This document shows, in pieces, positions 1-64,000 of a stretch of DNA of 64,000 bases (positions within the stretch are counted from its first letter, which is position 1; each line of letters starts with the position of its first letter). Under the pieces are notes generated by a model. It did no database searches. It worked only from the letters and a program-made list of their open reading frames with translations, and was not told the origin of the DNA. The position numbers were made by a program, and so were the translations under genes. Origin of the DNA: Paracoccaceae bacterium (lineage in GTDB: Bacteria; Pseudomonadota; Alphaproteobacteria; Rhodobacterales; Rhodobacteraceae); the NCBI GenBank assembly GCA_019429405.1, contig JAHYIZ010000002.1:1-64000 (forward strand), given 5' to 3'.

Positions 1-960
1 GGGCCAGATCGTGACCTTGTCGAACTCTTCGCGCAGCACGGTTTCGACCAGCGCCGGGGTTGAGGGCCGCTCGCCCGCGCGCAGATCGTCGTAACAGGGC
101 ACCGAGGGGTCGTTGTAGAGAATCCCTACCGGAATTTCGTCGGCAATCGCCGCAATCGCCAGCGCGCGGCCCATGTCGAGCGGGTCGTGGGTTTCCTGGT
201 TCTTGTAAACGCGCGAGACCTCTGGGCTGAGCCGCAGGCCGTTGCCATGGGTAAGAATGCGCATCTTCGACGGGTCGCGCACGAAATCATCGAACCGATG
301 GTCCATGAACTCGGGGCAGCGTTGCAAGATGCGCACGAAGGAAAGGCCGCGGTGGTGATAGGCCTTTTTCAGGATGTCGTAGAGCAGATCGGGGATCCAG
401 TCGACCGCCTGCGCCACGAACGAGACGTTGGCGACCCCGAGCGTGACCGTAAGCGGGTTGATCGGCAAGAGCACCGAGCCAAAGGGCGTCGTGTTGCTTT
501 TCTGGCCGATGGGAGAGGTCGGCGAGGCCTGCTTTTTGGTCAGCCCGTAAATCTGGTTGTCGTGCAACAACATGGTCATGTTCATGTTGTAGCGGATCGC
601 GTGAATCCAGTGCGCGGCGCCGATGCTGCAACAATCGCCGTCGCCGGTGGTGACGAACACATTCAGGTCGGGGCGGCGGATCTTGACGCCTTCGGCAATC
701 GGCAGCGCGCGCCCGTGGATGCCGTGAAAGCCGTAGGCGTTCATGTAATGCGGCAGGCGGCTGGAACAGCCGATGCCCGAAACGCAGACGGTCTTTTCGG
801 GTGCCAGTTGCTCATCGCGGCAAAGCCGCTGCATGGCGGTCAGAATGGCGGTATCGCCGCAGCCCGCGCACCAGCGCGGCGTGATGTCGCTTTGGTAATC
901 CGACAGCACATAATCGGTCTCGACCATGCGCATCATGCATTGGGAAAGGTTCTCGGTCAT
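1..960 (-). CDS. korB: 2-oxoacid:acceptor oxidoreductase beta subunit (KorB-like), 3' end cut by window edge
   Basis: TPP- and [4Fe-4S]-carrying subunit of a 2-oxoacid (probably 2-oxoglutarate) oxidoreductase: oxidative decarboxylation to acyl-CoA with electrons passed to ferredoxin or a flavoprotein partner. I translated at least 320 residues from ATG at 960 to the left edge. Visible are WCAGCG (Cys31 and Cys34), a third Cys in SGIGCSS and a later Cys in LQRCPEF, which match the four cluster ligands of the family; TPP binding shows as TTGDGDCCSIG followed by a downstream DNQIYGLTKKQ. The gene starts 4 nt after korA ends, in the same operon. The C-terminus lies outside the window. 2-Oxoglutarate as substrate is inferred from the two-subunit architecture; pyruvate or another 2-oxoacid is possible. 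Confidence 0.9.
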   Translation of the reverse strand, partial: MTENLSQCMMRMVETDYVLSDYQSDITPRWCAGCGDTAILTAMQRLCRDEQLAPEKTVCVSGIGCSSRLPHYMNAYGFHGIHGRALPIAEGVKIRRPDLNVFVTTGDGDCCSIGAAHWIHAIRYNMNMTMLLHDNQIYGLTKKQASPTSPIGQKSNTTPFGSVLLPINPLTVTLGVANVSFVAQAVDWIPDLLYDILKKAYHHRGLSFVRILQRCPEFMDHRFDDFVRDPSKMRILTHGNGLRLSPEVSRVYKNQETHDPLDMGRALAIAAIADEIPVGILYNDPSVPCYDDLRAGERPSTPALVETVLREEFDKVTIWP

Positions 961-964
961 CGGA

Positions 965-2866
965 TCATTCCTTTCCCAGTTTGGCGCGCACGGCGGCGAC
1001 GATGGCGGCGGGTTTCAGCGGTTGCCCGCGCGCGTTGCCCCAGCAATCAATGTCTACGAGGTAGCGCGAGCGCAAAAGCAGCGCGAGATGCGAATAGCGG
1101 CGGTTTTCTGGCGTGATGAGCGGGTCTGAAAGCGGGTCGTTCCAGTTGTTCTCGATGCTCATCACATGGGTAAAGCGCTTCATCACCTCGCCAATGCCCG
1201 ATGCCATCGGTTGCAGGAACTTCAGGTGCAACGACGAAACCGCCAGCCCCTCGGCGCGCAAGATGCCCACCGCCTCTTCGATCGCGCCCAGCGTGCTGCC
1301 CCAGCCCAGCAGCAACATCTCGCCGCTCTCGCCACCGCAGAGCGGCGGCAGGCGAAGCGTGGTTTGCAGCGCCGCCAGCTTGCGCGAGCGGTTGAGCAAG
1401 CCCTCTTCGTTGATCTCGGGGTCATAGGCAACGTGGCTGTCGCGGTCATGCGCAAGCCCGGTCAGGCAATGCATGCCATTGGGCTGACCGGGGATGAAGC
1501 GTGTGGCAATGCCGGTGCGCGGGTCCCAGTCATAGGGCCTTGCATCTTCGGGCACCGCACTCTGGTTCACCGGCGGGGCCAGCCAGTCTTCACTGAACTC
1601 GGGCCGGGCAAAGGGTTGCTGCGCGGTGGCAAGGCTCGCGTCCGACAGGATCATGACGACCATGTTGAAGGTCTCGGCGATCTTGCGCGCGGTGATGACA
1701 GAATAAAAGCAGTCTTCAATGGTCGAGACCGCCATCACCACCTTGGGCGCGTCGCCATGGCCACCGTAGATCGAGGCCATCAGGTCGCCCTGTTCCACCT
1801 TGGTGGGCAGCCCGGTTGAAGGCCCGCCGCGCTGCACGTTGATCAGCACCAGCGGGATCTCGGCCATCACCGCCAGCCCCAGCGCCTCTTGTTTCAGCGA
1901 GAGGCCGGGGCCGGATGTGACCGTGACCGCGCATTTGCCCGCGTAGCTTGCGCCAATTGCAAAGGCGCAGGCGGCGATCTCGTCTTCGGCCTGATGCACG
2001 ACGCAGCCGACCTTCTCAAAGAGGTTGCTCAGGTAATGCGAGGTCGAGGTGGCGGGCGTGATGGGGTACATCGCGCACACTTCCATGCCCGAGGCGACCA
2101 CGCCCAGCGCCAGCGCCGAATTGCCGTTCATCACCACCTGGGTCTGCGACGAGCGCTTGGCGGGCACCGAAAAGCGCAAATCGAGGTTGGCTTCGGCCCA
2201 GGCGCGCCCGGCGTTCAGCAGTTCGATGTTGGCGTCGATGATCTTCTGGTCTTTCTTGCCGAAAATCCGCGCCACCTGGGCCCGCGCCAGCTCTTCGTCA
2301 AGGCAGTAGATGCCGCAGAGCATGCCGAGCACGAACATGTTCTTGCCCTTGCGCGGATCGGGCACGAGTTTCAGGCATTCCACCTCCATCGGCACTTCAT
2401 AAACGCGAAAGCCACGCGCGCGGACATCGTCGAGAACGCGCGCGTAAGAGGCCGCGATGCCCGCGTTGCGGTCGGTGCGCCACTTGCTTTCCATCAATAT
2501 GATGCCGCCGGGTTTGATCTCGCCCGCATTCAGGCGGCTTAGCAGCACCTGTTCGTTGAAGGCGACCACCAGATCGGCCTCGTTGCCGCCGTTGCTGACC
2601 GGCCCGGTGGCAAAGCGCACCCGGTTACCGCTGGCGCCCGCGACCGACCGGTGGGGGGGCTGAATTTCGGCGGGGATGATCTCCACCGTCCAGATGCCAT
2701 TGCCCGACCGCGCCGCGATGGCGCCAAAGCTCTGGCCGCAGCGCTGTGCGCCTTCGCCCGAGTCCGAGATGATCTCGATGATATGCTCGTTCACAACCAG
2801 TGCCGGGCGCGGTTGTGGCGCACGCGATTGCTGTTCGATGACTGCCTGTCCGGCTGTGTTGCCCAT
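965..2866 (-). CDS. korA: 2-oxoacid:acceptor oxidoreductase alpha subunit with fused gamma domain (KorA-like)
   Basis: 633 aa. The N-terminal third is the gamma domain (GEGAQRCGQSFGAIA, then a stretch ending GGIILMESKW). The rest is the alpha (pyrimidine-binding) domain with the family signature YPITPATSTSHYL, followed by EDEIAACAFAIGASYAGK and TSGPGLSLKQEALGLA. The gamma-alpha fusion with a separate beta subunit is the two-subunit form known from 2-oxoglutarate oxidoreductases, including the NADP-linked KorABC enzyme of aromatic-degrading Azoarcus. A GGGAGG ribosome-binding site sits about 10 nt before ATG 2866. It lies 15 nt downstream of the NfnB-like gene and 4 nt upstream of korB, so the four genes form one operon. 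Confidence 0.92.
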   Translation of the reverse strand: MGNTAGQAVIEQQSRAPQPRPALVVNEHIIEIISDSGEGAQRCGQSFGAIAARSGNGIWTVEIIPAEIQPPHRSVAGASGNRVRFATGPVSNGGNEADLVVAFNEQVLLSRLNAGEIKPGGIILMESKWRTDRNAGIAASYARVLDDVRARGFRVYEVPMEVECLKLVPDPRKGKNMFVLGMLCGIYCLDEELARAQVARIFGKKDQKIIDANIELLNAGRAWAEANLDLRFSVPAKRSSQTQVVMNGNSALALGVVASGMEVCAMYPITPATSTSHYLSNLFEKVGCVVHQAEDEIAACAFAIGASYAGKCAVTVTSGPGLSLKQEALGLAVMAEIPLVLINVQRGGPSTGLPTKVEQGDLMASIYGGHGDAPKVVMAVSTIEDCFYSVITARKIAETFNMVVMILSDASLATAQQPFARPEFSEDWLAPPVNQSAVPEDARPYDWDPRTGIATRFIPGQPNGMHCLTGLAHDRDSHVAYDPEINEEGLLNRSRKLAALQTTLRLPPLCGGESGEMLLLGWGSTLGAIEEAVGILRAEGLAVSSLHLKFLQPMASGIGEVMKRFTHVMSIENNWNDPLSDPLITPENRRYSHLALLLRSRYLVDIDCWGNARGQPLKPAAIVAAVRAKLGKE

Positions 2867-2881
2867 GGTTTGACCGCCTCC

Positions 2882-4390
2882 CTAGATCAGTCGCACATGC
2901 GTGAAGTTGCGTTCCGCCAGATCGATGCCGAACAGGCTGCCCTCTAGCCCTGCCGGCTCTGGCGCGTAGACACGGGCCGAATCGCGGATGCCGAGGTAAT
3001 CCTTGATGCTTGCCGCCGCCTTGCGCCCGGCACCCATCGCCAGAATGACCGTGGCGGCGCCGGTAACGATGTCGCCCCCGGCATAGACGCCCGCCAGCGA
3101 GGTGGCGAGCGTGTCGTCGCACTGGATATAGCCACGCTTGTCGAGCTTCAGCTTCGAGGTTTGCCCGAGGATCGGGTTTGGCGAGGTGCCGATGGCATAG
3201 ACCACGGTATCGGCCTCAAAGTCGAACTCGCTGCCCGGTATCACCACCGGGCTGCGCCGGCCGCTGTCATCGGGCGCGCCCAGCTCCATGCGTACGCAGC
3301 GCAGCGCGCGCACGTTGCCATTTTCATCGCCAAGGATTTCCACCGGGTTGGTCAGCCAGTGAAACTCGATGCCCTCTTCTTCGGCGTGGTGCAGTTCTTC
3401 CTTGCGCGCCGGGCATTCGGTTTCGGTGCGCCTGTAGATGCAGTTCACCTGCTCGGCGCCCAGCCGCAGCGACACCCGCATCGCATCCATCGCGGTGTTG
3501 CCCGCGCCGATTACCGCCACCCGCTTGCCAAGCCCCAGAGGCGTGTCATAGGCCGGGAACTGCCCGGCCCGCATCAGGTTGCAGCGGGTCAGCAATTCGT
3601 TGGCCGAAAGCACACCGTTCAGCCCCTCGCCCGGCAGGTCCATGAAGCGGGGCGAGCCTGCGCCGGTGCCGATGAACACCGCGTCATAGCCCATCTCGCC
3701 CAGCATCTGTTCAATGGTGAACAGGCGCCCGACCAGTGTGTTGCACTTGATTTCCACGCCCAGCGCCTCGATCGCGCCGATTTCGGCATCGACGACCGAG
3801 TTGGGCAGGCGGAATTCAGGGATGCCGTAGCGCAGCACCCCGCCCGGTTCGTGCAGCGCCTCAAAGATGGTGACCCTGCAACCCGCCTTGGCGAGGTCTG
3901 CCGCGCAGGCCATGCCGGCGGGGCCAGACCCGACGATGCCCACGCGGAAGGGCTGGCGCTCGATATGGCTGACCTTGCGCCAGCCTTCGGCAATTGCCTT
4001 GTCGCCCAGCCAGCGTTCCAGCCGCCCGATGGCGACGGGTTCGAGCGTGCCGCCCGCGCCGACCGGGCAGACACCTTCGCACTGATCCTCTTGCGGGCAG
4101 ACGCGGCCGCAGACGGCGGGCAGCAGGGTGCTGTCGGTCAACAGGTCATAGGCGGCGCGGTAATCGTGCTTGATCATCCGGGTGATGAAGCCCGGAATGT
4201 CGATATTGACCGGGCAGCCCTCGATGCAGGCGGGCTGCGGGCAGACCAGACAGCGCTCACATTCCACCAGCGCGTTGTCGAGATCGAAGCCGAGCGCCAC
4301 CTCGTCAAAGTTGTGGGCGCGAACCTCGGCCTCCTGCACCGGCATATGCGCGCGCAGTTGCGGAATCGAACGGATCGTCTTGCGGGCCAT
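2882..4390 (-). CDS. NfnB/GltD-type NADPH-dependent Fe-S flavoprotein
   Basis: 502 aa. It belongs to the glutamate-synthase small subunit/NfnB/SudA family: an N-terminal ferredoxin-like domain with two Cys clusters (CERCLVCPQPACIEGCPVN and CGRVCPQEDQCEGVCPVG), then an FAD Rossmann motif (VGIVGSGPAGMACAADLA) and an NAD(P) motif (VAVIGAGNTAMDAMRVSL), ending with GDIVTGAATVILAMGAGR. ATG 4390 overlaps the stop codon of the upstream gene by one base (TGATG), which indicates translational coupling; a start 45 nt upstream would extend into that gene. No glutamate synthase large subunit is nearby. With the NfnA-like partner it resembles the electron-bifurcating NADH:ferredoxin-NADP oxidoreductase or the NADP-reductase module of a KOR complex. 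Bifurcation itself is inference. Confidence 0.85.
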   Translation of the reverse strand: MARKTIRSIPQLRAHMPVQEAEVRAHNFDEVALGFDLDNALVECERCLVCPQPACIEGCPVNIDIPGFITRMIKHDYRAAYDLLTDSTLLPAVCGRVCPQEDQCEGVCPVGAGGTLEPVAIGRLERWLGDKAIAEGWRKVSHIERQPFRVGIVGSGPAGMACAADLAKAGCRVTIFEALHEPGGVLRYGIPEFRLPNSVVDAEIGAIEALGVEIKCNTLVGRLFTIEQMLGEMGYDAVFIGTGAGSPRFMDLPGEGLNGVLSANELLTRCNLMRAGQFPAYDTPLGLGKRVAVIGAGNTAMDAMRVSLRLGAEQVNCIYRRTETECPARKEELHHAEEEGIEFHWLTNPVEILGDENGNVRALRCVRMELGAPDDSGRRSPVVIPGSEFDFEADTVVYAIGTSPNPILGQTSKLKLDKRGYIQCDDTLATSLAGVYAGGDIVTGAATVILAMGAGRKAAASIKDYLGIRDSARVYAPEPAGLEGSLFGIDLAERNFTHVRLI

Positions 4391-5346
4391 CAGCGCACCC
4401 CCCCGGCATCTTGCGGCACTTGCAGGCGGCGGCAATTTTCATCGTAGCGTTCCAGCGCGTCGCGCTCTTGCGCCTTGTAACGCTTGAGCCGCAGCATCAG
4501 GTCGTTGAAATCGACCTTGTGGCCATCGAAATCGGGGCCATCAACGCAGGCAAAGCGGATGCGGTCATCGACCTTGACGCGGCACCCGCCGCACATGCCG
4601 GTGCCGTCAACCATGATCGGGTTCAGGCTGACCATGGTTTTCACTTTGTAGGGGCGGGTGGTTTCAACGCAGCCCTTCATCATGATCGGCGGGCCGATCA
4701 CCACCACCTCGTCAACATCGACATGTTCACCTAGCGCCTTTTCGATGCCCAGCGTCACCAGGCCCTTGATGCCGACCGAGCCATCATCGGTGCAGATGAT
4801 GAACTCGTCGCAGACGGCGCGGAACTTTTCCTCCCAGAAGACCAGATCCTTGTTGCGAAAGCCGACCACGCCGATGACATAGGCGCCCGCTTCCTTGAAG
4901 GCGCGCGCCTGCGGGTAGACCGGCGCCACGCCAAGGCCGCCGCCGACGCAGACCACCTTTTTTGCGCTTGAAGTATGGCTCGGCACCCCCATTGGCCCGA
5001 CAAGGCCGTAAAGCGTGCCCCCCGCGTGCAACGTCGCCTGCATCTGGCGGGTCGATTTGCCCACCGCCTGCACCACCAGCGTCACCGTGCCGCGGTCGCG
5101 GTCGAAGTCGGCGATGGTCAGCGGCACCCGCTCGCCGTGCTCATCGAGAATCACGATCACGAACTGGCCGGGCTTGGCGGCGCGCGCCATCGCCGGGTGC
5201 TCGACCTCCAGCAGAAAGGTGACATCCGAAAAATTGGTGCGCGTCAGGATCGGGAAACCCTTTGATCGGATGTCGTCATAAGGGTTTGCGCCCGCCTGGG
5301 GCGCGGCTGTCGCACCGGCTGCACCCGCGTCGTTGTGGTCGGTCAT
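4390..5346 (-). CDS. NfnA/PyrK-type FAD/NAD-binding [2Fe-2S] reductase subunit
   Basis: 318 aa. Ferredoxin-NADP-reductase fold: FAD-binding barrel (PGQFVIVILDEHGERVPLTI), NAD-binding lobe (VCVGGGLGVAPVYPQA) and a C-terminal [2Fe-2S] motif (GTGMCGGCRVKVDDRIRFAC) as in NfnA, PyrK and SudB. I chose ATG 5346 because a GGGAAGGGA ribosome-binding site precedes it directly; the frame is open upstream but the extra residues look random. First gene of the operon. Upstream is a perfect FNR-type palindrome, centred 65 nt before the start, with a TAGGGT -10-like word 31 nt further in, the geometry of an activator bound near -41. Family is clear; the electron donor and acceptor cannot be read from sequence alone. 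Confidence 0.85.
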   Translation of the reverse strand: MTDHNDAGAAGATAAPQAGANPYDDIRSKGFPILTRTNFSDVTFLLEVEHPAMARAAKPGQFVIVILDEHGERVPLTIADFDRDRGTVTLVVQAVGKSTRQMQATLHAGGTLYGLVGPMGVPSHTSSAKKVVCVGGGLGVAPVYPQARAFKEAGAYVIGVVGFRNKDLVFWEEKFRAVCDEFIICTDDGSVGIKGLVTLGIEKALGEHVDVDEVVVIGPPIMMKGCVETTRPYKVKTMVSLNPIMVDGTGMCGGCRVKVDDRIRFACVDGPDFDGHKVDFNDLMLRLKRYKAQERDALERYDENCRRLQVPQDAGGVR

Positions 5347-5377
5347 TCCCTTCCCCCCCCGCCTTTGGCCTTGAGGG

Positions 5378-5383
5378 ACCCTA
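5378..5383 (-). promoter_or_regulatory. putative -10 element of the nfn/kor operon
   Basis: TAGGGT on the minus strand, centred 31 nt downstream of the centre of the FNR-type box. This would place the box near -41 relative to a start site around 5370, about 24 nt before the first ATG. It is a weak -10 by sequence, and the call rests on spacing. Confidence 0.4.
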
Positions 5384-5404
5384 CGCCGATGCGCCCGTGC
5401 TTCC

Positions 5405-5418
5405 TTGATCTGCATCAA
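5405..5418 (-). promoter_or_regulatory. FNR/FnrL-type box of the nfn/kor operon
   Basis: TTGATCTGCATCAA, a perfect TTGAT-N4-ATCAA inverted repeat identical to the FNR consensus half-sites. It lies 59-72 nt before the first start codon of the minus-strand operon. In Rhodobacter relatives such boxes are bound by the oxygen-sensing regulator FnrL. This implies low-oxygen activation of the redox operon. Confidence 0.75.
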
Positions 5419-5523
5419 TGGTGCCATTCGTCTGGCGGTCTGGTGCGAGACTGCCCGGCAAGACGACCTCGAATCCCCGGTCAAGCCGATCACGAAACTA
5501 TGATGCATTAAAGATATTTATTA

Positions 5524-5537
5524 TTGACGGGGATCAA
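5524..5537 (+). promoter_or_regulatory. second FNR/Crp-type box, cytochrome c side
   Basis: TTGACGGGGATCAA, with half-sites TTGAC and ATCAA separated by 4 nt. It is one mismatch from a perfect inverted repeat and fits the FNR/FnrL consensus. It lies 127 nt before the cytochrome c start codon and is preceded by an AT-rich tract. Which of the two divergent units it serves is uncertain, but the plus-strand cytochrome is closer. Confidence 0.6.
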
Positions 5538-5664
5538 TGCCGCCATCCCCGGCAATGCCCATTGTTGCCGCGTGGGGCGGCTCGGTCTGCCCTTGCCACG
5601 CCACCAGGCTGGGGCCGTGGCGGGTGGGCAAAAGGCCTTTGTGCCCTCATACAAGGAGGACGTC

Positions 5665-6279
5665 ATGAAACTGCACTTCCTGAGGAATTCGGCCGTGGCA
5701 CTTGCCGCCGTGGTGCTTGCGGCCTCGGCGCCGGGGTGGGCGCAGACCGCGCCCGATGCTGCGCTTGTGGCCAAGGGCAAGGCGATCTTCGAGGCCGGTG
5801 TCGACGGTATTCCTTGCGCGGCCTGCCACGGCGAAGACCCGACGGGGGTCGTGGGCGGCGCGATTGCCGGTCAGGATGCGGCGACGGTTCACGCGGCACT
5901 GGCCGATAATGCCGTGATGCAATCGCTGGCCCTGACCGAAGACCAGATTGCCGCCGTATCGGCCTATCTGGTGAGCATCGGCACCGCGACCGTGGTCTCG
6001 ATCGCGCCGGCGGCGGGGGGCACCCCCGCAAGCGTCTCACCGACTTACATTCAGCTCGCGACGCTCGGTAAAGAGATATTCGAATCCGGTGCGAATGGTC
6101 TCGGTTGTAAGGAATGCCATGGCCATGACGCGACCGTGCTGGTGGCGCCGAACCTTGCCGGACGGAAAGCAGGTGATGTGCACATGGCGATCATGTCGGT
6201 TGACGGGATGGCCGGGATTACGCTGACCGCAGACCAGCTTGCGGCCGTGGTGGCCTATCTGACGCAGGCGGCGCAATAG
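5665..6279 (+). CDS. periplasmic dihaem class-I cytochrome c
   Basis: 204 aa. ATG 5665 is preceded by a strong AAGGAGGA site, and the protein starts with a classical signal peptide (MKLHFLRNSAVALAA, cleavage after PGWAQ). Two c553/c4-like haem domains follow, each with a CXXCH motif: PCAACHGEDP in the first and GCKECHGHDA in the second. Each domain ends with a helix of the type LTEDQIAAVSAYL or LTADQLAAVVAYL. It should carry electrons in the periplasm. Divergent from the nfn/kor operon across a region with two FNR-type boxes, so expression under low oxygen is likely. The terminal partner (an oxidase, denitrification enzyme or reaction centre) is not in the window. Confidence 0.88.
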   Translation: MKLHFLRNSAVALAAVVLAASAPGWAQTAPDAALVAKGKAIFEAGVDGIPCAACHGEDPTGVVGGAIAGQDAATVHAALADNAVMQSLALTEDQIAAVSAYLVSIGTATVVSIAPAAGGTPASVSPTYIQLATLGKEIFESGANGLGCKECHGHDATVLVAPNLAGRKAGDVHMAIMSVDGMAGITLTADQLAAVVAYLTQAAQ

Positions 6280-6322
6280 GCACGGGTCCCCCGTCGGTTG
6301 GAACCTCTCGGGGGGGCTTGCC

Positions 6323-7294
6323 TCATGCGGCGGGGGGGGCCGCCGGCTTCACCCCCACCCATGCCGCGGCTTTTTCGCCCATGGTGCGAAACTTGGCCGA
6401 GACGCTGGTCAGCTTGGCTTCCCATTCCGGGTTGGGGGTCTGGCCTTCGGTCACCTTGAAAAACACCTGCAACATGCAGGCAATGGCGAAAGGTTCAATC
6501 AGCGCCGCCTTGGCTGCCCAGGCAAACAGCAGCGCGAAGACCACGCCGCCCGCCGCCAGTGTGCCCGGCATCAGGTAGACCACCGCCGCAGCGGGGGCGA
6601 GCATCACCAGAAACACCACGAACGACAGCACATAGACAATGGCCGTCAGCCAGACCGCGTTGATCATGATCGGCTTGGCGTTCTGGCCATAAAGCACCAG
6701 CGCCTCGCGCGCACTGGCATAGGGGTTGTCGGACCGGGTGCGGATCGCATGCGCCAGCATCACTTCGTCCAGCAGCCCCACCGCGACCCGCAGATAGGCG
6801 CGCACCAGCCCCATGATCTTGTTCAACCCCGGTATCGGAAGAATCGTCAGCAACCCTTGCACCAGCCCGGTGATGGCGCCCAGCACGCCCTTGATCAGAC
6901 GGTCGAGCAGGAACAGCGCCGAGGCCTGCCCGAAACGCTCGGTCACCACGGCGCGTGCGTGTTCGATCTGGCCGCGCCCCTGCGGCAGGGTGCCGCCCTG
7001 CAACAGCTCGACCATCACCGCGATATGGCCTGCCTTGACGACATAGAGCAGATAGTCGCGCAGGAAGAAGAGCACCCCGGCGACCGCACCAAAGCCGATG
7101 GCGCCGCCCCAGAACGTGGAGGAGGCCCGAAATTCCTCATCGCCAAAACCGCCGATGCCCCAACCGATACCCGCACCGGTGCCGGTGGCGAGGATATAGG
7201 CGGCGGTAATGGCGAAATAGACGACCATGCGGAACAGCACAAAAGGCGCCGTCTGCCGCATCAGGCCAAGCCCGCGTGAAATGCTGAAATCCAT
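6323..7294 (-). CDS. polytopic membrane protein of unknown function
   Basis: 323 aa from ATG 7294 (MDFSISRGLGLMRQ). Several hydrophobic stretches fit membrane helices, for example FRMVVYFAITAAYILATG, a Gly-rich GAIGFGAVAGVLFF, and the pair AVWLTAIVYVLSFVVFLVML plus a following VVYLMPGTLAAGGVVFALLFA-type segment. Charged loops contain no recognisable catalytic motif. The C-terminus is Pro/Ala-rich (GVKPAAPPAA). Tail-to-tail with the cytochrome c gene, 43 nt apart. I do not recognise a named family; it looks like a conserved Rhodobacteraceae inner-membrane protein. Confidence 0.7.
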   Translation of the reverse strand: MDFSISRGLGLMRQTAPFVLFRMVVYFAITAAYILATGTGAGIGWGIGGFGDEEFRASSTFWGGAIGFGAVAGVLFFLRDYLLYVVKAGHIAVMVELLQGGTLPQGRGQIEHARAVVTERFGQASALFLLDRLIKGVLGAITGLVQGLLTILPIPGLNKIMGLVRAYLRVAVGLLDEVMLAHAIRTRSDNPYASAREALVLYGQNAKPIMINAVWLTAIVYVLSFVVFLVMLAPAAAVVYLMPGTLAAGGVVFALLFAWAAKAALIEPFAIACMLQVFFKVTEGQTPNPEWEAKLTSVSAKFRTMGEKAAAWVGVKPAAPPAA

Positions 7295-7413
7295 GTGCTG
7301 TCTCCCGCTTGGCGGCGCGCAATGGCGCTGCATCCGCGCGTCAGCTTAGCGTAAATCGTGACAATTTTGTGCAAGAAAAACACGCGCTAGCCCCGAAAAC
7401 CCGGCGCGAAAAC

Positions 7414-7438
7414 GAAAAAGCGCCGCGAGAGCGGCGCC
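7414..7438 (-). terminator. rho-independent terminator after the DUF882 gene
   Basis: On the minus strand the stem GCGCCGC / GCGGCGC with a TCTC loop is followed by a run of five T and further T-rich sequence. It begins about 27 nt beyond the stop codon of the DUF882 gene. Confidence 0.75.
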
Positions 7439-7463
7439 TTGCAGATTCGGCGGTTTGGGTGGC

Positions 7464-8024
7464 TCAGGCGCCCCAGGTGCGGATCGGGCCGCAATCCATA
7501 TGCACGAAGTTCGAGCCGGAATATTTGCCGACGCCGCCCGCGTTGCACGAGGCCGCAGCGCGGTAGATTTGCGAGACCGAGCGGCCCTCAAGCCGCATGT
7601 CTGCCGCCTGGCCCTGAATATGCAGCGAGTTTTTTGCAACCCCGCGCGAGACCTTGCGCATGGCGTCATTGGTGGCTTGCGAGCGGTAGCCTGAAAGCAT
7701 GTTGTAAGGAGCCGAGGCTTCCATCAGGCGATGCGACGCGGCGGCAATGTCGATCGTGCGCGGGTCAATGCTGATGACCTGATTGTTGCGCACATCGCGC
7801 ATGAAGCGGCTGATCTCGGCCATCGCTTCCTTGATATACTCGCCCTCGACCCAGTAAACCATGTCAATCGATTCACCGGTTCGGCCCGAAAACATGCGGA
7901 TGCGGCGGATGTCACCTGCGCCCCTGAGAAAGCCGAAAGCCTTGCTGGACGTCGGAGCTGCGACAACCATTGTTGCCGCGAAGGCGCCAAGAAGGCCGCG
8001 CCTTGAGAATGCCGCTGTGTTCAT
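7464..8024 (-). CDS. DUF882 / M15-type murein peptidase (YcbK-like), Tat-exported
   Basis: 186 aa. The N-terminus SRRGLLGAFAATMVVAA is a twin-arginine signal. The mature part has the DUF882/peptidase M15 pattern: a GYRSQATNDAMRK region, then HIQGQAADMRLEG (the H-x6-D zinc site) and a C-terminal FVHMDCGPIRTWGA (the H of the site). Such periplasmic zinc enzymes trim peptidoglycan peptides. It is divergent from an L,D-transpeptidase gene 311 nt away, and the two probably act on the same cell wall. A good terminator follows. Confidence 0.85.
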   Translation of the reverse strand: MNTAAFSRRGLLGAFAATMVVAAPTSSKAFGFLRGAGDIRRIRMFSGRTGESIDMVYWVEGEYIKEAMAEISRFMRDVRNNQVISIDPRTIDIAAASHRLMEASAPYNMLSGYRSQATNDAMRKVSRGVAKNSLHIQGQAADMRLEGRSVSQIYRAAASCNAGGVGKYSGSNFVHMDCGPIRTWGA

Positions 8025-8335
8025 TTCGCGTCGCCTGTCCCGTATTTTGCCGTATTTGCCAACGGCTTAACTGATCGTTCACACTCAACCACCAAAACTT
8101 TATGGCACAAAGTGATTCGCCTTCCAACCTCGCATTTGTCGCATCTGGGAAAATCCAAGTGCGATCGGCTGGTTTTTGCCGAATGGCGCAAGGTGTGGCT
8201 TTCGCGCATCTGGCTGCGCACTGACCGCGCCAAAGCCTGCAAATGCACGGCATTGTGTGTGCCCTGGGGTGGACAGATGCGGCATTTTGTCAGAGATTCC
8301 CGAGACTGTTTCGGGCGATTTGAGGGGTAGGCGGC
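8025..8335. other. intergenic region between divergent cell-wall genes
   Basis: 311 nt without a credible gene. It contains a tandem near-repeat (CCGTATTTTG then CCGTATTTG, 8040-8058) close to the DUF882 start and a small inverted repeat (CCCGA / TCGGG) about 25 nt before the transpeptidase gene. I see no convincing RNA gene in it. Confidence 0.5.
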
Positions 8336-9958
8336 ATGTTGGAAGCGATGCGGGCGGCGGGTCAGCGCTGGATCTGGGCACGGCTTTTCGCCGCCATGTT
8401 CGTCGTTGTCGGTTTTGCGGCAGCGCCTGCCACAGCGCAGCTTTCCGGGTTTGGGCAATCTTTGGCCGAAGCCGCCTCGGCCGACCCCGCGCTGGCCGAG
8501 TTCTACGGCAACCGCGGCTATGCGCCGATCTGGACCACCGGCGCCGATGCTGAGCGCCGTGCCGCGCTTTTCGCGGCCCTTGCCGCGGCACCTTCGCATG
8601 GGCTGCCCGCTGCCCGTTATGGCGCCGAGGCACTGGCCGTGCGTTTTGGCACGCTGCACACCGAACGCGACCGCGCGCGGCTGGAGGCTGCAATGTCGGT
8701 GGCGCTGCTGAGCTATGCGCGCGATGTGCAGGTTGGCGTTGTCGCCAACCCCGCCGCCATTGAACAGGGCATGGTGCGCAAGCCCGCGCGGCAAGACCGG
8801 CTCGCGATTCTCGAAGCCTTCGCGGCGGGCGATCCGGCAGCGGTGCTGCGCGCGCTGCCGCCGCAGATGCCTGAATACGGCCAGCTGATGCGCGCCAAGT
8901 TCGATATCGAGGCCGCGATGGCGCGCGGCAGCTGGGGGCCGCAAGTGGCGGTTCAGGGCAAGATCGAGCCGGGGGCGTCGGGCCCGCGCGTGATCGCACT
9001 GCGTGACCGGCTGATCGGGCTTGGCTATCTGGGGCGCTCGGCCTCGGCGAGCTATGATCTGCCAATGCAGCAGGCGGTGCAGATGTTCCAGCTCGACAAC
9101 GGCCTGCTGGCTGATGGCGTAGCCGGCGAGACGACCTTGCGTGAAATCAACCGGGCGCCCGAAGAGCGCCTGCGCGCAATCGTCGTTGCGATGGAGCGGC
9201 TGCGCTGGATGCACGGCACCGAATGGGGCCAGCGCTACGTCTGGGTGAACATTCCCGATTACCACGCCAAGATCGTTGACGATGGCAAGGTCACGTTCGA
9301 GACCGTCACCGTGGTCGGTCAGAACCTGAAAGACACGCGCACGCCCGAGTTTTCAGATTTCATGGAACATCTGGTGATCAACCCGAGCTGGTATGTGCCG
9401 CGCTCGATCACCGTCAAGGAATACCTGCCGATGTTGCAGGCCGACCCGAACGCGGTTTCCTACCTGCAACTGATCGACGGCAGCGGTCGGGTGATCCCGC
9501 GTGATGGCCTTGATTTCACCCAGTTCAACGGCAACACCTTTCCCTTCGACATGAAGCAGGCGCCGTCAAACAGCAATGCACTGGGGTTGGTGAAATTCAT
9601 GTTCCCGAACCCGCACAACATCTATCTGCACGATACCCCGTCAAAATCGCTGTTTGCACGCGAAACGCGGGCGTTTTCGCATGGCTGCATCCGTTTGCAG
9701 CAGCCGTTCGATTTTGCCTACACGCTGCTGGCGCGTCAAAGCAGCGACCCAAAGGGTCTGTTTGCAAGCTATCTGCGCACCGGTCAGGAATCGACGTTGC
9801 CGCTTGAACAGCGGGTGCCGGTGCATCTGGTCTACTTCACCGCATGGCCCAACGCCAAAGGCCGCACCGAGTTTCGCCGCGATATCTATGGCCGCGATCA
9901 GGCGATTTATCAGGCGCTGCAAAACGCCGGGGTGGCGCTGCCTTCGTGGCAGAGCTAA
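8336..9958 (+). CDS. murein L,D-transpeptidase (YcbB-like)
   Basis: 540 aa. Signal sequence (helix FAAMFVVVGFAAAPATAQ), an N-terminal scaffold domain, a peptidoglycan-binding domain around residues 215-270 (GPRVIALRDRLIGLGYLG, then VQMFQLDNGLLADGVAGETT) and a C-terminal YkuD catalytic domain with the SHGCIRLQQP signature; the nucleophile is Cys451, preceded by His449. It forms 3-3 crosslinks in peptidoglycan. ATG 8336 has a GAGGGGT-type site. It is divergent from the DUF882 peptidase, and the next gene (lpxD) follows 57 nt later. Length and domain order match YcbB/LdtD-type enzymes. Confidence 0.92.
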   Translation: MLEAMRAAGQRWIWARLFAAMFVVVGFAAAPATAQLSGFGQSLAEAASADPALAEFYGNRGYAPIWTTGADAERRAALFAALAAAPSHGLPAARYGAEALAVRFGTLHTERDRARLEAAMSVALLSYARDVQVGVVANPAAIEQGMVRKPARQDRLAILEAFAAGDPAAVLRALPPQMPEYGQLMRAKFDIEAAMARGSWGPQVAVQGKIEPGASGPRVIALRDRLIGLGYLGRSASASYDLPMQQAVQMFQLDNGLLADGVAGETTLREINRAPEERLRAIVVAMERLRWMHGTEWGQRYVWVNIPDYHAKIVDDGKVTFETVTVVGQNLKDTRTPEFSDFMEHLVINPSWYVPRSITVKEYLPMLQADPNAVSYLQLIDGSGRVIPRDGLDFTQFNGNTFPFDMKQAPSNSNALGLVKFMFPNPHNIYLHDTPSKSLFARETRAFSHGCIRLQQPFDFAYTLLARQSSDPKGLFASYLRTGQESTLPLEQRVPVHLVYFTAWPNAKGRTEFRRDIYGRDQAIYQALQNAGVALPSWQS

Positions 9959-10015
9959 ACCGGAACCGGAAGTGGCGGGGCAGGGGTGCCCCGGCCGCAC
10001 GATCCGGGGCCTGCA

Positions 10016-11107
10016 ATGGAACATACAGTTGCTTCGATTGCCCGCGCGCTTGGGCTTGCCGCCGAGGGTGAGACCGCTTTGGCGATCACCGGCGTGGCCG
10101 AGCCGGCGCTTGCGGTGCCCGGCGATCTGGCGTTTGCAGGCAGCCCGAAATATGCCGAGGATCTGGCGCGAGGGCAGGCGCGGGCCGCCTTGCTCTGGGC
10201 GGGTGCAGACTGGCGCGGGCTTGGCCTCGCCGCGGCGATTCTGGCCGAGCGCCCGCGCCACGCCATGGCAGGCATCAGCCGCCTGTTTGACCCCGGCCCC
10301 GAAATTGCCCCCGGTATCCACCCCGGCGCGGTGATCGACCCCAGCGCGGTGATTGGTGAAGGGGCGGCCATCGGGCCGTTCGTGGTGATAGGGCGGGGTG
10401 TGCGCGTTGGCCCAGGCGCGCGCATTGGCGCATACACCAGCATTGCCGAGGGCAGCGTGATCGGCCCCGACGCCTTGCTGCACGCGCGCGTGACCATCTG
10501 CGCCCGCGTCGAAATTGGCGCGCGTTTCATCTGCCAATCGGGCGCGGTGATCGGCGGCGACGGGTTTTCGTTTGTGACGCCTGAGAAATCGGGCGTCGAA
10601 GAGGTGCGCGAAACGCTGGGGCAGCGCAGCGCGCTGCGGCCCCAGGCCTGGGCGCGCATTCACAGCCTCGGTGGCGTGGTCATTGGCGACGATGTTGAAG
10701 TGGGGGCAAATTCGGCGATTGATCGTGGCACGGTGCGCGCCACTTCGGTTGGCTCTGGCACCAAGATCGACAACCTCGTGCAAGTTGGCCACAACGCGCA
10801 GATCGGGCGTGATTGTCTGTTGTGCGGGCAGGTGGCAATCGGCGGCTCGGCGCGCTTGGGCGACAGGGTGGTGCTGGGTGGCAAGGCCGGCATAAGCGAC
10901 AACATCTCGGTGGGCGATGATGTGGTGGCGGGGGCAGGCACCATCATCATGTCGAACGCCCCGGCCGGGCGCGCCATGTTTGGCGCCCCGGCGATCCGGA
11001 TGGATCAGCAGATCGAGGCCTGGAAGCACATGCGCCGCCTGGGGCGACTATTCGCGCAGGTGGCAGAGTTGCGCGAAGCTGCTAAAAGAACGCGCGACAA
11101 GGATTGA
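10016..11107 (+). CDS. lpxD: UDP-3-O-acylglucosamine N-acyltransferase (LpxD)
   Basis: 363 aa. Catalyses the third step of lipid A synthesis, N-acylation of UDP-3-O-acylglucosamine from acyl-ACP. The N-terminal uridine-binding domain begins HTVASIARALGLAAEGE. It is followed by hexapeptide repeats of a left-handed beta helix, including IDPSAVIGEGAAIGPFVVIG. The catalytic His is in NLVQVGHNAQIGRDCLLCG. ATG 10016 was chosen because the family begins here; an upstream in-frame start adds 10 unconserved residues. It is the first gene of a short operon with an acyl carrier protein and a ketosynthase, not in the usual lpxD-fabZ-lpxA order, which suggests a dedicated acyl supply. Confidence 0.9.
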   Translation: MEHTVASIARALGLAAEGETALAITGVAEPALAVPGDLAFAGSPKYAEDLARGQARAALLWAGADWRGLGLAAAILAERPRHAMAGISRLFDPGPEIAPGIHPGAVIDPSAVIGEGAAIGPFVVIGRGVRVGPGARIGAYTSIAEGSVIGPDALLHARVTICARVEIGARFICQSGAVIGGDGFSFVTPEKSGVEEVRETLGQRSALRPQAWARIHSLGGVVIGDDVEVGANSAIDRGTVRATSVGSGTKIDNLVQVGHNAQIGRDCLLCGQVAIGGSARLGDRVVLGGKAGISDNISVGDDVVAGAGTIIMSNAPAGRAMFGAPAIRMDQQIEAWKHMRRLGRLFAQVAELREAAKRTRDKD

Positions 11108-11119
11108 ACGGAGGCATTC

Positions 11120-11383
11120 ATGACCAGTGCAGTTGCGGACGAAATCATTACCATCATCGCCCGGCAGGCGATGCTCGACCCATCCGAGGTGCGGCTTGAC
11201 ATGACGCTGGACGAGCTGGGGTTTGACAGCCTCGTGCTGGTCGAGGCGCTCTTTGCCATCGAGGAAAAATTCGACGTTTCGGTTCCTTATAACGCGAACG
11301 AGCCGGATGAGGCCGATTTTGACATCTCGTCTGTTGCCGCCGTGATCGCGGGTGTCGAGGCGCTTGTGGCGGCCAAGGCCTGA
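11120..11383 (+). CDS. specialised acyl carrier protein
   Basis: 87 aa acidic protein with the phosphopantetheine attachment motif LGFDSLVLVEALFAIEEKF (Ser in GFDSL). It differs from the primary AcpP, which has DSLDTVE, so it is probably a dedicated carrier. The gene sits 12 nt after lpxD and 4 nt before the ketosynthase start. In other alphaproteobacteria a dedicated ACP beside ketosynthases (the acpXL locus) makes very-long or secondary acyl chains for lipid A; a similar role here is inference. Confidence 0.85.
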   Translation: MTSAVADEIITIIARQAMLDPSEVRLDMTLDELGFDSLVLVEALFAIEEKFDVSVPYNANEPDEADFDISSVAAVIAGVEALVAAKA

Positions 11384-11387
11384 CGCG

Positions 11388-12596
11388 GTGGGCCGGGTTG
11401 TCATTACCGGGGCGGGCAGTATCAACCCGCTCGGCGCAACTGTTACCGAAACCTGGGCGGCAATGCAGGCGGGGCGCTGCGCGATCGGGCCGATGGCGTT
11501 TCGCGACAGCGATCGGCTTTCGGTGCAGATCGGGGCGCAGGTGCAAGGCTTTCGGCCCGAAGACCATCTGAGCCGCGCCGAATTGGGCTTTGCCGACCGC
11601 TTCGCGCAATTTGCGCTGGTCGCGGCACGTCAGGCCGTGGCGCAATCGGGGCTGGCGTTTGACGGCGCGCTGGCGGCCCGCGCGGGCGTGGTGATCGGCA
11701 CCGCAGGCGGTGGGCTGACCACCTCGGATGATGCCTACCGTGCGGTCTATGCCGAGGGCAAGAACCGCGTGCACCCGTTCACCGTGCCGCGCCTGATGCA
11801 CAATGCCGCCGCCAGTCTTGTGGGCATGGCTTTTGGCCTGCAAGGCCCCTCGTTCTCGGTTGCCACCGCCTGCGCGGGCTCGAACCACGCGATGGGGCTT
11901 GCGTTTCAAATGGTGCGCTCGGGCGCCGCGCCGGTGATGCTGGCGGGTGGTGCCGAGGCGATGCTGTGCTTTGGCGGCATCAAGGCGTGGGAAGGGCTGC
12001 GGGTGATGTCATCCGATGGCTGCCGCCCCTTCAGCGCCGACCGCAACGGGCTGGTGCAAGGCGAGGGCGCCGCCGTCTTCGTGTTTGAAGATTACGACCA
12101 CGCGCGGGCGCGCGGCGCCGTGATGCTGGCCGAGGTGGTGGGCTTTTCGATGGGCGCCGATGCCGCCGACATGGTGATGCCTTCGGTCGAGGGGGCGGCG
12201 CGCGCCATGGCGGGCGCGCTGCGCGATGCGCGCCTTGCGCCCGAGGCCGTGGGCTACATCAACGCCCATGGCACCGGCACAGCTGCCAATGACCGCACCG
12301 AATGCGCCGCCGTGCGGCAGGTTTTTGGCGCGCATGCCGACCGGCTGATGATCTCATCCACCAAGTCGATGCACGGCCACCTGATTGGCGCCACAGGCGC
12401 AGTGGAACTGCTGGCCTGCCTGATGGCGCTGTCGGAAGGGGTGATTGCGCCAACCATCGGCTACCGCGTGCCCGACCCTGACTGCGCGCTTGACGTCGTG
12501 CCGAACGAGGCACGGGCCGCGCGGGTCGATGTGGTCCTCTCGAACGCCTTCGGCTTTGGCGGGCTTAATGCGGTGCTGGCGCTGGCGCGGGTCTGA
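11388..12596 (+). CDS. beta-ketoacyl-ACP synthase (KAS I/II type)
   Basis: 402 aa from GTG 11388, 4 nt after the ACP stop. The upstream in-frame ATG lies inside the ACP gene. Thiolase-fold condensing enzyme with catalytic Cys in VATACAGSNHAMGLA, His in INAHGTGTAANDRTE and the second His in MHGHLIGATGAVELLA; C-terminal NAFGFGGLNAVL is the usual last motif. It should extend acyl chains on the neighbouring ACP. It is last in the lpxD-ACP-KAS operon and is followed by a G/C hairpin. Confidence 0.9.
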   Translation: MGRVVITGAGSINPLGATVTETWAAMQAGRCAIGPMAFRDSDRLSVQIGAQVQGFRPEDHLSRAELGFADRFAQFALVAARQAVAQSGLAFDGALAARAGVVIGTAGGGLTTSDDAYRAVYAEGKNRVHPFTVPRLMHNAAASLVGMAFGLQGPSFSVATACAGSNHAMGLAFQMVRSGAAPVMLAGGAEAMLCFGGIKAWEGLRVMSSDGCRPFSADRNGLVQGEGAAVFVFEDYDHARARGAVMLAEVVGFSMGADAADMVMPSVEGAARAMAGALRDARLAPEAVGYINAHGTGTAANDRTECAAVRQVFGAHADRLMISSTKSMHGHLIGATGAVELLACLMALSEGVIAPTIGYRVPDPDCALDVVPNEARAARVDVVLSNAFGFGGLNAVLALARV

Positions 12597-12607
12597 CCCA
12601 AAATCAA

Positions 12608-12630
12608 GGCGCCGCCCTTGGGGCGGCGCC
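12608..12630 (+). terminator. hairpin after the ketosynthase gene
   Basis: Nine-pair stem GGCGCCGCC / GGCGGCGCC with a 5-nt loop, 11 nt beyond the ketosynthase stop codon. No long T run follows, so its strength as an intrinsic terminator is uncertain. It lies between two convergent genes. Confidence 0.5.
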
Positions 12631-12666
12631 TGATCATTTCGGGTGTGCCCCAATCAGCGGCCCCAA

Positions 12667-13317
12667 TCAGGGACGCGGCGTCGGCGCGTCGGCGGGGGCC
12701 GCCGGGGTAGCTGCTGCCGCAGCCGCTGCCGCAGCATCCGAAGCGGCGTTGGCGGCGTTGACCGCCTCATAGCCAGCGGTGAAACCGGCGAGCGAAATCA
12801 GCACATCAACGGTCTGGTCGGGCGCCACCATCGGCACCAGCGACATTGTCGCGGTCGTGCCGGCCTTCATCTTCTGGATGTCATCGGCGCTCAGCCCGGC
12901 GCGCGAGACGCAGCCGATCGAGGTGCAGAAGGTGAACGGATAGCGGCGCGGCTCGCCCCCGTCGAATGAGATCGAAACCATCTGCGAGAGCAGCGTTTCC
13001 AGCGGTGCCACGATGGTCGCCCCGGCTGCGGCGGGTTGCCCCGGAGGTAGCGCGAACAGGCTGATTTCGGCGACCGCGTTGCCATCGGCGTCGGCGAGCA
13101 ATTGATAAAGCTGGCAGGGGTCGAAGCCGTCTTCAGTGCGGATGCACTGCATCTCCCATTTGCCATGGGTCGAGGCGACGTAGGTTTCGCCGATTGCGGT
13201 CTCGGAGGCCACTTCGGCATCCGCCGTCGCGGCGGGTGCGGCCGCGTCTTGCGCCAAAGCCGGGGCTGCAATGCCCAGTGCCAGCGCGAGCGCAAGGGGT
13301 CTGAAGAAATCTGCCAT
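12667..13317 (-). CDS. invasion-associated locus B (IalB) family protein
   Basis: 216 aa. Signal peptide MADFFRPLALALALGIAAPA ending at ALAQ, a core with paired cysteines (WEMQCIRTEDGFDPCQ and TFCTSIGCVSRAGLSADD) and a long low-complexity Ala/Pro C-terminus. IalB proteins are small periplasmic proteins of alphaproteobacteria; their biochemical function is not settled. I chose ATG 13317 because AGGATGGA lies just ahead of it; ATG 13326 is an alternative. Convergent with the lpxD operon. Confidence 0.8.
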   Translation of the reverse strand: MADFFRPLALALALGIAAPALAQDAAAPAATADAEVASETAIGETYVASTHGKWEMQCIRTEDGFDPCQLYQLLADADGNAVAEISLFALPPGQPAAAGATIVAPLETLLSQMVSISFDGGEPRRYPFTFCTSIGCVSRAGLSADDIQKMKAGTTATMSLVPMVAPDQTVDVLISLAGFTAGYEAVNAANAASDAAAAAAAAATPAAPADAPTPRP

Positions 13318-13462
13318 GGGTTCCATCCTGAAATTTGCGGTATGGCGCCGGATTAGCACGGCGGGCCGCAGGTGTCAGCGGCGAAGATGCCACAGGGGCC
13401 GCGGCGGCTGGCGGAAAACTGCCACGTTCGCGTGAATGTGCCCCGGTCCCGCGCCGCGCGTG

Positions 13463-13530
13463 AAAAAGGGGCCCCCACAAGGGAACCCCTTCCAACAGTT
13501 TCTCCCCGTCGGACTGGCCGACTTTCATTG
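13463..13530 (-). ncRNA. candidate small RNA 2 (minus strand, about 70 nt)
   Basis: On the minus strand a promoter-like TTGACG (13565-13560), 17-nt spacer and TAGTTT (13542-13537) point to a start near 13530. The predicted transcript has a stem GTCGG / CCGAC with a CCAGT loop, then an intrinsic-terminator-like AAGGGG / CCCCTT stem running into five T at 13466-13462. No gene lies between the promoter and the terminator. An ATG-initiated frame inside is not bounded by the terminator and looks random. Sequence-only prediction. Confidence 0.4.
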
Positions 13531-13536
13531 AGCCGA

Positions 13537-13565
13537 AAACTAATGCGCCGGAATGTTTCCGTCAA
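13537..13565 (-). promoter_or_regulatory. sigma-70-like promoter of candidate small RNA 2
   Basis: TTGACG, exactly 17 nt, TAGTTT on the minus strand; the -35 word matches five of six consensus positions, and a second TTGACT overlaps just upstream. Confidence 0.4.
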
Positions 13566-13604
13566 CAGTCAAGAATCGGCGTTGCAACCTTGGGCGGAAC
13601 GCCG

Positions 13605-13636
13605 AAAAAAGAAGGCCGCGCCCCGATGGCGCGGCC
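13605..13636 (-). terminator. strong intrinsic terminator with no upstream gene
   Basis: Minus strand: nine-pair stem GGCCGCGCC / GGCGCGGCC with a 5-nt loop, followed by TTCTTTTTT. No protein-coding gene on this strand reads into it, which is the main reason for proposing small RNA 1. Confidence 0.75.
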
Positions 13637-13707
13637 AGTCTGACAGGGAGGAAGTAACCCGCGCGAGAGGACTGAGGCGCGGATTGAGGGAACACTGGCA
13701 CATGTTG
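13605..13707 (-). ncRNA. candidate small RNA 1 (minus strand, about 100 nt) with CCTCC anti-SD segment
   Basis: Minus strand: -10-like TACAAT (13719-13714), predicted start near 13707, then a hairpin CCGCGC / GCGCGG with a C/U-rich loop, an apparently single-stranded TTACTTCCTCCCTGTC that could pair with Shine-Dalgarno sequences, and a strong terminator. The region holds no credible gene on either strand. The layout (C/U-rich loop, exposed CCTCC, terminator) is that of trans-acting sRNAs in alphaproteobacteria. No recognisable -35. Expression is unproven. Confidence 0.45.
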
Positions 13708-13754
13708 GTTAACATTGTATTGTGGCGCCGGGTGGTTTGCAGGGAGCTGGCGCA

Positions 13755-15302
13755 GTGTTGACGGAAAACGGCATTTTTGTTGGTGGCGGTGGTGAAGGCT
13801 ATGGGGTGCCGCAAGAGCTTTTGTTGAAATATGGCAACCGCCACGGGCTGATTGCGGGCGCCACCGGCACCGGCAAGACCGTCACGCTGCAAGTGCTGGC
13901 CGAGGGCTTTTCGAGCGCCGGGGTGCCGGTGTTTCTGGCCGACGTGAAGGGCGATCTTGCGGGGCTGGCCATGCCGGGCGTGGCCGACGGCAAGCTGCAC
14001 GAGGCTTTTGCAAAACGCGCCGCGACGATCGGATTCGAGCTTGCCTACCGCGATTTTCCCGTGACCTTCTGGGATATGTTCGGTGAACAGGGCCACCCGG
14101 TGCGCACCACGGTCAGCGAAATGGGGCCGCTCTTGCTGTCGCGACTGATGGACCTGAGCGAGGCGCAAGAAGGGGTGCTGAACATTGCCTTTCGGCTGGC
14201 CGATGAAGAGGCCTTGCCGCTGCTCGATCTGAAAGACCTGCAGGCGATGCTGGTCTTCATCGGCCAGAACGCCGCCGAAATCGGCCTGCGCTATGGCAAT
14301 GTTGCACCTGCGACCATCGGCGCGATCCAGCGCCAGTTGCTGGTGCTTGAAAATCAGGGCGGGGCAAGGCTGTTCGGCGAACCCGCGCTCGATCTGGCCG
14401 ACCTGATGGCAACCGCGCCCGATGGCCGGGGCCGGGTCAACATTCTGGCCGCCGACAAATTGATGGCCTCGCCCCGGCTCTATGCAACCTTCCTGCTCTG
14501 GCTTCTGTCGGAACTGTTCGAGGAACTGCCCGAGGTCGGAGACCCGGAAAAGCCGCGCCTCGTGTTCTTCTTCGATGAGGCGCATCTGCTGTTTGATGAT
14601 GCGCCCAAGGCGCTGATTTCAAAGGTGGAACAGGTTGCGCGGCTGATCCGCTCCAAGGGTGTTGGGGTCTATTTCATCACCCAGAACCCGACCGATGTGC
14701 CCGACACGGTGCTGGGCCAGCTTGGCAACCGGGTGCAACACGCGCTGCGCGCCTTTACCGCGCGCGACCAGAGAGACCTGCGCCGCGCCGCCGAAAATTA
14801 CCGCGCCAACCCGCGGTTTGACACCGAACTTGCAATCAAGGAGGTGGGCACCGGCGAGGCCGTCACCTCGTTCCTGCAAGCCAAGGGCGCGCCGGGCATG
14901 GTCGAGCGCACGCTGGTGCGCCCCCCGATGAGCCGCCTTGGCCCGATCACCGCGGCCGAGCGCGACCTGATCTTGCGCGCGTCGCCTCTGGCGGCAAAAT
15001 ACGACCGCACCATCGACCGCGATTCGGCCTATGAGCGTCTGGCGGCGCGGGCGGCGCAAGGCGCGCGTGAAACGGGTGCGGCGGTCGAGGCCGAGGTTGG
15101 CGCGCGCGAGTTTTCCAACGCGCGGCGCTATGGGGGCGCTGCTGCGGCAAAGCCCGCAAAACCAGCCAAGCCCGCCGCGCGCGCATCGCGGTCTGACAGC
15201 ATCGCCGAGGCTTTTGGCAAGAGTTTTGCGCGCCAGCTTGGCACCAGGACCGGGCAGGCCGTGGTGCGCGGCGTTCTGGGCGGGCTGTTCAAGTCACGCT
15301 GA
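13755..15302 (+). CDS. HerA-type / DUF853 ATPase
   Basis: 515 aa. HerA-FtsK superfamily ATPase of the DUF853 group: Walker [20 protein letters not shown] near the N-terminus, Walker [14 protein letters not shown], and the sensor-like segment [21 protein letters not shown]. The C-terminus is an Ala/Lys linker plus a helix [20 protein letters not shown]. It is a predicted cytoplasmic DNA- or RNA-translocating ATPase with no nearby NurA nuclease. Start GTG 13755 has AGGGAG eight nt ahead; an upstream GTG (13722) lacks a site. Its 3' end overlaps the convergent DUF6477 gene by 14 nt. Confidence 0.85.
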
Positions 15303-15585
15303 GCCGCGGCCCGGTAAGCAGCCGCGCCTCTGCCAGAAGCGCGATCAGCACATCGATGTGCCGCACAAGGCTGTACTGCGCCGCGCCCGCGCGCCGGGTC
15401 TCTTCCATCTCGGCCTCGGCGGCTATCAGATATGCAACCGCGCGCTCCGGGGCTATTGTTTCCGTACTGCGAACAATGCGCCGTAGGTCGCGCGACCGGT
15501 TATAGTCGGCCAGGCCCAGCCGCGCCGCACGAATCAAAAGCCGGGGGCGGCGCAATTCTGCAAGAATACTGGTAAAATCGGTCAT
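15289..15585 (-). CDS. DUF6477-type small protein
   Basis: 98 aa helical, Arg-rich protein ([19 protein letters not shown], then [20 protein letters not shown]). ATG 15585 is preceded by AAGGA; an upstream frame extension carries unlike sequence. I recognise it as the small Rhodobacteraceae family DUF6477, of unknown function. It is divergent from the DUF6456/HTH gene and overlaps the HerA-type gene tail to tail by 14 nt. The shared upstream region has a CtrA-like word. Confidence 0.7.
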
Positions 15586-15719
15586 GGCAGGTCCTTCCCA
15601 GGGGTTCCTGCTGAACGTAACGCAACCTGAGCGGGTGTTGCGCATTGTCGCGATTCTGCGAACGGTGACGTGGTGATTGTTTATCATTTAGCAACAATTA
15701 TCCAAATCCGGGCGTTTTG

Positions 15720-15734
15720 TTAACGAATGGGTAA
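15720..15734 (+). promoter_or_regulatory. CtrA-like site
   Basis: TTAA-N7-GTAA, one mismatch from the alphaproteobacterial CtrA box TTAA-N7-TTAA. It lies between the divergent DUF6477 and DUF6456 genes, in an otherwise AT-rich 215-nt spacer. Short motif, so chance occurrence is possible. Confidence 0.3.
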
Positions 15735-15800
15735 GAAATACAACCCACGGTTGAGTAACCACATTGGCTTCGGCCTGCAAACCAAGGATTTCAGGCGAAA

Positions 15801-16928
15801 ATGTCGAACCTGGCCATGCCTTCAGCGGATCTGCCCGCCTGGCTACCCGAGTTCACGCGGGTTTACCTGCGCCACGTCAGCGACGGCGTGCCGATCCGCC
15901 AACTGGCGCGAGATGAAGGCGTGCATGCCTCGACCGTGATGCGCCGCCTTCGCCGTATCGAGCAGCGCCGCGACGACCCGCTGATCGACGAGGCGCTTAC
16001 CCGCTTTGCCCATTCGGCAGGATGCCCGCCCCGCAACCATTGCTTCCAAAAGGAATCCTCTGCCATGAGCGCACCTATCCGCAACAGCGTCGCCGCCACT
16101 TCCGAAGACATCCTGCAGCGCGAAGGCCGCAGGATTCTGCGCAGACTGTCTGAACCCGGCGCCCTGCTTGTGGTCGCCCCCGATATGGACAAGGCTGTGG
16201 TGCTAAAGGGCACCGTTCGCACCGCCGTGCTTGACCGCAACGTGGCGCAGTCTTTCGCGCTGAAGGACTGGATCGCGGTTGCCCATACCGGCCGCGTCAC
16301 CACCTATGAGATCACGTCGGCGGGGCGCGCCGCACTGCGGCGGATGCTGGAAACCGACGATGACGCCCGCAGCTGCGGCTTTGCCGAGGCGCAGGCGGGC
16401 TTTGGCATGCCGTTTGCCGGCCAGCACCGCGACTGGGAAACTCGCGATTTGCCCGGTTCGGGGGGTGAGGGTTCGCGCCGGATGCGGCTCAATCTGGCCG
16501 AAAGCCCGCTTGGCGTGCTGGCGCGGCGGCGCGACAAGGATGGCGAACCATTCCTGACGCAAGAGCTGGTCAACGCGGGTGAACGGTTGCGCGAAGATTT
16601 CGAGCTGGCGCAGCTTGGCCCCCGCGTGGCGCAGAACTGGGAACGTTTCCTTTCGGGGGGCGAGCGTGGCCAGTATCGGCCCGACGCGGGCCAATCGGGC
16701 GGGTCTGAAAGGGCGCGCGAACGCGTCGCGGCGGCCCTGCGCGACCTTGGACCCGGCCTTGGCGACATGGCGCTGCGCTGCTGCTGTTTTCTGGAAGGGC
16801 TTGAGGCCGCAGAAAAGCGGCTGGGCTGGTCGGCGCGGTCGGGCAAGATCGTGTTGCGCATCGCGCTGATGCGCCTGAAGCGGCATTACGAGGAAACCTA
16901 TGGCAAGCAAAGCCCGCTGATCGGCTGA
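15801..16928 (+). CDS. HTH / DUF6456 domain protein
   Basis: 375 aa. The N-terminus has a helix-turn-helix (VPIRQLARDEGVHASTVMRR), the middle a mixed domain that includes VAHTGRVTTYEITSAGRAAL, and the C-terminus the DUF6456 domain (GVLARRRDKDGEPFLTQELV, then CCCFLEGLEAAEKRLGWSAR and RIALMRLKRHYEETYG). Probably a DNA-binding regulator or replication/cell-cycle accessory protein of Rhodobacteraceae; the exact role is unknown. ATG 15801 was taken as first in frame with an AAGGA ten nt ahead. Convergent with pyc, with a strong hairpin between. Confidence 0.75.
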   Translation: MSNLAMPSADLPAWLPEFTRVYLRHVSDGVPIRQLARDEGVHASTVMRRLRRIEQRRDDPLIDEALTRFAHSAGCPPRNHCFQKESSAMSAPIRNSVAATSEDILQREGRRILRRLSEPGALLVVAPDMDKAVVLKGTVRTAVLDRNVAQSFALKDWIAVAHTGRVTTYEITSAGRAALRRMLETDDDARSCGFAEAQAGFGMPFAGQHRDWETRDLPGSGGEGSRRMRLNLAESPLGVLARRRDKDGEPFLTQELVNAGERLREDFELAQLGPRVAQNWERFLSGGERGQYRPDAGQSGGSERARERVAAALRDLGPGLGDMALRCCCFLEGLEAAEKRLGWSARSGKIVLRIALMRLKRHYEETYGKQSPLIG

Positions 16929-16935
16929 CCCTGCC

Positions 16936-16960
16936 GGGGGGCGCCGCTGGTGGCGCCCCC
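16936..16960. terminator. bidirectional hairpin between DUF6456 and pyc
   Basis: Stem GGGGGCGCC / GGCGCCCCC with a 6-nt loop lying in the 32-nt gap between two convergent genes. No T run, so it may act as a rho-assisted or weak terminator for both. Confidence 0.5.
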
Positions 16961-19900
16961 TCAGGCTTCCAATTCGATCAACAGATCCTTGGCGTCGATT
17001 TGCTGGCCGGGCGCCACATGCACGGCCTTCACCACGCCCGCGCGCTCGGCATGGATAACGGTTTCCATCTTCATCGCCTCGATGGTCAAGAGCATGTCGC
17101 CCGCGTTCACCTTCTGCCCGACGTGCACCGCAACCGAGGCCACCACCCCCGGCATCGGCGCGCCGATCTGCGCCGCGTCGCCCTCGGCCGCCTTGGGCCG
17201 CGCGGCGGTGGCGGCTTTTACCGCGCGGTTCGCCACCCGGATCACGCGGGGCTGGCCGTTGAGTTCGAAAAACACCTTGGCCTCGCCTTCGTCATTGGTC
17301 TCGCCCAGTGCTTGCAGGCGGATTTCCAGCGTCTTGCCGGGGTCGATTTCGGCGGCAAATTCTTCGCCGGGCTGCATGCCGTAGAAAAAGGTCGGGGTTG
17401 GCAGCGCGCGCACGGGCCCGTAAAGCCGGTGGCGGCCCATGTAATCCAGAAACACCCGTGGATACATGAGGTAGCCCGCGAGGTCTTCGTCATCCACCGC
17501 AAAGCCGTTCAGCTCTTGCGAAACCTTGGCCCGCACCGCTTCCAGATCAACTGGCGCCAGCGCCTCGCCGGGGCGCGTGGTGGCGGGGGGTTCGCCCTTC
17601 AGCACCTTGGCGGTAATGCCCTTCGGCCAGCCGCCGGGCGGTTGCCCGAGGTTGCCGCGCAGCATGTCCACCACCGAGTCGGGGAACGCCACCTCAACGC
17701 CGGGGTCTTCGACCTGCGCGCGGCTGAGGCCCTGCGCCACCATCATCAGCGCCATGTCGCCCACCACCTTCGAGCTTGGCGTAACCTTGACGATGTCGCC
17801 GAACATCGCGTTGGCATCGGCGTAAGCTTGCGCCACCTCGTGCCAGCGGTCTTCCAGCCCCAGACTGCGCGCCTGCGCCTTGAGGTTGGTAAACTGGCCC
17901 CCCGGCATTTCGTGCAGATAGACCTCTGAGGCGGGCGCCGGAATGCCGCTTTCAAACGCCGCATATTGGCCCCGCACCGCCTCCCAATAGTTGGAAAGCG
18001 CGCGAATCGCGGCAATGTTCAGCCCTGTGTCGCGGTCGGTGTGGCGCAGCGCCTCGACGATCGAGCCAAGGCAGGGCTGCGAGGTGCCGCCCGAAAACGC
18101 ATCCATCGCCGCGTCGACCGCATCCGCCCCGGCATCTGCTGCGGCAAGCACCGTGGCCGCCGAAATGCCCGAGGTGTCATGCGTGTGAAAGTGGATCGGC
18201 AAGCCGACGTCTTCCTTCAGTGCCTTCACCAGCACCCGTGCGGCGGCGGGCTTCAGCAGCCCCGCCATATCCTTCAGCCCCAGCACATGCGCACCCGCCG
18301 CGCGCAATTCGTGGCCCATGCGGACGTAATAGCCGAGGTCATATTTGGCGCGGTCGGGGTTGAGAATGTCGCCCGTGTAGCAAATCGTGCCTTCGCAAAG
18401 CTTTTCCGCCTCAAGTACGGCATCCATCGCCACGCGCATGTTCTCGACCCAGTTCAGGCTGTCGAACACCCGGAACACGTCGATCCCGGTCTTGGCTGCT
18501 TGGCCGACGAAAAAGCGCACCACGTTGTCGGGGTAATTGGTGTAGCCCACGCCATTCGAGGCGCGCAGCAGCATTTGCGTCATCACATTGGGCAGCGCTG
18601 CGCGGATGTCGCGCAGGCGTTGCCACGGGCATTCCTGCAAGAAGCGATAGGCGACATCAAAGGTGGCGCCGCCCCAGCATTCGACCGAGAAGAGGCCGGG
18701 CAGGTTCGCGGCATAGGCAGGGGCCGCGCGCACCATGTCGATTGACCGCATGCGCGTGGCCAGCAGGCTCTGGTGGCCGTCGCGCATGGTGGTGTCGGTG
18801 ATCAGCACCCGCGTTTGCGCCGCTATCCAGTCCGCCACCGCCTGCGGGCCTTTTTCATCCAGCAATTGCCGCGTGCCGGGGGCAGGGGTGGCCTTGGCCT
18901 CGGGCGGGCGCGGTGCGCGGGCCTGTGCGTGCGGCATCGGCCGCCCGGCGGTTTCGGGGTGCCCGTTCACCGAAATATCGGCGATGTAGGTGAGAATTTT
19001 CGTGGCCCGGTCAAGCCGCTTCTTGAAATCGAACAGGCCGGGCGTGGTGTCGATGAACTTGGTGGTGTAGGTGTTGTCGAGGAATGTCGGGTGCTTCAAG
19101 AGGTTGATGACAAACTCGATATTGGTCGAAACACCGCGCACCCGAAACTCGCGCAAGGCGCGGTCCATGCGCGCAATTGCCTGCTCGGGCGTTTGTGCCC
19201 AGGCGGTAATCTTGACCAGCAGGCTGTCGTAATAACGCGTGATCACGCCGCCCGCATAGGCGGTGCCGCCGTCAAGCCGAATGCCCATGCCGGTGGCGCT
19301 GCGGTAGGCGGTGATGCGGCCATAATCGGGGATGAAGTTGTTTTGCGGGTCTTCGGTGGTGACGCGGCATTGCAGCGCGTGGCCTGACAGGCGCACCCCC
19401 GATTGCGCGGGCACGCCGGTTGCCTCGGCCAGGGTGGCGCCTTCGGCAATGCGGATTTGCGCCTGCACGATGTCGATGCCAGTGACCTGTTCGGTGACGG
19501 TATGTTCCACCTGTACGCGCGGGTTCACCTCGATGAAGTAAAAGCGCCCATCGTCCATATCCATCAGAAACTCGACGGTGCCGGCGTTGCGGTAGCCGAC
19601 CGCGCGGCCGATCTTGAGCGCGAGGCCGCAAACCTCGTCGCGCTGCGCATCGCTGAGGTAGGGGGCGGGCGCGCGCTCAACCACCTTCTGGTTGCGCCGC
19701 TGCACGGTGCAATCGCGTTCATATAGGTGGTAAAGCCCGCCCTGCGCATCGCCCAGAAGCTGCACCTCGACATGGCGCGCGCGCAGGATCATCCGCTCCA
19801 GATAGCCTTCGCCGTTGCCGAAGGCGGCCTCGGCTTCGCGCCGCCCCTCGCGGATTTTCTCTTCCAGCTCGAAGGGTGAATGGATCGCGCGCATGCCGCG

Positions 19901-20398
19901 CCCGCCGCCGCCCCAGCTGGCCTTGAGCATCAGCGGGTAGCCAAGTGTTTCGGCGGCATCGCGTGCCGCTGCCATATCGTCGGTTAATACTTCGGAGGCG
20001 GGCACCACCGGCACTCCCGCCGCAATCGCCACCCGCCGGGCGCTCGCCTTGTCGCCAAGTGCGCGCATGGTGGCGGCGGTGGGGCCGATGAAGGCAATGC
20101 CAGCTGCATCGCAAGCATCTACAAAATCAGGGTTTTCCGACAAGAGGCCATAGCCGGGGTGAATCGCGTCAGCGCCGCAGGCGCGCGCCACGCGGATAAT
20201 TTCGGGAATGCTCAGATAGGCCGCCACCGGGCCCAGCCCTTCGCCGATCCGGTAGGCCTCATCGGCCTTGAAGCGGTGCAAGCTCAGCTTGTCTTCCTCG
20301 GCATAGACCGCGACCGTTTTCTTGCCCAGTTCGGTTGCCGCGCGCATCACGCGAATGGCGATTTCGCCACGATTGGCGATCAGGATCTTGCGAAACAT
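16961..20398 (-). CDS. pyc: pyruvate carboxylase
   Basis: 1145 aa, the full-length single-chain alpha4 enzyme. Biotin carboxylase domain at residues 1-450 (MFRKILIANRGEIAIRVMRA, ATP-grasp KASWGGGGRGMRA, FIEVNPRVQVEHTVTE); carboxyltransferase domain from about 530 (LITDTTMRDGHQSLLATRM, GLKDMAGLLKP); biotin carrier at the C-terminus with biotinyl-Lys1110 in IEAMKMETVIHAE. Makes oxaloacetate from pyruvate and bicarbonate, the anaplerotic entry to the TCA cycle. Stands alone, convergent with DUF6456 and divergent from trkH. Confidence 0.97.
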   Translation of the reverse strand: MFRKILIANRGEIAIRVMRAATELGKKTVAVYAEEDKLSLHRFKADEAYRIGEGLGPVAAYLSIPEIIRVARACGADAIHPGYGLLSENPDFVDACDAAGIAFIGPTAATMRALGDKASARRVAIAAGVPVVPASEVLTDDMAAARDAAETLGYPLMLKASWGGGGRGMRAIHSPFELEEKIREGRREAEAAFGNGEGYLERMILRARHVEVQLLGDAQGGLYHLYERDCTVQRRNQKVVERAPAPYLSDAQRDEVCGLALKIGRAVGYRNAGTVEFLMDMDDGRFYFIEVNPRVQVEHTVTEQVTGIDIVQAQIRIAEGATLAEATGVPAQSGVRLSGHALQCRVTTEDPQNNFIPDYGRITAYRSATGMGIRLDGGTAYAGGVITRYYDSLLVKITAWAQTPEQAIARMDRALREFRVRGVSTNIEFVINLLKHPTFLDNTYTTKFIDTTPGLFDFKKRLDRATKILTYIADISVNGHPETAGRPMPHAQARAPRPPEAKATPAPGTRQLLDEKGPQAVADWIAAQTRVLITDTTMRDGHQSLLATRMRSIDMVRAAPAYAANLPGLFSVECWGGATFDVAYRFLQECPWQRLRDIRAALPNVMTQMLLRASNGVGYTNYPDNVVRFFVGQAAKTGIDVFRVFDSLNWVENMRVAMDAVLEAEKLCEGTICYTGDILNPDRAKYDLGYYVRMGHELRAAGAHVLGLKDMAGLLKPAAARVLVKALKEDVGLPIHFHTHDTSGISAATVLAAADAGADAVDAAMDAFSGGTSQPCLGSIVEALRHTDRDTGLNIAAIRALSNYWEAVRGQYAAFESGIPAPASEVYLHEMPGGQFTNLKAQARSLGLEDRWHEVAQAYADANAMFGDIVKVTPSSKVVGDMALMMVAQGLSRAQVEDPGVEVAFPDSVVDMLRGNLGQPPGGWPKGITAKVLKGEPPATTRPGEALAPVDLEAVRAKVSQELNGFAVDDEDLAGYLMYPRVFLDYMGRHRLYGPVRALPTPTFFYGMQPGEEFAAEIDPGKTLEIRLQALGETNDEGEAKVFFELNGQPRVIRVANRAVKAATAARPKAAEGDAAQIGAPMPGVVASVAVHVGQKVNAGDMLLTIEAMKMETVIHAERAGVVKAVHVAPGQQIDAKDLLIELEA

Positions 20399-20556
20399 CG
20401 GGGGGCCTCCGGCAGGCAGGGGGGGCAGGACGCCGAAAGGTTAGCGATGCTGCGCTGCGGCGCAAGCGCTATTCGCAAACCTGTCATAACTTCTTACCAA
20501 TTCGGCAGATTGCGCGGCGCTTGACAGCGCCCACGGGCGGCGCCAAGCAAGGACGC

Positions 20557-22005
20557 ATGATCGATTTTCGCCCCGTCTCGCATATCCTCGGCCTGCTCGT
20601 AACGGTGCTGGGGCTCTTGATGTTGGTGCCGATGGCGCTTGACTGGCAGCGGGGCGATGGTAACTGGGCGGCGTTTCTAGAGGCCGCGATCATCACCACC
20701 GGCGCGGGCGGCCTGATTGCGCTCAGCACACGCAGCAACATCGCGGGCGGGCTGCAATTGCGCGAGAGCTTTCTGCTGACCTCGGGCGCGTGGCTGGTGC
20801 TGCCGGCCTTCGGCACGCTACCGTTCCTGATCGGTGCGCCGGACGTTTCCTTTGTCGATGCCTATTTTGAGGCGATGTCGGGCATGACCACCACCGGCAC
20901 CACCGCGTTTCCCGCGCTCGACGGGCTGCCTTGGGGCACCAACCTGTGGCGCGCGATGCTGCAATGGCTGGGCGGGCTGGGCATCGTGATCGTGGCGCTG
21001 ATCTTTCTGCCGGTGATGAAGGTCGGCGGCATGCAGTATTTCCGCTCGGAAGGGTTTGACACGCTGGGCAAGATCCTGCCGCGCGCGATCGACATATCCA
21101 ACGCCATGCTGCGCATCTATGTCGGGCTGACGGTGCTGTGCGCCATCGTCTACGCCGCGGCGGGGATGACTGCCTTTGACGCCATCCTGCATTCGCTGAC
21201 CACCATGAGCACTGGCGGCTTTTCCAACTACGATGCAAGCTTTGGCGTCTACAAAGGTGCGCCCGAAGTGGTGGCATCGGTGTTCATGGTCCTTGCGTCG
21301 CTGCCTTTCGTCCGCTTCGTGCAACTGACGCAGGGGCAGGTTTCGCCGATCTGGCAAGATGTGCAGGTGCGTGCCTATCTGCGCTGGATTCTCTACGCCA
21401 TCGCGGTGATCGTGATCTATCGCATGGCGCGCCACGAGGCGGCGTTCTGGCCCACGCTGCGAGAGGTTACATTCAACGTGGTAACGATCTTTTCGGGCAC
21501 CGGGTACCTGTCCGAAGACGTGACGCAATGGGGGCATCTGGCCTTTGTGTTGCTTCTTGTGATCGGGCTGATCGGTGGCTGCACCTCGTCCACCGCCTGC
21601 TCGGTCAAGGTGTTTCGCTACCTGATTCTGTTCGAGGCGGTGAAGACCCAGATCCGGCGCCTGCACAGCCCGCACCGGATTCTGGCGGTGCATTACAGCG
21701 GGCGCCCGGTCGAGCATGATGTGGTCAACTCGGTGATCGCCTTCTTCTCGTTGTTCATTCTCAGCTATGGTCTGCTGATCGTCGGGTTGTCGCTGACCGG
21801 TCTTGCCGCCGAAACCGCCATGACCGCGGCCTGGACCGCAATTGCCAATGTCGGGCCGGCCTGGGGGGCCGAGGTTTCAGCCTCGGGCGCGATCGACCAG
21901 TTTCCTACCGCCTCCAAGGTGCTGATGATCTTTGGCATGTATGTGGGGCGGCTAGAGCTGATTTCGGTCTATGTGCTGCTGTTGCCGCGCTTCTGGCGGG
22001 GCTGA
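20557..22005 (+). CDS. trkH: Trk/Ktr-type potassium uptake protein TrkH
   Basis: 482 aa polytopic membrane protein with the repeated selectivity-loop segments of TrkH: SGMTTTGTTAFPALDGLP, SLTTMSTGGFSNYDASFG, FSGTGYLSEDVTQWG and NVGPAWGAEVSASG, the Gly in each being the filter residue. ATG 20557 is preceded by AAGGA; 74 extra in-frame residues upstream are not protein-like. The cytoplasmic partner TrkA is not adjacent. Divergent from pyc; convergent with the pseudoprotease gene, with a hairpin between. Confidence 0.92.
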   Translation: MIDFRPVSHILGLLVTVLGLLMLVPMALDWQRGDGNWAAFLEAAIITTGAGGLIALSTRSNIAGGLQLRESFLLTSGAWLVLPAFGTLPFLIGAPDVSFVDAYFEAMSGMTTTGTTAFPALDGLPWGTNLWRAMLQWLGGLGIVIVALIFLPVMKVGGMQYFRSEGFDTLGKILPRAIDISNAMLRIYVGLTVLCAIVYAAAGMTAFDAILHSLTTMSTGGFSNYDASFGVYKGAPEVVASVFMVLASLPFVRFVQLTQGQVSPIWQDVQVRAYLRWILYAIAVIVIYRMARHEAAFWPTLREVTFNVVTIFSGTGYLSEDVTQWGHLAFVLLLVIGLIGGCTSSTACSVKVFRYLILFEAVKTQIRRLHSPHRILAVHYSGRPVEHDVVNSVIAFFSLFILSYGLLIVGLSLTGLAAETAMTAAWTAIANVGPAWGAEVSASGAIDQFPTASKVLMIFGMYVGRLELISVYVLLLPRFWRG

Positions 22006-22024
22006 GGGGGCGCGTGGCCCCCTC
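22004..22024. terminator. hairpin between trkH and the pseudoprotease gene
   Basis: GAGGGGG / CCCCCTC stem with a 7-nt loop in the gap between two convergent stop codons. No T run on either side. Confidence 0.45.
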
Positions 22025-22028
22025 GGGT

Positions 22029-23729
22029 TCAATTCCAGCACGAAACCTGCACCGCAAGCCCGCGCGCCATGCGCGCAAGGTCTTCGGGCGCCATCGCGCC
22101 GCCGCCGCTTGCCGCCGCCGGGGCAAAGCCGCGCGCGCTCAGAACCGGGGCCAGCGCGGTGGCCTGGCGCGCCAACGCGATATCCTCGGGCAAAATCCGC
22201 GTGCTGTCGGTGCTGGCAGGCAGCAGCATGCCGAGCACCGCGCCTGACGCATCGAGCACCGGGCCGCCCGCATCGCCCGGCAGCGCGGTCAGGCGCAGGC
22301 GCGCAAGATCGGCCTCGCCCGCCAGCCCGTTAAGTGCCGCGAGCCGCCCGAAGGTCAGCACCGGCGCCGAAATGGCGTCGGCGTAGGGGTAGCCTGCCAC
22401 CGCAATTTCTGATTCGACCCGCGCACCACCCGTGTGGAACGCCCCCGGCGTTTGTGGCGCCAGTGCCACCCTTGGGGTCAGAACCGCAATGCCAAGCCCC
22501 GCATCGGCAAACGCGAGATCAAACGTGGCGCCATCGACCGTGACGCGGCCGCATGATGCCGCCTCGGCGGTGGTCAGCACCGCGCCTGCATTGGTGATGT
22601 AGAAGCCTGAGCGCGAATGCGTGGGTTTGCGCACGTCGATGCCGGTCATCAGGTCGGCTGCGGCCACCGCCAGCGGCTCGCCCAGCGAGGCATCCATCGC
22701 ACGGCTGCCCAGCGGCGTGAAGCTTTCCTGCATCGCCGCCAGCACGCGGCCCATGCGGGCGGCATCGGAAGCAGGCCAGACCAGCGTGAAGCCCTTGATC
22801 AGGCCGCCGCGCAAGCTCACTTCGGTGTGCGAATGGATTTCGGCATTCTGACCGGTCAGAACGAAGCGGCTGGCCGAACGTTCGCGCGCGCCTTCAAGCG
22901 GCACGATCTCGAAGTTCTGCATGATGTCATAAAGCGCAAACAGCGACGCTTGGTCGCCCTGCTGCGAAATCAGCAGAATGCGAATGCCCGAGCCGTCGCG
23001 GGCGCTGTAAACGGCGTAGGGTGGCTCATAACGCTCGAACTTCACGAGGCCCGTGGGCATAACCACCGAAATCGCGGCCTCGTCGTCGCTGACCACGGCC
23101 AGCCCAAGCGACGCGCGTTCTTCGTTGCTGCGCGCCAACAGGTCTGCGCGTTGGGCGCTGGTCAGCACCCCGGTCTGTTCGGCGCCGATCACCGCCTGCC
23201 ACGCAGACATGCTGGCGCGGGTGCCCGGACCAAAGGCGCCGTCGATGCCCGAGGTGTAAAGCCCCTGCCATTGCAGCGCTTCTTGCAGCGCCATCCGCTC
23301 GCCCGCGCTCAGCTGCGCTTCGGCGGCGCGTGCTTCGGCAAGGCTTTCGCCTGCCTGTGCCGGGTCGGTGGGGGGCGGTAGTACCGGGGTCAGCGTCCCC
23401 GCTGCCGAAGCGGGCCAGAAGCGGGCGCGAAAGCGCGCCTCGTCGGCCACGAAGGCATCGGCCGGGATCATGCCCTCGGCGCGCAGCAGCTCAACCTTGG
23501 CGACCGCCTCGGTGCGCTCATAAGGCCCAAGCGCCACCGCGTACCAGCCCGAGCCAAGCACGAAACCCCCGACATCGGGGAAGGTCGCGGCCCAGGCGGC
23601 GGCCCGCGCCTCGGCCTCGGCTTGTGTCGGCTTGGCCTCGATCTGAACCCAACTTGACTCGGCCCATGCTGCCCCGAACACACCCGAAATGAACAACGCT
23701 ACCAGCAGCGCCAAACGCCTTGCAAACAT
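22029..23729 (-). CDS. SPOR / peptidoglycan-binding protein with inactive trypsin-like domain
   Basis: 566 aa. Signal peptide (ARRLALLVALFISGVFGAAWA), a SPOR-like domain (SSWVQIEAKPTQAEAEA to LLRAEGMIPADAF), a peptidoglycan-binding repeat (LQEALQWQGLYTSGIDGAFG), then a trypsin-like beta-barrel. Where active members have His in TAAH this protein has TTAEAASC, and where GDSGGP is expected it has PGDAGGPVLDASG, so His and Ser are both missing. It is therefore likely a non-catalytic envelope protein binding murein. Start 23729 is chosen for the signal peptide; 23771 is an in-frame alternative giving a longer basic N-region. Confidence 0.75.
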   Translation of the reverse strand: MFARRLALLVALFISGVFGAAWAESSWVQIEAKPTQAEAEARAAAWAATFPDVGGFVLGSGWYAVALGPYERTEAVAKVELLRAEGMIPADAFVADEARFRARFWPASAAGTLTPVLPPPTDPAQAGESLAEARAAEAQLSAGERMALQEALQWQGLYTSGIDGAFGPGTRASMSAWQAVIGAEQTGVLTSAQRADLLARSNEERASLGLAVVSDDEAAISVVMPTGLVKFERYEPPYAVYSARDGSGIRILLISQQGDQASLFALYDIMQNFEIVPLEGARERSASRFVLTGQNAEIHSHTEVSLRGGLIKGFTLVWPASDAARMGRVLAAMQESFTPLGSRAMDASLGEPLAVAAADLMTGIDVRKPTHSRSGFYITNAGAVLTTAEAASCGRVTVDGATFDLAFADAGLGIAVLTPRVALAPQTPGAFHTGGARVESEIAVAGYPYADAISAPVLTFGRLAALNGLAGEADLARLRLTALPGDAGGPVLDASGAVLGMLLPASTDSTRILPEDIALARQATALAPVLSARGFAPAAASGGGAMAPEDLARMARGLAVQVSCWN

Positions 23730-23897
23730 CCGTGTCAAACCCCTGATCCCTTTGCGCCAGCTTTTGCGCATCCTGCCAAATTAGACAGGAACTGCGGCGG
23801 CGTCACCCCAAAATCAAGCGATGCGTGACGGTGCCGATTGACCCTGTTGGCGCGCGTGCATAAGGAAGGGGCGCTTTTGCCCCCGCGAGGTTCCCCG

Positions 23898-24818
23898 ATG
23901 ACCCGATCCACACCACGTTCGTTTCAGGAAATCATCCTGCGGCTGATGAGCTACTGGGCCGACAAGGGCTGCGCCGTGTTGCAACCCTATGACATGGAAG
24001 TGGGCGCCGGCACCTTTCACCCCGCCACCACGCTGCGCGCGCTGGGCTCGCGCCCATGGGCCGCCGCCTATGTGCAGCCATCGCGCCGCCCCACCGACGG
24101 GCGCTACGGCGAAAACCCCAACCGCTTGCAGCACTACTACCAGTATCAGGTGCTGATCAAACCCTCGCCGCCCGACCTGCAAGCGCTCTACCTCGGCAGC
24201 CTCGCAGCCATCGGCATCGACCTTGGCCTGCACGACATCCGCTTTGTCGAGGATGATTGGGAAAGCCCGACGCTCGGCGCCTGGGGCTTGGGCTGGGAGG
24301 TCTGGTGCGACGGTATGGAGGTGAGCCAGTTCACCTATTTCCAGCAGGTCGGCGGGCATGATTGCCGCCCGGTGGCGGGCGAGCTGACCTATGGCCTCGA
24401 ACGGCTGGCGATGTATGTGCTCGGCATCGACCATGTGATGGACATGCCCTTCAACGACCCGGCCGCGCCGATCCCGCTGAAATATGGCGATATCTTCCGC
24501 CAGACCGAGCAGGAATACAGCCGCTGGAACTTCGATCAGGCAGATACCGCGATGCTCTTGCAGCATTTCGAGGATGCCGAGGCGGAATGCGCGCGCATTC
24601 TTGCCGCTGATCCGACCGACAGCGCGGGCCGTCGCATCGTCATGGCACACCCCGCCTATGACCAGTGCATCAAGGCCTCGCACCTCTTCAACCTGCTGGA
24701 TGCGCGCGGCGTGATCTCGGTGACCGAACGGCAGGCCTACATCGGCCGCGTGCGGGCCTTGGCCAAGGCCTGCGCCGATGCCTTCGTGGCCACCGAAGCG
24801 GGCGGGGCGGCAGCGTGA
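23898..24818 (+). CDS. glyQ: glycine--tRNA ligase alpha subunit
   Basis: 306 aa, the catalytic subunit of the bacterial alpha2beta2 glycyl-tRNA synthetase. Class II motifs: [38 protein letters not shown] and [19 protein letters not shown], then [21 protein letters not shown] 23898 was chosen since the family begins [12 protein letters not shown]-like; the 20 upstream in-frame residues are unlike it. The stop overlaps the next gene's GTG start (GTGA), so glyQ, the DUF6446-type gene and glyS form one operon. Confidence 0.96.
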
Positions 24819-25291
24819 ATGGCAAGGCGGTAGGGCTCATCTTGGTAGCATCGGCACTCATCACCGGCGCGGCGGTGTATTATTTGCAGGTCTACGGGTT
24901 TTACGACCCGATCCCGGCATCGGCCCCCGCTGCCGAAATCCGGCTGACTTCGGTTGTCACTGGCCAGCCTGAACCAATTCTTGCGGCAGGCTTTCAGGGC
25001 ATCGACGCCGACAGCAGCCCCTTGCGATTTCGCGCCTGTTTCACCACGCCGATCAGCCTTGCCACGGCGACCGAAAGCTTTGAGGTTTACGAGGCGGCGA
25101 CGCCCTTGAACGCCCCCGGCTGGTTTGAGTGTTTCAACGCCGCGCGCATCGGCGGCGATTTGCAGGCCGGGCGGGCCGTGGCGTTCCTCTCGCAGGCCGA
25201 CATCACCCCCGGCATCGACCGTGTGGTGGCGCTATACCCTGACGGGCGCGCCTTTGCCTGGCATCAGTTGAACGAGACTGCGGAGAAGTGA
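24815..25291 (+). CDS. DUF6446-type membrane-anchored protein between glyQ and glyS
   Basis: 158 aa starting at GTG 24815, overlapping the glyQ stop by 4 nt. One N-terminal transmembrane anchor ([18 protein letters not shown]) followed by a periplasmic domain with paired Cys ([12 protein letters not shown] and [13 protein letters not shown]). It ends 1 nt before the glyS start codon. I associate it with the Rhodobacteraceae family DUF6446, always found here in the operon; function unknown. The tight coupling to both synthetase genes may be only positional. Confidence 0.7.
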
Positions 25292-25292
25292 C

Positions 25293-27605
25293 ATGCCCGA
25301 CCTTCTGATCGAACTCTTTTCCGAAGAAATTCCGGCCCGTATGCAGGCCCGCGCCCGCGAAGACCTGAAAAAGCTGGTGACAGACGGGCTGGTGAACGCC
25401 GGGCTGACCTACGCCAGCGCCGGGGCGTTTTCCACGCCGCGCCGGCTGGTGCTGACGGTTGAGGGGCTCACCGCCGAAAGCCCAACTTTGCGCGAAGAGC
25501 GCAAAGGCCCCGCCGCCACCGCGCCGGCTGCCGCGCTGGAGGGTTTCCTGCGCTCGACCGGCTTGACGCGCGAACAACTGGAACTGCGCGACGACAAGAA
25601 GGGGCAGGTCTGGTTTGCCGTGCTGCAAAAGCCCGGCCGCCCTGCCGCCGCCATCGTCGCCGAGGTGCTGGACGCCGCCATCCGCAACTTCCCCTGGCCC
25701 AAGGCGATGCGTTGGGGGGCGGGGTCGTTGCGCTGGGTGCGGCCCCTGCACTCGATCCTGTGCCTGATGACCACCGAGGCGGGCGCCGAAGTGGTGCCGC
25801 TGACCGTGGAAGGCATCAGCGCAGGCAACAGCACCGAAGGCCACCGCTTCATGGCGCCGGGGCGCTTTGGCGTGACCTCGTTTGATGACTACCGCACCAA
25901 ACTGCGCCGGGCCTTTGTCATGCTTGACGCGGCAGAGCGCGAGGCGGTGATCTGGGCCGAGGCGGGCAACCTCGCCTTCGCTCAAGGCCTTGAGGTCGTG
26001 CCCGACGCCGGGCTGCTGGCCGAGGTGGCGGGGCTGGTGGAATGGCCGGTGGTGCTGATGGGCGCCATTGCCGAGCCCTTTCTCGGCCTGCCGCCCGAGG
26101 TGCTGCAAACCAGCATGCGCGAGCACCAGAAGTTCTTTTCTGTCAAAAACCCCGCGACCGGGCGGATCGAGGGCTTCGTCACGGTCGCCAACCGCGAAAC
26201 AGCGGACCACGGCGAAACCATCCTGAAGGGCAACAACAAGGTGCTGTCGGCGCGGCTTTCAGATGCGCGGTTCTTTTGGGAAAACGACCTGCGGCGGGTG
26301 AAGGCCGAGGGGCTGGAAGGCATGGCGGCGGGCCTTGCCCACGTCACCTTCCATAACAAACTGGGCAGCCAGCTTGACCGGGTAAAGCGCATCGAGGCCC
26401 TCGCGCGCGAGATCGCGCCGCTGGTCGGCGCCGCACCTGATCTGGCCGCCGAAGCCGCGCGGGTGGCCAAGGCCGACCTGCAAAGCGCCATGGTCGGCGA
26501 GTTTCCCGAACTGCAAGGCATCATGGGCCGCTATTATGCCGAGGCCGCAGGCCACAACGACGGCGTGCCCGAGGCCTGCCGCGAACACTACCAGCCGCTC
26601 GGCCCCTCCGACGCCGTGCCCACCGCCCCGGTCTCGGTGGCGGTGGCGCTGGCCGACAAGATCGATACCCTGACCGGGTTCTGGGCGATTGATGAAAAGC
26701 CCACGGGGTCAAAAGACCCGTTTGCGCTGCGGCGGGCGGCGCTGGGGGTGATAAGGTTGGTGCTGGGGAATGGGGTGAAGGTTCGGCTTTCTGAGTTGCT
26801 GCGGTCATCCTTTGTCATGGTCTTTGGGGATGCGTTTGTCTCATATTATGAGTTTTTCATCCCAGAGTTTGAACCGGGTGATTTGTCGGGAAAACGACCA
26901 TTCTTACATACTTTGGAAGGATGGCGCAAAGGAGAGGTCGAGCTGTTTATTCTGAGGGAACTCGCTGGTCATTCTCCGCCGGAAACTGATCCAGAAGCAA
27001 GAGTTGAGGCAATTCGAAACAGAGTCCTTGCGGGAAACAAGGAAGAGGTATCAAGTCTCCTCGCTTTCTTCCACGACCGCCTCAAGGTTTTCCTCAAGGA
27101 CCAAGGCATCCGCCATGACGTGATCGACGCCTGCCTCGCCCCGTCGCCACTTGTGGCGACTAGCGCCACGGGGCCCGGCAATGACGACCTCACCCTTCTC
27201 GTCAAGCGCGCCGAAGCCCTCGCCGCGTTCCTGAAAACTGACGATGGCGAGAACCTGCTGCAGGGCTTCAAGCGGGCCAACAACATCCTCGCCCAGGCCG
27301 AGGCCAAGGACGGCGTCGAATACTCCTACGGCGCCGACCTCAAATTCGCCGAGACCGACGCCGAACGCGCCCTCTTCGCCGCCCTCGATGCCGCCGAAGC
27401 GGCGATCTCTCCGGCCACCCTAGCCGAAGATTTCGCCGCCGCCATGGGCGCCATGGCGGCCTTGCGTGCACCCATCGACGCCTTTTTCGAGGCGGTGCAG
27501 GTGAATGCCGAAAACCCGGTAATCCGCCGCAACCGCCTGAACCTGCTCAGCCGCATCCGCGCCACCTGCCTAGGCGTGGCCGACCTCACCCGCATCGAAG
27601 GTTAG
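25293..27605 (+). CDS. glyS: glycine--tRNA ligase beta subunit, with an AT-rich extra segment
   Basis: 770 aa, longer than the roughly 690 usual for GlyS. Start MPDLLIELFSEEIPARMQAR, the core (HREMMRHQK-like REHQKFFSVKNP), the HD-type segment and C-terminal anticodon-binding part (DDLTLLVKRAEALAAFLKTD, then RNRLNLLSRIRATC) are all present. Residues about 500-588 (26790-27060) sit between LSELLR and LLAFFHDRLKVFL, read in frame, and have much lower G+C and codons (TTA, AGA, AGG, GGA, TCA) unlike the rest. Right after is a nested palindrome (27143-27169). GlyS binds tRNA and supports GlyQ; whether the insert alters this is unknown. Confidence 0.93.
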   Translation: MPDLLIELFSEEIPARMQARAREDLKKLVTDGLVNAGLTYASAGAFSTPRRLVLTVEGLTAESPTLREERKGPAATAPAAALEGFLRSTGLTREQLELRDDKKGQVWFAVLQKPGRPAAAIVAEVLDAAIRNFPWPKAMRWGAGSLRWVRPLHSILCLMTTEAGAEVVPLTVEGISAGNSTEGHRFMAPGRFGVTSFDDYRTKLRRAFVMLDAAEREAVIWAEAGNLAFAQGLEVVPDAGLLAEVAGLVEWPVVLMGAIAEPFLGLPPEVLQTSMREHQKFFSVKNPATGRIEGFVTVANRETADHGETILKGNNKVLSARLSDARFFWENDLRRVKAEGLEGMAAGLAHVTFHNKLGSQLDRVKRIEALAREIAPLVGAAPDLAAEAARVAKADLQSAMVGEFPELQGIMGRYYAEAAGHNDGVPEACREHYQPLGPSDAVPTAPVSVAVALADKIDTLTGFWAIDEKPTGSKDPFALRRAALGVIRLVLGNGVKVRLSELLRSSFVMVFGDAFVSYYEFFIPEFEPGDLSGKRPFLHTLEGWRKGEVELFILRELAGHSPPETDPEARVEAIRNRVLAGNKEEVSSLLAFFHDRLKVFLKDQGIRHDVIDACLAPSPLVATSATGPGNDDLTLLVKRAEALAAFLKTDDGENLLQGFKRANNILAQAEAKDGVEYSYGADLKFAETDAERALFAALDAAEAAISPATLAEDFAAAMGAMAALRAPIDAFFEAVQVNAENPVIRRNRLNLLSRIRATCLGVADLTRIEG
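26790..27060 (+). other. in-frame AT-rich insertion within glyS
   Basis: About 270 nt whose composition and codon use differ sharply from flanking glyS sequence, encoding an acidic/aromatic segment (DAFVSYYEFFIPEFEPGD and WRKGEVELFILRELAG). No stop codons and no recognisable mobile-element ends. Boundaries are judged by eye from base composition. Confidence 0.6.
27143..27169. repeat. nested palindrome inside glyS
   Basis: GTCGCCAC-TT-GTGGCGAC, then TAG and CGCCAC: the GTGGCG unit can pair with the copy on either side. It encodes the extra residues SPLVATSATG between conserved GlyS motifs, so it looks like a small palindromic element tolerated in frame. No second copy was found in the window. 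Confidence 0.5.
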
Positions 27606-27608
27606 GTT

Positions 27609-27709
27609 TCTTCTTTGCCCAAATACCCCCCGCCGGAGGCGTGCTGCGGCCAAGGCGCCGCCGCCGGTGCAGGGTGCGGGCGCGGCATGGGTATTTTTGG
27701 CGCTGAAGG
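27609..27709. repeat. dispersed repeat, inverted-pair form (locus D)
   Basis: Follows glyS. A minus-strand copy CCGGCGGGGGGTATTTGGGC (27636-27617, with adjoining AAAGAAGAA) faces a plus-strand copy GGGTATTTTTGGCGCTGAAG (27689-27708), separated by a G/C-rich spacer that includes TGCTGCGGCCA. Same family as 34617-34670, 36320-36370, 62294-62364 and 59081-59158. Confidence 0.5.
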
Positions 27710-27801
27710 CCCAGCCCGGTGCAATCCGGACCTGACTGCAAAGCCCGCTTGCTCCGCTCTGCGTATCGCCTATGGTGCAGGTGAAACGGGAGTATGCCGC
27801 A

Positions 27802-30348
<2,547 letters not shown>

Positions 30349-30394
30349 CATCAGGGCTTTGGCACGCCGAAAACGGCTGCGACGAATCACCAGT

Positions 30395-30410
30395 GTTGCA
30401 AATATGCAAC
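30395..30410. promoter_or_regulatory. inverted repeat in the promoter region of the SleB-type gene
   Basis: GTTGCA-AATA-TGCAAC, a perfect 6-nt inverted repeat about 90 nt before the hydrolase start. It has operator-like form, but I cannot name a regulator. Confidence 0.3.
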
Positions 30411-30497
30411 GGTATATGGACTCGCGACTTTATTTGCGCTATAGGCCCGTGGTCGCCATGTCTGCTCGGCGGCCAAATGGATGGGTTGGGGCGGAAA

Positions 30498-31187
30498 ATG
30501 TCGGATGTTCTTCGGTTGGCAGAGCGCCTGGCGCTATTGCTGTTTCTTGCGGTTCCGGCGTCGGCTGATCCCGTTCTGAGCAGCTCCAACACCCCCGCAG
30601 GGGTTGGTCCGGCGCTTGACGCGGTCTTTGGCCAAGAGCGCATCGCGCTCGCTGCCCTTTCTGATGCGCATCTGGCGGCGCTGACGCAAGATCCCGCACC
30701 GCGCACAAATCCGTTCGCACGGCGCACCGAGCCGACAATTGCCTATACGGCGGCGTGGCTTGCGGCGCAGCCTGAAGCTTCGGGCGATGCGCAGTTTCAA
30801 TGCCTCAAGGAAGCCTTGTACTTCGAGGCGCGGGGCGAGCCTATTGCAGGCCAGGTGGCGGTTGCGGAGGTGATTTTGAACCGGGTCGCCGACCCGGCAT
30901 TTCCCAACACGATTTGTGGCGTTGTCAAACAGTCGAACGCGCGCGGCTGCCAGTTTTCCTATTATTGCGATGGCCGATCAGACACCATGCGCGACGCAGA
31001 GGCCGCGTCAGATGTGGGCAAGGTGGCGCGCGCGCTGATCGACGGGTCGCCGCGCACGCTGACCGAGGGCGCAACCTTTTTCCACGCTTTCTGGGTGCGC
31101 CCTTCATGGCGCCACGAATTTGAGCGCACCACGCAAATCGGCGTGCACACGTTTTACCGCAAGCCGCTGCGCACCGCGATCAACTGA
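30498..31187 (+). CDS. SleB/CwlJ-type cell wall hydrolase
   Basis: 229 aa. Signal peptide MSDVLRLAERLALLLFLAVP ending at ASA, then the Hydrolase_2 domain of cortex-lytic enzymes: CLKEALYFEARGEPIAGQVA (catalytic Glu), VILNRVADPAFPNTICGVV and CQFSYYCDG near the C-terminal part. It should cut peptidoglycan glycan strands in the periplasm. An in-frame ATG at 30477 is possible; I prefer 30498 because the signal peptide starts there. It follows the PPDK-like gene by 149 nt with its own putative promoter region. Confidence 0.85.
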   Translation: MSDVLRLAERLALLLFLAVPASADPVLSSSNTPAGVGPALDAVFGQERIALAALSDAHLAALTQDPAPRTNPFARRTEPTIAYTAAWLAAQPEASGDAQFQCLKEALYFEARGEPIAGQVAVAEVILNRVADPAFPNTICGVVKQSNARGCQFSYYCDGRSDTMRDAEAASDVGKVARALIDGSPRTLTEGATFFHAFWVRPSWRHEFERTTQIGVHTFYRKPLRTAIN

Positions 31188-31285
31188 GGTCGCGCCTGCG
31201 CGGTCGAATGACGTTTCGGGGCTGCGGGCGCACCGCTGCCCCACTATGATGGCGCAGGAAAACCCGAGGCGGCCCCGAGGCGGCA

Positions 31286-32197
31286 TTGAGCAGCGATATC
31301 AGTCAGGCATTTGCCCACCCCGAAGAGCGCGCCGAGGCTTCGGCCGGCGCCGACCCGCGTGACCGCATCAGTCTGCGCGATCATGTGGTCGAAGCCGATA
31401 TCGGCGCCTTTCAGCAGGAACGCGGGCACCACCAGCGGCTGTGCTTTAATATCGTGGTCGAGGTTCGCCCCGCGCCCGCGCCGCTGGAAGATGATGTTGA
31501 CCGCATCCTGTCCTATGACCGTCTGACCGAGGCGATTGCCGCCGAGTTGGCCGCCGAGCGTCTGAACCTGCTTGAAACCCTTGCGGCGCGGGTTGCCGAG
31601 CGCATTCTGGCCGCGCCACAGGCGATGCGCGTCTTCGTGCGCATCGAAAAGCTCGACCGGGGGCCGGGCGCGCTTGGGGTGGAGATTGTGCGTTCGCGTG
31701 CCGCTGTTCCGCTGCGGGTGCAGGCCGAGGGTGGCGAGGCACCGCTGCACCCGCTGGTCGCCTTTCTTTCCAATGCCGCGATTACTGCGCCCGACCTTGG
31801 CGCGCGGCTTGATGCGCTGGCGGCCAGCGGTCTGCCCGTGATCCTTGCCGTAGGGGCGCCGGAAGTGCCCGCGCCCGCAAGCGGCCAGCGCCCGACGCAG
31901 CGGCGCATTGAACTGCTGGCAATCGAGCAGAATGCCTGGGTGCTGGCCGCGCGCGACCGGCGCTGCGTGGTCGTGGCCAGCCGCACCGAGATCGACTGGG
32001 CGATGCGGCACGGGCAGATTGTCGTCTGGGCGCCCTCGAAACTCGTGCTCGATGCGGTTGACGGGCCAAAGGTGCACGATGGCGCGGCGCTGGCGCTGTG
32101 GCTGGCCGAAACCCTGTCGGCGGCGCGGCTTGAACTTCACGGTGCTGTTTCAGCCCCGGCGGGAAGCCGCGTGCCGGTGCGTCTGGTGGCGCTCTGA
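31286..32197 (+). CDS. folB: dihydroneopterin aldolase with long C-terminal extension
   Basis: 303 aa against about 120 for ordinary FolB. The N-terminal half is FolB: LRDHVVEADIGAFQQERGHH with the catalytic Glu, then LSYDRLTEAIAAELAAERLN and the Lys-containing VFVRIEKLDRGPGALGVEIV. The second half (from about residue 155) has no fold I recognise; it contains RIELLAIEQNAWVLAARDRR and VVWAPSKLVLDAVDGPKVHD. The start is TTG 31286 with GAGG just ahead; no ATG or GTG lies upstream in frame before a stop. First of a folB-folP-glmM operon, acting in the folate pathway. Confidence 0.85.
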   Translation: MSSDISQAFAHPEERAEASAGADPRDRISLRDHVVEADIGAFQQERGHHQRLCFNIVVEVRPAPAPLEDDVDRILSYDRLTEAIAAELAAERLNLLETLAARVAERILAAPQAMRVFVRIEKLDRGPGALGVEIVRSRAAVPLRVQAEGGEAPLHPLVAFLSNAAITAPDLGARLDALAASGLPVILAVGAPEVPAPASGQRPTQRRIELLAIEQNAWVLAARDRRCVVVASRTEIDWAMRHGQIVVWAPSKLVLDAVDGPKVHDGAALALWLAETLSAARLELHGAVSAPAGSRVPVRLVAL

Positions 32198-32227
32198 CGC
32201 CTTGCCAAACGGCGCGCGATGCGCTGA

Positions 32228-33241
32228 ATGGCTGCCATGCGCCGCTATTACCGCCCTATTGCCCAGACCGACCCGGTGCGCCCGCCCGGCGCGCGCGTAC
32301 TGGCGGGCGGCTGGTGCTGGTTTGAGCGGGTCGAGGTGCTGACACGGGCCGGAAGCGCGGGGCTGATTGCCGCCGCCGATCTGCCGCCCGAGGTGGCGGC
32401 GCAGCTTTGCGCGCCGCGCGAGGCGGTGGCGGGGGTGGCGTGGGATGCGCCGCGCATCATGGGTATCGTGAACACCACGCCCGACAGCTTTTCCGATGGC
32501 GGGCGGTTTGCGGGCGTGGCCGACGCGGTGGCGGCTGCGCGGGCGATGGCGGCGGCGGGTGCCGATATGCTCGATATCGGCGGCGAAAGCACCCGGCCGG
32601 GTGCCGCCGTGGTGCCCGAGGCCGAAGAAATTGCGCGCACGGCGCCCGTGGTCGGGGCGCTGGCCGGTGCTGGGGTTCCGGTTTCCATTGATACCCGCAA
32701 GGCGGGTGTCGCGCGGGCGGCGCTGGCTGCCGGGGCGGTGCTGGTCAATGATGTTTCGGCCTTGGGCTATGACGCCGAAATGGCTGCGGCGGTGGCCAGA
32801 TCGGGGGCCGCACTTTGCCTGATGCACGCGCAGGGCACGCCGGAAACGATGCAGCGGGCGCCAAACTACGGTGATGTGTTGCTTGACGTTTACGACTTTC
32901 TCGAGGCCAGGGTGGCGGTGGCCGAGGCGGCCGGTATCGCGCGCGCGCGCATTCTGGTTGACCCCGGCATCGGCTTCGGCAAGACAGAGGCGCACAATCT
33001 GGCGTTGTTGCGCGGGCTTGCCCTTCTGCACGGTCTGGGGTGCCCGATCCTGCTGGGCGCATCGCGCAAGCGCTTCATCGGCAGTATTGGCGGCGCCGAG
33101 CGGGCCGATGCGCGCGGGCCGGGAACACTGGCGGTCACGCTGGCCGCCGTGGCGCAGGGGGTGCAGATGCACCGGGTGCATGATGTGGCCGACGTGGCGC
33201 AAGGGTTGCGGCTCTGGCGCGCTGTTGGCGGTGAAGGGTGA
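32228..33241 (+). CDS. folP: dihydropteroate synthase
   Basis: 337 aa. TIM-barrel enzyme condensing p-aminobenzoate with dihydropterin pyrophosphate. Motifs: [57 protein letters not shown] and [17 protein letters not shown]. The N-terminal 70 residues precede the usual FolP start and may be an extension typical for this lineage. It begins 30 nt after folB and ends 7 nt before glmM. ATG 32237 is an in-frame alternative start. Confidence 0.94.
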
Positions 33242-33248
33242 GGGCGCA

Positions 33249-34601
33249 ATGACACGCAAACTATTTGGCACCGACGGGGTGCGCGGTGAGGCCAACAGCT
33301 ATCCCATGACCGCCGAGGTGGCGCTGCGTCTGGGCGCTGCCGCGGGGCGGCATTTTCGCCGCCACGGGCAAAACGACCACCGCGTGGTGATCGGCAAGGA
33401 CACCCGGCTTTCGGGCTATATGATCGAGAACGCGCTGACCGCGGGGCTGACCTCGACCGGCATGAACGTGCTGCTGCTCGGGCCGGTGCCAACGCCTGCG
33501 GTGGGGTTTCTGACCCGCTCGATGCGCGCTGATCTGGGCATCATGATTTCTGCCAGCCACAACCCTGCCGCTGATAACGGCATCAAGTTTTTTGGCCCTG
33601 ATGGCTTCAAGCTGTCGGATGCAGTCGAGGCCGAGATTGAAGCGATCATGGCGGGCGAGATTACCCCTGCGCAGCCGCAAAATATCGGCCGCGCGAAACG
33701 CATTGAAGACGGGCGCGGGCGCTATGTCGAATACGCCAAGACCACGTTTTCGGCGCGCAAGATGCTGGCGGGGGTGAAGGTGGTGGTCGATTGCGCCAAT
33801 GGCGCCGCCTACCGTGCCGCGCCTGAAGTGTTGTGGGAACTGGGCGCCACGGTCATTCCCATCGGTGTTGCGCCCAATGGCTTCAACATCAACGAAAATT
33901 GCGGCTCGACCCATACCGGGGCGGCGGCTGCGGCGGTGGTGGCCCATGGCGCCGATCTGGGCATCTGCCTTGATGGCGATGCCGATCGGGTGATGATCAT
34001 CGACGAGAACGGCGTTGCGGCCGACGGTGACCAGATCATGGCGCTTTTCGCGGCGCGCTGGGCGGATGCAGGGCGGCTCAGGGGCGGCGCGCTGGTGGCC
34101 ACGGTGATGTCGAACCTCGGGCTGGAGCGTTTTCTGATTGACCGGGGCCTGCGCCTTGAGCGCACCCGCGTGGGCGACCGCTACGTTGTCGAGCGCATGC
34201 GCGAGGGCGGCTACAACCTTGGCGGCGAGCAGTCGGGCCATATCGTGATGACCGACCACGTCACCACCGGCGATGGCCTGATCGCGGCTTTGCAGTTTCT
34301 GGCGGCGATGGCCGAGACCGGGCGCCCGGCAAGCGAACTGGCGCGGCAATTCGAACCTGTGCCGCAGCAATTGCGCAACCTGCGCTATGCGCGCGGGCAT
34401 GAGCCGCTGTCGGCGCTTACCGTGCAGGCGGTGATCGCCGAGGCCGAGGCACGGCTGGCGGGCCGAGGGCGACTGGTGATCCGCAAATCGGGCACCGAGC
34501 CGTTGATCCGGGTGATGGGCGAGGCCGAAGATGCAGCCCTGCTGACCGAGGTGCTTGATGGCATTGTTGCGGCGATCGGCGCGGCGGTTCCGGCGGTCTG
34601 A
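33249..34601 (+). CDS. glmM: phosphoglucosamine mutase
   Basis: 450 aa. Converts glucosamine-6-phosphate to glucosamine-1-phosphate for UDP-GlcNAc, feeding both murein and lipid A. The start [20 protein letters not shown] matches the family, with the phosphoserine in [19 protein letters not shown], the metal loop DGDADRVM and the phosphate-binding [14 protein letters not shown]. It starts 7 nt after folP and is the last gene of the operon; a G/C stem and a dispersed repeat follow. Confidence 0.96.
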
Positions 34602-34616
34602 TCCGCGGCTGGGGCG

Positions 34617-34670
34617 GGGGGGCCGTCTGCCCCCCGAGCCCCCCCGAGGGTATTTGCGCAATGAAGACGG
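34617..34670 (+). repeat. dispersed repeat with stem-loop (locus A)
   Basis: Follows glmM. Stem GGGGGGC / GCCCCCC with loop CGTCT (34617-34635), then CCCCCGAGGGTATTTGCGC and AATGAAGACGG (34641-34670). Both parts recur almost unchanged at 62294-62364. It probably also acts as the glmM terminator. Confidence 0.6.
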
Positions 34671-34775
34671 GGGGCACATGGGCAACAGCCCTTGTGCGCT
34701 GATGCAGGCGCGCCGGGGTTTCGTTTGGCGACCGCTCGCTCTATCCTTGCGCGGGGAGCCAAAGGGGAGACGCGC

Positions 34776-35543
34776 ATGAGACCCGTGATCGGCATCATCG
34801 GCAATGCCTATGAGCTGAACGACCGTTACCCGGTACATGCCGGCGGCACGATGAATTCGGCTGCGGTGGCCGAAGTGGCGGGGGCGATGCCGCTGCTGAT
34901 CCCGTCCGACCCGCGGTTTGTCAGTGTGGCCGAGTTGATGGCGGTCTGCGACGGCTTTCTGTTGACCGGTGGCCGGCCCAATGTGCACCCTTCGGAATAC
35001 GGCGAGGCCGAGACCCCGGCGCATGGCCACTTTGACCGCGCCCGCGATGCCATCACCTTGCCCTTGGTCCGTGCCTGTGTGGCTTCGGGGCAGCCGGTGT
35101 TCGGCATCTGCCGCGGCTTTCAAGAGGTGAACGTGGCGTTGGGGGGCACGCTTTACCCCGAGATCCGAGAGTTGCCGGGGCGGATGAACCACCGGATGCC
35201 GCCCGACGCGCCGCTGGCCGAGCAATTCGCGCTGCGCCATGTCGTGCATCTGATCGAAGGCGGGGTGTTTCACCGCCTGTTCGGTGCGACCGAGGTGATG
35301 ACCAACACGCTGCACGGGCAGGGTATTGCGCGGGCCGCAGAGCGGGTGGTGGTCGAGGGGGTGGCTGATGATGGCACCCCCGAGGCGGTGCGGGTGGACG
35401 GGGCGCCGGGTTTCGCGCTTGCGGTGCAATGGCACCCCGAATGGAACGCCGCACAAGACCCGGTTTCGCGGGTTCTGTTTTCCGCCTTTGGGGCGGCGGC
35501 GGCAAACTGGGCAGCCGCGCGGGGGCGAGCGAAGTCTGCCTGA
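34776..35543 (+). CDS. class I amidotransferase-type peptidase (C26, gamma-glutamyl hydrolase-like)
   Basis: 255 aa. PuuD-like peptidase C26 fold: nucleophile Cys in VFGICRGFQEVNVALGG, His in FALAVQWHPEWNAAQDP, and the HGQGI region. Such enzymes hydrolyse gamma-glutamyl bonds, for example gamma-glutamyl-GABA in putrescine degradation. ATG 34776 is preceded by AGGGGAGA. It is not in an operon with the puuB-puuA genes at the right edge, although a functional link is possible. Confidence 0.82.
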   Translation: MRPVIGIIGNAYELNDRYPVHAGGTMNSAAVAEVAGAMPLLIPSDPRFVSVAELMAVCDGFLLTGGRPNVHPSEYGEAETPAHGHFDRARDAITLPLVRACVASGQPVFGICRGFQEVNVALGGTLYPEIRELPGRMNHRMPPDAPLAEQFALRHVVHLIEGGVFHRLFGATEVMTNTLHGQGIARAAERVVVEGVADDGTPEAVRVDGAPGFALAVQWHPEWNAAQDPVSRVLFSAFGAAAANWAAARGRAKSA

Positions 35544-35627
35544 ACGGGCGCGGCCTGGTCTTGTGCTGCCAGGGCTTGTCGGCGCGATGGCATGCGATAA
35601 GCTGCGCCGCTGTTGAGGGAGGGCCGC

Positions 35628-36311
35628 ATGAAGCGATCGCGTGTCAATGAAATCATGACCGAGGCCGGGGCGATGATTGCCCGGCACGGGTTTGCGCTGC
35701 CGCCCTTCGCGCATTGGACGCCGCAAGAGTTTCGCGCGCGCGCTGACGCCGGGCGCATCAGGGCGGCGCGGATGGGCTGGGACATTACCGATTACGGGCA
35801 GGGGGATTTCGACCGGCTGGGCCTGTTTCTGTTCACGCTGCGCAATGGGCGGCTTGATGAGTTGCAGCGCGGCGGGGGGATGGCCTATGCGGAAAAACTG
35901 CTGATTTCGCGCCGTGATCAGATCAGCCCGATGCATACCCACGCGTTGAAGGTGGAAGACATCATCAACCGGGGGGGTGCTGCGCTTGCAGTGCAGCTTT
36001 ACGGGTCGGACCCCGCAGGGCGGTTCGACGAGGGCGCGGGCGGGGTGGTGGAATGCGACGGCATTGCGCGGCGGTTCGGCCCCGGCGAGGTGCTGCGCCT
36101 GGCACCGGGCGAAAGCGTGACGCTGCGGCCGGGTGACTGGCACGCGTTCTGGGGTGATGGGGGCGATGTGTTGATCGGCGAGGTTTCCACCGTGAACGAC
36201 GACGAGACCGACAACATCTTTCGCGCCCCGATTGGCCGGTTTGCACAGATCGAGGAAGACGAGGCACCCATACATCTGCTGGTCAGCGACTATGCGCGCT
36301 GGCTGACCTAG
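35628..36311 (+). CDS. D-lyxose isomerase (cupin sugar isomerase)
   Basis: 227 aa cupin-fold enzyme: metal ligands in QISPMHTHALKVEDIINRGG (the two His and Glu) and a late His in LRPGDWHAFWGDGGDVLIGE. It matches the D-lyxose/D-mannose ketol-isomerase family, which converts D-lyxose to D-xylulose. ATG 35628 follows GAGGGAGGG. It is downstream of the C26 peptidase by 84 nt. No other pentose genes are near, so the natural substrate remains open. Confidence 0.82.
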   Translation: MKRSRVNEIMTEAGAMIARHGFALPPFAHWTPQEFRARADAGRIRAARMGWDITDYGQGDFDRLGLFLFTLRNGRLDELQRGGGMAYAEKLLISRRDQISPMHTHALKVEDIINRGGAALAVQLYGSDPAGRFDEGAGGVVECDGIARRFGPGEVLRLAPGESVTLRPGDWHAFWGDGGDVLIGEVSTVNDDETDNIFRAPIGRFAQIEEDEAPIHLLVSDYARWLT

Positions 36312-36319
36312 GGCGCAGG

Positions 36320-36370
36320 CCGGGGGGCCAGCCCCCCGGACCCCCCGGGGTATTTGGACAATGAAGAAAT
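36320..36370 (+). repeat. dispersed repeat with stem-loop (locus B)
   Basis: Follows the lyxose isomerase. CCGGGGGGC / GCCCCCCGG stem (36320-36339) and then CCCCCCGGGGTATTTGGACA with ATGAAGAAAT (36341-36370), similar to loci A and C. Confidence 0.55.
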
Positions 36371-36376
36371 CGGCAG

Positions 36377-36706
36377 TCAGCCTTTGCGCCCTGGGCGCAG
36401 GCCGAGTTCATCCATGCGGCGCTCAAATGCGCTTTGCGACCCGGTGGCGGCCTTCAACGCGTCAAAGCGTGTGCGCAGCGCCTGCTTTTCGGAACCTCGG
36501 CAATCATTCCAGGGGCGGCCTTGCAGGCCCATCACAAGCGCGTAATAGCCGATGAAATGCGGGGCATTGCCTGCCACGAGCCAGCGCTCGTAGGCGGCAT
36601 CGGCGCCGATGGCGGCGACTTCATCGGCGTCAGTCAAACCCGCGCGCGCGAACGCCGCGGCGGTGGCCGGGCCAATGTTCGGAATGTCGGTCAGCGGGCG
36701 GGGCAG
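36377..36706 (-). CDS. TfoX C-terminal domain protein, apparent CTG start
   Basis: 109 aa. A stand-alone helix-hairpin-helix TfoX-C domain: RPLTDIPNIGPATAAAFARA, then GADAAYERWLVAGNAPHFIG and ALVMGLQGRPWNDC. The frame has no ATG, GTG or TTG before the conserved N-terminus: the in-frame upstream stretch closes with TGA. CTG 36706 has GGAG six nt ahead, so it is the most plausible start. The first TTG (36637) would delete the hairpin. Possibly a lost start codon, but the body is intact. Confidence 0.65.
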   Translation of the reverse strand: MPRPLTDIPNIGPATAAAFARAGLTDADEVAAIGADAAYERWLVAGNAPHFIGYYALVMGLQGRPWNDCRGSEKQALRTRFDALKAATGSQSAFERRMDELGLRPGRKG

Positions 36707-36767
36707 GGCAGGCTCCGAAGCTCGGGTTCGGCATCAGACTGCGCGCGCCGCGCGCCGCACGCAAGGC

Positions 36768-36920
36768 TCAGATCGCGGCCCAGTCGTGAAAGTGCGGCCC
36801 CTCTGTGGCGCCCGCTTGCGGCGCCGGTGCCGTGGATGCGCCCTGCTGCGCAGGTGCCGGGGCGGGGCCCGACTGGCTTTCGGTGGCGGGCGGGGCGCCC
36901 ATCTGCTCGGTCGTCTGCAT
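36768..36920 (-). CDS. unlisted 50-aa Pro/Ala-rich small ORF
   Basis: 50 aa from ATG 36920 (MQTTEQMGAPPATESQSG) to TGA 36768, ending GATEGPHFHDWAAI. AGGA lies 5 nt ahead. Low complexity in the middle but an ordered C-terminal HFHDWAAI tail. It stands alone between the TfoX-C and Rrf2 genes; I do not recognise it. Codon use fits the neighbours. Real translation is uncertain. Confidence 0.45.
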   Translation of the reverse strand: MQTTEQMGAPPATESQSGPAPAPAQQGASTAPAPQAGATEGPHFHDWAAI

Positions 36921-37012
36921 TATGTCCTCGGTTATGCCGCTGGTTCCTTGATGAAACCCTGAGATTGCGGCGATAGCGCGGCGCAGATAGGCGCCGATGT
37001 GGCATCGGTCAA

Positions 37013-37022
37013 GACAATTGTC
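37013..37022. promoter_or_regulatory. short palindrome beyond the 3' end of the Rrf2 gene
   Basis: GACAATTGTC, a perfect 10-nt palindrome about 100 nt upstream of the small ORF start on the minus strand and just past the Rrf2 stop. No known regulator assigned. Confidence 0.2.
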
Positions 37023-37045
37023 AGTGATGCTGCGCGGGCTTTCGC

Positions 37046-37507
37046 CTAGTGGCAGGCAACCGCAAGCTGCTGCTCGCCGAGCGCCAGAATATGCGCAAGC
37101 GGCACATTGCCATCCACCAGATCGGCAAGGGTGATGTCATCCATCGACCCGTAAAAGGCTTCCAATGCGCGGTCGAGCACGTCGCGAAAGCGGCAATTGC
37201 CGATCAGCGGGCAGGTATTGGTTTCGGGATCGTGGCATTCGGCAAAGGGCATGCCGGTTTCAAAGGTGCGCAGCACGTCGCCGATGCCGATCTGGTTTGC
37301 CGGGCGGTTCAGCCGCAAGCCGCCAGAGCGGCCGCGCTGGGTGTCGATGAAGCCGCGTTGCGCCAGCGTGTTGACCACCTGCGCGAGATGGTTTTCGGAC
37401 GAATTGCAGACGACGGCGATTTCGTGCTTGCGCACGGTCCGATCAGCATTGACCGCGCAGAACATCAAGGTGCGCATTGCAAGATTGGTGCGGGTGGTCA
37501 GTCGCAT
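37046..37507 (-). CDS. Rrf2-family Fe-S regulator (NsrR/RirA-like)
   Basis: 153 aa. Winged helix MRLTTRTNLAMRTLMFC to SENHLAQVVNTLAQRG and RGRSGGLRLNRPANQ, then three cysteines C91, C99 and C105 (AECHDPETNTCPLIGNCRF) for a cluster. The C-x7-C-x5-C spacing is as in RirA; the SENH helix and the C-terminal TLADLVDGNVPLAHIL resemble NsrR. Residue 8 is Asn, where the Asp ligand of NsrR sits. It likely senses NO or iron-sulfur status. ATG 37507; a near-consensus FNR-type box lies 53 nt upstream. Divergent from an Atm1-type exporter. Confidence 0.8.
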   Translation of the reverse strand: MRLTTRTNLAMRTLMFCAVNADRTVRKHEIAVVCNSSENHLAQVVNTLAQRGFIDTQRGRSGGLRLNRPANQIGIGDVLRTFETGMPFAECHDPETNTCPLIGNCRFRDVLDRALEAFYGSMDDITLADLVDGNVPLAHILALGEQQLAVACH

Positions 37508-37559
37508 ATGGTAGTGCCCTCGCTTTGGCGACCAATAGCCGAAATCTTGGCGCGGCGAT

Positions 37560-37573
37560 TTGATGCAGATCAG
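37560..37573 (-). promoter_or_regulatory. FNR-type box before the Rrf2 regulator
   Basis: TTGATGCAGATCAG, one mismatch from TTGAT-N4-ATCAA, centred about 59 nt before the Rrf2 start codon. It lies between the divergent Rrf2 and ABC-exporter genes and may serve both. Confidence 0.5.
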
Positions 37574-37721
37574 ATGCATGAAAGGGAATGTTTCGCGCCG
37601 GTTCCGGCTGGCCAGGGGGCGCCCGCTGCGCCTCATGTTGCGCGGGCGGGGCTGGCATTTGGCAACGCCAGCCATTAAGTCTGCCGCGAACTGCAGGCCC
37701 GCCGGGCCCGAAAGGAATTTC

Positions 37722-39572
37722 ATGCGCCGCCCCACCGCCACCGCCACCGCTGCCCCCGGCCCAGCCGAAAAGGGGCGCAACATGCGCACCTTGCGCAAAC
37801 TTCTGCCCTACCTTTGGCCCGCCAATGAGGCTTGGGTAAAGCGGCGGGTGGTGCTGGCGATGCTGGCGCTGGTGGTGGCCAAGCTGGTTTCGGTGACCAT
37901 GCCCTATCTATACAAGCGCGCGGTCGATGCCCTCGGCGGCACTGCGCCAGATGCGGCGACCATGCTCGGGCTTGGCGCTGTGGGGTTGACGGTGGCCTAT
38001 GGGCTGGCGCGGCTGGGCAACGTGGGCTTTGGCGAATTGCGTGATGCGGTGTTCGTGCGGGTCGGCCAGCGCGCGCTGCGCAAGCTGGCGCTGGAAACCT
38101 TTACCCACATTCACCGCCTGTCGATGCGCTACCATATTGCACGCAAGACCGGCGGACTGAGCCGGATCATCGAGCGCGGCGTGAAAGGGGTCGATTTTCT
38201 GCTGCGCTTCCTGCTGTTTTCGGTGGGCCCGCTGATCCTTGAGCTGACGATGGTCTCGATCCTGTTCGCGGTGCTGTTCAACATCTGGTACATGGTGGTC
38301 GTGGTGGTGACGATCACGATCTATGTGCTCTACACCTTCCGCGTGACCGAATGGCGGGTGCAGATACGGCGCGACATGAACGCGCAGGATACCGACGCCA
38401 ACCAGAAGGCGATCGACAGCCTGCTGAACTTTGAGACCGTCAAGTATTTCGGTGCAGAAGGGCTTGAGGCGCGCCGCTACGATGGCGCGATGGCGCGTTA
38501 CGAAGGGCTTGCGGTGAAGACCGGGCAGAGCCTTTCGATTCTGAACTTCGGGCAGGCATTCATTATTACTGTCGGCCTGATCATCGTCATGGTGATGGCG
38601 GCGCAGGGGGTGCAGGCGGGCACGCTGACGGTGGGCGATTATGTGATGGTCAACGCCTATATGATTCAGATTACCATGCCGCTGGGGTTTCTGGGCACCG
38701 TCTACCGCGAGATTCGGCAGGCGCTGGTCGATATGGGCGACATGTTCGACCTGCTGGGCCAGCCCGCCGAAATTGCCGATGCGCCCGGTGCGCCGGCGCT
38801 GCGGGTCGGCAAGGGCGAGGTGGTGCTTGACCATGTGAGCTTTGGCTATGATGCCGTGCGCCCCATTCTGCGCGATGTCTCGATTACCGTGCCCGCGGGG
38901 CAGACGGTGGCGCTGGTCGGCCCCTCTGGCTCGGGCAAATCGACCGTAGGGCGGCTCTTGTTCCGCTTTTACGACGTGACCGAAGGCGCCTTGCGGATTG
39001 ACGGGCAGGATGTGCGCGAGGTCACACAGCAAAGCCTGCATGATGCGATTGGCGTGGTGCCGCAAGATACGGTGCTGTTCAACGATACCATCTATTACAA
39101 CGTCGCCTATGGCCGCCCCGATGCCAGCCGCGCCGAGGTTGAGGCCGCCGCCAAGGCCGCCAAGATCCACGATTTCATCATAAGCCTGCCCGACGGCTAT
39201 GAGACCAGCGTGGGTGAACGCGGGCTGAAACTTTCGGGCGGTGAAAAACAGCGCGTCGGGATTGCGCGCACCTTGCTCAAGAACCCGCCGATCCTGCTGC
39301 TTGATGAGGCGACGAGCGCGCTTGATACCCAGACCGAGCGTGACATTCAGGACAGCCTGAAGGCGATGGGGCAGGGGCGCACCGTCATTACCATTGCGCA
39401 CCGGCTTTCGACCATCGCCGACGCCGATTGCATCGTGGTGCTGGAAGCCGGCCAGATTGTGGAACGCGGGCGCCACGATGAGCTTGTCAACGCGGGCGGA
39501 CGCTACGCCGCGATGTGGGCGCGCCAGTCGAGCGAGGAAGAGGCGGCCGGAAAGGCAGGCACCGCCGCCTGA
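37722..39572 (+). CDS. Atm1-type ABC exporter (fused permease and ATPase)
   Basis: 616 aa. Six-helix exporter domain, including the Atm1 segments RHIARKTGGLSRIIERG-like and LLNFETVKYFGAEGLEARRY, then an ATPase with Walker A GPSGSGKSTVGRLLFRFYD, Q-loop region VVPQDTVLFNDTIYYN, signature LSGGEKQRVGIARTLLK and Walker B ILLLDEATSALDTQ. Atm1 homologues export glutathione-linked or heavy-metal conjugates connected with iron-sulfur metabolism. ATG 37722 follows AAGGA. The divergent Fe-S regulator is a plausible controller. Confidence 0.88.
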   Translation: MRRPTATATAAPGPAEKGRNMRTLRKLLPYLWPANEAWVKRRVVLAMLALVVAKLVSVTMPYLYKRAVDALGGTAPDAATMLGLGAVGLTVAYGLARLGNVGFGELRDAVFVRVGQRALRKLALETFTHIHRLSMRYHIARKTGGLSRIIERGVKGVDFLLRFLLFSVGPLILELTMVSILFAVLFNIWYMVVVVVTITIYVLYTFRVTEWRVQIRRDMNAQDTDANQKAIDSLLNFETVKYFGAEGLEARRYDGAMARYEGLAVKTGQSLSILNFGQAFIITVGLIIVMVMAAQGVQAGTLTVGDYVMVNAYMIQITMPLGFLGTVYREIRQALVDMGDMFDLLGQPAEIADAPGAPALRVGKGEVVLDHVSFGYDAVRPILRDVSITVPAGQTVALVGPSGSGKSTVGRLLFRFYDVTEGALRIDGQDVREVTQQSLHDAIGVVPQDTVLFNDTIYYNVAYGRPDASRAEVEAAAKAAKIHDFIISLPDGYETSVGERGLKLSGGEKQRVGIARTLLKNPPILLLDEATSALDTQTERDIQDSLKAMGQGRTVITIAHRLSTIADADCIVVLEAGQIVERGRHDELVNAGGRYAAMWARQSSEEEAAGKAGTAA

Positions 39573-39667
39573 GCCGCCGCAACGGCTTGGCAACCCCCAC
39601 GGCTTGCGTGTAAGAGGTGGCGCAAGCGCAATCCGCCCCGCGCCGGGGCGAGGACGAGGGCAGACCC

Positions 39668-40303
39668 GTGAGCGAATCCGACAGCTTCATCGACGAAGTC
39701 ACCGAAGAGGTCCGTCGCGACCGCCTGTTTGCGCTTCTGCGCCGCTATGGCTGGATCGGAATTCTCGCTGTGGTCCTGATCGTATCGGGTGCCGGCTACG
39801 TCGAATGGCGCAAAGCGCGCTCCGAGGCGCGTGCCGAGGCGTTTGGCGATGCCGTGCTTGCGGCCATGGAGGCCGAAGACCGCGCGGCAGCGCTGGCGGC
39901 GGTTCCGGCCGATGGCGCGCAGGTTGCGGTGGTGCGGCTTCTGGCCGCTGCCGAAGGCACGCCCGGCCCCGAGACCTTGGCGGGGTTGCTGGCGCTTGCG
40001 TCTGATACCACCTTGCCCGCCAATCTGCGGGCGCTGGCGCAGATCAAGGCGGTGTTGCTGGCGGGCGATGCCATGACCCCTGCGGTGCGCGAGGCCACGC
40101 TGGCCGATCTGGCCATGCCCGGTGCGCCATTTCGTGGGCTGGCGATGGAACAACAGGCGCTGGCGCTGCTTGCTGACGGGCAGCGCGACGCGGCAATCGC
40201 GCTGGCGCAGCAGATTCTGCAGGAGCCGGAACTGCCGGCGGGCTTGCAACAGCGCGTGACACAGTTGATTGTGGTTCTCGGGGCCGATCCGGCCGCGAAC
40301 TAG
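39668..40303 (+). CDS. YfgM-like TPR membrane protein
   Basis: 211 aa from GTG 39668 (SESDSFIDEVTEEVRRDRLF), with GAGGG ahead. One transmembrane anchor (GWIGILAVVLIVSGAGYVEW) and an Ala/Leu-rich TPR-like helical periplasmic domain. Directly upstream of bamB and der, the same order as yfgM-bamB-der in other proteobacteria. In that context it is a periplasmic chaperone-like partner of envelope biogenesis. The start is set by the family: upstream in-frame residues are low complexity. Confidence 0.8.
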   Translation: MSESDSFIDEVTEEVRRDRLFALLRRYGWIGILAVVLIVSGAGYVEWRKARSEARAEAFGDAVLAAMEAEDRAAALAAVPADGAQVAVVRLLAAAEGTPGPETLAGLLALASDTTLPANLRALAQIKAVLLAGDAMTPAVREATLADLAMPGAPFRGLAMEQQALALLADGQRDAAIALAQQILQEPELPAGLQQRVTQLIVVLGADPAAN

Positions 40304-40344
40304 CCGGGGCGTGCCCGGGCGGCGCGAAAAAGGGGGCAAGGGCA

Positions 40345-41670
40345 GTGAAGCTTTCAGTTGGTATCGGGCTTCTGGGCGTGCTCGCACTGGTTCAGGGTTG
40401 CTCGCAAAGGGAACTCATTCTGCCCGGTGAGCGGATCGACCCGCGCGCGGTGTTGCAAGGCGACACCGGCAATTTGCCCGCGCCGATCGGCGGCACCGTG
40501 GCGGTGCCGATCCGGCTGCCGGCGCAGGTGGCAAACGCCGAATGGACGCATCGCGGCGGCTCACCCAGCCACGCCATCGCGCACCCCGCACTTGGCGCCG
40601 GCACCACGCTGCAATGGTCTGCCGTGGTCGGCGAAGGTGCCGGGCGCAAGCATCGCATCACCGCTGACCCGGTGGTGGGCGCCGGGCGCATCTACACGCT
40701 CGACAGCCGCGCCCGTGTCTCTGCCACCTCGACCGCGGGCGGCGCTCTCTGGTCGGTTGACCTCACCCCGGTTGGTGAACGCGCCGACGATGCGTCGGGC
40801 GGCGGTCTGGCCTTTGCGGCGGGCAAGGTATTCGTGACCACCGGCTTTGGCGAGCTGATCGCGCTTGACGCGGCCAGCGGCGCCGAAGTGTGGCGGCAAA
40901 AGTTCGATGCGGGCATCGGCGGCGCGCCGACCGTGGTGAACGGCATTGTCTATGTGGTGGCGCGCGATGCCTCGGGTTGGGCGATCCGGGCCGACAATGG
41001 CAAGCTCGTCTGGCGGCTGCCGGGCACCCCGGCGCCTTCGGGCGTGACCGGCGTTTCCGCGCCCGCCGTTGCCGGGCAGATTGCGGTGTTCCCCTTTGCC
41101 TCGGGCGAAATGATCGCGGTGTTGCGCCAGCGCGGCTTTCAGTTGTGGCAGGCGACCGTGGCGGGTGAGCGGCTGGGCCGCAGCTACGCCCTTGTCAGCG
41201 ACCTGACGGGCGATCCGGTGATCGTGGGCGACCGCATCTATGCGGGCAGTTCGGCTGGCCGCGCGGTGGCGGTAACCGCCGCCAAGGGCGAGCGTATCTG
41301 GACCGCCAACGAAGGCGCCACCGGGCCGATGCAGGTGGTGGGCGGCGCGGTGTTTCTAATCTCGGACGAAGCGCGGCTGGTGCGGCTCGATGCTGCCACG
41401 GGGCGCGCGGTCTGGGCGGTCGAGATGCCCTATTTCGTCAAGGACAATCCCCGCCGCCAGCAAGAAATCTTCGCCCATTATGGCCCGGTTCTGGCGGGGG
41501 GGCGGCTCTTTGTCGCCTCGGGTGACGGGCTTATGCGGGTGTTCGACCCGGCCTCGGGCGCGCTGGTGGGCAGCGCAGCCATACCCGGAGGTGCCGCCAG
41601 CGCCCCGGTCGTGGCGGGCGGCACGCTGTACGTCATGGGGGCCAACGGGCAGCTTCACGCTTTCCGTTAG
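40345..41670 (+). CDS. bamB: outer membrane assembly lipoprotein BamB-like (PQQ-repeat propeller)
   Basis: 441 aa. Lipobox LALVQGC near the N-terminus (lipid-modified Cys), then PQQ-type beta-propeller blades such as GRIYTLDSRARVSATSTAGG, GKVFVTTGFGELIALDAASG and GIVYVVARDASGWAIRADNG. As part of the BAM complex it helps insert beta-barrel proteins. Start GTG 40345 with an AAGGGCA-type site. It lies between the YfgM-like gene (41 nt) and der (48 nt), which supports BamB over other PQQ-repeat proteins. Confidence 0.85.
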   Translation: MKLSVGIGLLGVLALVQGCSQRELILPGERIDPRAVLQGDTGNLPAPIGGTVAVPIRLPAQVANAEWTHRGGSPSHAIAHPALGAGTTLQWSAVVGEGAGRKHRITADPVVGAGRIYTLDSRARVSATSTAGGALWSVDLTPVGERADDASGGGLAFAAGKVFVTTGFGELIALDAASGAEVWRQKFDAGIGGAPTVVNGIVYVVARDASGWAIRADNGKLVWRLPGTPAPSGVTGVSAPAVAGQIAVFPFASGEMIAVLRQRGFQLWQATVAGERLGRSYALVSDLTGDPVIVGDRIYAGSSAGRAVAVTAAKGERIWTANEGATGPMQVVGGAVFLISDEARLVRLDAATGRAVWAVEMPYFVKDNPRRQQEIFAHYGPVLAGGRLFVASGDGLMRVFDPASGALVGSAAIPGGAASAPVVAGGTLYVMGANGQLHAFR

Positions 41671-41718
41671 GCAAGATACGGTGTAAGCGGGCTGCTTGAT
41701 CCGCCCAAGGAGGGCAGC

Positions 41719-43182
41719 ATGAGCTTTACCATGGCCATTGTCGGCCGCCCCAACGTTGGCAAGTCAACGCTGTTCAACCGCCTTGTCGGCAAGCGGCTGG
41801 CGCTGGTCGATGACCAGCCCGGCGTCACCCGTGATCTGCGCGAAGGCGCCGCGCGGCTGGGCGACCTGCGCTTTGTGGTGATCGATTCGGCGGGGCTGGA
41901 ACTCGTTGAGGATGACAGCCTGCAAGGTCGCATGCGCCGCCTGACCGAACACGCGGTGGAACAGGCCGACATCTGCCTGTTCGTGATCGACGCGCGGGTG
42001 GGCGTGACCCCCGCCGACGAAATCTTTGCCGACATCCTGCGCAAGAAAAACGCGCATGTCATTATCGCCGCCAACAAGGCCGAGGGCAACGCGGGCGAGA
42101 TTGGCGCGATGGAGGCATGGAGCCTTGGTCTTGGCGAACCCTTGCGCATTTCGGCGGAACATGGCGAGGGCATGGATGACCTTTACCGCGTGCTGGTGCC
42201 GCTGGCCGACGCCTTTGATGCCGAGGCTGCAACCAGTGAACCCGAGGTCGACGTCGATGTGATCGAGGGCGAGGGCGACGAAGATGCCTATCAGCCCCCG
42301 ACCAAGGCAAAGCCCCTGCAACTGGCGGTGATCGGGCGCCCGAACGCAGGCAAATCGACGCTGATCAACAAGATCCTCGGGCAGGAACGGCTGTTGACCG
42401 GTCCCGAAGCGGGCATTACCCGCGACGCGGTTTCGGTGCAGGCCGATTTCATGGGCACGCCGATGCGGATTTTTGATACCGCCGGCATGCGCAAAAAGGC
42501 GCGCATTTCCGAAAAGCTTGAAAAGATGTCGGTTTCCGATGGCTTGCGCGCGGTGCGTTTTGCCGAAGTGGTGGTGGTGCTGCTGGATGTCGAGGTGCCG
42601 TTTGAGGCGCAGGATCTGCGCATTGCCGATTATGCCGAATCCGAGGGCCGCGCGGTGGTGATTGCCGCCAACAAATGGGATCTGGAAGAGGATAAACCAC
42701 ACAAGCTCAACGATCTGCGCGAGGCGTTCGAGCGGCTTTTGCCGCAGCTGAAAGGCGCGCCGCTGGTTACGGTTTCGGCAAAAACCGGCAAGGGGCTGGA
42801 CCGGCTGCATGCGGCGGTGCTGAAGGCGCACGAGGTCTGGAACAAACGCATCTCGACCGGGCGGCTGAATACCTGGCTGGCGCTGATGACCGAGGCGCAC
42901 CCGCCACCGGCGCCCGGTGGCCGACGCATCAAGCTGCGCTACATGACGCAGGTGAAAACCCGGCCGCCGGGGTTCATCGTCATGGCAAGCCACGCCGACA
43001 AGCTGCCCGAAAGCTATTCGCGCTATCTTGTCAATGGCTTGCGCCAGACATTTGAGATGCCCGGCACGCCGATCCGGCTGACATTCCGCGACCAGGGCGG
43101 CGACAACCCGTTCAAGGACCGCAAGAAGTCGATCCCGTCGCGGCTGCGCAAACACGTTGTGGGGCGCGACAAGCCGTTCTGA
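41719..43182 (+). CDS. der: ribosome assembly GTPase Der
   Basis: 487 aa with two G domains in tandem: G1 motifs [16 protein letters not shown] and [17 protein letters not shown]3 in [13 protein letters not shown] and [18 protein letters not shown]4 NKAEG and NKWDLEED. The C-terminal KH-like domain ends with the basic [17 protein letters not shown]. It acts in 50S ribosome assembly. An acidic linker ([17 protein letters not shown]) separates the G domains. ATG 41719 follows AAGGAGGG. Confidence 0.97.
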
Positions 43183-43188
43183 TGGGTT

Positions 43189-44127
43189 TTAGCTGTTGCT
43201 GTCAAACAGCGCCGTAGCCGCAGTAAAAAATGCGGCGCGGCGGGGCGGGGTTTCCCACATCACCTCGTGTTCACCGCCCTCGATTTCGAGCAAGCGCGCG
43301 CCGGGCCAATGCGCAATGCGGGCGCGGATCGCGGCGGGGTCAACGATGCGCTCGTGGCTGCCAAGCGAGACCATCGCTGGCAGCGCGGGTGCCGGCAGCG
43401 CCGCCAGCGCGCGGCATTCGGCCAGCGCGGTTTTCAGCCAGAGCATCGTCGGCCCTGCAACCGCCAGCGCCGGAACCGTGGCAAGGTGCGCACGCTGAAG
43501 CGCATACATCTCGGCATCGCCCGTCAGCATGTTGTCTTCGAACGGAAAGGCATCAACCAGCGTTTGCGGGCCGCTTTCGGGGGCATAGGCCGCGCCCCGG
43601 CCAAGCGCGCAGTTGACGGCGGTCAGCACGCGGGCAAGCGGGCGCTTCCATGGCGGAATGGCGATGCCCCACATCGGTGCCGAAAAGGCTGCCGAGGCAA
43701 CGGGCAAGCCGTTCAGCAATGCGCGCAAGCCGATGGCGCCGCCCATCGAATGGGCAAGCAGATGCCACGGGCGGGGCAGGGCCAGCGCCTCAGCCGCTGC
43801 CACCATCGCCGCGACGTCGTGCTGATAGTCTGCGAAATCAAGAACATGGCCTGGCAGCGGGTCGGGCAACAAGCGGTCTGCCAGCCCTTGCCCGCGCCAG
43901 TCGATGACCAGCGTCGCATAGCCCCGCGCCGCAAGCTCGCCCGCCGCCCCCCCGTATTTTTCAACGTATTCGGTGCGCCCCGGAAACAGCAGCGCGGTGC
44001 CGCGCTCGGCCCCGTTCGCGCGCCACAGGCCCGCGCGCAGGCGCAGCCCGTCGGCAGTGCGCAGCCAGAAGGCGCGCCCCCCGTCAGGCCCTTGCGCCAG
44101 ATCTGCGTGCAGCGGGGCCGCGTCCAT
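43189..44127 (-). CDS. alpha/beta hydrolase (lysophospholipase-like)
   Basis: 312 aa. Serine hydrolase fold: oxyanion region ALLFPGRTEYVEKYGG, nucleophile Ser in HLLAHSMGGAIGLRALLNG, acid in SHERIVDPAAIRARI and His in IEGGEHEVMWETPPRRA. Resembles PldB-type monoacylglycerol or lysophospholipases. Its start codon overlaps the upstream SCP2 gene's stop by one base, suggesting a shared transcript. Substrate unknown. Confidence 0.82.
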   Translation of the reverse strand: MDAAPLHADLAQGPDGGRAFWLRTADGLRLRAGLWRANGAERGTALLFPGRTEYVEKYGGAAGELAARGYATLVIDWRGQGLADRLLPDPLPGHVLDFADYQHDVAAMVAAAEALALPRPWHLLAHSMGGAIGLRALLNGLPVASAAFSAPMWGIAIPPWKRPLARVLTAVNCALGRGAAYAPESGPQTLVDAFPFEDNMLTGDAEMYALQRAHLATVPALAVAGPTMLWLKTALAECRALAALPAPALPAMVSLGSHERIVDPAAIRARIAHWPGARLLEIEGGEHEVMWETPPRRAAFFTAATALFDSNS

Positions 44128-44414
44128 CAGGCCAGCGCCGAGGCAAGCTGCATCGCCAGCCCCATCGAGCCGTCAACCTTGAGCTTGCCGGTCATGAACG
44201 CCATCGTCGGGTTCACATCGCCGTTCAGGATGCCCTCAAAGGTTTCGGCGCTGGCGGACAGCGTCACTTCGGCCTCGTCGTCGCTTGCGCGCACGCCCGA
44301 GGCATCGGCGATGATCGCGCCCTCGCCTTCGATCACGAATTTTGCAACCCCGGCAAAGCCGGTGCCCAGTTTCGCGCCCAGCATCTTCACGGCTCCATCA
44401 ATCACGTCGCTCAT
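44127..44414 (-). CDS. SCP2-type sterol/lipid-binding protein
   Basis: 95 aa. The single SCP2 domain is recognisable from FVIEGEGAIIADASGVRA and LNGDVNPTMAFMTGKLKVDG. ATG 44414 follows GGAGGAA. It binds hydrophobic ligands and is fused or coupled to lipid enzymes in other proteins; here it is translationally coupled (TGATG) to the alpha/beta hydrolase downstream. Divergent from the TPR gene. Confidence 0.85.
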   Translation of the reverse strand: MSDVIDGAVKMLGAKLGTGFAGVAKFVIEGEGAIIADASGVRASDDEAEVTLSASAETFEGILNGDVNPTMAFMTGKLKVDGSMGLAMQLASALA

Positions 44415-44477
44415 CCGTTCCTCCGATTGTGATCGCCGGGTACTCGCTTTTCGCGGCGAATGGGTTAGATTTTCGTT

Positions 44478-45068
44478 ATGCGCGGATTGGTGACAAAGCT
44501 CAAACATATCGTAACGGCACTCGTGGCCGTTCTGGTGCTGGCGCTGCCGCTTGCGGCGCAAGCGCCGGTCGCGCATCTGCAAGGTAACCGGGCCGAGACG
44601 CTCAATCGTCTGTTTGCCGAACTTGCTGACCCCGAGAATCGCACTTGGCGGCGCAGCGAAGCCGATATCCGCCGCCTCTGGTCACAGTCGGGGTCTGCGG
44701 CGATGGACTTGCTGATGAAGCGCGGCGAGGCCGCGCTTGATGCCGCCGATAACGAGCTGGCGATTGAACACCTGACCGCGCTGACCGACCATGCCCCCGA
44801 CTTCGCCGAAGGCTGGCACCTGCGCGCCGTCGCGCTGTACAAGGCGGGCAAGGTGGGGCCGGCCGTGGCTGACCTGCAACATGTGCTGGCACTGGAACCG
44901 CGGCACTGGACCGCACTGTCCGGGCTTGGCACCATTCTCGAAGACATCGGATCGCGCGCGCGCGCGCTAGATGCCTATCGCGCCTCGCTGGCCTTGCATC
45001 CGCATCAGGATGCCGTCAAAGACGCAGTCGCGCGGCTGGAGCGCGAACTGACGGGCGTGAGCCTTTAA
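44478..45068 (+). CDS. exported TPR protein
   Basis: 196 aa. A signal peptide (IVTALVAVLVLALPLAAQAP) and about three tetratricopeptide repeats, such as LAIEHLTALTDHAPDFAEGW, VGPAVADLQHVLALEPRHW and ALDAYRASLALHPHQDAVKD. Role in the periplasm unknown. It stands just 20 nt upstream of the SUV3-type helicase gene, probably the same transcript. Confidence 0.75.
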   Translation: MRGLVTKLKHIVTALVAVLVLALPLAAQAPVAHLQGNRAETLNRLFAELADPENRTWRRSEADIRRLWSQSGSAAMDLLMKRGEAALDAADNELAIEHLTALTDHAPDFAEGWHLRAVALYKAGKVGPAVADLQHVLALEPRHWTALSGLGTILEDIGSRARALDAYRASLALHPHQDAVKDAVARLERELTGVSL

Positions 45069-45087
45069 GACATCGGGGTAACGGGTC

Positions 45088-48000
45088 ATGGCCGGGGGGC
45101 GGATCACGGCGGTCCTAGGGCCGACCAATACCGGCAAGACGCATCACGCGATTGAACGGATGCTGGCGCATCGCACCGGGGTGATCGGGCTGCCGCTGCG
45201 CCTGTTGGCGCGCGAGGTCTATGACCGGATCGTTAAGGCCCGCGGCCCTTCGGTCGTGGCGCTGATCACCGGCGAAGAACGCATCGTGCCCGAGCGCGTG
45301 GCCTATTGGGTCTGCACCGTCGAGGCGATGCCGAACGAGATCGGCGCTGATTTCGTGGCGGTCGACGAGATTCAGCTGTGCGGCGACCCGGACCGTGGCC
45401 ATATCTTCACCGACCGCCTGCTGCACGCGCGCGGCCTGATCGAGACCATGTTCCTTGGGTCCGACGTGATGCGCGCGGCGATTGCGGCGCTGGTTCCGGG
45501 GGTGCAGTTTTCGCGCCGCGAGCGGTTTTCGACGCTGACATGGGCGGGGCCGAAAAAGACCAGCCGGATGCCGCCCCGCAGTGCCATCGTGGGGTTTTCG
45601 GTGGAAAACGTCTATGCGGTGGCCGAGCTGGTGCGCCGCCAAAAGGGCGGCTGCGCGGTGGTGATGGGCGCGCTCAGCCCGCGCACCCGCAATGCGCAGG
45701 TGGCGATGTATCAAAACGGCGAGGTCGATTACCTTGTCGCCACTGATGCCATCGGCATGGGGCTGAACCTCGACATCGGCCATGTGGCGTTTTCGGCGAC
45801 CTCGAAATTTGACGGGCGGCGGATGCGGCATTTGTTCGCCCATGAAATCGGCCAGATCGCGGGGCGCGCCGGGCGGCACACGCAACCCGGCACCTTTGGC
45901 GTGACGGGCGAGGCGCGCGCCTTTGACGATGGCCTGATCGACGCCGTTGAAAACCACCGTTTTGCGCCGATCCAGCGCCTGCAATGGCGCAATCCGGCGC
46001 TGGAGTTTGGCAGCGTCGAGCGGCTGCTCGGCTCGCTAGAGGTCGCGCCGCAAAATGAATGGCTGCAACGCGGGCGTGAGGCGGATGACGTGATCGCGTT
46101 GAAAACGCTGGTGGAATTGCCAGAGGTGCGCGCCCGCCTTGGTCACCCCAGCGACCTGCGCCTGCTCTGGGATGTCTGCCGCATCCCCGACTTCCGTTCA
46201 GTCTCGGGCACCGAGCACGCCATGTTGCTGGCGCGCATCCATGGCTTTTTGCAAGACCCCGGCCATGTGCCCTCTGACTGGCTCGCCGGCCAGATCGCAC
46301 GCATCGATCGCACCGAGGGCGACATCGACGCGTTATCCAAGCGCCTCGCCTTTATCCGCACATGGACTTATGTGGCGCAACGCAAGGGTTGGGTGCATGA
46401 TGAAAGCCATTGGCGGGGCGAGACGCGCGCTGTAGAAGACCGACTGTCGGATGCGCTTCACACCGCGCTGACGCAACGCTTTGTGGACCGGCGCACTTCG
46501 GTATTGCTGCGCCGGCTCAATCAAAAGGAGACCCTCGTGGCCGAGGTGAACGACAAGGGCGATGTGAGCGTGGAAGGCGAGTTTGCCGGGCGGCTGGAGG
46601 GCTTCCGTTTCCGCCAGGATGCAACCTCGTCGAGCGATGAGGCGCGGATGCTGGCGCGTGCCGCCTATGAGGCGCTGCGGCCCGAGTTTCATCTGCGCGC
46701 AGATCGCTTTTACAACGCGCCCGACACCGAGCTGGATTTCACCGAACAGGGTGGCCTGATGTGGGGCGAACTGGCGGTGGGCAAGCTGGTGCGCGGCGCC
46801 GACGTGCTGCGCCCCTCGGTCGAGGCGTTCGTGGATGAGGAAGCCGGCGAAGATGTCGCCGAAAAGGTCCGCCGCCGCCTGCAGCACTTCATCGACCGCA
46901 AGGTGGCAACCCTGTTTGAGCCGCTGCTGGCGATGGGCCGCGATGAGGCGCTGACCGGGCTTGCGCGCGGCTTTGCCTTTCGGCTGTCCGAGGCGCTTGG
47001 GGTGCTTCCGCGCGAAGGTGTTGCGGCCGAGGTCAAGGAACTTGACCAGGAGGCGCGCGGCGCCTTGCGCAAACATGGCGTGCGCTTTGGCCAGTATACG
47101 ATCTTTCAGCAAGCGCTTCTGAAGCCCGCGCCCACGCGGCTGCGGCTGGTGCTGGCCTCGCTCTGGGCCGGGCTTGAGACGTTCCCCGAAAGCCCGCCGC
47201 CCGGCCTTGTCACAATCCCGTTCCTGCCCGACCTTCCTCGTGAAGACTATACGTTGGCGGGCTATCACCCGACGGGCGCGCGCGCGATCCGCATAGACAT
47301 GCTGGAACGGCTCGCGGATCTGTTGCGCGGCCAGGACAGCAAGGCGGGGTTCGAGGCCGCACCCGAGATGCTTTCGATCACTGGCATGACGCTCGATCAA
47401 TTTGCGCAACTGATGGAAGGTCTTGGTTACCGCGCCGAAAAGGGCGAGCGGATCAAGACCAAGCCCGCGGCACCTGCGGTGGTGCTGCCCGAACCCGACC
47501 CATCGGGCAACCCGATCCCTGAAGAGGTTTCGCTATTGGCCGTGGCCGAAGCGGCGCAGGCCGAGGCTGGGGCAGAGGCCGGCGCAGAGGCAGCCCAGCC
47601 CGAGATGGAGGTGTTCTATACCTTCACCTGGGCGCCGCGCCCGCGCTTCGCGCGCCCCGATTCCCACACCCGGCGTGAGGGCGATCAGCCGCGCGGTGAG
47701 GGCCGCGCCCGCGGCAACCGCCCGCAGGGCGCGCGTTCGGCCGCGCCAGCGGCCGAGGGTGTCGCCGAAGGGGCGGCGCCCACAGCCCCCGTCGAGGGTG
47801 CCGCGGACGCCCGGCCGCCGCGAACGCGCCGACCCGAAGGGCCGCGCCGCGGCAAGGGCGGGGCAGCGGCAGGCAAAGACGATGCAGCGCAGGGCGGCAA
47901 GCCGCCGCGCGGGCGCCCGCAAGGCGGAGGCAAGGCCGAAGGCGAAAGGCGCCGTGAGGGCAAACCCGGCGGCAAGCCCTATGAGGGCCGTGGCGGCAAG

Positions 48001-48117
48001 CCCGCCCCGCGGCGCGATGAAACCCCGCGCGTGTTTGAGGCGCACCCGCCACGCGAAGGCAAATTCGACCCCGACAGCCCCTTTGCGATTCTGGCAAAGC
48101 TCCGCGATCAGAAATGA
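45088..48117 (+). CDS. SUV3-type superfamily II RNA helicase
   Basis: 1009 aa. Helicase core: Walker A VLGPTNTGKTHHAIERML, LPLRLLAREVYDRIV, DEIQ-box VAVDEIQLCGDPDRGHIF, and motif VI HEIGQIAGRAGRHTQPGTFG. This matches bacterial homologues of the mitochondrial degradosome helicase SUV3. The last 150 residues are a disordered Arg/Gly/Pro/Lys-rich tail (for example RRPEGPRRGKGGAAAGK) that likely binds RNA. Starts 19 nt after the TPR gene; its 3' end overlaps the S4-domain gene by 4 nt. Probably an RNA-processing unit with that S4 protein. Confidence 0.85.
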   Translation: MAGGRITAVLGPTNTGKTHHAIERMLAHRTGVIGLPLRLLAREVYDRIVKARGPSVVALITGEERIVPERVAYWVCTVEAMPNEIGADFVAVDEIQLCGDPDRGHIFTDRLLHARGLIETMFLGSDVMRAAIAALVPGVQFSRRERFSTLTWAGPKKTSRMPPRSAIVGFSVENVYAVAELVRRQKGGCAVVMGALSPRTRNAQVAMYQNGEVDYLVATDAIGMGLNLDIGHVAFSATSKFDGRRMRHLFAHEIGQIAGRAGRHTQPGTFGVTGEARAFDDGLIDAVENHRFAPIQRLQWRNPALEFGSVERLLGSLEVAPQNEWLQRGREADDVIALKTLVELPEVRARLGHPSDLRLLWDVCRIPDFRSVSGTEHAMLLARIHGFLQDPGHVPSDWLAGQIARIDRTEGDIDALSKRLAFIRTWTYVAQRKGWVHDESHWRGETRAVEDRLSDALHTALTQRFVDRRTSVLLRRLNQKETLVAEVNDKGDVSVEGEFAGRLEGFRFRQDATSSSDEARMLARAAYEALRPEFHLRADRFYNAPDTELDFTEQGGLMWGELAVGKLVRGADVLRPSVEAFVDEEAGEDVAEKVRRRLQHFIDRKVATLFEPLLAMGRDEALTGLARGFAFRLSEALGVLPREGVAAEVKELDQEARGALRKHGVRFGQYTIFQQALLKPAPTRLRLVLASLWAGLETFPESPPPGLVTIPFLPDLPREDYTLAGYHPTGARAIRIDMLERLADLLRGQDSKAGFEAAPEMLSITGMTLDQFAQLMEGLGYRAEKGERIKTKPAAPAVVLPEPDPSGNPIPEEVSLLAVAEAAQAEAGAEAGAEAAQPEMEVFYTFTWAPRPRFARPDSHTRREGDQPRGEGRARGNRPQGARSAAPAAEGVAEGAAPTAPVEGAADARPPRTRRPEGPRRGKGGAAAGKDDAAQGGKPPRGRPQGGGKAEGERRREGKPGGKPYEGRGGKPAPRRDETPRVFEAHPPREGKFDPDSPFAILAKLRDQK

Positions 48118-48416
48118 GCGATGCGCCGGGCGAGAGCGCCCGGATCCGGCTCGACAAATGGCTCTGGCAGGCAAGGCTGGTAAAAACGCGCCCGCTTGCG
48201 CAATCCCTGATCGGCGCGGGGCATGTGCGCGTCAATGGCCAGCGCGGCGACAAGCCGGGCCGCGCTGTCGGCCCCGGTGATGTGTTGACATTGCGGCTGC
48301 CGGGAGGGGTGCGGGTGCTGCAGGTTCGCGCTTGCGGCGCGCGCCGTGGCCCGGCTGCCGAAGCGCAAACGCTTTACAGCGATCTCGATACCGGGGTGCA
48401 AGACCCGCTTGAATGA
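48114..48416 (+). CDS. S4-domain RNA-binding protein (Hsp15-like)
   Basis: 100 aa. The S4 motif [19 protein letters not shown] and [20 protein letters not shown] identifies an Hsp15/RQC-H-type RNA-binding protein. ATGA overlap with the SUV3-type helicase gene implies coupling. It likely acts on stalled 50S subunits or rRNA; the specific role is inferred from family. Confidence 0.88.
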
Positions 48417-48466
48417 TCCGTTTCGCGCCGCTAGGTAACAATCAGCCTATCAACCGGGGGTGCCCA

Positions 48467-48805
48467 ATGACCTACGTTGTCACCGATAATTGCATCTTGT
48501 GCAAATATACCGACTGCGTCGAGGTCTGTCCGGTCGATTGCTTTTATGAGGGCGAGAATACGTTGGTGATCCACCCGGACGAATGCATTGACTGTGGTGT
48601 TTGTGAGCCCGAGTGCCCCGCCGACGCGATCCGGCCGGATACCGAGCCGCAGATGGAAAACTGGGTCGAATTCAACCGCAAATACGCGGACCTCTGGCCG
48701 GTCATCACGAAGCGCAAGGACCCGATGCCCGACGCCGAAGCGCATGACGGCGAAGCCGGAAAGCTGGATAAATATTTCAGCCCGAAGCCCGGCACGGGCG
48801 ACTGA
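48467..48805 (+). CDS. fdxA: 7Fe ferredoxin FdxA
   Basis: 112 aa. Seven-iron ferredoxin: [18 protein letters not shown] ([3Fe-4S] and first ligands) and [19 protein letters not shown] ([4Fe-4S]), with the long acidic/aromatic tail of the FdxA family ([19 protein letters not shown]). ATG 48467 was chosen on the strong family start [10 protein letters not shown]. Follows the S4-domain gene. As a low-potential carrier it could be the ferredoxin used by the nfn/kor enzymes at the left edge; this is inference. Confidence 0.93.
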
Positions 48806-48894
48806 CCCAAGGCCGCATGCGGCGCGGTTCAGCGCAATGGCGCCGGTTGGGCATTTTGCGGCAGGCGTTCCGCATCTTGCCGCGGCGCGGCGCT

Positions 48895-48922
48895 TTGATT
48901 CGCCCGATTTTTGTGCTACATT
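48895..48922 (+). promoter_or_regulatory. sigma-70-like promoter upstream of carD
   Basis: TTGATT (48895-48900), 16-nt spacer, TACATT (48917-48922), preceded by the end of fdxA. About 165 nt before the carD start, leaving a long 5' leader. Moderate match only. Confidence 0.35.
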
Positions 48923-49086
48923 CCTGTTACAAAGAAACTTGGACCGCTAACCCCCTCTGCAAATCTGCTCGGTTGCAGGCAAATTTCGGTGCATTCAGGC
49001 TATGTTCGATGGGCTCGCGCCCGTCGGCGTGCAGTGTGCGCACCCCGAATCGGTGGTTGGGCTGTCTGCTGCGAGGAATAGGCTTT

Positions 49087-49596
49087 ATGAACAAAGCTAG
49101 ACGGAACGATTTTCACCCTGACGAGTTTGTTGTGTACCCGGCACATGGTGTCGGCAAGATTATCTCGATCGAAGAGCAAGAGATCGCCGGGTTGCGGCTG
49201 GAGCTTTTCGTGATTTCGTTCGAGAAAGACAAGATGACGCTGCGCGTGCCGACATACAAGGCGATCAACATCGGTATGCGCTCGCTTTCCTCGCCGGATG
49301 TGGTGACCAAGGCGCTTGAGACGCTCAAGGGCAAGGCCAAGGTGAAACGCGCAATGTGGTCGCGCCGGGCGCAGGAATACGAGCAGAAGATCAACTCGGG
49401 TGATCTGCTTTCCATCGCCGAGGTTGTGCGCGACTTGCACCGTTGCGACGATCAGCGCGAGCAGAGCTATTCCGAGCGTCAGCTTTACGAAGCGGCGCTG
49501 GAGCGGCTGACCCGTGAAGTGGCGGCAGTGTCTGGCACTGATGAGCGTGGTGCCGCCAAACGTGTCGGCGACGTGCTGGTTACGCGCGCTGCCTGA
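49087..49596 (+). CDS. carD: CarD-family transcription regulator
   Basis: 169 aa. The RNA polymerase-interacting domain of CarD (FHPDEFVVYPAHGVGKIISI and the Tudor-like FVISFEKDKMTLRVPTYKA) followed by the helical DNA-binding part (AEVVRDLHRCDDQREQSYSE, YEAALERLTREVAA). CarD stabilises open complexes at housekeeping promoters. ATG 49087 has GAGGAA about 8 nt ahead; the upstream in-frame sequence is not protein-like. A strong terminator follows. Confidence 0.92.
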   Translation: MNKARRNDFHPDEFVVYPAHGVGKIISIEEQEIAGLRLELFVISFEKDKMTLRVPTYKAINIGMRSLSSPDVVTKALETLKGKAKVKRAMWSRRAQEYEQKINSGDLLSIAEVVRDLHRCDDQREQSYSERQLYEAALERLTREVAAVSGTDERGAAKRVGDVLVTRAA

Positions 49597-49611
49597 TCCG
49601 GGAAAACCTGC

Positions 49612-49645
49612 AAAGCCGCGGCCCGCTGCCGCGGCTTTTGCTTTT
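49612..49645 (+). terminator. rho-independent terminator of carD
   Basis: AAAGCCGCGGC / GCCGCGGCTTT stem with a 5-nt loop and TTTTGCTTTT, the clearest intrinsic terminator of the window. Confidence 0.9.
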
Positions 49646-49676
49646 CCGGGCGCGGGTGTTGCGCAAGGGTGCCATT

Positions 49677-50216
49677 ATGCAGACAGCCTTTGTTAAAATC
49701 TTTGATGCGGCACCCGAGCACGCTCTGGCGCCGGGCGAACGCCTGTTTCTGACCGCCGCGCCCGTGCGGCAGGTTTTTCTCGTGCGGGCCGGGGTGGTGG
49801 TGCTGGAACGTGTCACCAAAATTGGCGGTCGGATAGTGTTGCAGCAGGCGCGGGCGGGCGCGGTGGTTTCCGAGGCGTCTGCCTATTCCGACAGCTACCA
49901 CTGCGATGCCGCAGCCGGGGTCGAAGGCGCGCGGGTGGCGTATCTGTCGATCACCGAATTTCACAACCGGCTGGCGATCAACCCCGCCGCCATGCATGGC
50001 TGGGCGGCGGGGCTGGCGCAGGCCGTGCAGGCCGCGCGCTTGCGGGCCGAGTTGCGCAGCTTGCGCACGGTTTCAGACCGGCTGGATGCGTGGCTGGGCG
50101 CGCAGCGCACCCTGCCGCGGCGCGGTGGCTGGCAAGACCTCGCAGCCGAACTGGGCGTCAGCCGCGAGGCGCTCTACCGCGAACTTGCGCGGCGGCGCGA
50201 GCTTGGCGAAGCCTAG
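49677..50216 (+). CDS. Crp/Fnr-family regulator, short, without Fe-S cysteines
   Basis: 179 aa. A cNMP-fold sensor domain (ALAPGERLFLTAAPVRQVFL, GGRIVLQQARAGAVV) and a short helix-turn-helix GWQDLAAELGVSREALYREL near the end. It lacks an N-terminal Cys cluster, so it is not an FNR oxygen sensor. ATG 49677 follows AAGGG. It is convergent with DUF4395, overlapping by 4 nt. The regulated genes and ligand are unknown. Confidence 0.78.
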   Translation: MQTAFVKIFDAAPEHALAPGERLFLTAAPVRQVFLVRAGVVVLERVTKIGGRIVLQQARAGAVVSEASAYSDSYHCDAAAGVEGARVAYLSITEFHNRLAINPAAMHGWAAGLAQAVQAARLRAELRSLRTVSDRLDAWLGAQRTLPRRGGWQDLAAELGVSREALYRELARRRELGEA

Positions 50217-50956
50217 CAGCCGTTGCGTTCGCGCCAGCGCGCCCCCATGCCAATAAAGCGGGCGATTGCAGGGGCGGTGCAGTCATCTTCGGCCTGGTTC
50301 GGGCCGCCCATCGCTGCCGCCCCCGGCCCGAAGTAGCGCGGGCCTTGCATGCCCGCCACGAACGGCGCCGTCATCGCGATTGCCGCGACCGTTGCCAGCA
50401 ATGTCGCCCCCTGCGCCCAGCCAAGCCGGGTGATCGCGGGCCGCGCGGCTGGCATATCGCAGACGCCGCCGGGGCAGAGCTGCGCCTGACCCGGCCAGAT
50501 CCAGTTGTAGATGGCGCAGCCGACGCAGATGCCGAACGAGGATTCAAAGAACAGAAGCAGAATGCAGGTCACGCAGCCCAGCAGCGCCACCGGCCCAGCC
50601 TGATTGAGCAAAAGGTTCCAGACGATCATCAAAAGCGCAATTGCCAGCCCCAGCCCCCAGGCAAAGCGCTTTTGTGTGGCCCCCACATAATCGGGCGCCT
50701 GCTTGCGTACGGCATACCGCCCGAGGATCAGGCTTGGTGCAAAGCGCGGGTTGATCAGCACCCGAATCGCGAAATCGGCGGCAAAGACCAGAATAACCAT
50801 GCGCGTCATGGTGAACGAGCCATTCAGAAACGCCTGTGAAAAGGCGATCAGGCCAAAGAGCAGCAGAATCCCTGCGCCCGCGCGCGCCTCACGCTCATTC
50901 ACCACCCGGATCGGGTATCCCTCGACCACTTCGCCAAACTCGAACATGCGCGCCAT
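50213..50956 (-). CDS. DUF4395-type membrane protein
   Basis: 247 aa. Multiple hydrophobic segments (ILLLFGLIAFSQAFLNG, GLGLAIALLMIVWNLLLNQAG, a Cys-bearing VALLGCVTCILLLFFESSFG). CVGCAIYNWIWP and QLCPGGVCDMP near the middle hold additional cysteines. DUF4395 proteins often accompany thioredoxin- or rhodanese-like sulfur genes; none is here. ATG 50956 has GGAGG ahead; an upstream in-frame ATG adds 10 residues. An FNR-like palindrome lies 54 nt upstream. Confidence 0.78.
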   Translation of the reverse strand: MARMFEFGEVVEGYPIRVVNEREARAGAGILLLFGLIAFSQAFLNGSFTMTRMVILVFAADFAIRVLINPRFAPSLILGRYAVRKQAPDYVGATQKRFAWGLGLAIALLMIVWNLLLNQAGPVALLGCVTCILLLFFESSFGICVGCAIYNWIWPGQAQLCPGGVCDMPAARPAITRLGWAQGATLLATVAAIAMTAPFVAGMQGPRYFGPGAAAMGGPNQAEDDCTAPAIARFIGMGARWRERNGC

Positions 50957-51009
50957 TTGCCTGCCTCCACTTGTCGCGCGGACCATAGCCAGAAAGTGCC
51001 GCGCCGCAT

Positions 51010-51023
51010 ATGATCAGGATCAT
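51010..51023 (-). promoter_or_regulatory. FNR-like palindrome before DUF4395
   Basis: ATGATCCTGATCAT on the minus strand: the core TGAT-N4-ATCA is perfect, with one outer mismatch on each side relative to TTGAT-N4-ATCAA. It is centred about 61 nt before the DUF4395 start, the same spacing as the boxes upstream of the nfn/kor and Rrf2 genes. It also lies only 14 nt beyond the end of the Kef gene. Confidence 0.45.
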
Positions 51024-51036
51024 GCGCCGCCGCCTC

Positions 51037-52905
51037 TTAATGCGGCTCATGCAGGCTGTTTGGCGCGCCCTCGGGCAGCGAGCGGTCACGCTCCAGCAGG
51101 GCGTTTTCCATCTCGCGGTTTTGCGCGTGGCTCAATTTCATATATTCGGAATTGTTCTCAATCGGCACGCCCGGTTTCCAGACCTTTGCCAGATCGCGCA
51201 GGCCGGCACGGTCGTATTTGTAGAAGATACGGTGGGCCTCGGCCGCTTCGAATTCAGAAAGACCAACATTTTCCAAAACATAGCGGGCGGCGCGCAGGCT
51301 GCTGTCAAACAGTTCGCGCACGATGTCGTCGGCGCCCGCGCGATACAACTCAAACACATGCACGCGGTCGCGGGCGCGGGCGATGATATGCAGATCGGGC
51401 CTCAGGTGGCGCGCATAGGCCACAAGCCGCGTTGTCGCGGCGAAATCATCCAGACAGATCACCAGCACATGCGCCGTTTGCAGCCCTGCCGAGTTCAACA
51501 GGTCGGGCCGCGTAGGGTCGCCGAAATAGGCCTTGAAGCCGAATTTGCGCATCAACTGAATGGTCTTCAGGTCGTTGTCGAGCACGGTGGTCTTGAAGCC
51601 CGACATCGTGACCATGCGGTTGACCACCTGCCCAAAGCGACCGACACCGGCAATGATGATCGGGTGCTGGTCGTCAATCTGGTCTGCGGCGATCTCGGCC
51701 TCCGGCTCTTGCTTGCGCGCAAGCCAGTCGTGAATGATGAACAGGATCGGCGTGATAAGCATGGAAAGTGCGACGATCAGCAGAACCTTTTGCGCCAGCG
51801 GCTCGGGCAATATGCGCTGGCCGAGCGCGAACGAGACCAGCACAAAGCCAAACTCGCCCGCCTGCGCCAACCCCAGCGTGAACAGCCAGCGGTCGCGCCC
51901 GCGCAACCCGAATGCAAGCCCAAGACCGTAAAGTAGCAGCGACTTTACCAGAACCAGTGCCAGCACCAGCCCGATCACGTTGGCTGGGTTGGCAAGGAAG
52001 GGCGCAAAGTTCATGCCCGCGCCCACGGTTATGAAGAAGATCCCCATCAGCAGGCCCTTGAACGGCTCGATGCTGCCTTCCAGCTCGTGCTTGAATTCGC
52101 TGTCGGCCATCACCACGCCGGCCAGAAAGGCACCGAGCGCGGGCGAAAGCCCCACCAGCGTCATCAGCGAGGCGATGCAGACCACGATCATCAGCGCCAT
52201 TGCAGTGTTGATCTCGGGTAGCCTCGCGGCGTGCACGAACCGAAACAGCGGCCGGATCAGGTAGTGCCCCCCAAAGATGACCGAGGCTACCGCCGAAAAG
52301 GTGGTCAGTGCCGCGCCCCAGGCCGGAAGGTTATGCAGAAAGTCGCCCACCGCGCCGCTGCCGATGTCGGCCTGTGCCACCGCCCGCGCGCCGGGCAGCG
52401 CCAGGAGTGGCATCAGCGCCAGCATCGGGATGACCGCGATATCCTGCGTCAACAGCACGGCAAAGCTCGCCCGCCCGCCCGCGGTCTGCATCAGCCGCTT
52501 TTCGTTCATGGTTTGCAGCACGATCGCGGTGGAAGAGAGGGCAAATATCATGCCAAGCGCCAGCGAAATGCGCCACTCCTGACCGCTTGCCAGCAGAATT
52601 CCCATGATCAGCGCCATGGTTCCGACCACCTGCAAACCACCCAGCCCGATCAGCTTGCCTCGCATGGCCCAAAGCGCGCGCGGTTCAAGCTCCAGCCCGA
52701 TCAGGAACAGCATCATCACAACACCAAACTCGGCGAAGTGCTGCAAGTCGCGCGTCTCGCTGCCGACCAGCCCGGTGATCGGCCCGATCAGGAGCCCGAC
52801 CAGCAGATACCCCAGCACCGACCCAAGCCCCAGCCGCGCCGCGACCGGCACGGCCACGACCATCGCGACGAGGTAGAGGCTGGCTTGATAGAGAAAGGCG
52901 TCCAT
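51037..52905 (-). CDS. Kef/CPA2-type monovalent cation:proton antiporter
   Basis: 622 aa. A twelve-helix-type Na/H exchanger domain (GYLLVGLLIGPITGLVGS, ALGMIFALSSTAIVLQTMNE, SPALGAFLAGVVMADSEFKH) followed by an RCK/TrkA-N domain with the nucleotide-binding IIIAGVGRFGQVVNRMV. Resembles KefB/C glutathione-gated potassium efflux. No KefF/G ancillary protein nearby. Stand-alone; the DUF4395 gene follows downstream on the same strand. Confidence 0.9.
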   Translation of the reverse strand: MDAFLYQASLYLVAMVVAVPVAARLGLGSVLGYLLVGLLIGPITGLVGSETRDLQHFAEFGVVMMLFLIGLELEPRALWAMRGKLIGLGGLQVVGTMALIMGILLASGQEWRISLALGMIFALSSTAIVLQTMNEKRLMQTAGGRASFAVLLTQDIAVIPMLALMPLLALPGARAVAQADIGSGAVGDFLHNLPAWGAALTTFSAVASVIFGGHYLIRPLFRFVHAARLPEINTAMALMIVVCIASLMTLVGLSPALGAFLAGVVMADSEFKHELEGSIEPFKGLLMGIFFITVGAGMNFAPFLANPANVIGLVLALVLVKSLLLYGLGLAFGLRGRDRWLFTLGLAQAGEFGFVLVSFALGQRILPEPLAQKVLLIVALSMLITPILFIIHDWLARKQEPEAEIAADQIDDQHPIIIAGVGRFGQVVNRMVTMSGFKTTVLDNDLKTIQLMRKFGFKAYFGDPTRPDLLNSAGLQTAHVLVICLDDFAATTRLVAYARHLRPDLHIIARARDRVHVFELYRAGADDIVRELFDSSLRAARYVLENVGLSEFEAAEAHRIFYKYDRAGLRDLAKVWKPGVPIENNSEYMKLSHAQNREMENALLERDRSLPEGAPNSLHEPH

Positions 52906-53028
52906 AATTCCCTGCGGCCGTCAAATGACGCGACATGCCGCAAGCGGCCTTGCATCAAAGGTAACGCACCGGGCTGGCCACGCAAGCGGCAAGCTGCGCG
53001 AAATCCTTTCCAGTGCAGCGATTTGCGC

Positions 53029-56000
53029 TCAGTTGCTTTGCAAGAGTTTGAGCGTAATCGTGTTGCGGCCTTTGACGTAGCTCATCTGCGTTTCCGAGAT
53101 CGCCACGACCTGACCACCATCGACACGGTCACCCACCTCGACGGTCTGGAACCGCCCCGAAGGCAGGCGCAGCAGCGCGCGTCGTGCGCCTGACGTGCCA
53201 AACAGCCCAACCAGGGTCAGTTCACTCAGGTTGATCGCATTTGTCTGTGTCGCTTGCTGCGCAACGGTGGCCGGCGAGGCGCCCCTGGCGACGACCGCAG
53301 GTGTATCGGGCTCGTCCACCTCGATGTGCTGGTTGCTGGCGGCGGCGGTAGGGGCCGGGCTGGCAGGCGGCGGCGCTGCCTCTTGCAGTGCGCGGGTGAT
53401 GGCGGCCGTAAAGTTGCGGGGGCGCGCGACCGGGCGGGGGGCCACGGCAACCGCTTGTGGCGTGGCCGAGGCAAGGCCTGCGGCTACCCGCTCTGCCTCG
53501 GCGGCGCGGGCAGCGATTGCCGCAGCCGCAGCGACGCTGACCGCTTGCGGGCGCAGCGCGGGTTTGCGCGCGGCAAGTGCCGCGATTTCCGCGCGCTCCG
53601 CATCGCTAAGCGCAGCGGCTGGTGCCACCGCGACAGGCGCGGCAACCGCAGCAGCAGGCGCCGCTTCGGTAGCGACGGCGAGCGCGTCGGTGCCTGCTGC
53701 GGGCGCCGCTTCGGTTCCGGCAAGTGCCGCAACCGGGCGCGGCGTCGGGCGTGCCGCCGCGAGGGCGGCCGCCTCTGCCGCTATTGCAGCATCAGCGGCG
53801 GCACGCGCAACCCGCGCGCGCGCTTCAATTTCGGTCGGGCGCGGGCCGGCGGCGGCGTCGGGCCGCCCGGCATAGAGCGTGAACCCGCCGGGCATTTCGG
53901 TGCCTTCGGCGGTGGGTTCGGGTGAAGGTGCCCCGCCGCCCGCTGCCACAGCGCCCTCGGGTGCCGTGGGCGGCGTGTCGGCCGCCGCGACCGGCGCTTC
54001 GGCTGGCGGCAAGGCTACAATTGGCAATGGTGTAGCATCAGGGGGCGCGGCATTCGGGGCTACCTGCGGCTCGGTCGGCGTCAGCGCTGCAATCTGGTCC
54101 GCGGATGCGGGCGCTTCGGGCGCCATGGTGGCAAGTTGCGCCGGGCTGAAAGGTGGCAGCACCGGCAGCTCGGGCAAGGCCGCGGCACCGGGCGCAAGCG
54201 CGGTGATCGCACCTGCGGTGGCGGTCAGCGGCGCCGCGTCGGCAACCGGTTCAACCGGCGTTGCCGCGATGGCAGCATCGCCAGCGGGCACCACGGCCTC
54301 GCTCTGCGGGCTCAGTGCGGCAACGGCCAATGCCTCTGGCTCGGGTGGCACGTCGGGCGAGGCGGGCAAAGCAAACGCCTCGGCCAATGCCGTCGCCGCC
54401 TCGGGGTCGGCGATTTCCGCCGTGGCTGGCTGCGGCTCCGAGACCGCGAGGTCGGGAACCGGGTCTGCGGGGGTCAGGTTTGCCGAACTTGCGGCCGCCA
54501 CATCGACACCCGCCCCGGCGTCGCCGGGTGGCGCCGGGGGCGCGGTTTCTTCGGGGGCCACGGGCAACGGCGGGTTTGCTACGGGGGCAGCCGTCGGCGC
54601 TGGCGCCGGGGCGGTTTCGGGTGGCGTCGGCACCGCAGGTTGCAGCACGACAGAGGCGCCATCGGCGCTGCTGGCCACGGCGGTTGTGTTGGGCGCGGTT
54701 TTGCCCAGAAACATCGACCAGACCGCCACGATACCCATGAAGACGATCAGCGCGGCGACAAGCGCGGCCCCAAGGTAGGCCGGGTTTGCGCGCTTGCGAG
54801 TTCCGATTGGTGCGCCGAAGACACCGGTCTTTGGCGCCGCAGTTTGGGCCGCTTCAAGTGGGGCGGCGATGGGGCTCGGGGTTTTCGCATCAGCGGCCGC
54901 GGCCACCGACGCAGCCGGTTTTCTCGCCAGTTTTCGTGCCAGCGTGTGGCCCGCCGCGCTGCCAGAGGCGGCGGCGCGCCCTGCAAGTGCCTGCAGACGT
55001 TCTGCGGAGCCAACGGGAATCGCTGGCGCCCCGGCCACCAAGGGCGCGGGTTTGGGTGCAACAGCGCCGCCGGCTGTGGCGGGTGCCTTGCGCGCTGCCG
55101 CACCGCGTGACGCGAAGAGCGGCGCGATCTTGCCCAGCAGACGTTTTGCTGCTGGTGCCGAAACCTTTGGCGCGGTTGCACGCGGGGCGCTGCCTGCCAG
55201 TTTCAGGCGCGGGTCAGGCACCGCGGCACCGCCGCGCTGCGCCGAAAGTGCAGCGCCAAGTTGCGGCGGCCGCGGCGCGTCCGCCGTGGTGGGTGTTGTC
55301 GCGGAAAACGCGCGCGGCAGCACGATCGGCGCCGCCTGCTTGGCTGCCTCGTCTCGTTGCGACGACAGGATCTTGGGCAAGGCGGTCACGGGCGGTGGAA
55401 CCGTGCGCCGTGTTGCGAAGGTCAGTTTTGGCGCCGACTCCGCGTCTTCCCCGGCCGCCTCAGATTCGGGCAGGGGCGGCGCGGGGGGTTCGGGCGCGGC
55501 GGGTTCGGGCGCGACGGGTTCGGACTCGGCAACCAGCGCCATGATTTCGGCGGCGGTGGCCATGGGCGCCGGCGCGAACTCGGCAGCGATCTCGGGCGCA
55601 GAATCGGGCGCTAGCGCCGCAGCGGCATCGGGTAAGGAGTCTGGCGCCGCGGCGACAGGACCATCGTCCCTGGCCATGCCTTTGCGGCGTTTGCGCGCCG
55701 TTGACCCGTCGCCGGGCTTGCCCGCTTTGCCGGTGCCCTTGCGGCCACGGGTGGTGGCAGGCTGTGCGCTTTGCTCAGGCTCGGCCTCGGGACCCGACTT
55801 TGCGCGGTTCTTGCGCGCCTTTGCGGCATCGGGGTCCGCCTTTGGCGGTGCGTCCGCCTCTTGGGCGGCGGGTTCGTCTGCATCCGGCCCGGTGGGCTGC
55901 GGCGCCGCCTGCTCGGCCTCTGCCGGGGTTGAACTGGCCGTGGCTTCGGGGTCGGGGGCGGGTGTGGCTTCGGCGAGCGCTGCGGTCAGCGTCACCTCGT

Positions 56001-56724
56001 GTTGCGGCGCATCGGGGGGCACGGCGCCCTCGGCTTGCACAGCCTCGGTGGCCTCGGTGGCAGAATCCGCGGGTGGCTCTGCGGCAACAACAGCGGCTTC
56101 CACTGCGGTTTCCGCTGCGGGTGCACCCGCGGACTCCGGCCCCGGTTCGGTCTCCGTCGCGGATGGTCGCGGCGCGGCAATGCCCAGAATGCGAATCGGG
56201 TCCTGGTCGCGGTCAAGCCGGGCGCCTTCAGGCAGATACTGCGCGGCGCTGCGGGTAAGCCCGAAGAACGGCTCGCCGGCAAATTCGCCCGATGCCGGGA
56301 TCGCAACGAAACTTACGGGATTGAAGCGGTGCTGCTCGGCAAAGGCTGCCGCCTCGTTCAGGGTCTCGCGCGCGACAACCGCAACGCGAACCGTCTTGCC
56401 GGTGCCCGACCAGTCAAACACCAGATCAGCGGCGGTGTAGGGGGTGCGGCCTTCCAGCGCCCTGGCGATCTGCGCGCGCCGCCGTGCGGCATCAGGGCCG
56501 GGCGCGTCGACGGCAAGATAAAGCACCTGCGAGGCCGGAATCACGATCTTGCTGATGATTCCGCGCGGCACGAGGCCAAGGGCAGTGCGCCGCAGCGCTG
56601 CCAGCTGATGTGCCAGATCGGGCGCATTCAGCGAAACCTCGCCCACGCTGAGCCAACCGGAGCCAGTGCGATGCAACAGGCCGATGCCGCCATGCGTCAG
56701 ATTGAGCGCGAATGAGGGTTTCAT
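53029..56724 (-). CDS. 1231-aa Ala/Pro-rich membrane protein with GspL/PilM-like and PilP/GspC-like ends
   Basis: N-terminus about 1-185 has an actin-like, GspL/PilM-type pattern (SFALNLTHGGIGLLHRTGSG, TPYTAADLVFDWSGTGKTVR). Residues 185-645 are a disordered Ala/Pro/Glu-rich cytoplasmic region with a basic patch (GKAGKPGDGSTARKRRKG). One transmembrane helix at about 648-672 (GAALVAALIVFMGIVAVWSM), a second Ala/Pro-rich region, and a C-terminal domain of about 70 aa (ELTLVGLFGTSGARRALLRL, VEVGDRVDGGQVVAISETQM) resembling the PilP/GspC HR domain. Such proteins bridge cytoplasm and periplasm in type II secretion or type IV pili. Often auto-named initiation factor; not supported. Confidence 0.65.
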   Translation of the reverse strand: MKPSFALNLTHGGIGLLHRTGSGWLSVGEVSLNAPDLAHQLAALRRTALGLVPRGIISKIVIPASQVLYLAVDAPGPDAARRRAQIARALEGRTPYTAADLVFDWSGTGKTVRVAVVARETLNEAAAFAEQHRFNPVSFVAIPASGEFAGEPFFGLTRSAAQYLPEGARLDRDQDPIRILGIAAPRPSATETEPGPESAGAPAAETAVEAAVVAAEPPADSATEATEAVQAEGAVPPDAPQHEVTLTAALAEATPAPDPEATASSTPAEAEQAAPQPTGPDADEPAAQEADAPPKADPDAAKARKNRAKSGPEAEPEQSAQPATTRGRKGTGKAGKPGDGSTARKRRKGMARDDGPVAAAPDSLPDAAAALAPDSAPEIAAEFAPAPMATAAEIMALVAESEPVAPEPAAPEPPAPPLPESEAAGEDAESAPKLTFATRRTVPPPVTALPKILSSQRDEAAKQAAPIVLPRAFSATTPTTADAPRPPQLGAALSAQRGGAAVPDPRLKLAGSAPRATAPKVSAPAAKRLLGKIAPLFASRGAAARKAPATAGGAVAPKPAPLVAGAPAIPVGSAERLQALAGRAAASGSAAGHTLARKLARKPAASVAAAADAKTPSPIAAPLEAAQTAAPKTGVFGAPIGTRKRANPAYLGAALVAALIVFMGIVAVWSMFLGKTAPNTTAVASSADGASVVLQPAVPTPPETAPAPAPTAAPVANPPLPVAPEETAPPAPPGDAGAGVDVAAASSANLTPADPVPDLAVSEPQPATAEIADPEAATALAEAFALPASPDVPPEPEALAVAALSPQSEAVVPAGDAAIAATPVEPVADAAPLTATAGAITALAPGAAALPELPVLPPFSPAQLATMAPEAPASADQIAALTPTEPQVAPNAAPPDATPLPIVALPPAEAPVAAADTPPTAPEGAVAAGGGAPSPEPTAEGTEMPGGFTLYAGRPDAAAGPRPTEIEARARVARAAADAAIAAEAAALAAARPTPRPVAALAGTEAAPAAGTDALAVATEAAPAAAVAAPVAVAPAAALSDAERAEIAALAARKPALRPQAVSVAAAAAIAARAAEAERVAAGLASATPQAVAVAPRPVARPRNFTAAITRALQEAAPPPASPAPTAAASNQHIEVDEPDTPAVVARGASPATVAQQATQTNAINLSELTLVGLFGTSGARRALLRLPSGRFQTVEVGDRVDGGQVVAISETQMSYVKGRNTITLKLLQSN

Positions 56725-56887
56725 GCCAAGCCCCTAGCACAAATCTACCGGGGGCCGAAACTGCAGATACTTGCCCCGCGCTACGTTATGGCAGAAATCT
56801 GCCCAAGGAAAGCGGCGGAGGTGGCGCGCCTTGCACGGCGGTGCGAACGGCGCGACACTTGGGCCTTGGTTAATGATGGAGAGTTTC

Positions 56888-57577
56888 ATGCGCCTGCTGC
56901 CTTTTGTTGTGCTGCTTGTCGGCCTTGCCCTGCCTGCCGCCGCTGATCCCGTGCCTGCCCAAATGACCGTGACGGGCGAGGGGCGATCTATTGCGGCGCC
57001 CGATATGGCCAGCCTCAACCTTGGCGTGGTCACGCGCGGGCTGACCGCCGCCGAGGCGCTTGGCGCCAATTCCGCCGCGCTTGCCGCGGTGCTGGCAAGG
57101 CTTGCGGCCGATGGCATCGCCTCGCGTGACATCCAGACCTCGGGCTTGTCGGTCAGCGCGCGCTATGACTATTCTGACACTGGCGAAGGCCGCGTGCTGG
57201 GCTACGACGCGCGCAACATGGTTACCGTGCGGGTGCGCGACCTGCCCGCGCTTGGCGCGCTGATAGATGCCGCATTCGCTGCTGGCACCAATGAATTCAA
57301 CGGGTTGAGCTTCGGCCTTGCCGATGATCGCGCCGCAACTGATGCCGCCCGCCGCGCGGCGGTGGCCGATGCGCGCGCCCGGGCAGCGCTTTATGCCGAA
57401 GCTGCGGGTGTCAGCCTAGGCAGGATCGTGACAATTGCCGAGTCCGCAGGCAATGAGGTGCCGCAACCGATGTCCTTGCGCGCGGCCAGCCTCGCCGCAG
57501 CGCCCCCGGTGCCGGTTGCCGAGGGCGAATTGAGCATTGCTGCGCAAATCACCATCGTCTTTGAAATTTCCCAATAG
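56888..57577 (+). CDS. SIMPL-domain (DUF541) exported protein
   Basis: 229 aa. Signal peptide RLLPFVVLLVGLALPAAADP, then the SIMPL (YggE-like) domain: MTVTGEGRSIAAPDMASLNL, QTSGLSVSARYDYSDTGEG, with a C-terminal helix ARAALYAEAAGVSLGRIVTI and a PQPMSLRAAS motif. Periplasmic, often linked with oxidative stress. ATG 56888 has GGAGAG ahead; ATGs at 56873 and 56876 are alternatives. Divergent from the 1231-aa gene; convergent with metY over a G/C hairpin. Confidence 0.88.
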   Translation: MRLLPFVVLLVGLALPAAADPVPAQMTVTGEGRSIAAPDMASLNLGVVTRGLTAAEALGANSAALAAVLARLAADGIASRDIQTSGLSVSARYDYSDTGEGRVLGYDARNMVTVRVRDLPALGALIDAAFAAGTNEFNGLSFGLADDRAATDAARRAAVADARARAALYAEAAGVSLGRIVTIAESAGNEVPQPMSLRAASLAAAPPVPVAEGELSIAAQITIVFEISQ

Positions 57578-57586
57578 GGCGGTTTG

Positions 57587-57609
57587 CCGGGGGCGGGCGC
57601 CGCCCCCGG
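57587..57609. terminator. hairpin between SIMPL and metY genes
   Basis: CCGGGGGCG / CGCCCCCGG stem with a 5-nt loop between two convergent stop codons; no T run. Confidence 0.45.
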
Positions 57610-57617
57610 ACTTTGCC

Positions 57618-58901
57618 TCAGGCCGTTGCCGCCGCCAGCGCCTGATCGAGGTCGGCAATCAGGTCGCCCACGTCCTCGATGCCGATCGACAGGCGCACCA
57701 CATTCGGTCCGGCTCCGGCCGCGATCTGCTGCTCTTCGGTCAACTGGCGGTGCGTGGTCGAGGCCGAGTGGATCACCAGGCTGCGGGTGTCGCCCAGGTT
57801 GGCGACGTGGCTGAAAAGCTTGAGGCTGTCGACCAGCTTGACGCAGGCGTCATAGCCGCCCTTGACCGCAAAGGTAAAGATCGCCCCGGCCCCCTTTGGC
57901 GTGACCTTTGCCACCCGGCTATGCCAGGGCGATGAGGGCAGGCCTGCGTAGGTGACGTATTCGACCCGCGGATCGGCCTCCAGCCATGCCGCGACCTTCT
58001 CGGCATTCTCGACATGGCGCTGCATCCGCAGGCTCAGCGTTTCGATGCCCAGCAGCGTGTAATGCGCGCCCTGCGGGTTCATCGTCATGCCAAGGTCGCG
58101 CAGGCCAACCGCGATGGAATGGAAGGTAAAGGCCATGGCGCCCAGTGCCGCGTGGAAATTGAGCCCGTGATACGCGGGCTCGGGGGCGGCGAGGCTGGGG
58201 AATTTGCCGCTGGCCGACCAGTCGAATTTGCCGCTGTCAACAATTACGCCGCCGGTGACGGTGCCGTTGCCGGTCAGGTATTTGGTGGCCGAATGCACCA
58301 CCAGCGTCGCGCCCTGTTCGATCGGTCGGCAAAGCCAGGGGGTGGCCAGCGTGTTATCGACGATCAACGGCACGCCCGCCTTGTCGGCCACCGCCGCCAC
58401 CTCCGGCAGATCGGTGATGTAGCCGCCGGGGTTTGAGATCGACTCGCAGAAGATGGCGCGGGTGTTTTCGTCCACCGCCGCCGCAAGCGCCGCCAGATCG
58501 TCGAAATCGACGAATTTCGCTGACCAGCCGAACTTGCGGATGGTGTTGGAAAATTGCTGGATGGTGCCGCCGTAAAGCCGGGTTGACGCCACCACATTGG
58601 TGCCCGGCCCCATCAGCGGAAACAGCGCCATGATCTGCGCGGCGTGGCCTGAAGAACAGCACACCGCCCCCGCGCCACCTTCCAGCGCCGCCACCCGGTT
58701 GGCCAGCGCCGCCACGGTCGGGTTGGTCAGCCGCGAATAGATGTAGCCCACCTCTTGCAGGTTGAAGAGCCTGGCTGCGTGGTCGGCGTCGCGGAACACA
58801 TAGGCGGTGGTCTGGTAAATCGGCACCTGCCGCGCCCCGGTGGCGGGGTCGGGGGCGGTGCCGGCGTGCACCTGTTGGGTGTCGAATGCATAATCCGTCA
58901 T
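57618..58901 (-). CDS. metY: O-acetylhomoserine sulfhydrylase
   Basis: 427 aa PLP enzyme of the Cys/Met metabolism family: TDYAFDTQQVHAGTAPDP start, GYIYSRLTNPTVAALANRVA, VVASTRLYGGTIQQFSNTI, and PLP-Lys in VVHSATKYLTGNGTVTGG. The closing segment RLSIGIEDVGDLIADLDQAL matches the family. It makes homocysteine from O-acetylhomoserine and sulfide. ATG 58901 was chosen for the family start; upstream in-frame residues are not conserved. A riboswitch upstream was considered and not supported. Confidence 0.94.
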   Translation of the reverse strand: MTDYAFDTQQVHAGTAPDPATGARQVPIYQTTAYVFRDADHAARLFNLQEVGYIYSRLTNPTVAALANRVAALEGGAGAVCCSSGHAAQIMALFPLMGPGTNVVASTRLYGGTIQQFSNTIRKFGWSAKFVDFDDLAALAAAVDENTRAIFCESISNPGGYITDLPEVAAVADKAGVPLIVDNTLATPWLCRPIEQGATLVVHSATKYLTGNGTVTGGVIVDSGKFDWSASGKFPSLAAPEPAYHGLNFHAALGAMAFTFHSIAVGLRDLGMTMNPQGAHYTLLGIETLSLRMQRHVENAEKVAAWLEADPRVEYVTYAGLPSSPWHSRVAKVTPKGAGAIFTFAVKGGYDACVKLVDSLKLFSHVANLGDTRSLVIHSASTTHRQLTEEQQIAAGAGPNVVRLSIGIEDVGDLIADLDQALAAATA

Positions 58902-59165
58902 GGCGGGGCTCCTTGAAATTTGCACGACCCTAGCGCGCCAACCGCCGCCACACAACGTCGCTGCCAAGGCAGAACCGCGCAAAATCACCGCCGGTTTTGG
59001 AATATTTTTCTATCCGCGCCGGGGTTCTGCGCCGCCGCATCGCCCGCCCTTGGTATGGCCGAAACGGTTTCCCTCAATTGCCTTGGCGCAAGTATCCCCG
59101 CCGGAGGCTCGTGCGGCCAGCCAAGCGCGCTCCGCGGGGGATATTTTGACCAAGGCAAGCCGCAG
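58902..59165. other. metY upstream region with dispersed repeat E
   Basis: 264 nt without a gene. It contains an inverted pair of the dispersed repeat (59081-59158) and AT-rich AATATTTTTC sequence near 59001-59010, which could be a promoter for metY. Confidence 0.4.
59081..59158. repeat. dispersed repeat, inverted-pair form (locus E)
   Basis: Minus-strand copy CCGGCGGGGATACTTGCGCC (59104-59085) and plus-strand copy CGGGGGATATTTTGACCAAG (59135-59154), with a GTGCGGCCA-type spacer as in locus D. It lies just past the 3' end of the glycosyltransferase-like gene. Confidence 0.5.
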
Positions 59166-60164
59166 TCAGCGCAGCCAGAGCCCCTCGCGCTTGATCGCAT
59201 TGCGCAGCATCTGTTCGCGTCGGGGCAGGGCATCGCGGTCAAAGAGCGCGCGCAGTTTGTGGCCCTTGCCTTGGTAGACAAGCTTGCGCAGCGGGTCATA
59301 GTCGCGCAGCAGCCGCTTGACGGCGTTCGGCGCGCAAAGCTCTTCCAGCACCGCCACCACGCGGTCACTTTCGCGCGCATAAAGCAGCGGCAGCGCGCGG
59401 TAATGGCACGAAACCTCGCCATCAAGCCCCGCCAGCCCCTTTCCGGGGCGGCCACCGCCAAAAGAATGGATCACCAGCGGCAGGGCCACCTGATCAAGCC
59501 AGGGGTCGAGGCTCTGGCTCGCCAGTTCTTCGGGCGGGTCGGATTTGATCGAAACCGCATAGTCGAGAAAACGCTGCCCGAAGGCCTGCGGGTCGGCGTG
59601 AAAGAACCAGCCTGCGTTGAAATAGAGGTAGCGCTCCCAGTATTCGTCGATCTGACCGGGGTCGAGCGAGGCGGCAAAATCGAGCCCGAAACGGTCATAA
59701 AGCGATTTCCAGATAGCGCTGTAGCCGGGGCCGTAAAGCGGCGGTTCGGGCCAAGTACCCTCGCGCCGCATTGACGCGGAAGGGCGTGCAAAATCGAATG
59801 CCACGCGCGCAAGCGGCGCGGTGAACAGCGTGTCGGTGTCAAAGAACACGAACGGTGCGGGCGGCAGCGCGGCCAGCATTTCGATCTTGTTGCCGTAGGG
59901 GTAGACTTGCCCGAAGACGCGGTTTTCAAACGGTACGATCTCGGCGCCAAAGTCTGTCAGTGCCGCGCGGATCGGCGCGGAAATGCGCGGATCGCCCGGC
60001 CAGCGCGGCCCCGGCTGCGGCTCGGCCACCAGCAGTCTGCCCGCATAGCCGGGATTTGCCGCAGCGAATGACGCCGCAAACAGCATCGCCTCATATTCCA
60101 GCCGCCCGGATTGCGCCACGCAGACCACGTTGGGGACCGTTTTTGGTTTTTTGCCCGTGACCAT
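59166..60164 (-). CDS. glycosyltransferase-like protein (DXD motif)
   Basis: 332 aa. N-terminal Rossmann-like start (NVVCVAQSGRLEYEAMLFAA), then the acidic DxD motif in FVFFDTDTLFTAPLARVAFD followed by regions (LYFNAGWFFHADPQAFG, DQVALPLVIHSFGGG) in the order expected of GT-A-fold transferases. No signal peptide. I cannot name the donor or acceptor. It stands alone; its stop is next to dispersed repeat E. Confidence 0.6.
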   Translation of the reverse strand: MVTGKKPKTVPNVVCVAQSGRLEYEAMLFAASFAAANPGYAGRLLVAEPQPGPRWPGDPRISAPIRAALTDFGAEIVPFENRVFGQVYPYGNKIEMLAALPPAPFVFFDTDTLFTAPLARVAFDFARPSASMRREGTWPEPPLYGPGYSAIWKSLYDRFGLDFAASLDPGQIDEYWERYLYFNAGWFFHADPQAFGQRFLDYAVSIKSDPPEELASQSLDPWLDQVALPLVIHSFGGGRPGKGLAGLDGEVSCHYRALPLLYARESDRVVAVLEELCAPNAVKRLLRDYDPLRKLVYQGKGHKLRALFDRDALPRREQMLRNAIKREGLWLR

Positions 60165-60329
60165 GTCGCACCCGCACCTTGCCCCTTGCGACTATAAGGC
60201 GAAGGTTGCGGCAATGACAGGGGTGGCGACTTGTCGCGGGTGCACGGTTGTGCCTTGCGCAGATCGCCTGCGTGCCCAGATTGAAGGAGAGGGGTCGGAG
60301 CGCCCGGCCCCGCCAAGGCGAGGGATGCC

Positions 60330-60650
60330 ATGCATATCCAGATCAACACCGACAAGGCGATTCAGGGCCGCGAGGATGTGGCCCGTTTTGTCGAGGATGC
60401 AGTGACCGCGCGGGTCGGCCATTTTGCGCAGCGCATTTCGCGGGTAGAGGTGCATCTGGGCGATGAAAATGCAGCCAAGGGCGGCGGCAAGGACAAGCGC
60501 TGCATGCTTGAGGCGCGCCCTGAGGGGCTGCGGCCGATTGCGGTCACGCACCACGACGCGACGCTGAAGCTTGCGATCAGTGGCGCCGCGGCCAAGCTGC
60601 GTGCGGCGCTGGAAAGCGAGTTTGGCGCGCTGGGGGCGCGCAAGCCATAG
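60330..60650 (+). CDS. ribosome hibernation factor HPF/RaiA family
   Basis: 106 aa. Short form of the RaiA/HPF fold: MHIQINTDKAIQGREDVARF, ISRVEVHLGDENAAKGGGKD, and the basic/helical C-terminal part ATLKLAISGAAAKLRAALES. No long C-terminal dimerisation domain, so it is short HPF-like. It binds the 30S decoding centre in stationary phase. ATG 60330 with AGGCGAGGGA-type sequence ahead. Confidence 0.85.
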   Translation: MHIQINTDKAIQGREDVARFVEDAVTARVGHFAQRISRVEVHLGDENAAKGGGKDKRCMLEARPEGLRPIAVTHHDATLKLAISGAAAKLRAALESEFGALGARKP

Positions 60651-60702
60651 CCATCAGGGGTGTCTGGTTGAACCGGCCCACCATGCGGCCCTGAAAGGGG
60701 CA

Positions 60703-60786
60703 TGGTGGGCGACCCTGGAATCGAACCAGGCGTGGGTCTCCCCGGCGGAGTTACAGTCCGCTGCCGCACCTTGCAGCTCGTCGCCC
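60703..60786 (-). tRNA. tRNA-Tyr (anticodon GTA)
   Basis: 84 nt with encoded CCA. Acceptor stem GGGCGAC / GTCGCCC, D arm GCTGC / GCGGC around AAGGT, anticodon arm GCGGA-CTGTAAC-TCCGC (GTA), an extended variable arm, and T arm CCTGG-TTCGATT-CCAGG. It is opposite to rlmB, 121 nt away. Confidence 0.93.
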
Positions 60787-60907
60787 AACGGGGCGGTGGA
60801 TAGCGGGGCGGGCACGGGGCGTCAAGCCGGAAAAATCCGCGTGATCGGCCTTGCCAAGGGGCGCAATCACGGCGCAGGAAAGGGCGGGGCCGAGCGGAGA
60901 GCGCGTG

Positions 60908-61687
60908 ATGAAGAAACCGGACTGGGTAATCGAGAAAGAGCGCGGCAAACGCGCGGCGGCGGCCGAGACGGTGTGGCTTTTTGGCCTGCACGCAGTGCGC
61001 GATGCGCTATTGAACCCGGCGCGGGTGAAATTGCGGCTGGTTCTGACCCGGAACGCCGCCGACCGGCTGGCGGAGGCGGTGGCGGCGGGCGGGCTTGAGC
61101 CGGAAATCGTTGACCCGCGCCGCTTCGATGTGCCGATCGACGCGGGCTCGGTGCATCAAGGCGCCGCGCTTGAGGTCAAGCCGCTCGGCTGGGGGTCACT
61201 CGAAGATGTCTGCCTGGGCGGGCGGGGGGCGCCGCTGGTGGTGCTGCTCGACCGGGTGACAGACCCGCATAACGTCGGCGCCGTGCTGCGTTCGGCCGAG
61301 GTGTTCGGCGCGCGCGCGGTGGTGGCGCCCTTGCGCCATTCGGCCCCTGAAACCGGCGCCCTTGCCAAGACCGCGAGCGGCGCGCTGGAGCGCCAGCCCT
61401 ATTTGCGCGTGACCAATCTGTCCGAGGCGATGGCGACGCTGAAGGGCATGGGGTTCGTGCTACTGGGCCTTGACGGCGAGGCCGAGGTCGAGCTTGGCGC
61501 GGCCCTGGCGGGGCTTGGCTCGCGGCCCGTGGGTCTGGTGCTGGGTGCCGAGGGGCCGGGCCTGCGCGACAAGACCAAGGACACTTGCGACGTGCTGGTG
61601 CGGATACCCTATCCGGGGGGGTTCGGGTCGCTTAATGTGTCCAACGCGGCGGCGGTGGCGCTTTATGCCGCGACCGCCCGCAGCTGA
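60908..61687 (+). CDS. rlmB: 23S rRNA (guanosine-2'-O)-methyltransferase RlmB
   Basis: 259 aa SpoU/TrmH-family enzyme. N-terminal substrate-binding part (ETVWLFGLHAVRDALLNPAR), then SPOUT motifs: 1, VLLDRVTDPHNVGAVLRSA; 2, GLVLGAEGPGLRDKTKD; 3, GGFGSLNVSNAAAVALYAAT. It methylates G2251 of 23S rRNA by E. coli numbering. ATG 60908 with GGAGAG ahead. It lies beside tRNA-Tyr on the opposite strand. Confidence 0.94.
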   Translation: MKKPDWVIEKERGKRAAAAETVWLFGLHAVRDALLNPARVKLRLVLTRNAADRLAEAVAAGGLEPEIVDPRRFDVPIDAGSVHQGAALEVKPLGWGSLEDVCLGGRGAPLVVLLDRVTDPHNVGAVLRSAEVFGARAVVAPLRHSAPETGALAKTASGALERQPYLRVTNLSEAMATLKGMGFVLLGLDGEAEVELGAALAGLGSRPVGLVLGAEGPGLRDKTKDTCDVLVRIPYPGGFGSLNVSNAAAVALYAATARS

Positions 61688-61717
61688 TCACAACTGCGCG
61701 AAGTGTCGCAGGGGGGC

Positions 61718-61746
61718 TTCAAAGCTGCATCTGGCCTACCTACATT
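61718..61746 (+). promoter_or_regulatory. sigma-70-like promoter of candidate small RNA 3
   Basis: TTCAAA (61718-61723), exactly 17 nt, TACATT (61741-61746). Each hexamer matches four of six consensus positions. Confidence 0.4.
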
Positions 61747-61752
61747 AAGCTA

Positions 61753-61839
61753 AGGAAGCGTGGAACCGGAACTGCCGTGCTTCGCGTTACTGTCCCTCGT
61801 TCCGTCACTGGCGCCCGGGCTTTGGCTCGGGCGCTTTTT
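61753..61839 (+). ncRNA. candidate small RNA 3 between rlmB and the CoA-binding gene
   Basis: Predicted start near 61753, ending in a strong intrinsic terminator. A GGAAC / GTTCC pair can enclose the internal part and a GAAGC / GCTTC pair competes with it. No credible ORF inside. Alternatively the terminator serves rlmB read-through, with the rest an unstructured 3' UTR. Confidence 0.35.
61811..61839 (+). terminator. intrinsic terminator
   Basis: GCGCCCGGGC / GCTCGGGCGC stem with TTTG loop and a run of five T, about 125 nt past the rlmB stop codon. Confidence 0.85.
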
Positions 61840-61855
61840 CATATGAAGCAGGCCC

Positions 61856-62287
61856 ATGCAAAACCCCTCGGACGCCGAAATTCGCACCATTCTTGCCAGC
61901 GCGCGCGTTATTGCGGTGGTGGGTATTTCAGCCAACCCCGACCGGCCCTCGCATGGGGTGGCGCGGTTTTTGCAGGCGCGCGGCTACCGCGTGGTGCCGG
62001 TGAACCCCGGTCTGGCGGGGCAGGAGCTGCTGGGCGAACATGTCTGGGCCGATCTGGCCTCGGTGCCGGCGGTGCTGGGGGTGGATATGGTTGATATCTT
62101 CCGCCGCTCGGACGCAGTGCCCGAGGTGGTGGCCGAGGCGCTGGCGCATCAGCCCGCGCTGCGCACGGTCTGGATGCAGTTGGGTGTTGAAAACGAGGCG
62201 GCCGCGGCCGCAGCCAGGGCGCGCGGCGTGGCGGTGGTGCAAAACCGTTGCCCGGCGATCGAGTGGCCCCGCCTGATGGCGGGGTAA
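61856..62287 (+). CDS. CoA-binding domain protein
   Basis: 143 aa, single CoA_binding_2 Rossmann domain: ARVIAVVGISANPDRPSHGV, YRVVPVNPGLAGQELLG, and VVQNRCPAIEWPRLMAG with the Cys of the family near the end. The family binds CoA or acyl-CoA; the role is unknown. ATG 61856 directly follows the terminator of candidate small RNA 3. Confidence 0.85.
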   Translation: MQNPSDAEIRTILASARVIAVVGISANPDRPSHGVARFLQARGYRVVPVNPGLAGQELLGEHVWADLASVPAVLGVDMVDIFRRSDAVPEVVAEALAHQPALRTVWMQLGVENEAAAAAARARGVAVVQNRCPAIEWPRLMAG

Positions 62288-62293
62288 AGAAAA

Positions 62294-62364
62294 GGGGGGC
62301 CGTCTGCCCCCCTCTTGGCGCAGGGCGCCAATTCACCCCCCGAGGGTATTTGCGCGATGGAGAA
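62294..62364 (+). repeat. dispersed repeat with stem-loop (locus C)
   Basis: After the CoA-binding gene. Stem GGGGGGC-CGTCT-GCCCCCC (identical to locus A), a second hairpin TTGGCGC / GCGCCAA (62314-62331), then CCCCCCGAGGGTATTTGCGC with GATGGAGAAT (62335-62364). Confidence 0.6.
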
Positions 62365-62373
62365 TGGGGGCGG

Positions 62374-63675
62374 TCAGAGGCCCAGCCGGTCGCGCAGCGA
62401 ATACCATGTCATCGCCGCGACAAGCAGCGGCCAGCGCAACGTGGTGCCGCCGGGAAAGCGCGGTTGCGGCAGGCCGGCCATGAGGTCGAACCCCGCCGCC
62501 TCGCCCGCGACCGCTTCGGCGAGCATGCGCCCGGCAAGCGTGGCCATGGCAACGCCGTGGCCGGAATAGCCCGAGGCCGAAAGCACGCCCGGTGCGGGGC
62601 GTGCGAAATGCGGCAGCCGGTTCATGGTGATTGCCAGCGTGCCGCCCCAGGCATGGGTGATCGCCACATCGGCAAGCGAGGGGTAGATTTGCAGCATCGG
62701 CTTGCGCACGGTCTTGACCAGATCGGGAAAGCGGTAGCCATAGCTTTCGCCACCGCCAAAGATCAGCCGCTGGTCGGGCGACAGGTGCCAGTAATTGACG
62801 ACAAAGCGGCTGTCGGCCACTGCCACATTGCGCCGCAGCACTTCGGCTGCGCGCGCGCCCAGCGGTTCTGTCGCCACCACGAAATTGTTGATCGGCATGA
62901 CATGGCGCGCCACTTGCGGTGCGAGATCGCCCAGATAGCCGTTGCAGGCGAGGATCAGATGGTCGGCCACAACCTCGCCCGCCGCCGTTTGCACACGCGG
63001 GCGCGGGCCGGGGGTGATGGCGGTCACCTCGCTGTGTTCAAAGATTTCGGCCCCGGCGGCGATGGCGGCGCGGGCGAGGCCAAGCGCGAAGTGCAGCGGG
63101 TGCAGGTGGCCCGCGCCCATGTCGAGATCGCCGCCGCAATAGGCCGGCGCCGGCAGGATTTCGGCCAATCCGTCGCGGTCAAGCGGGGTGATCTGGTCAT
63201 AGCCGTACTCGTGCGCCAGCTTTTCGGCATTGGCGCGGGCATGCGCCACCTCGCGCGGGCTGCGGCAGGCGTGGACGATGCCGGGGGCGTAATCGCAAGC
63301 GATAGCGTGGCGCGCGATCAGGGCTTGCACCAGCGCCTTGGCGTCTTGCCCGACATCCCAGAGCCTGCGCGCCATGTCGCGGCCAAGCATCCGTTCCAGC
63401 TCGCCCTGTTCCAGCCGTTGGCCTGAGCCCACTTGCCCGCCGTTGCGCCCCGAGGCGCCGAAACCGGCGCGATGCGCCTCTAGCACCACTACTTTCAGGC
63501 CGCGTTCGGCCAGATGCAGCGCTGCCGAAAGCCCGGTGTACCCGGCGCCGACAATGCAGACATCGGCGCTGATGCGCCCGGCGAGCGCGGGGCGGGGCGC
63601 AAGCGGCGTGGCGGTGGCGGCATACCAGCTGGGCGGATGCGCGCCGGGGCGATCATTTGCGTGCAGAAGGTTCAT
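62374..63675 (-). CDS. puuB: FAD-dependent oxidoreductase, gamma-glutamylputrescine oxidase-like
   Basis: 433 aa. DAO-family flavoenzyme: the FAD motif VCIVGAGYTGLSAALHLAE and GFGASGRNGGQVGSGQRLEQ, then SGYSGHGVAMATLAGRMLAE near the C-terminus. PuuB oxidises gamma-glutamylputrescine in putrescine breakdown. The start overlaps the end of the glutamine-synthetase gene (ATGA), which supports a puuA-puuB pair. Other amine oxidases of this family are possible. Confidence 0.8.
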   Translation of the reverse strand: MNLLHANDRPGAHPPSWYAATATPLAPRPALAGRISADVCIVGAGYTGLSAALHLAERGLKVVVLEAHRAGFGASGRNGGQVGSGQRLEQGELERMLGRDMARRLWDVGQDAKALVQALIARHAIACDYAPGIVHACRSPREVAHARANAEKLAHEYGYDQITPLDRDGLAEILPAPAYCGGDLDMGAGHLHPLHFALGLARAAIAAGAEIFEHSEVTAITPGPRPRVQTAAGEVVADHLILACNGYLGDLAPQVARHVMPINNFVVATEPLGARAAEVLRRNVAVADSRFVVNYWHLSPDQRLIFGGGESYGYRFPDLVKTVRKPMLQIYPSLADVAITHAWGGTLAITMNRLPHFARPAPGVLSASGYSGHGVAMATLAGRMLAEAVAGEAAGFDLMAGLPQPRFPGGTTLRWPLLVAAMTWYSLRDRLGL

Positions 63676-64000
63676 ACGTTCATCAACAGATGTTCACGCT
63701 CCCACGGGCTGATAACCTGAAGGAACTCTTTGTATTCATTTCGTTTTACAGATTCATAGACATCGATGAATTCGGTGCCCATGACATCGCGCATCGGTTG
63801 GCTCTCGGACATGAGGTCGAGCGCGTCGCCAAGGTTGAAGGGGAAATCCTCTTGCGCGATATAGGCATCGCCCACCCATTCAGGGCGCGGCATCTGCTGT
63901 TCTTTCAACCCGAGGAAACCGCAGGCGAGGCTGGCGGCGAGCCCGAGGTAGGGGTTGCAATCCATCCCTGCCAGACGGTTTTCGAGGCGGCGCGACTCGG
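63672..64000 (-). CDS. puuA: glutamine synthetase-family protein, 3' part only (gamma-glutamylputrescine synthetase-like)
   Basis: The last 108 codons of a gene entering from the right edge. RRLENRLAGMDCNPYLGLA is the C-terminal motif of GS-family enzymes and FNLGDALDLMSESQPMRDVM follows. Pairing with the PuuB-like gene by ATGA overlap suggests PuuA, which ligates glutamate to putrescine, over nitrogen-assimilating GlnA. The catalytic ATP part is outside the window. Confidence 0.8.
   Translation of the reverse strand, partial: ESRRLENRLAGMDCNPYLGLAASLACGFLGLKEQQMPRPEWVGDAYIAQEDFPFNLGDALDLMSESQPMRDVMGTEFIDVYESVKRNEYKEFLQVISPWEREHLLMNV

What the first reader, a model, noticed from the sequence alone, without database searches (positions are those of the whole stretch)
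1..5537. FNR-controlled NfnAB-like / KorAB electron-transfer operon
Four tightly coupled genes encode an NfnA-like, an NfnB-like and both KOR subunits, behind a perfect FNR box with activator-like spacing. Pairing an NADH/NADPH/ferredoxin transhydrogenase-like pair with a 2-oxoacid oxidoreductase in an otherwise aerobic-looking alphaproteobacterium suggests a low-oxygen module that either channels 2-oxoglutarate electrons to NADP or runs 2-oxoacid carboxylation. The nearest precedent I know is the NADP-linked KorABC of aromatic degraders; here the reductase part is split into two bifurcase-like subunits.
Basis: partly seen in the sequence, partly recalled or inferred. Interest (0 to 1): 0.75.

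Follow-up and report, generated by a model that had tools for sequence, protein, structure and literature searches.

The report
Low-oxygen 2-oxoglutarate oxidase with bifurcase module
The start of this window holds most of a conserved, oxygen-regulated five-gene unit that seems to join an oxygen-sensitive 2-oxoglutarate-oxidising enzyme to an electron-bifurcase-like NAD(P) reductase through a dead enzyme domain carrying a ferredoxin on a flexible arm, an arrangement I did not find described.

Summary
Genes nfnA, nfnB, korA and korB lie on the minus strand at 5346-1 (junctions: 1-base overlap, 15 bp, 4 bp), behind a perfect FNR box (5405-5418). korB is cut by the contig edge. The unit is larger than reported: a fifth gene (~750 aa) follows korB in relatives; its 3' end lies on another contig of the same genome. 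Of the best 80 related loci, 62 hold all five genes, always colinear; 17 of the other 18 are cut by contig ends, one has an N run. Gene 5 resembles the C-terminal (beta-like) domain of pyruvate:ferredoxin oxidoreductase, has lost the TPP motif and most cluster ligands, and carries a one-cluster ferredoxin on an Ala/Pro-rich linker. Nfn cofactor ligands and a KorAB-like substrate pocket are invariant where covered. FNR control is supported by footprinting: 35 of 65 upstream regions have a box (0.7 expected), and 26 of 34 boxes have a -10 element at 29-30 nt. Of 39 carriers searched, 34 also have aerobic 2-oxoglutarate dehydrogenase. Best reading: an FNR-activated low-oxygen 2-oxoglutarate:NAD(P) oxidoreductase with a tethered ferredoxin. 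Complex formation, substrate, direction and bifurcation are inferred.

The parts
4390..5346 (-). nfnA: small, NAD/FAD/[2Fe-2S] subunit of an Nfn-like module (318 aa, about 30 aa N-terminal extension)
   Evidence: PDB P. furiosus NfnI small subunit E 2.3e-92; ligands D247, C252, C255, C267 invariant in the 67-68 of 80 loci that cover them
2882..4390 (-). nfnB: large, FAD/NADP/2x[4Fe-4S] subunit of an Nfn-like module (502 aa, about 35 aa C-terminal extension)
   Evidence: PDB T. maritima Nfn large subunit E 1.7e-164; cluster ligands incl. E101 invariant in the 70-72 of 80 loci that cover them
965..2866 (-). korA: fused gamma-alpha subunit of a 2-oxoacid (probably 2-oxoglutarate):acceptor oxidoreductase (633 aa)
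   Evidence: TIGR03710 507 bits, cut-off 482.75; M. marinus OGOR E 8e-81; A66, T351, L471 invariant in 80 of 80
1..960 (-). korB: beta (TPP, [4Fe-4S]) subunit; 320 of about 330 aa, cut by contig edge
   Evidence: GDG/N TPP motif, four Cys, R68, L140, K142 invariant in the 77-79 of 80 loci that cover them
5405..5418 (-). perfect FNR box of the operon
   Evidence: footprint
5378..5383 (-). -10-like TAGGGT, first base 29 nt from the FNR box centre (class II spacing)
   Evidence: TANNNT at 29 or 30 nt in 26 of 34 boxed upstream regions; coordinates read
5524..5537 (.). second FNR-like box, one mismatch, between the operon and the divergent cytochrome c gene

Best explanation
The window holds the first four genes of an FnrL-activated five-gene unit that makes one multi-subunit enzyme, a 2-oxoglutarate (2-oxoacid):NAD(P) oxidoreductase used at low oxygen in place of, or next to, the aerobic OGDH complex. 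KorAB oxidises 2-oxoglutarate and CoA to succinyl-CoA and CO2. The fifth protein is a catalytically dead PFOR beta-like domain that docks on the complex. Its single-cluster ferredoxin, on an Ala/Pro-rich linker, swings between the KorB cluster and the Nfn-like flavoprotein pair. The Nfn pair then passes electrons to NADP+ and NAD(H), either with bifurcation chemistry (low-potential electrons plus NADH giving 2 NADPH) or as a plain reductase. Shown by computation: gene identity, conserved five-gene order, FNR promoter architecture, the PFOR-like fold of gene 5 and its loss of the TPP motif and most cluster ligands, and invariant cofactor ligands. Inferred: complex formation, the arm's motion, 2-oxoglutarate as substrate, direction and bifurcation.
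For: In the best 80 named relatives (of 396 confirmed), 62 have all five genes and 62 of 62 are colinear; 17 of the other 18 lack genes only where the contig ends. Flanking gene families, shadow frames on the other strand set aside, are shared by at most 6 loci, so the unit is five genes. Gene 5: alignment of 65 sequences, AlphaFold mean pLDDT 85.9; match to the PFOR C-terminal region, Foldseek E 2e-5, VIA Z 17.7 over 260 residues at 3.7 A; its tail matches a ferredoxin at Z 9.8. GDG in 11 of 11 PFORs and 1 of 65 gene 5 at the same column; stretch with the third cluster Cys absent in 65 of 65; ferredoxin motif in 65 of 65. All Nfn ligands invariant where covered. Distances of gene 5 correlate with those of KorA and NfnB at r 0.91 (59 loci). 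KorA T351 and L471 and KorB L140, with KorA A66, agree with the Ala/Thr/Leu/Leu that PMC5020499 (passages) gives for 2-oxoglutarate-specific H. thermophilus KorAB (alignments). FNR. OGDH E1 present in 4 of 4 genus genomes and over cut-off in 34 of 39 carriers (three of them are genus members). No RnfC or NifH match over cut-off and no HGD-D match in the 4 genus genomes, so none of the outside ferredoxin users I searched. Parallel: giant PFORs lie beside an NfnB-like gene in 8 of 8 genomes of one genus.
Against: No biochemistry. Gene 5 in the window's own genome is seen only as its last 119 codons on another contig; the junction with korB is inferred from relatives. Foldseek TM-scores over the whole gene 5 model are low (0.22 of the query) although E and probability are good, and KorB-type beta subunits match it only at Z 8-9. 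Docking on KorAB is thus an inference. NfnA distances track the others less well (r 0.62-0.71), and no unrelated control protein was run, so co-inheritance alone may give such correlations. 5 of 65 gene 5 proteins hold a GDG-x-N string somewhere. KorB R68 stands where K49R of StOFOR1 favoured pyruvate, although M. marinus OGOR also has Arg there. The Ser41/A66 match is my reading of the motif, as the StOFOR alignments do not cover that part. 30 of 65 upstream regions showed no box. In the giant PFORs beside NfnB-like genes the tail is divergent and not covered by the gene 5 profile (L109 and L111). PMC6405883 (passages) warns that Nfn function cannot be told from sequence.
Confidence: 0.55

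Rival explanations
1. KorAB, Nfn and gene 5 are separate soluble enzymes linked by the free ferredoxin pool: KorAB reduces ferredoxin, Nfn uses it, and gene 5 is just the cognate ferredoxin on an inactive carrier domain.
For: Classical KorAB and Nfn each work with soluble ferredoxin (recalled; Nfn reviewed in PMC6405883, passages). Gene order alone does not prove contact.
Against: Strict five-gene colinearity, a long carrier domain kept as a fold without its catalytic motif, correlated divergence (no control), and giant PFORs with a fused tail (L107, L108).
Confidence: 0.2
2. The unit runs in reverse: NADPH oxidation with bifurcation supplies low-potential electrons for reductive carboxylation of succinyl-CoA to 2-oxoglutarate during anaerobic biosynthesis.
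For: Closest solved relative is M. marinus OGOR, an enzyme of a reverse TCA cycle (recalled). All bifurcation ligands are kept.
Against: 34 of 39 carriers also have OGDH. A citrate-synthase-like gene (named by eye) lies nearby in 4 loci, which fits the oxidative direction. Neither is decisive.
Confidence: 0.13
3. The unit mainly supplies low-potential ferredoxin to another reductase such as benzoyl-CoA reductase, as KorAB or AadN are thought to do in R. palustris strains.
For: 12 of 39 carriers have HGD-D (benzoyl-CoA-reductase-type) genes. R. palustris AadN, a fused Nfn homologue, is needed for aromatic degradation, and strains have AadN or KorAB, not both (PMC9973337, section 7 and passages).
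Against: 27 of 39 carriers and 4 of 4 genus genomes show no such genes; no NifH or RnfC over cut-off in the genus; RnfC over cut-off in 3 of 39 carriers. Kor and Nfn genes are together here, not alternatives.
Confidence: 0.08
4. Same machine, other substrate: pyruvate or another 2-oxoacid instead of 2-oxoglutarate.
For: OFOR subfamily names do not fix the substrate; the K49-equivalent is Arg.
Against: Pocket as in H. thermophilus KorAB; best solved hit is an OGOR; the genome holds a separate PorA-like gene.
Confidence: 0.15
5. The flavoproteins are a glutamate synthase small subunit and a sulfide or dihydroorotate dehydrogenase part unrelated to KorAB.
For: NCBIfam names: nfnB passes TIGR01316 (568.1 vs 471.75 bits); nfnA passes NF004862 (384.4 vs 220 bits).
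Against: Best solved relatives are Nfn subunits; invariant Nfn ligands; KorAB beside them wherever there is room. GltB and PyrD were not searched by model.
Confidence: 0.03

Closest known systems
NfnAB (NADH-dependent ferredoxin:NADP oxidoreductase, pattern A; T. maritima 4YRY, P. furiosus 5JCA)
   Same: Two separate subunits, FAD/NADP domains and [2Fe-2S]/[4Fe-4S] ligands, including the Asp and Glu ligands
   Different: Lies in a five-gene unit with KorAB and gene 5; NfnA N-terminal and NfnB C-terminal extensions
KorAB / OGOR (M. marinus 6N2N; H. thermophilus KorAB)
   Same: Fused gamma-alpha plus beta with one [4Fe-4S], TPP motif, OGOR-like pocket
   Different: Encoded with its own NAD(P)-linked flavoprotein pair and a ferredoxin-tailed subunit
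NADP-linked KorABC of denitrifying aromatic degraders (Azoarcus evansii; recalled, paper not held)
   Same: Same idea: 2-oxoglutarate oxidation coupled to NADP in an anaerobic TCA cycle (recalled)
   Different: One extra flavoprotein subunit (recalled) against two Nfn subunits plus gene 5 here; trios of a GltD-like gene with KorAB found here are a distant group
AadN of Rhodopseudomonas palustris (fused, pattern B Nfn; PMC9973337)
   Same: Nfn homologue in an alphaproteobacterium linked to low-potential electron flow
   Different: Fused, and an alternative to KorAB between strains, not its partner
PFOR C-terminal beta-like domain, and giant ~1650-1700 aa PFORs with a linker-ferredoxin tail (L107, L108; a more divergent tail in L109, L111)
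   Same: Fold of gene 5 and the linker plus single-cluster ferredoxin tail
   Different: Gene 5 stands alone and has lost the TPP motif and most cluster ligands
2-oxoglutarate dehydrogenase (SucAB-Lpd) complex
   Same: Analogy only: a mobile carrier on an Ala/Pro-rich arm between the TPP enzyme and a flavoprotein making NAD(P)H
   Different: Ferredoxin instead of a lipoyl domain; no homology claimed

Membership tests
Nfn (NfnAB) | Sequence relation of both subunits to solved Nfn | tested here: met
Nfn (NfnAB) | [2Fe-2S] ligands Asp + 3 Cys in NfnA | tested here: met
   invariant in all 67-68 loci that cover them, of 80; ligand roles recalled
Nfn (NfnAB) | Two [4Fe-4S] ligand sets in NfnB incl. 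the Glu ligand | tested here: met
   C47, C50, C55, C59, C94, C98, E101, C104, C108 invariant in all 70-72 loci that cover them, of 80; ligand roles recalled
Nfn (NfnAB) | Electron bifurcation between NADPH, NAD+ and ferredoxin | not testable with these tools
   needs enzyme assays; not every Nfn homologue bifurcates (PMC9973337, passages)
KorAB (2-oxoglutarate:ferredoxin oxidoreductase) | POR gamma and alpha domains, YPITP, TPP motif, [4Fe-4S] Cys | tested here: met
KorAB (2-oxoglutarate:ferredoxin oxidoreductase) | 2-oxoglutarate specificity | tested here: inconclusive
   pocket residues agree with KorAB but the Arg at the K49 position is ambiguous; activity untested
KorABC (NADP-linked trio) | A third FAD/NADP subunit of the KorC type in the Kor operon | tested here: inconclusive
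   here two Nfn subunits instead; the reference A. evansii sequence was not obtained; GltD-like trios found here are distant
AadN / pattern B fused Nfn | Small and large subunits fused | tested here: not met
   two genes
PFOR/KorB beta subunit (for gene 5) | Fold of the PFOR C-terminal domain | tested here: met
   Foldseek E 2e-5 but whole-model TM 0.22; VIA Z 17.7
PFOR/KorB beta subunit (for gene 5) | TPP motif GDG...N and cluster Cys | tested here: not met
   GDG at the aligned column in 1 of 65; stretch with the third Cys absent in 65 of 65; one Cys (C141) kept
FNR class II promoter | FNR box with the -10 element about 29-30 nt from its centre, conserved in relatives | tested here: met
   binding and expression not tested
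Glutamate synthase small subunit | GltB partner encoded with it | tested here: not met
   no frame of GltB size beside it in window 1-12000; neighbours are NfnA and KorAB in the loci with room; no GltB model search

The most novel reading that the evidence does not exclude
A new kind of 2-oxoacid dehydrogenase machine: a five-subunit, oxygen-regulated complex in which a pseudo-enzyme with a swinging ferredoxin arm hands 2-oxoacid electrons directly to a flavin bifurcase, so that 2-oxoglutarate oxidation drives NADH-to-NADPH conversion (or runs backwards as a carboxylase) without the free ferredoxin pool.
Probability: 0.35. Interest if true: 0.88.

Novelty: new variant of a known kind. Interest (0 to 1): 0.72.

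Why it matters
Facultative bacteria must keep 2-oxoglutarate oxidation going when OGDH is held back at low oxygen. A dedicated FNR-switched complex that makes NADPH from it, found (by record titles) in alpha-, beta- and gammaproteobacteria that mostly also have OGDH, would fill that gap. It would also give a role to an Nfn homologue outside strict anaerobes, and show a ferredoxin used as a covalent swinging arm. The fifth protein is hardly seen by current annotation: for the L024 protein Pfam finds only the ferredoxin tail and NCBIfam nothing.

Tried and rejected
Rejected: glutamate synthase or sulfide dehydrogenase naming (family names only). Rejected as the general role: feeding nitrogenase, Rnf or benzoyl-CoA reductase, although 12 of 39 carriers have HGD-D genes. 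Considered and dropped: gene 5 as an active beta subunit. The genome-context lead to sox genes in a few loci (a SoxB-like frame, named by eye; Pfam shows only 5'-nucleotidase C and a sub-cut-off metallophosphatase match) is too local to use (5 loci).

Led nowhere: literature on KorC (one search gave noise; not held; passages of PMC9765128 and PMC4268860, do not describe such a unit). Searches of a library of open papers returned nothing that I recognised in listings or passages as this five-gene unit (one search returned no paper at all). Most subscription papers are not in it, so this is weak evidence of novelty. The second structure job and the viral fold library were not used. Rfam, PHROGs and PADLOC were not searched.

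Rows dropped: one search set aside 3 loci with short upstream sequence (L032, L069, L078). Searches cut the upstream region differently, so their boxed sets differ slightly (L098 and L101 only in 47, L092 only in 89). The 34 boxes include 4 near-identical rows of the window's genus and one duplicated chromosome (L045/L046). One search used 11 of 14 PFOR rows (L118, L122, L130 left out because the script had picked a wrong frame), and printed only the 8 commonest variants per site. One search used 59 of 80 loci for the distance comparison. One search set aside clusters 5, 7 and 23 as shadow frames on the other strand; the gene calling is crude. Searches were given 40 (one not held) or 39 of the 80 loci.
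Full report
Observation. The first 5.5 kb of the window hold four minus-strand genes with junctions of 1 overlapping base, 15 bp and 4 bp. Pfam and NCBIfam place them as small and large Nfn-like flavoproteins and the alpha and beta subunits of a 2-oxoacid oxidoreductase. Solved relatives are Nfn subunits (P. furiosus small subunit E 2.3e-92; T. maritima large subunit E 1.7e-164) and M. marinus 2-oxoglutarate:ferredoxin oxidoreductase (alpha E 8e-81; beta E 7.6e-52). The window is the start of contig C31, so korB lacks its last residues. The perfect FNR box lies at 5405-5418 and is one of five perfect boxes in the whole assembly. An FnrL-type regulator with an N-terminal Cys cluster is encoded beside a hemN-like gene in the same genome (named by eye from the sequence).

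A fifth gene. A scan of 84,980 species genomes gave 396 confirmed relatives of KorA, of which only the best 80 were kept and examined. In these, the two Nfn genes precede korA and korB wherever the contig allows, and a gene of about 750 codons follows korB. Counted strictly, 62 of 80 loci hold all five genes and 62 of 62 are colinear. The 18 others lack genes because the contig ends, except L046, where a run of N starts right after korB. Beyond these five genes no flanking family is shared by more than 6 loci, three clusters of shadow frames set aside. In the window's own genome the last 119 codons of gene 5 are at the very end of contig C28, followed by yjjI- and yjjW-like genes (glycyl radical enzyme and activase), the order seen in three close relatives. 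The middle of the own gene is not assembled.

Distribution. The unit is conserved but sparse. Close KorA relatives (80% or more) were found in 4 of 4 genomes of the genus and in 1 of 33 other genomes of the family. In a draw of 398 genomes of the phylum the gene 5 profile matched 49, but apart from the own genome these matches cover parts of it and lie in frames that look like PFORs (three of them read).

What gene 5 is. For the L024 protein Pfam sees only a C-terminal single-cluster ferredoxin, NCBIfam nothing, and a sequence search of the PDB nothing better than a ferredoxin at E 0.0035. A profile from 65 sequences hit the C-terminal part of giant 1650-1700-residue pyruvate:ferredoxin oxidoreductases, through the linker and ferredoxin tail in two genomes (L107, L108, alignment). 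The AlphaFold model (mean pLDDT 85.9) matches the PFOR C-terminal region: Foldseek E 2e-5, though with a whole-model TM-score of only 0.22, and VIA Z 17.7 with 260 residues at 3.7 A. Beta subunits of PFOR and oxalate oxidoreductase reach Z 15-16, KorB-type beta subunits and other TPP enzymes about 8. The tail matches ferredoxin I at Z 9.8. At the TPP column GDG is found in 11 of 11 PFORs and 1 of 65 gene 5 sequences. The stretch with the third cluster cysteine is absent in 65 of 65, and the first Cys of the CxxC pair is replaced in the commonest variants listed; the second is kept in all (C141). The ferredoxin motif is present in 65 of 65, after 52 residues with a median 58% Ala, Pro and Glu. 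Five of 65 still hold a GDG-x-N string somewhere. I read gene 5 as a dead beta-like domain that positions a ferredoxin arm.

Cofactors and substrate. The Nfn cluster ligands and the two NADPH-site arginines, and the KorB cluster and TPP residues, are invariant in all loci that cover them (residue roles recalled). The KorA and KorB pocket residues Ala, Thr, Leu and Leu agree with those listed for H. thermophilus KorAB in PMC5020499 (passages). Thr, Leu and Leu follow from alignments with StOFOR; the Ala is my reading of the motif. The residue at the Lys49 position is Arg, which in one archaeal mutant favoured pyruvate but is also Arg in M. marinus OGOR. 2-Oxoglutarate is thus likely, not shown. 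The genome has a separate PorA-like gene.

Regulation. Among 65 upstream regions of nfnA (window included), 12 have a perfect box and 35 one with at most one mismatch, against 0.01 and 0.68 expected from first-order Markov sequences. In 34 boxed regions a TANNNT lies 29 or 30 nt beyond the box centre in 26, and at most once at any other distance scanned. This is the geometry of FNR-activated class II promoters (recalled). Of the 30 regions without a box, 14 come from records titled beta- or gammaproteobacterial, 9 alphaproteobacterial and 7 other or unclear (titles); these may use another regulator or a promoter elsewhere.

Physiology. Four of four genomes of the genus and 34 of 39 carriers, three of them genus members, also have OGDH E1 over cut-off. 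The unit therefore looks like the low-oxygen counterpart of OGDH, not its replacement. The genus has no RnfC or NifH over cut-off and no HGD-D match, so a closed path to NAD(P) is the simplest sink; other ferredoxin users were not searched. Among 39 carriers, 12 have HGD-D and 3 RnfC over cut-off; a side role in supplying ferredoxin is possible there.

Mechanism proposed. 2-Oxoglutarate electrons pass from KorB's cluster to the ferredoxin arm of gene 5, and from it to the clusters of NfnB. There a bifurcating flavin can merge them with NADH electrons to reduce NADP+. The reverse, NADPH-driven carboxylation, cannot be excluded. In another genus, 8 of 8 giant PFORs lie next to an NfnB-like gene (in L109 of the long fused type). 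Their tail is divergent and outside the profile match, but L109 and L111 keep a C-x2-C-x2-C end. This is an independent pairing of similar parts.

Comparison with the known. Distant alphaproteobacterial KorA homologues come without an Nfn-like neighbour in the stretches held (L006, L016, L022) or with one GltD-like gene upstream (L009-L012), and showed no NfnA or gene 5 there. Two betaproteobacterial MAGs carry a GltD-like/KorA/KorB trio next to the five-gene unit (L065, L098). The five-gene group is thus a separate architecture. PMC9973337 (abstract, section 7 and passages) describes a fused Nfn homologue that replaces KorAB between R. palustris strains. PMC6405883 (passages) classifies Nfn homologues; its main text has no occurrence of oxoglutarate or 2-oxoacid. 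I did not find this unit described in searches of an open-paper library; subscription literature was not covered.

Verdict. The regulation (by sequence) and the gene partnership are strongly supported; the complex, the arm and the direction of flow are hypotheses that can be tested directly.

Noticed in passing
window 5665-6276 +: Divergent small protein with two c-type heme motifs (Cytochrome_CBB3 and Cytochrom_C) behind the one-mismatch FNR box at 5524-5537; L024 has two such genes in tandem (4806-5492 and 5711-6319, minus).
   Followed up: partly
L106 9822-12192 (own contig C28); L024 14224-16603: YjjI glycyl radical enzyme and YjjW activase directly after gene 5 in the own genome (by similarity) and three close relatives: another anaerobic function, of a substrate unknown to me, in the same gene run.
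   Followed up: partly
L107-L116: Giant PFORs of about 1650-1700 aa; in one genus (L109-L116) 8 of 8 lie beside an NfnB-like gene (PRK12779 type in L109); in L107 an rnfC-like frame follows (named by eye).
   Followed up: partly
L065 511-5323; L098 15130-19816: A second Kor cluster with a GltD-like protein carrying C-terminal 4Fe-4S domains, beside the five-gene unit in two betaproteobacterial MAGs.
   Followed up: partly
L020 1249-2742 (own contig C50): PorA-like alpha subunit (PorA_Arch 457 bits, below the 550 cut-off): a second 2-oxoacid oxidoreductase in a genome that also has OGDH and, by eye, PDH (L105).
   Followed up: no
L026: Contig labelled Actinobacteria is 95-99% identical in its NfnB and Kor proteins to the window, so the bin label is probably wrong.
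   Followed up: no
L062 4122-5831 and similar in L082, L085, L086, L093: A SoxB-like frame (named by eye; 5'-nucleotidase C domain in L062) upstream of the five-gene unit in five loci, four of them titled beta- or burkholderial.
   Followed up: no
L096 13216-18988 -: A GltD-like frame (32% to nfnB) beside a 1405-residue frame, perhaps a separate glutamate synthase pair (by eye), right after the five-gene unit.
   Followed up: no
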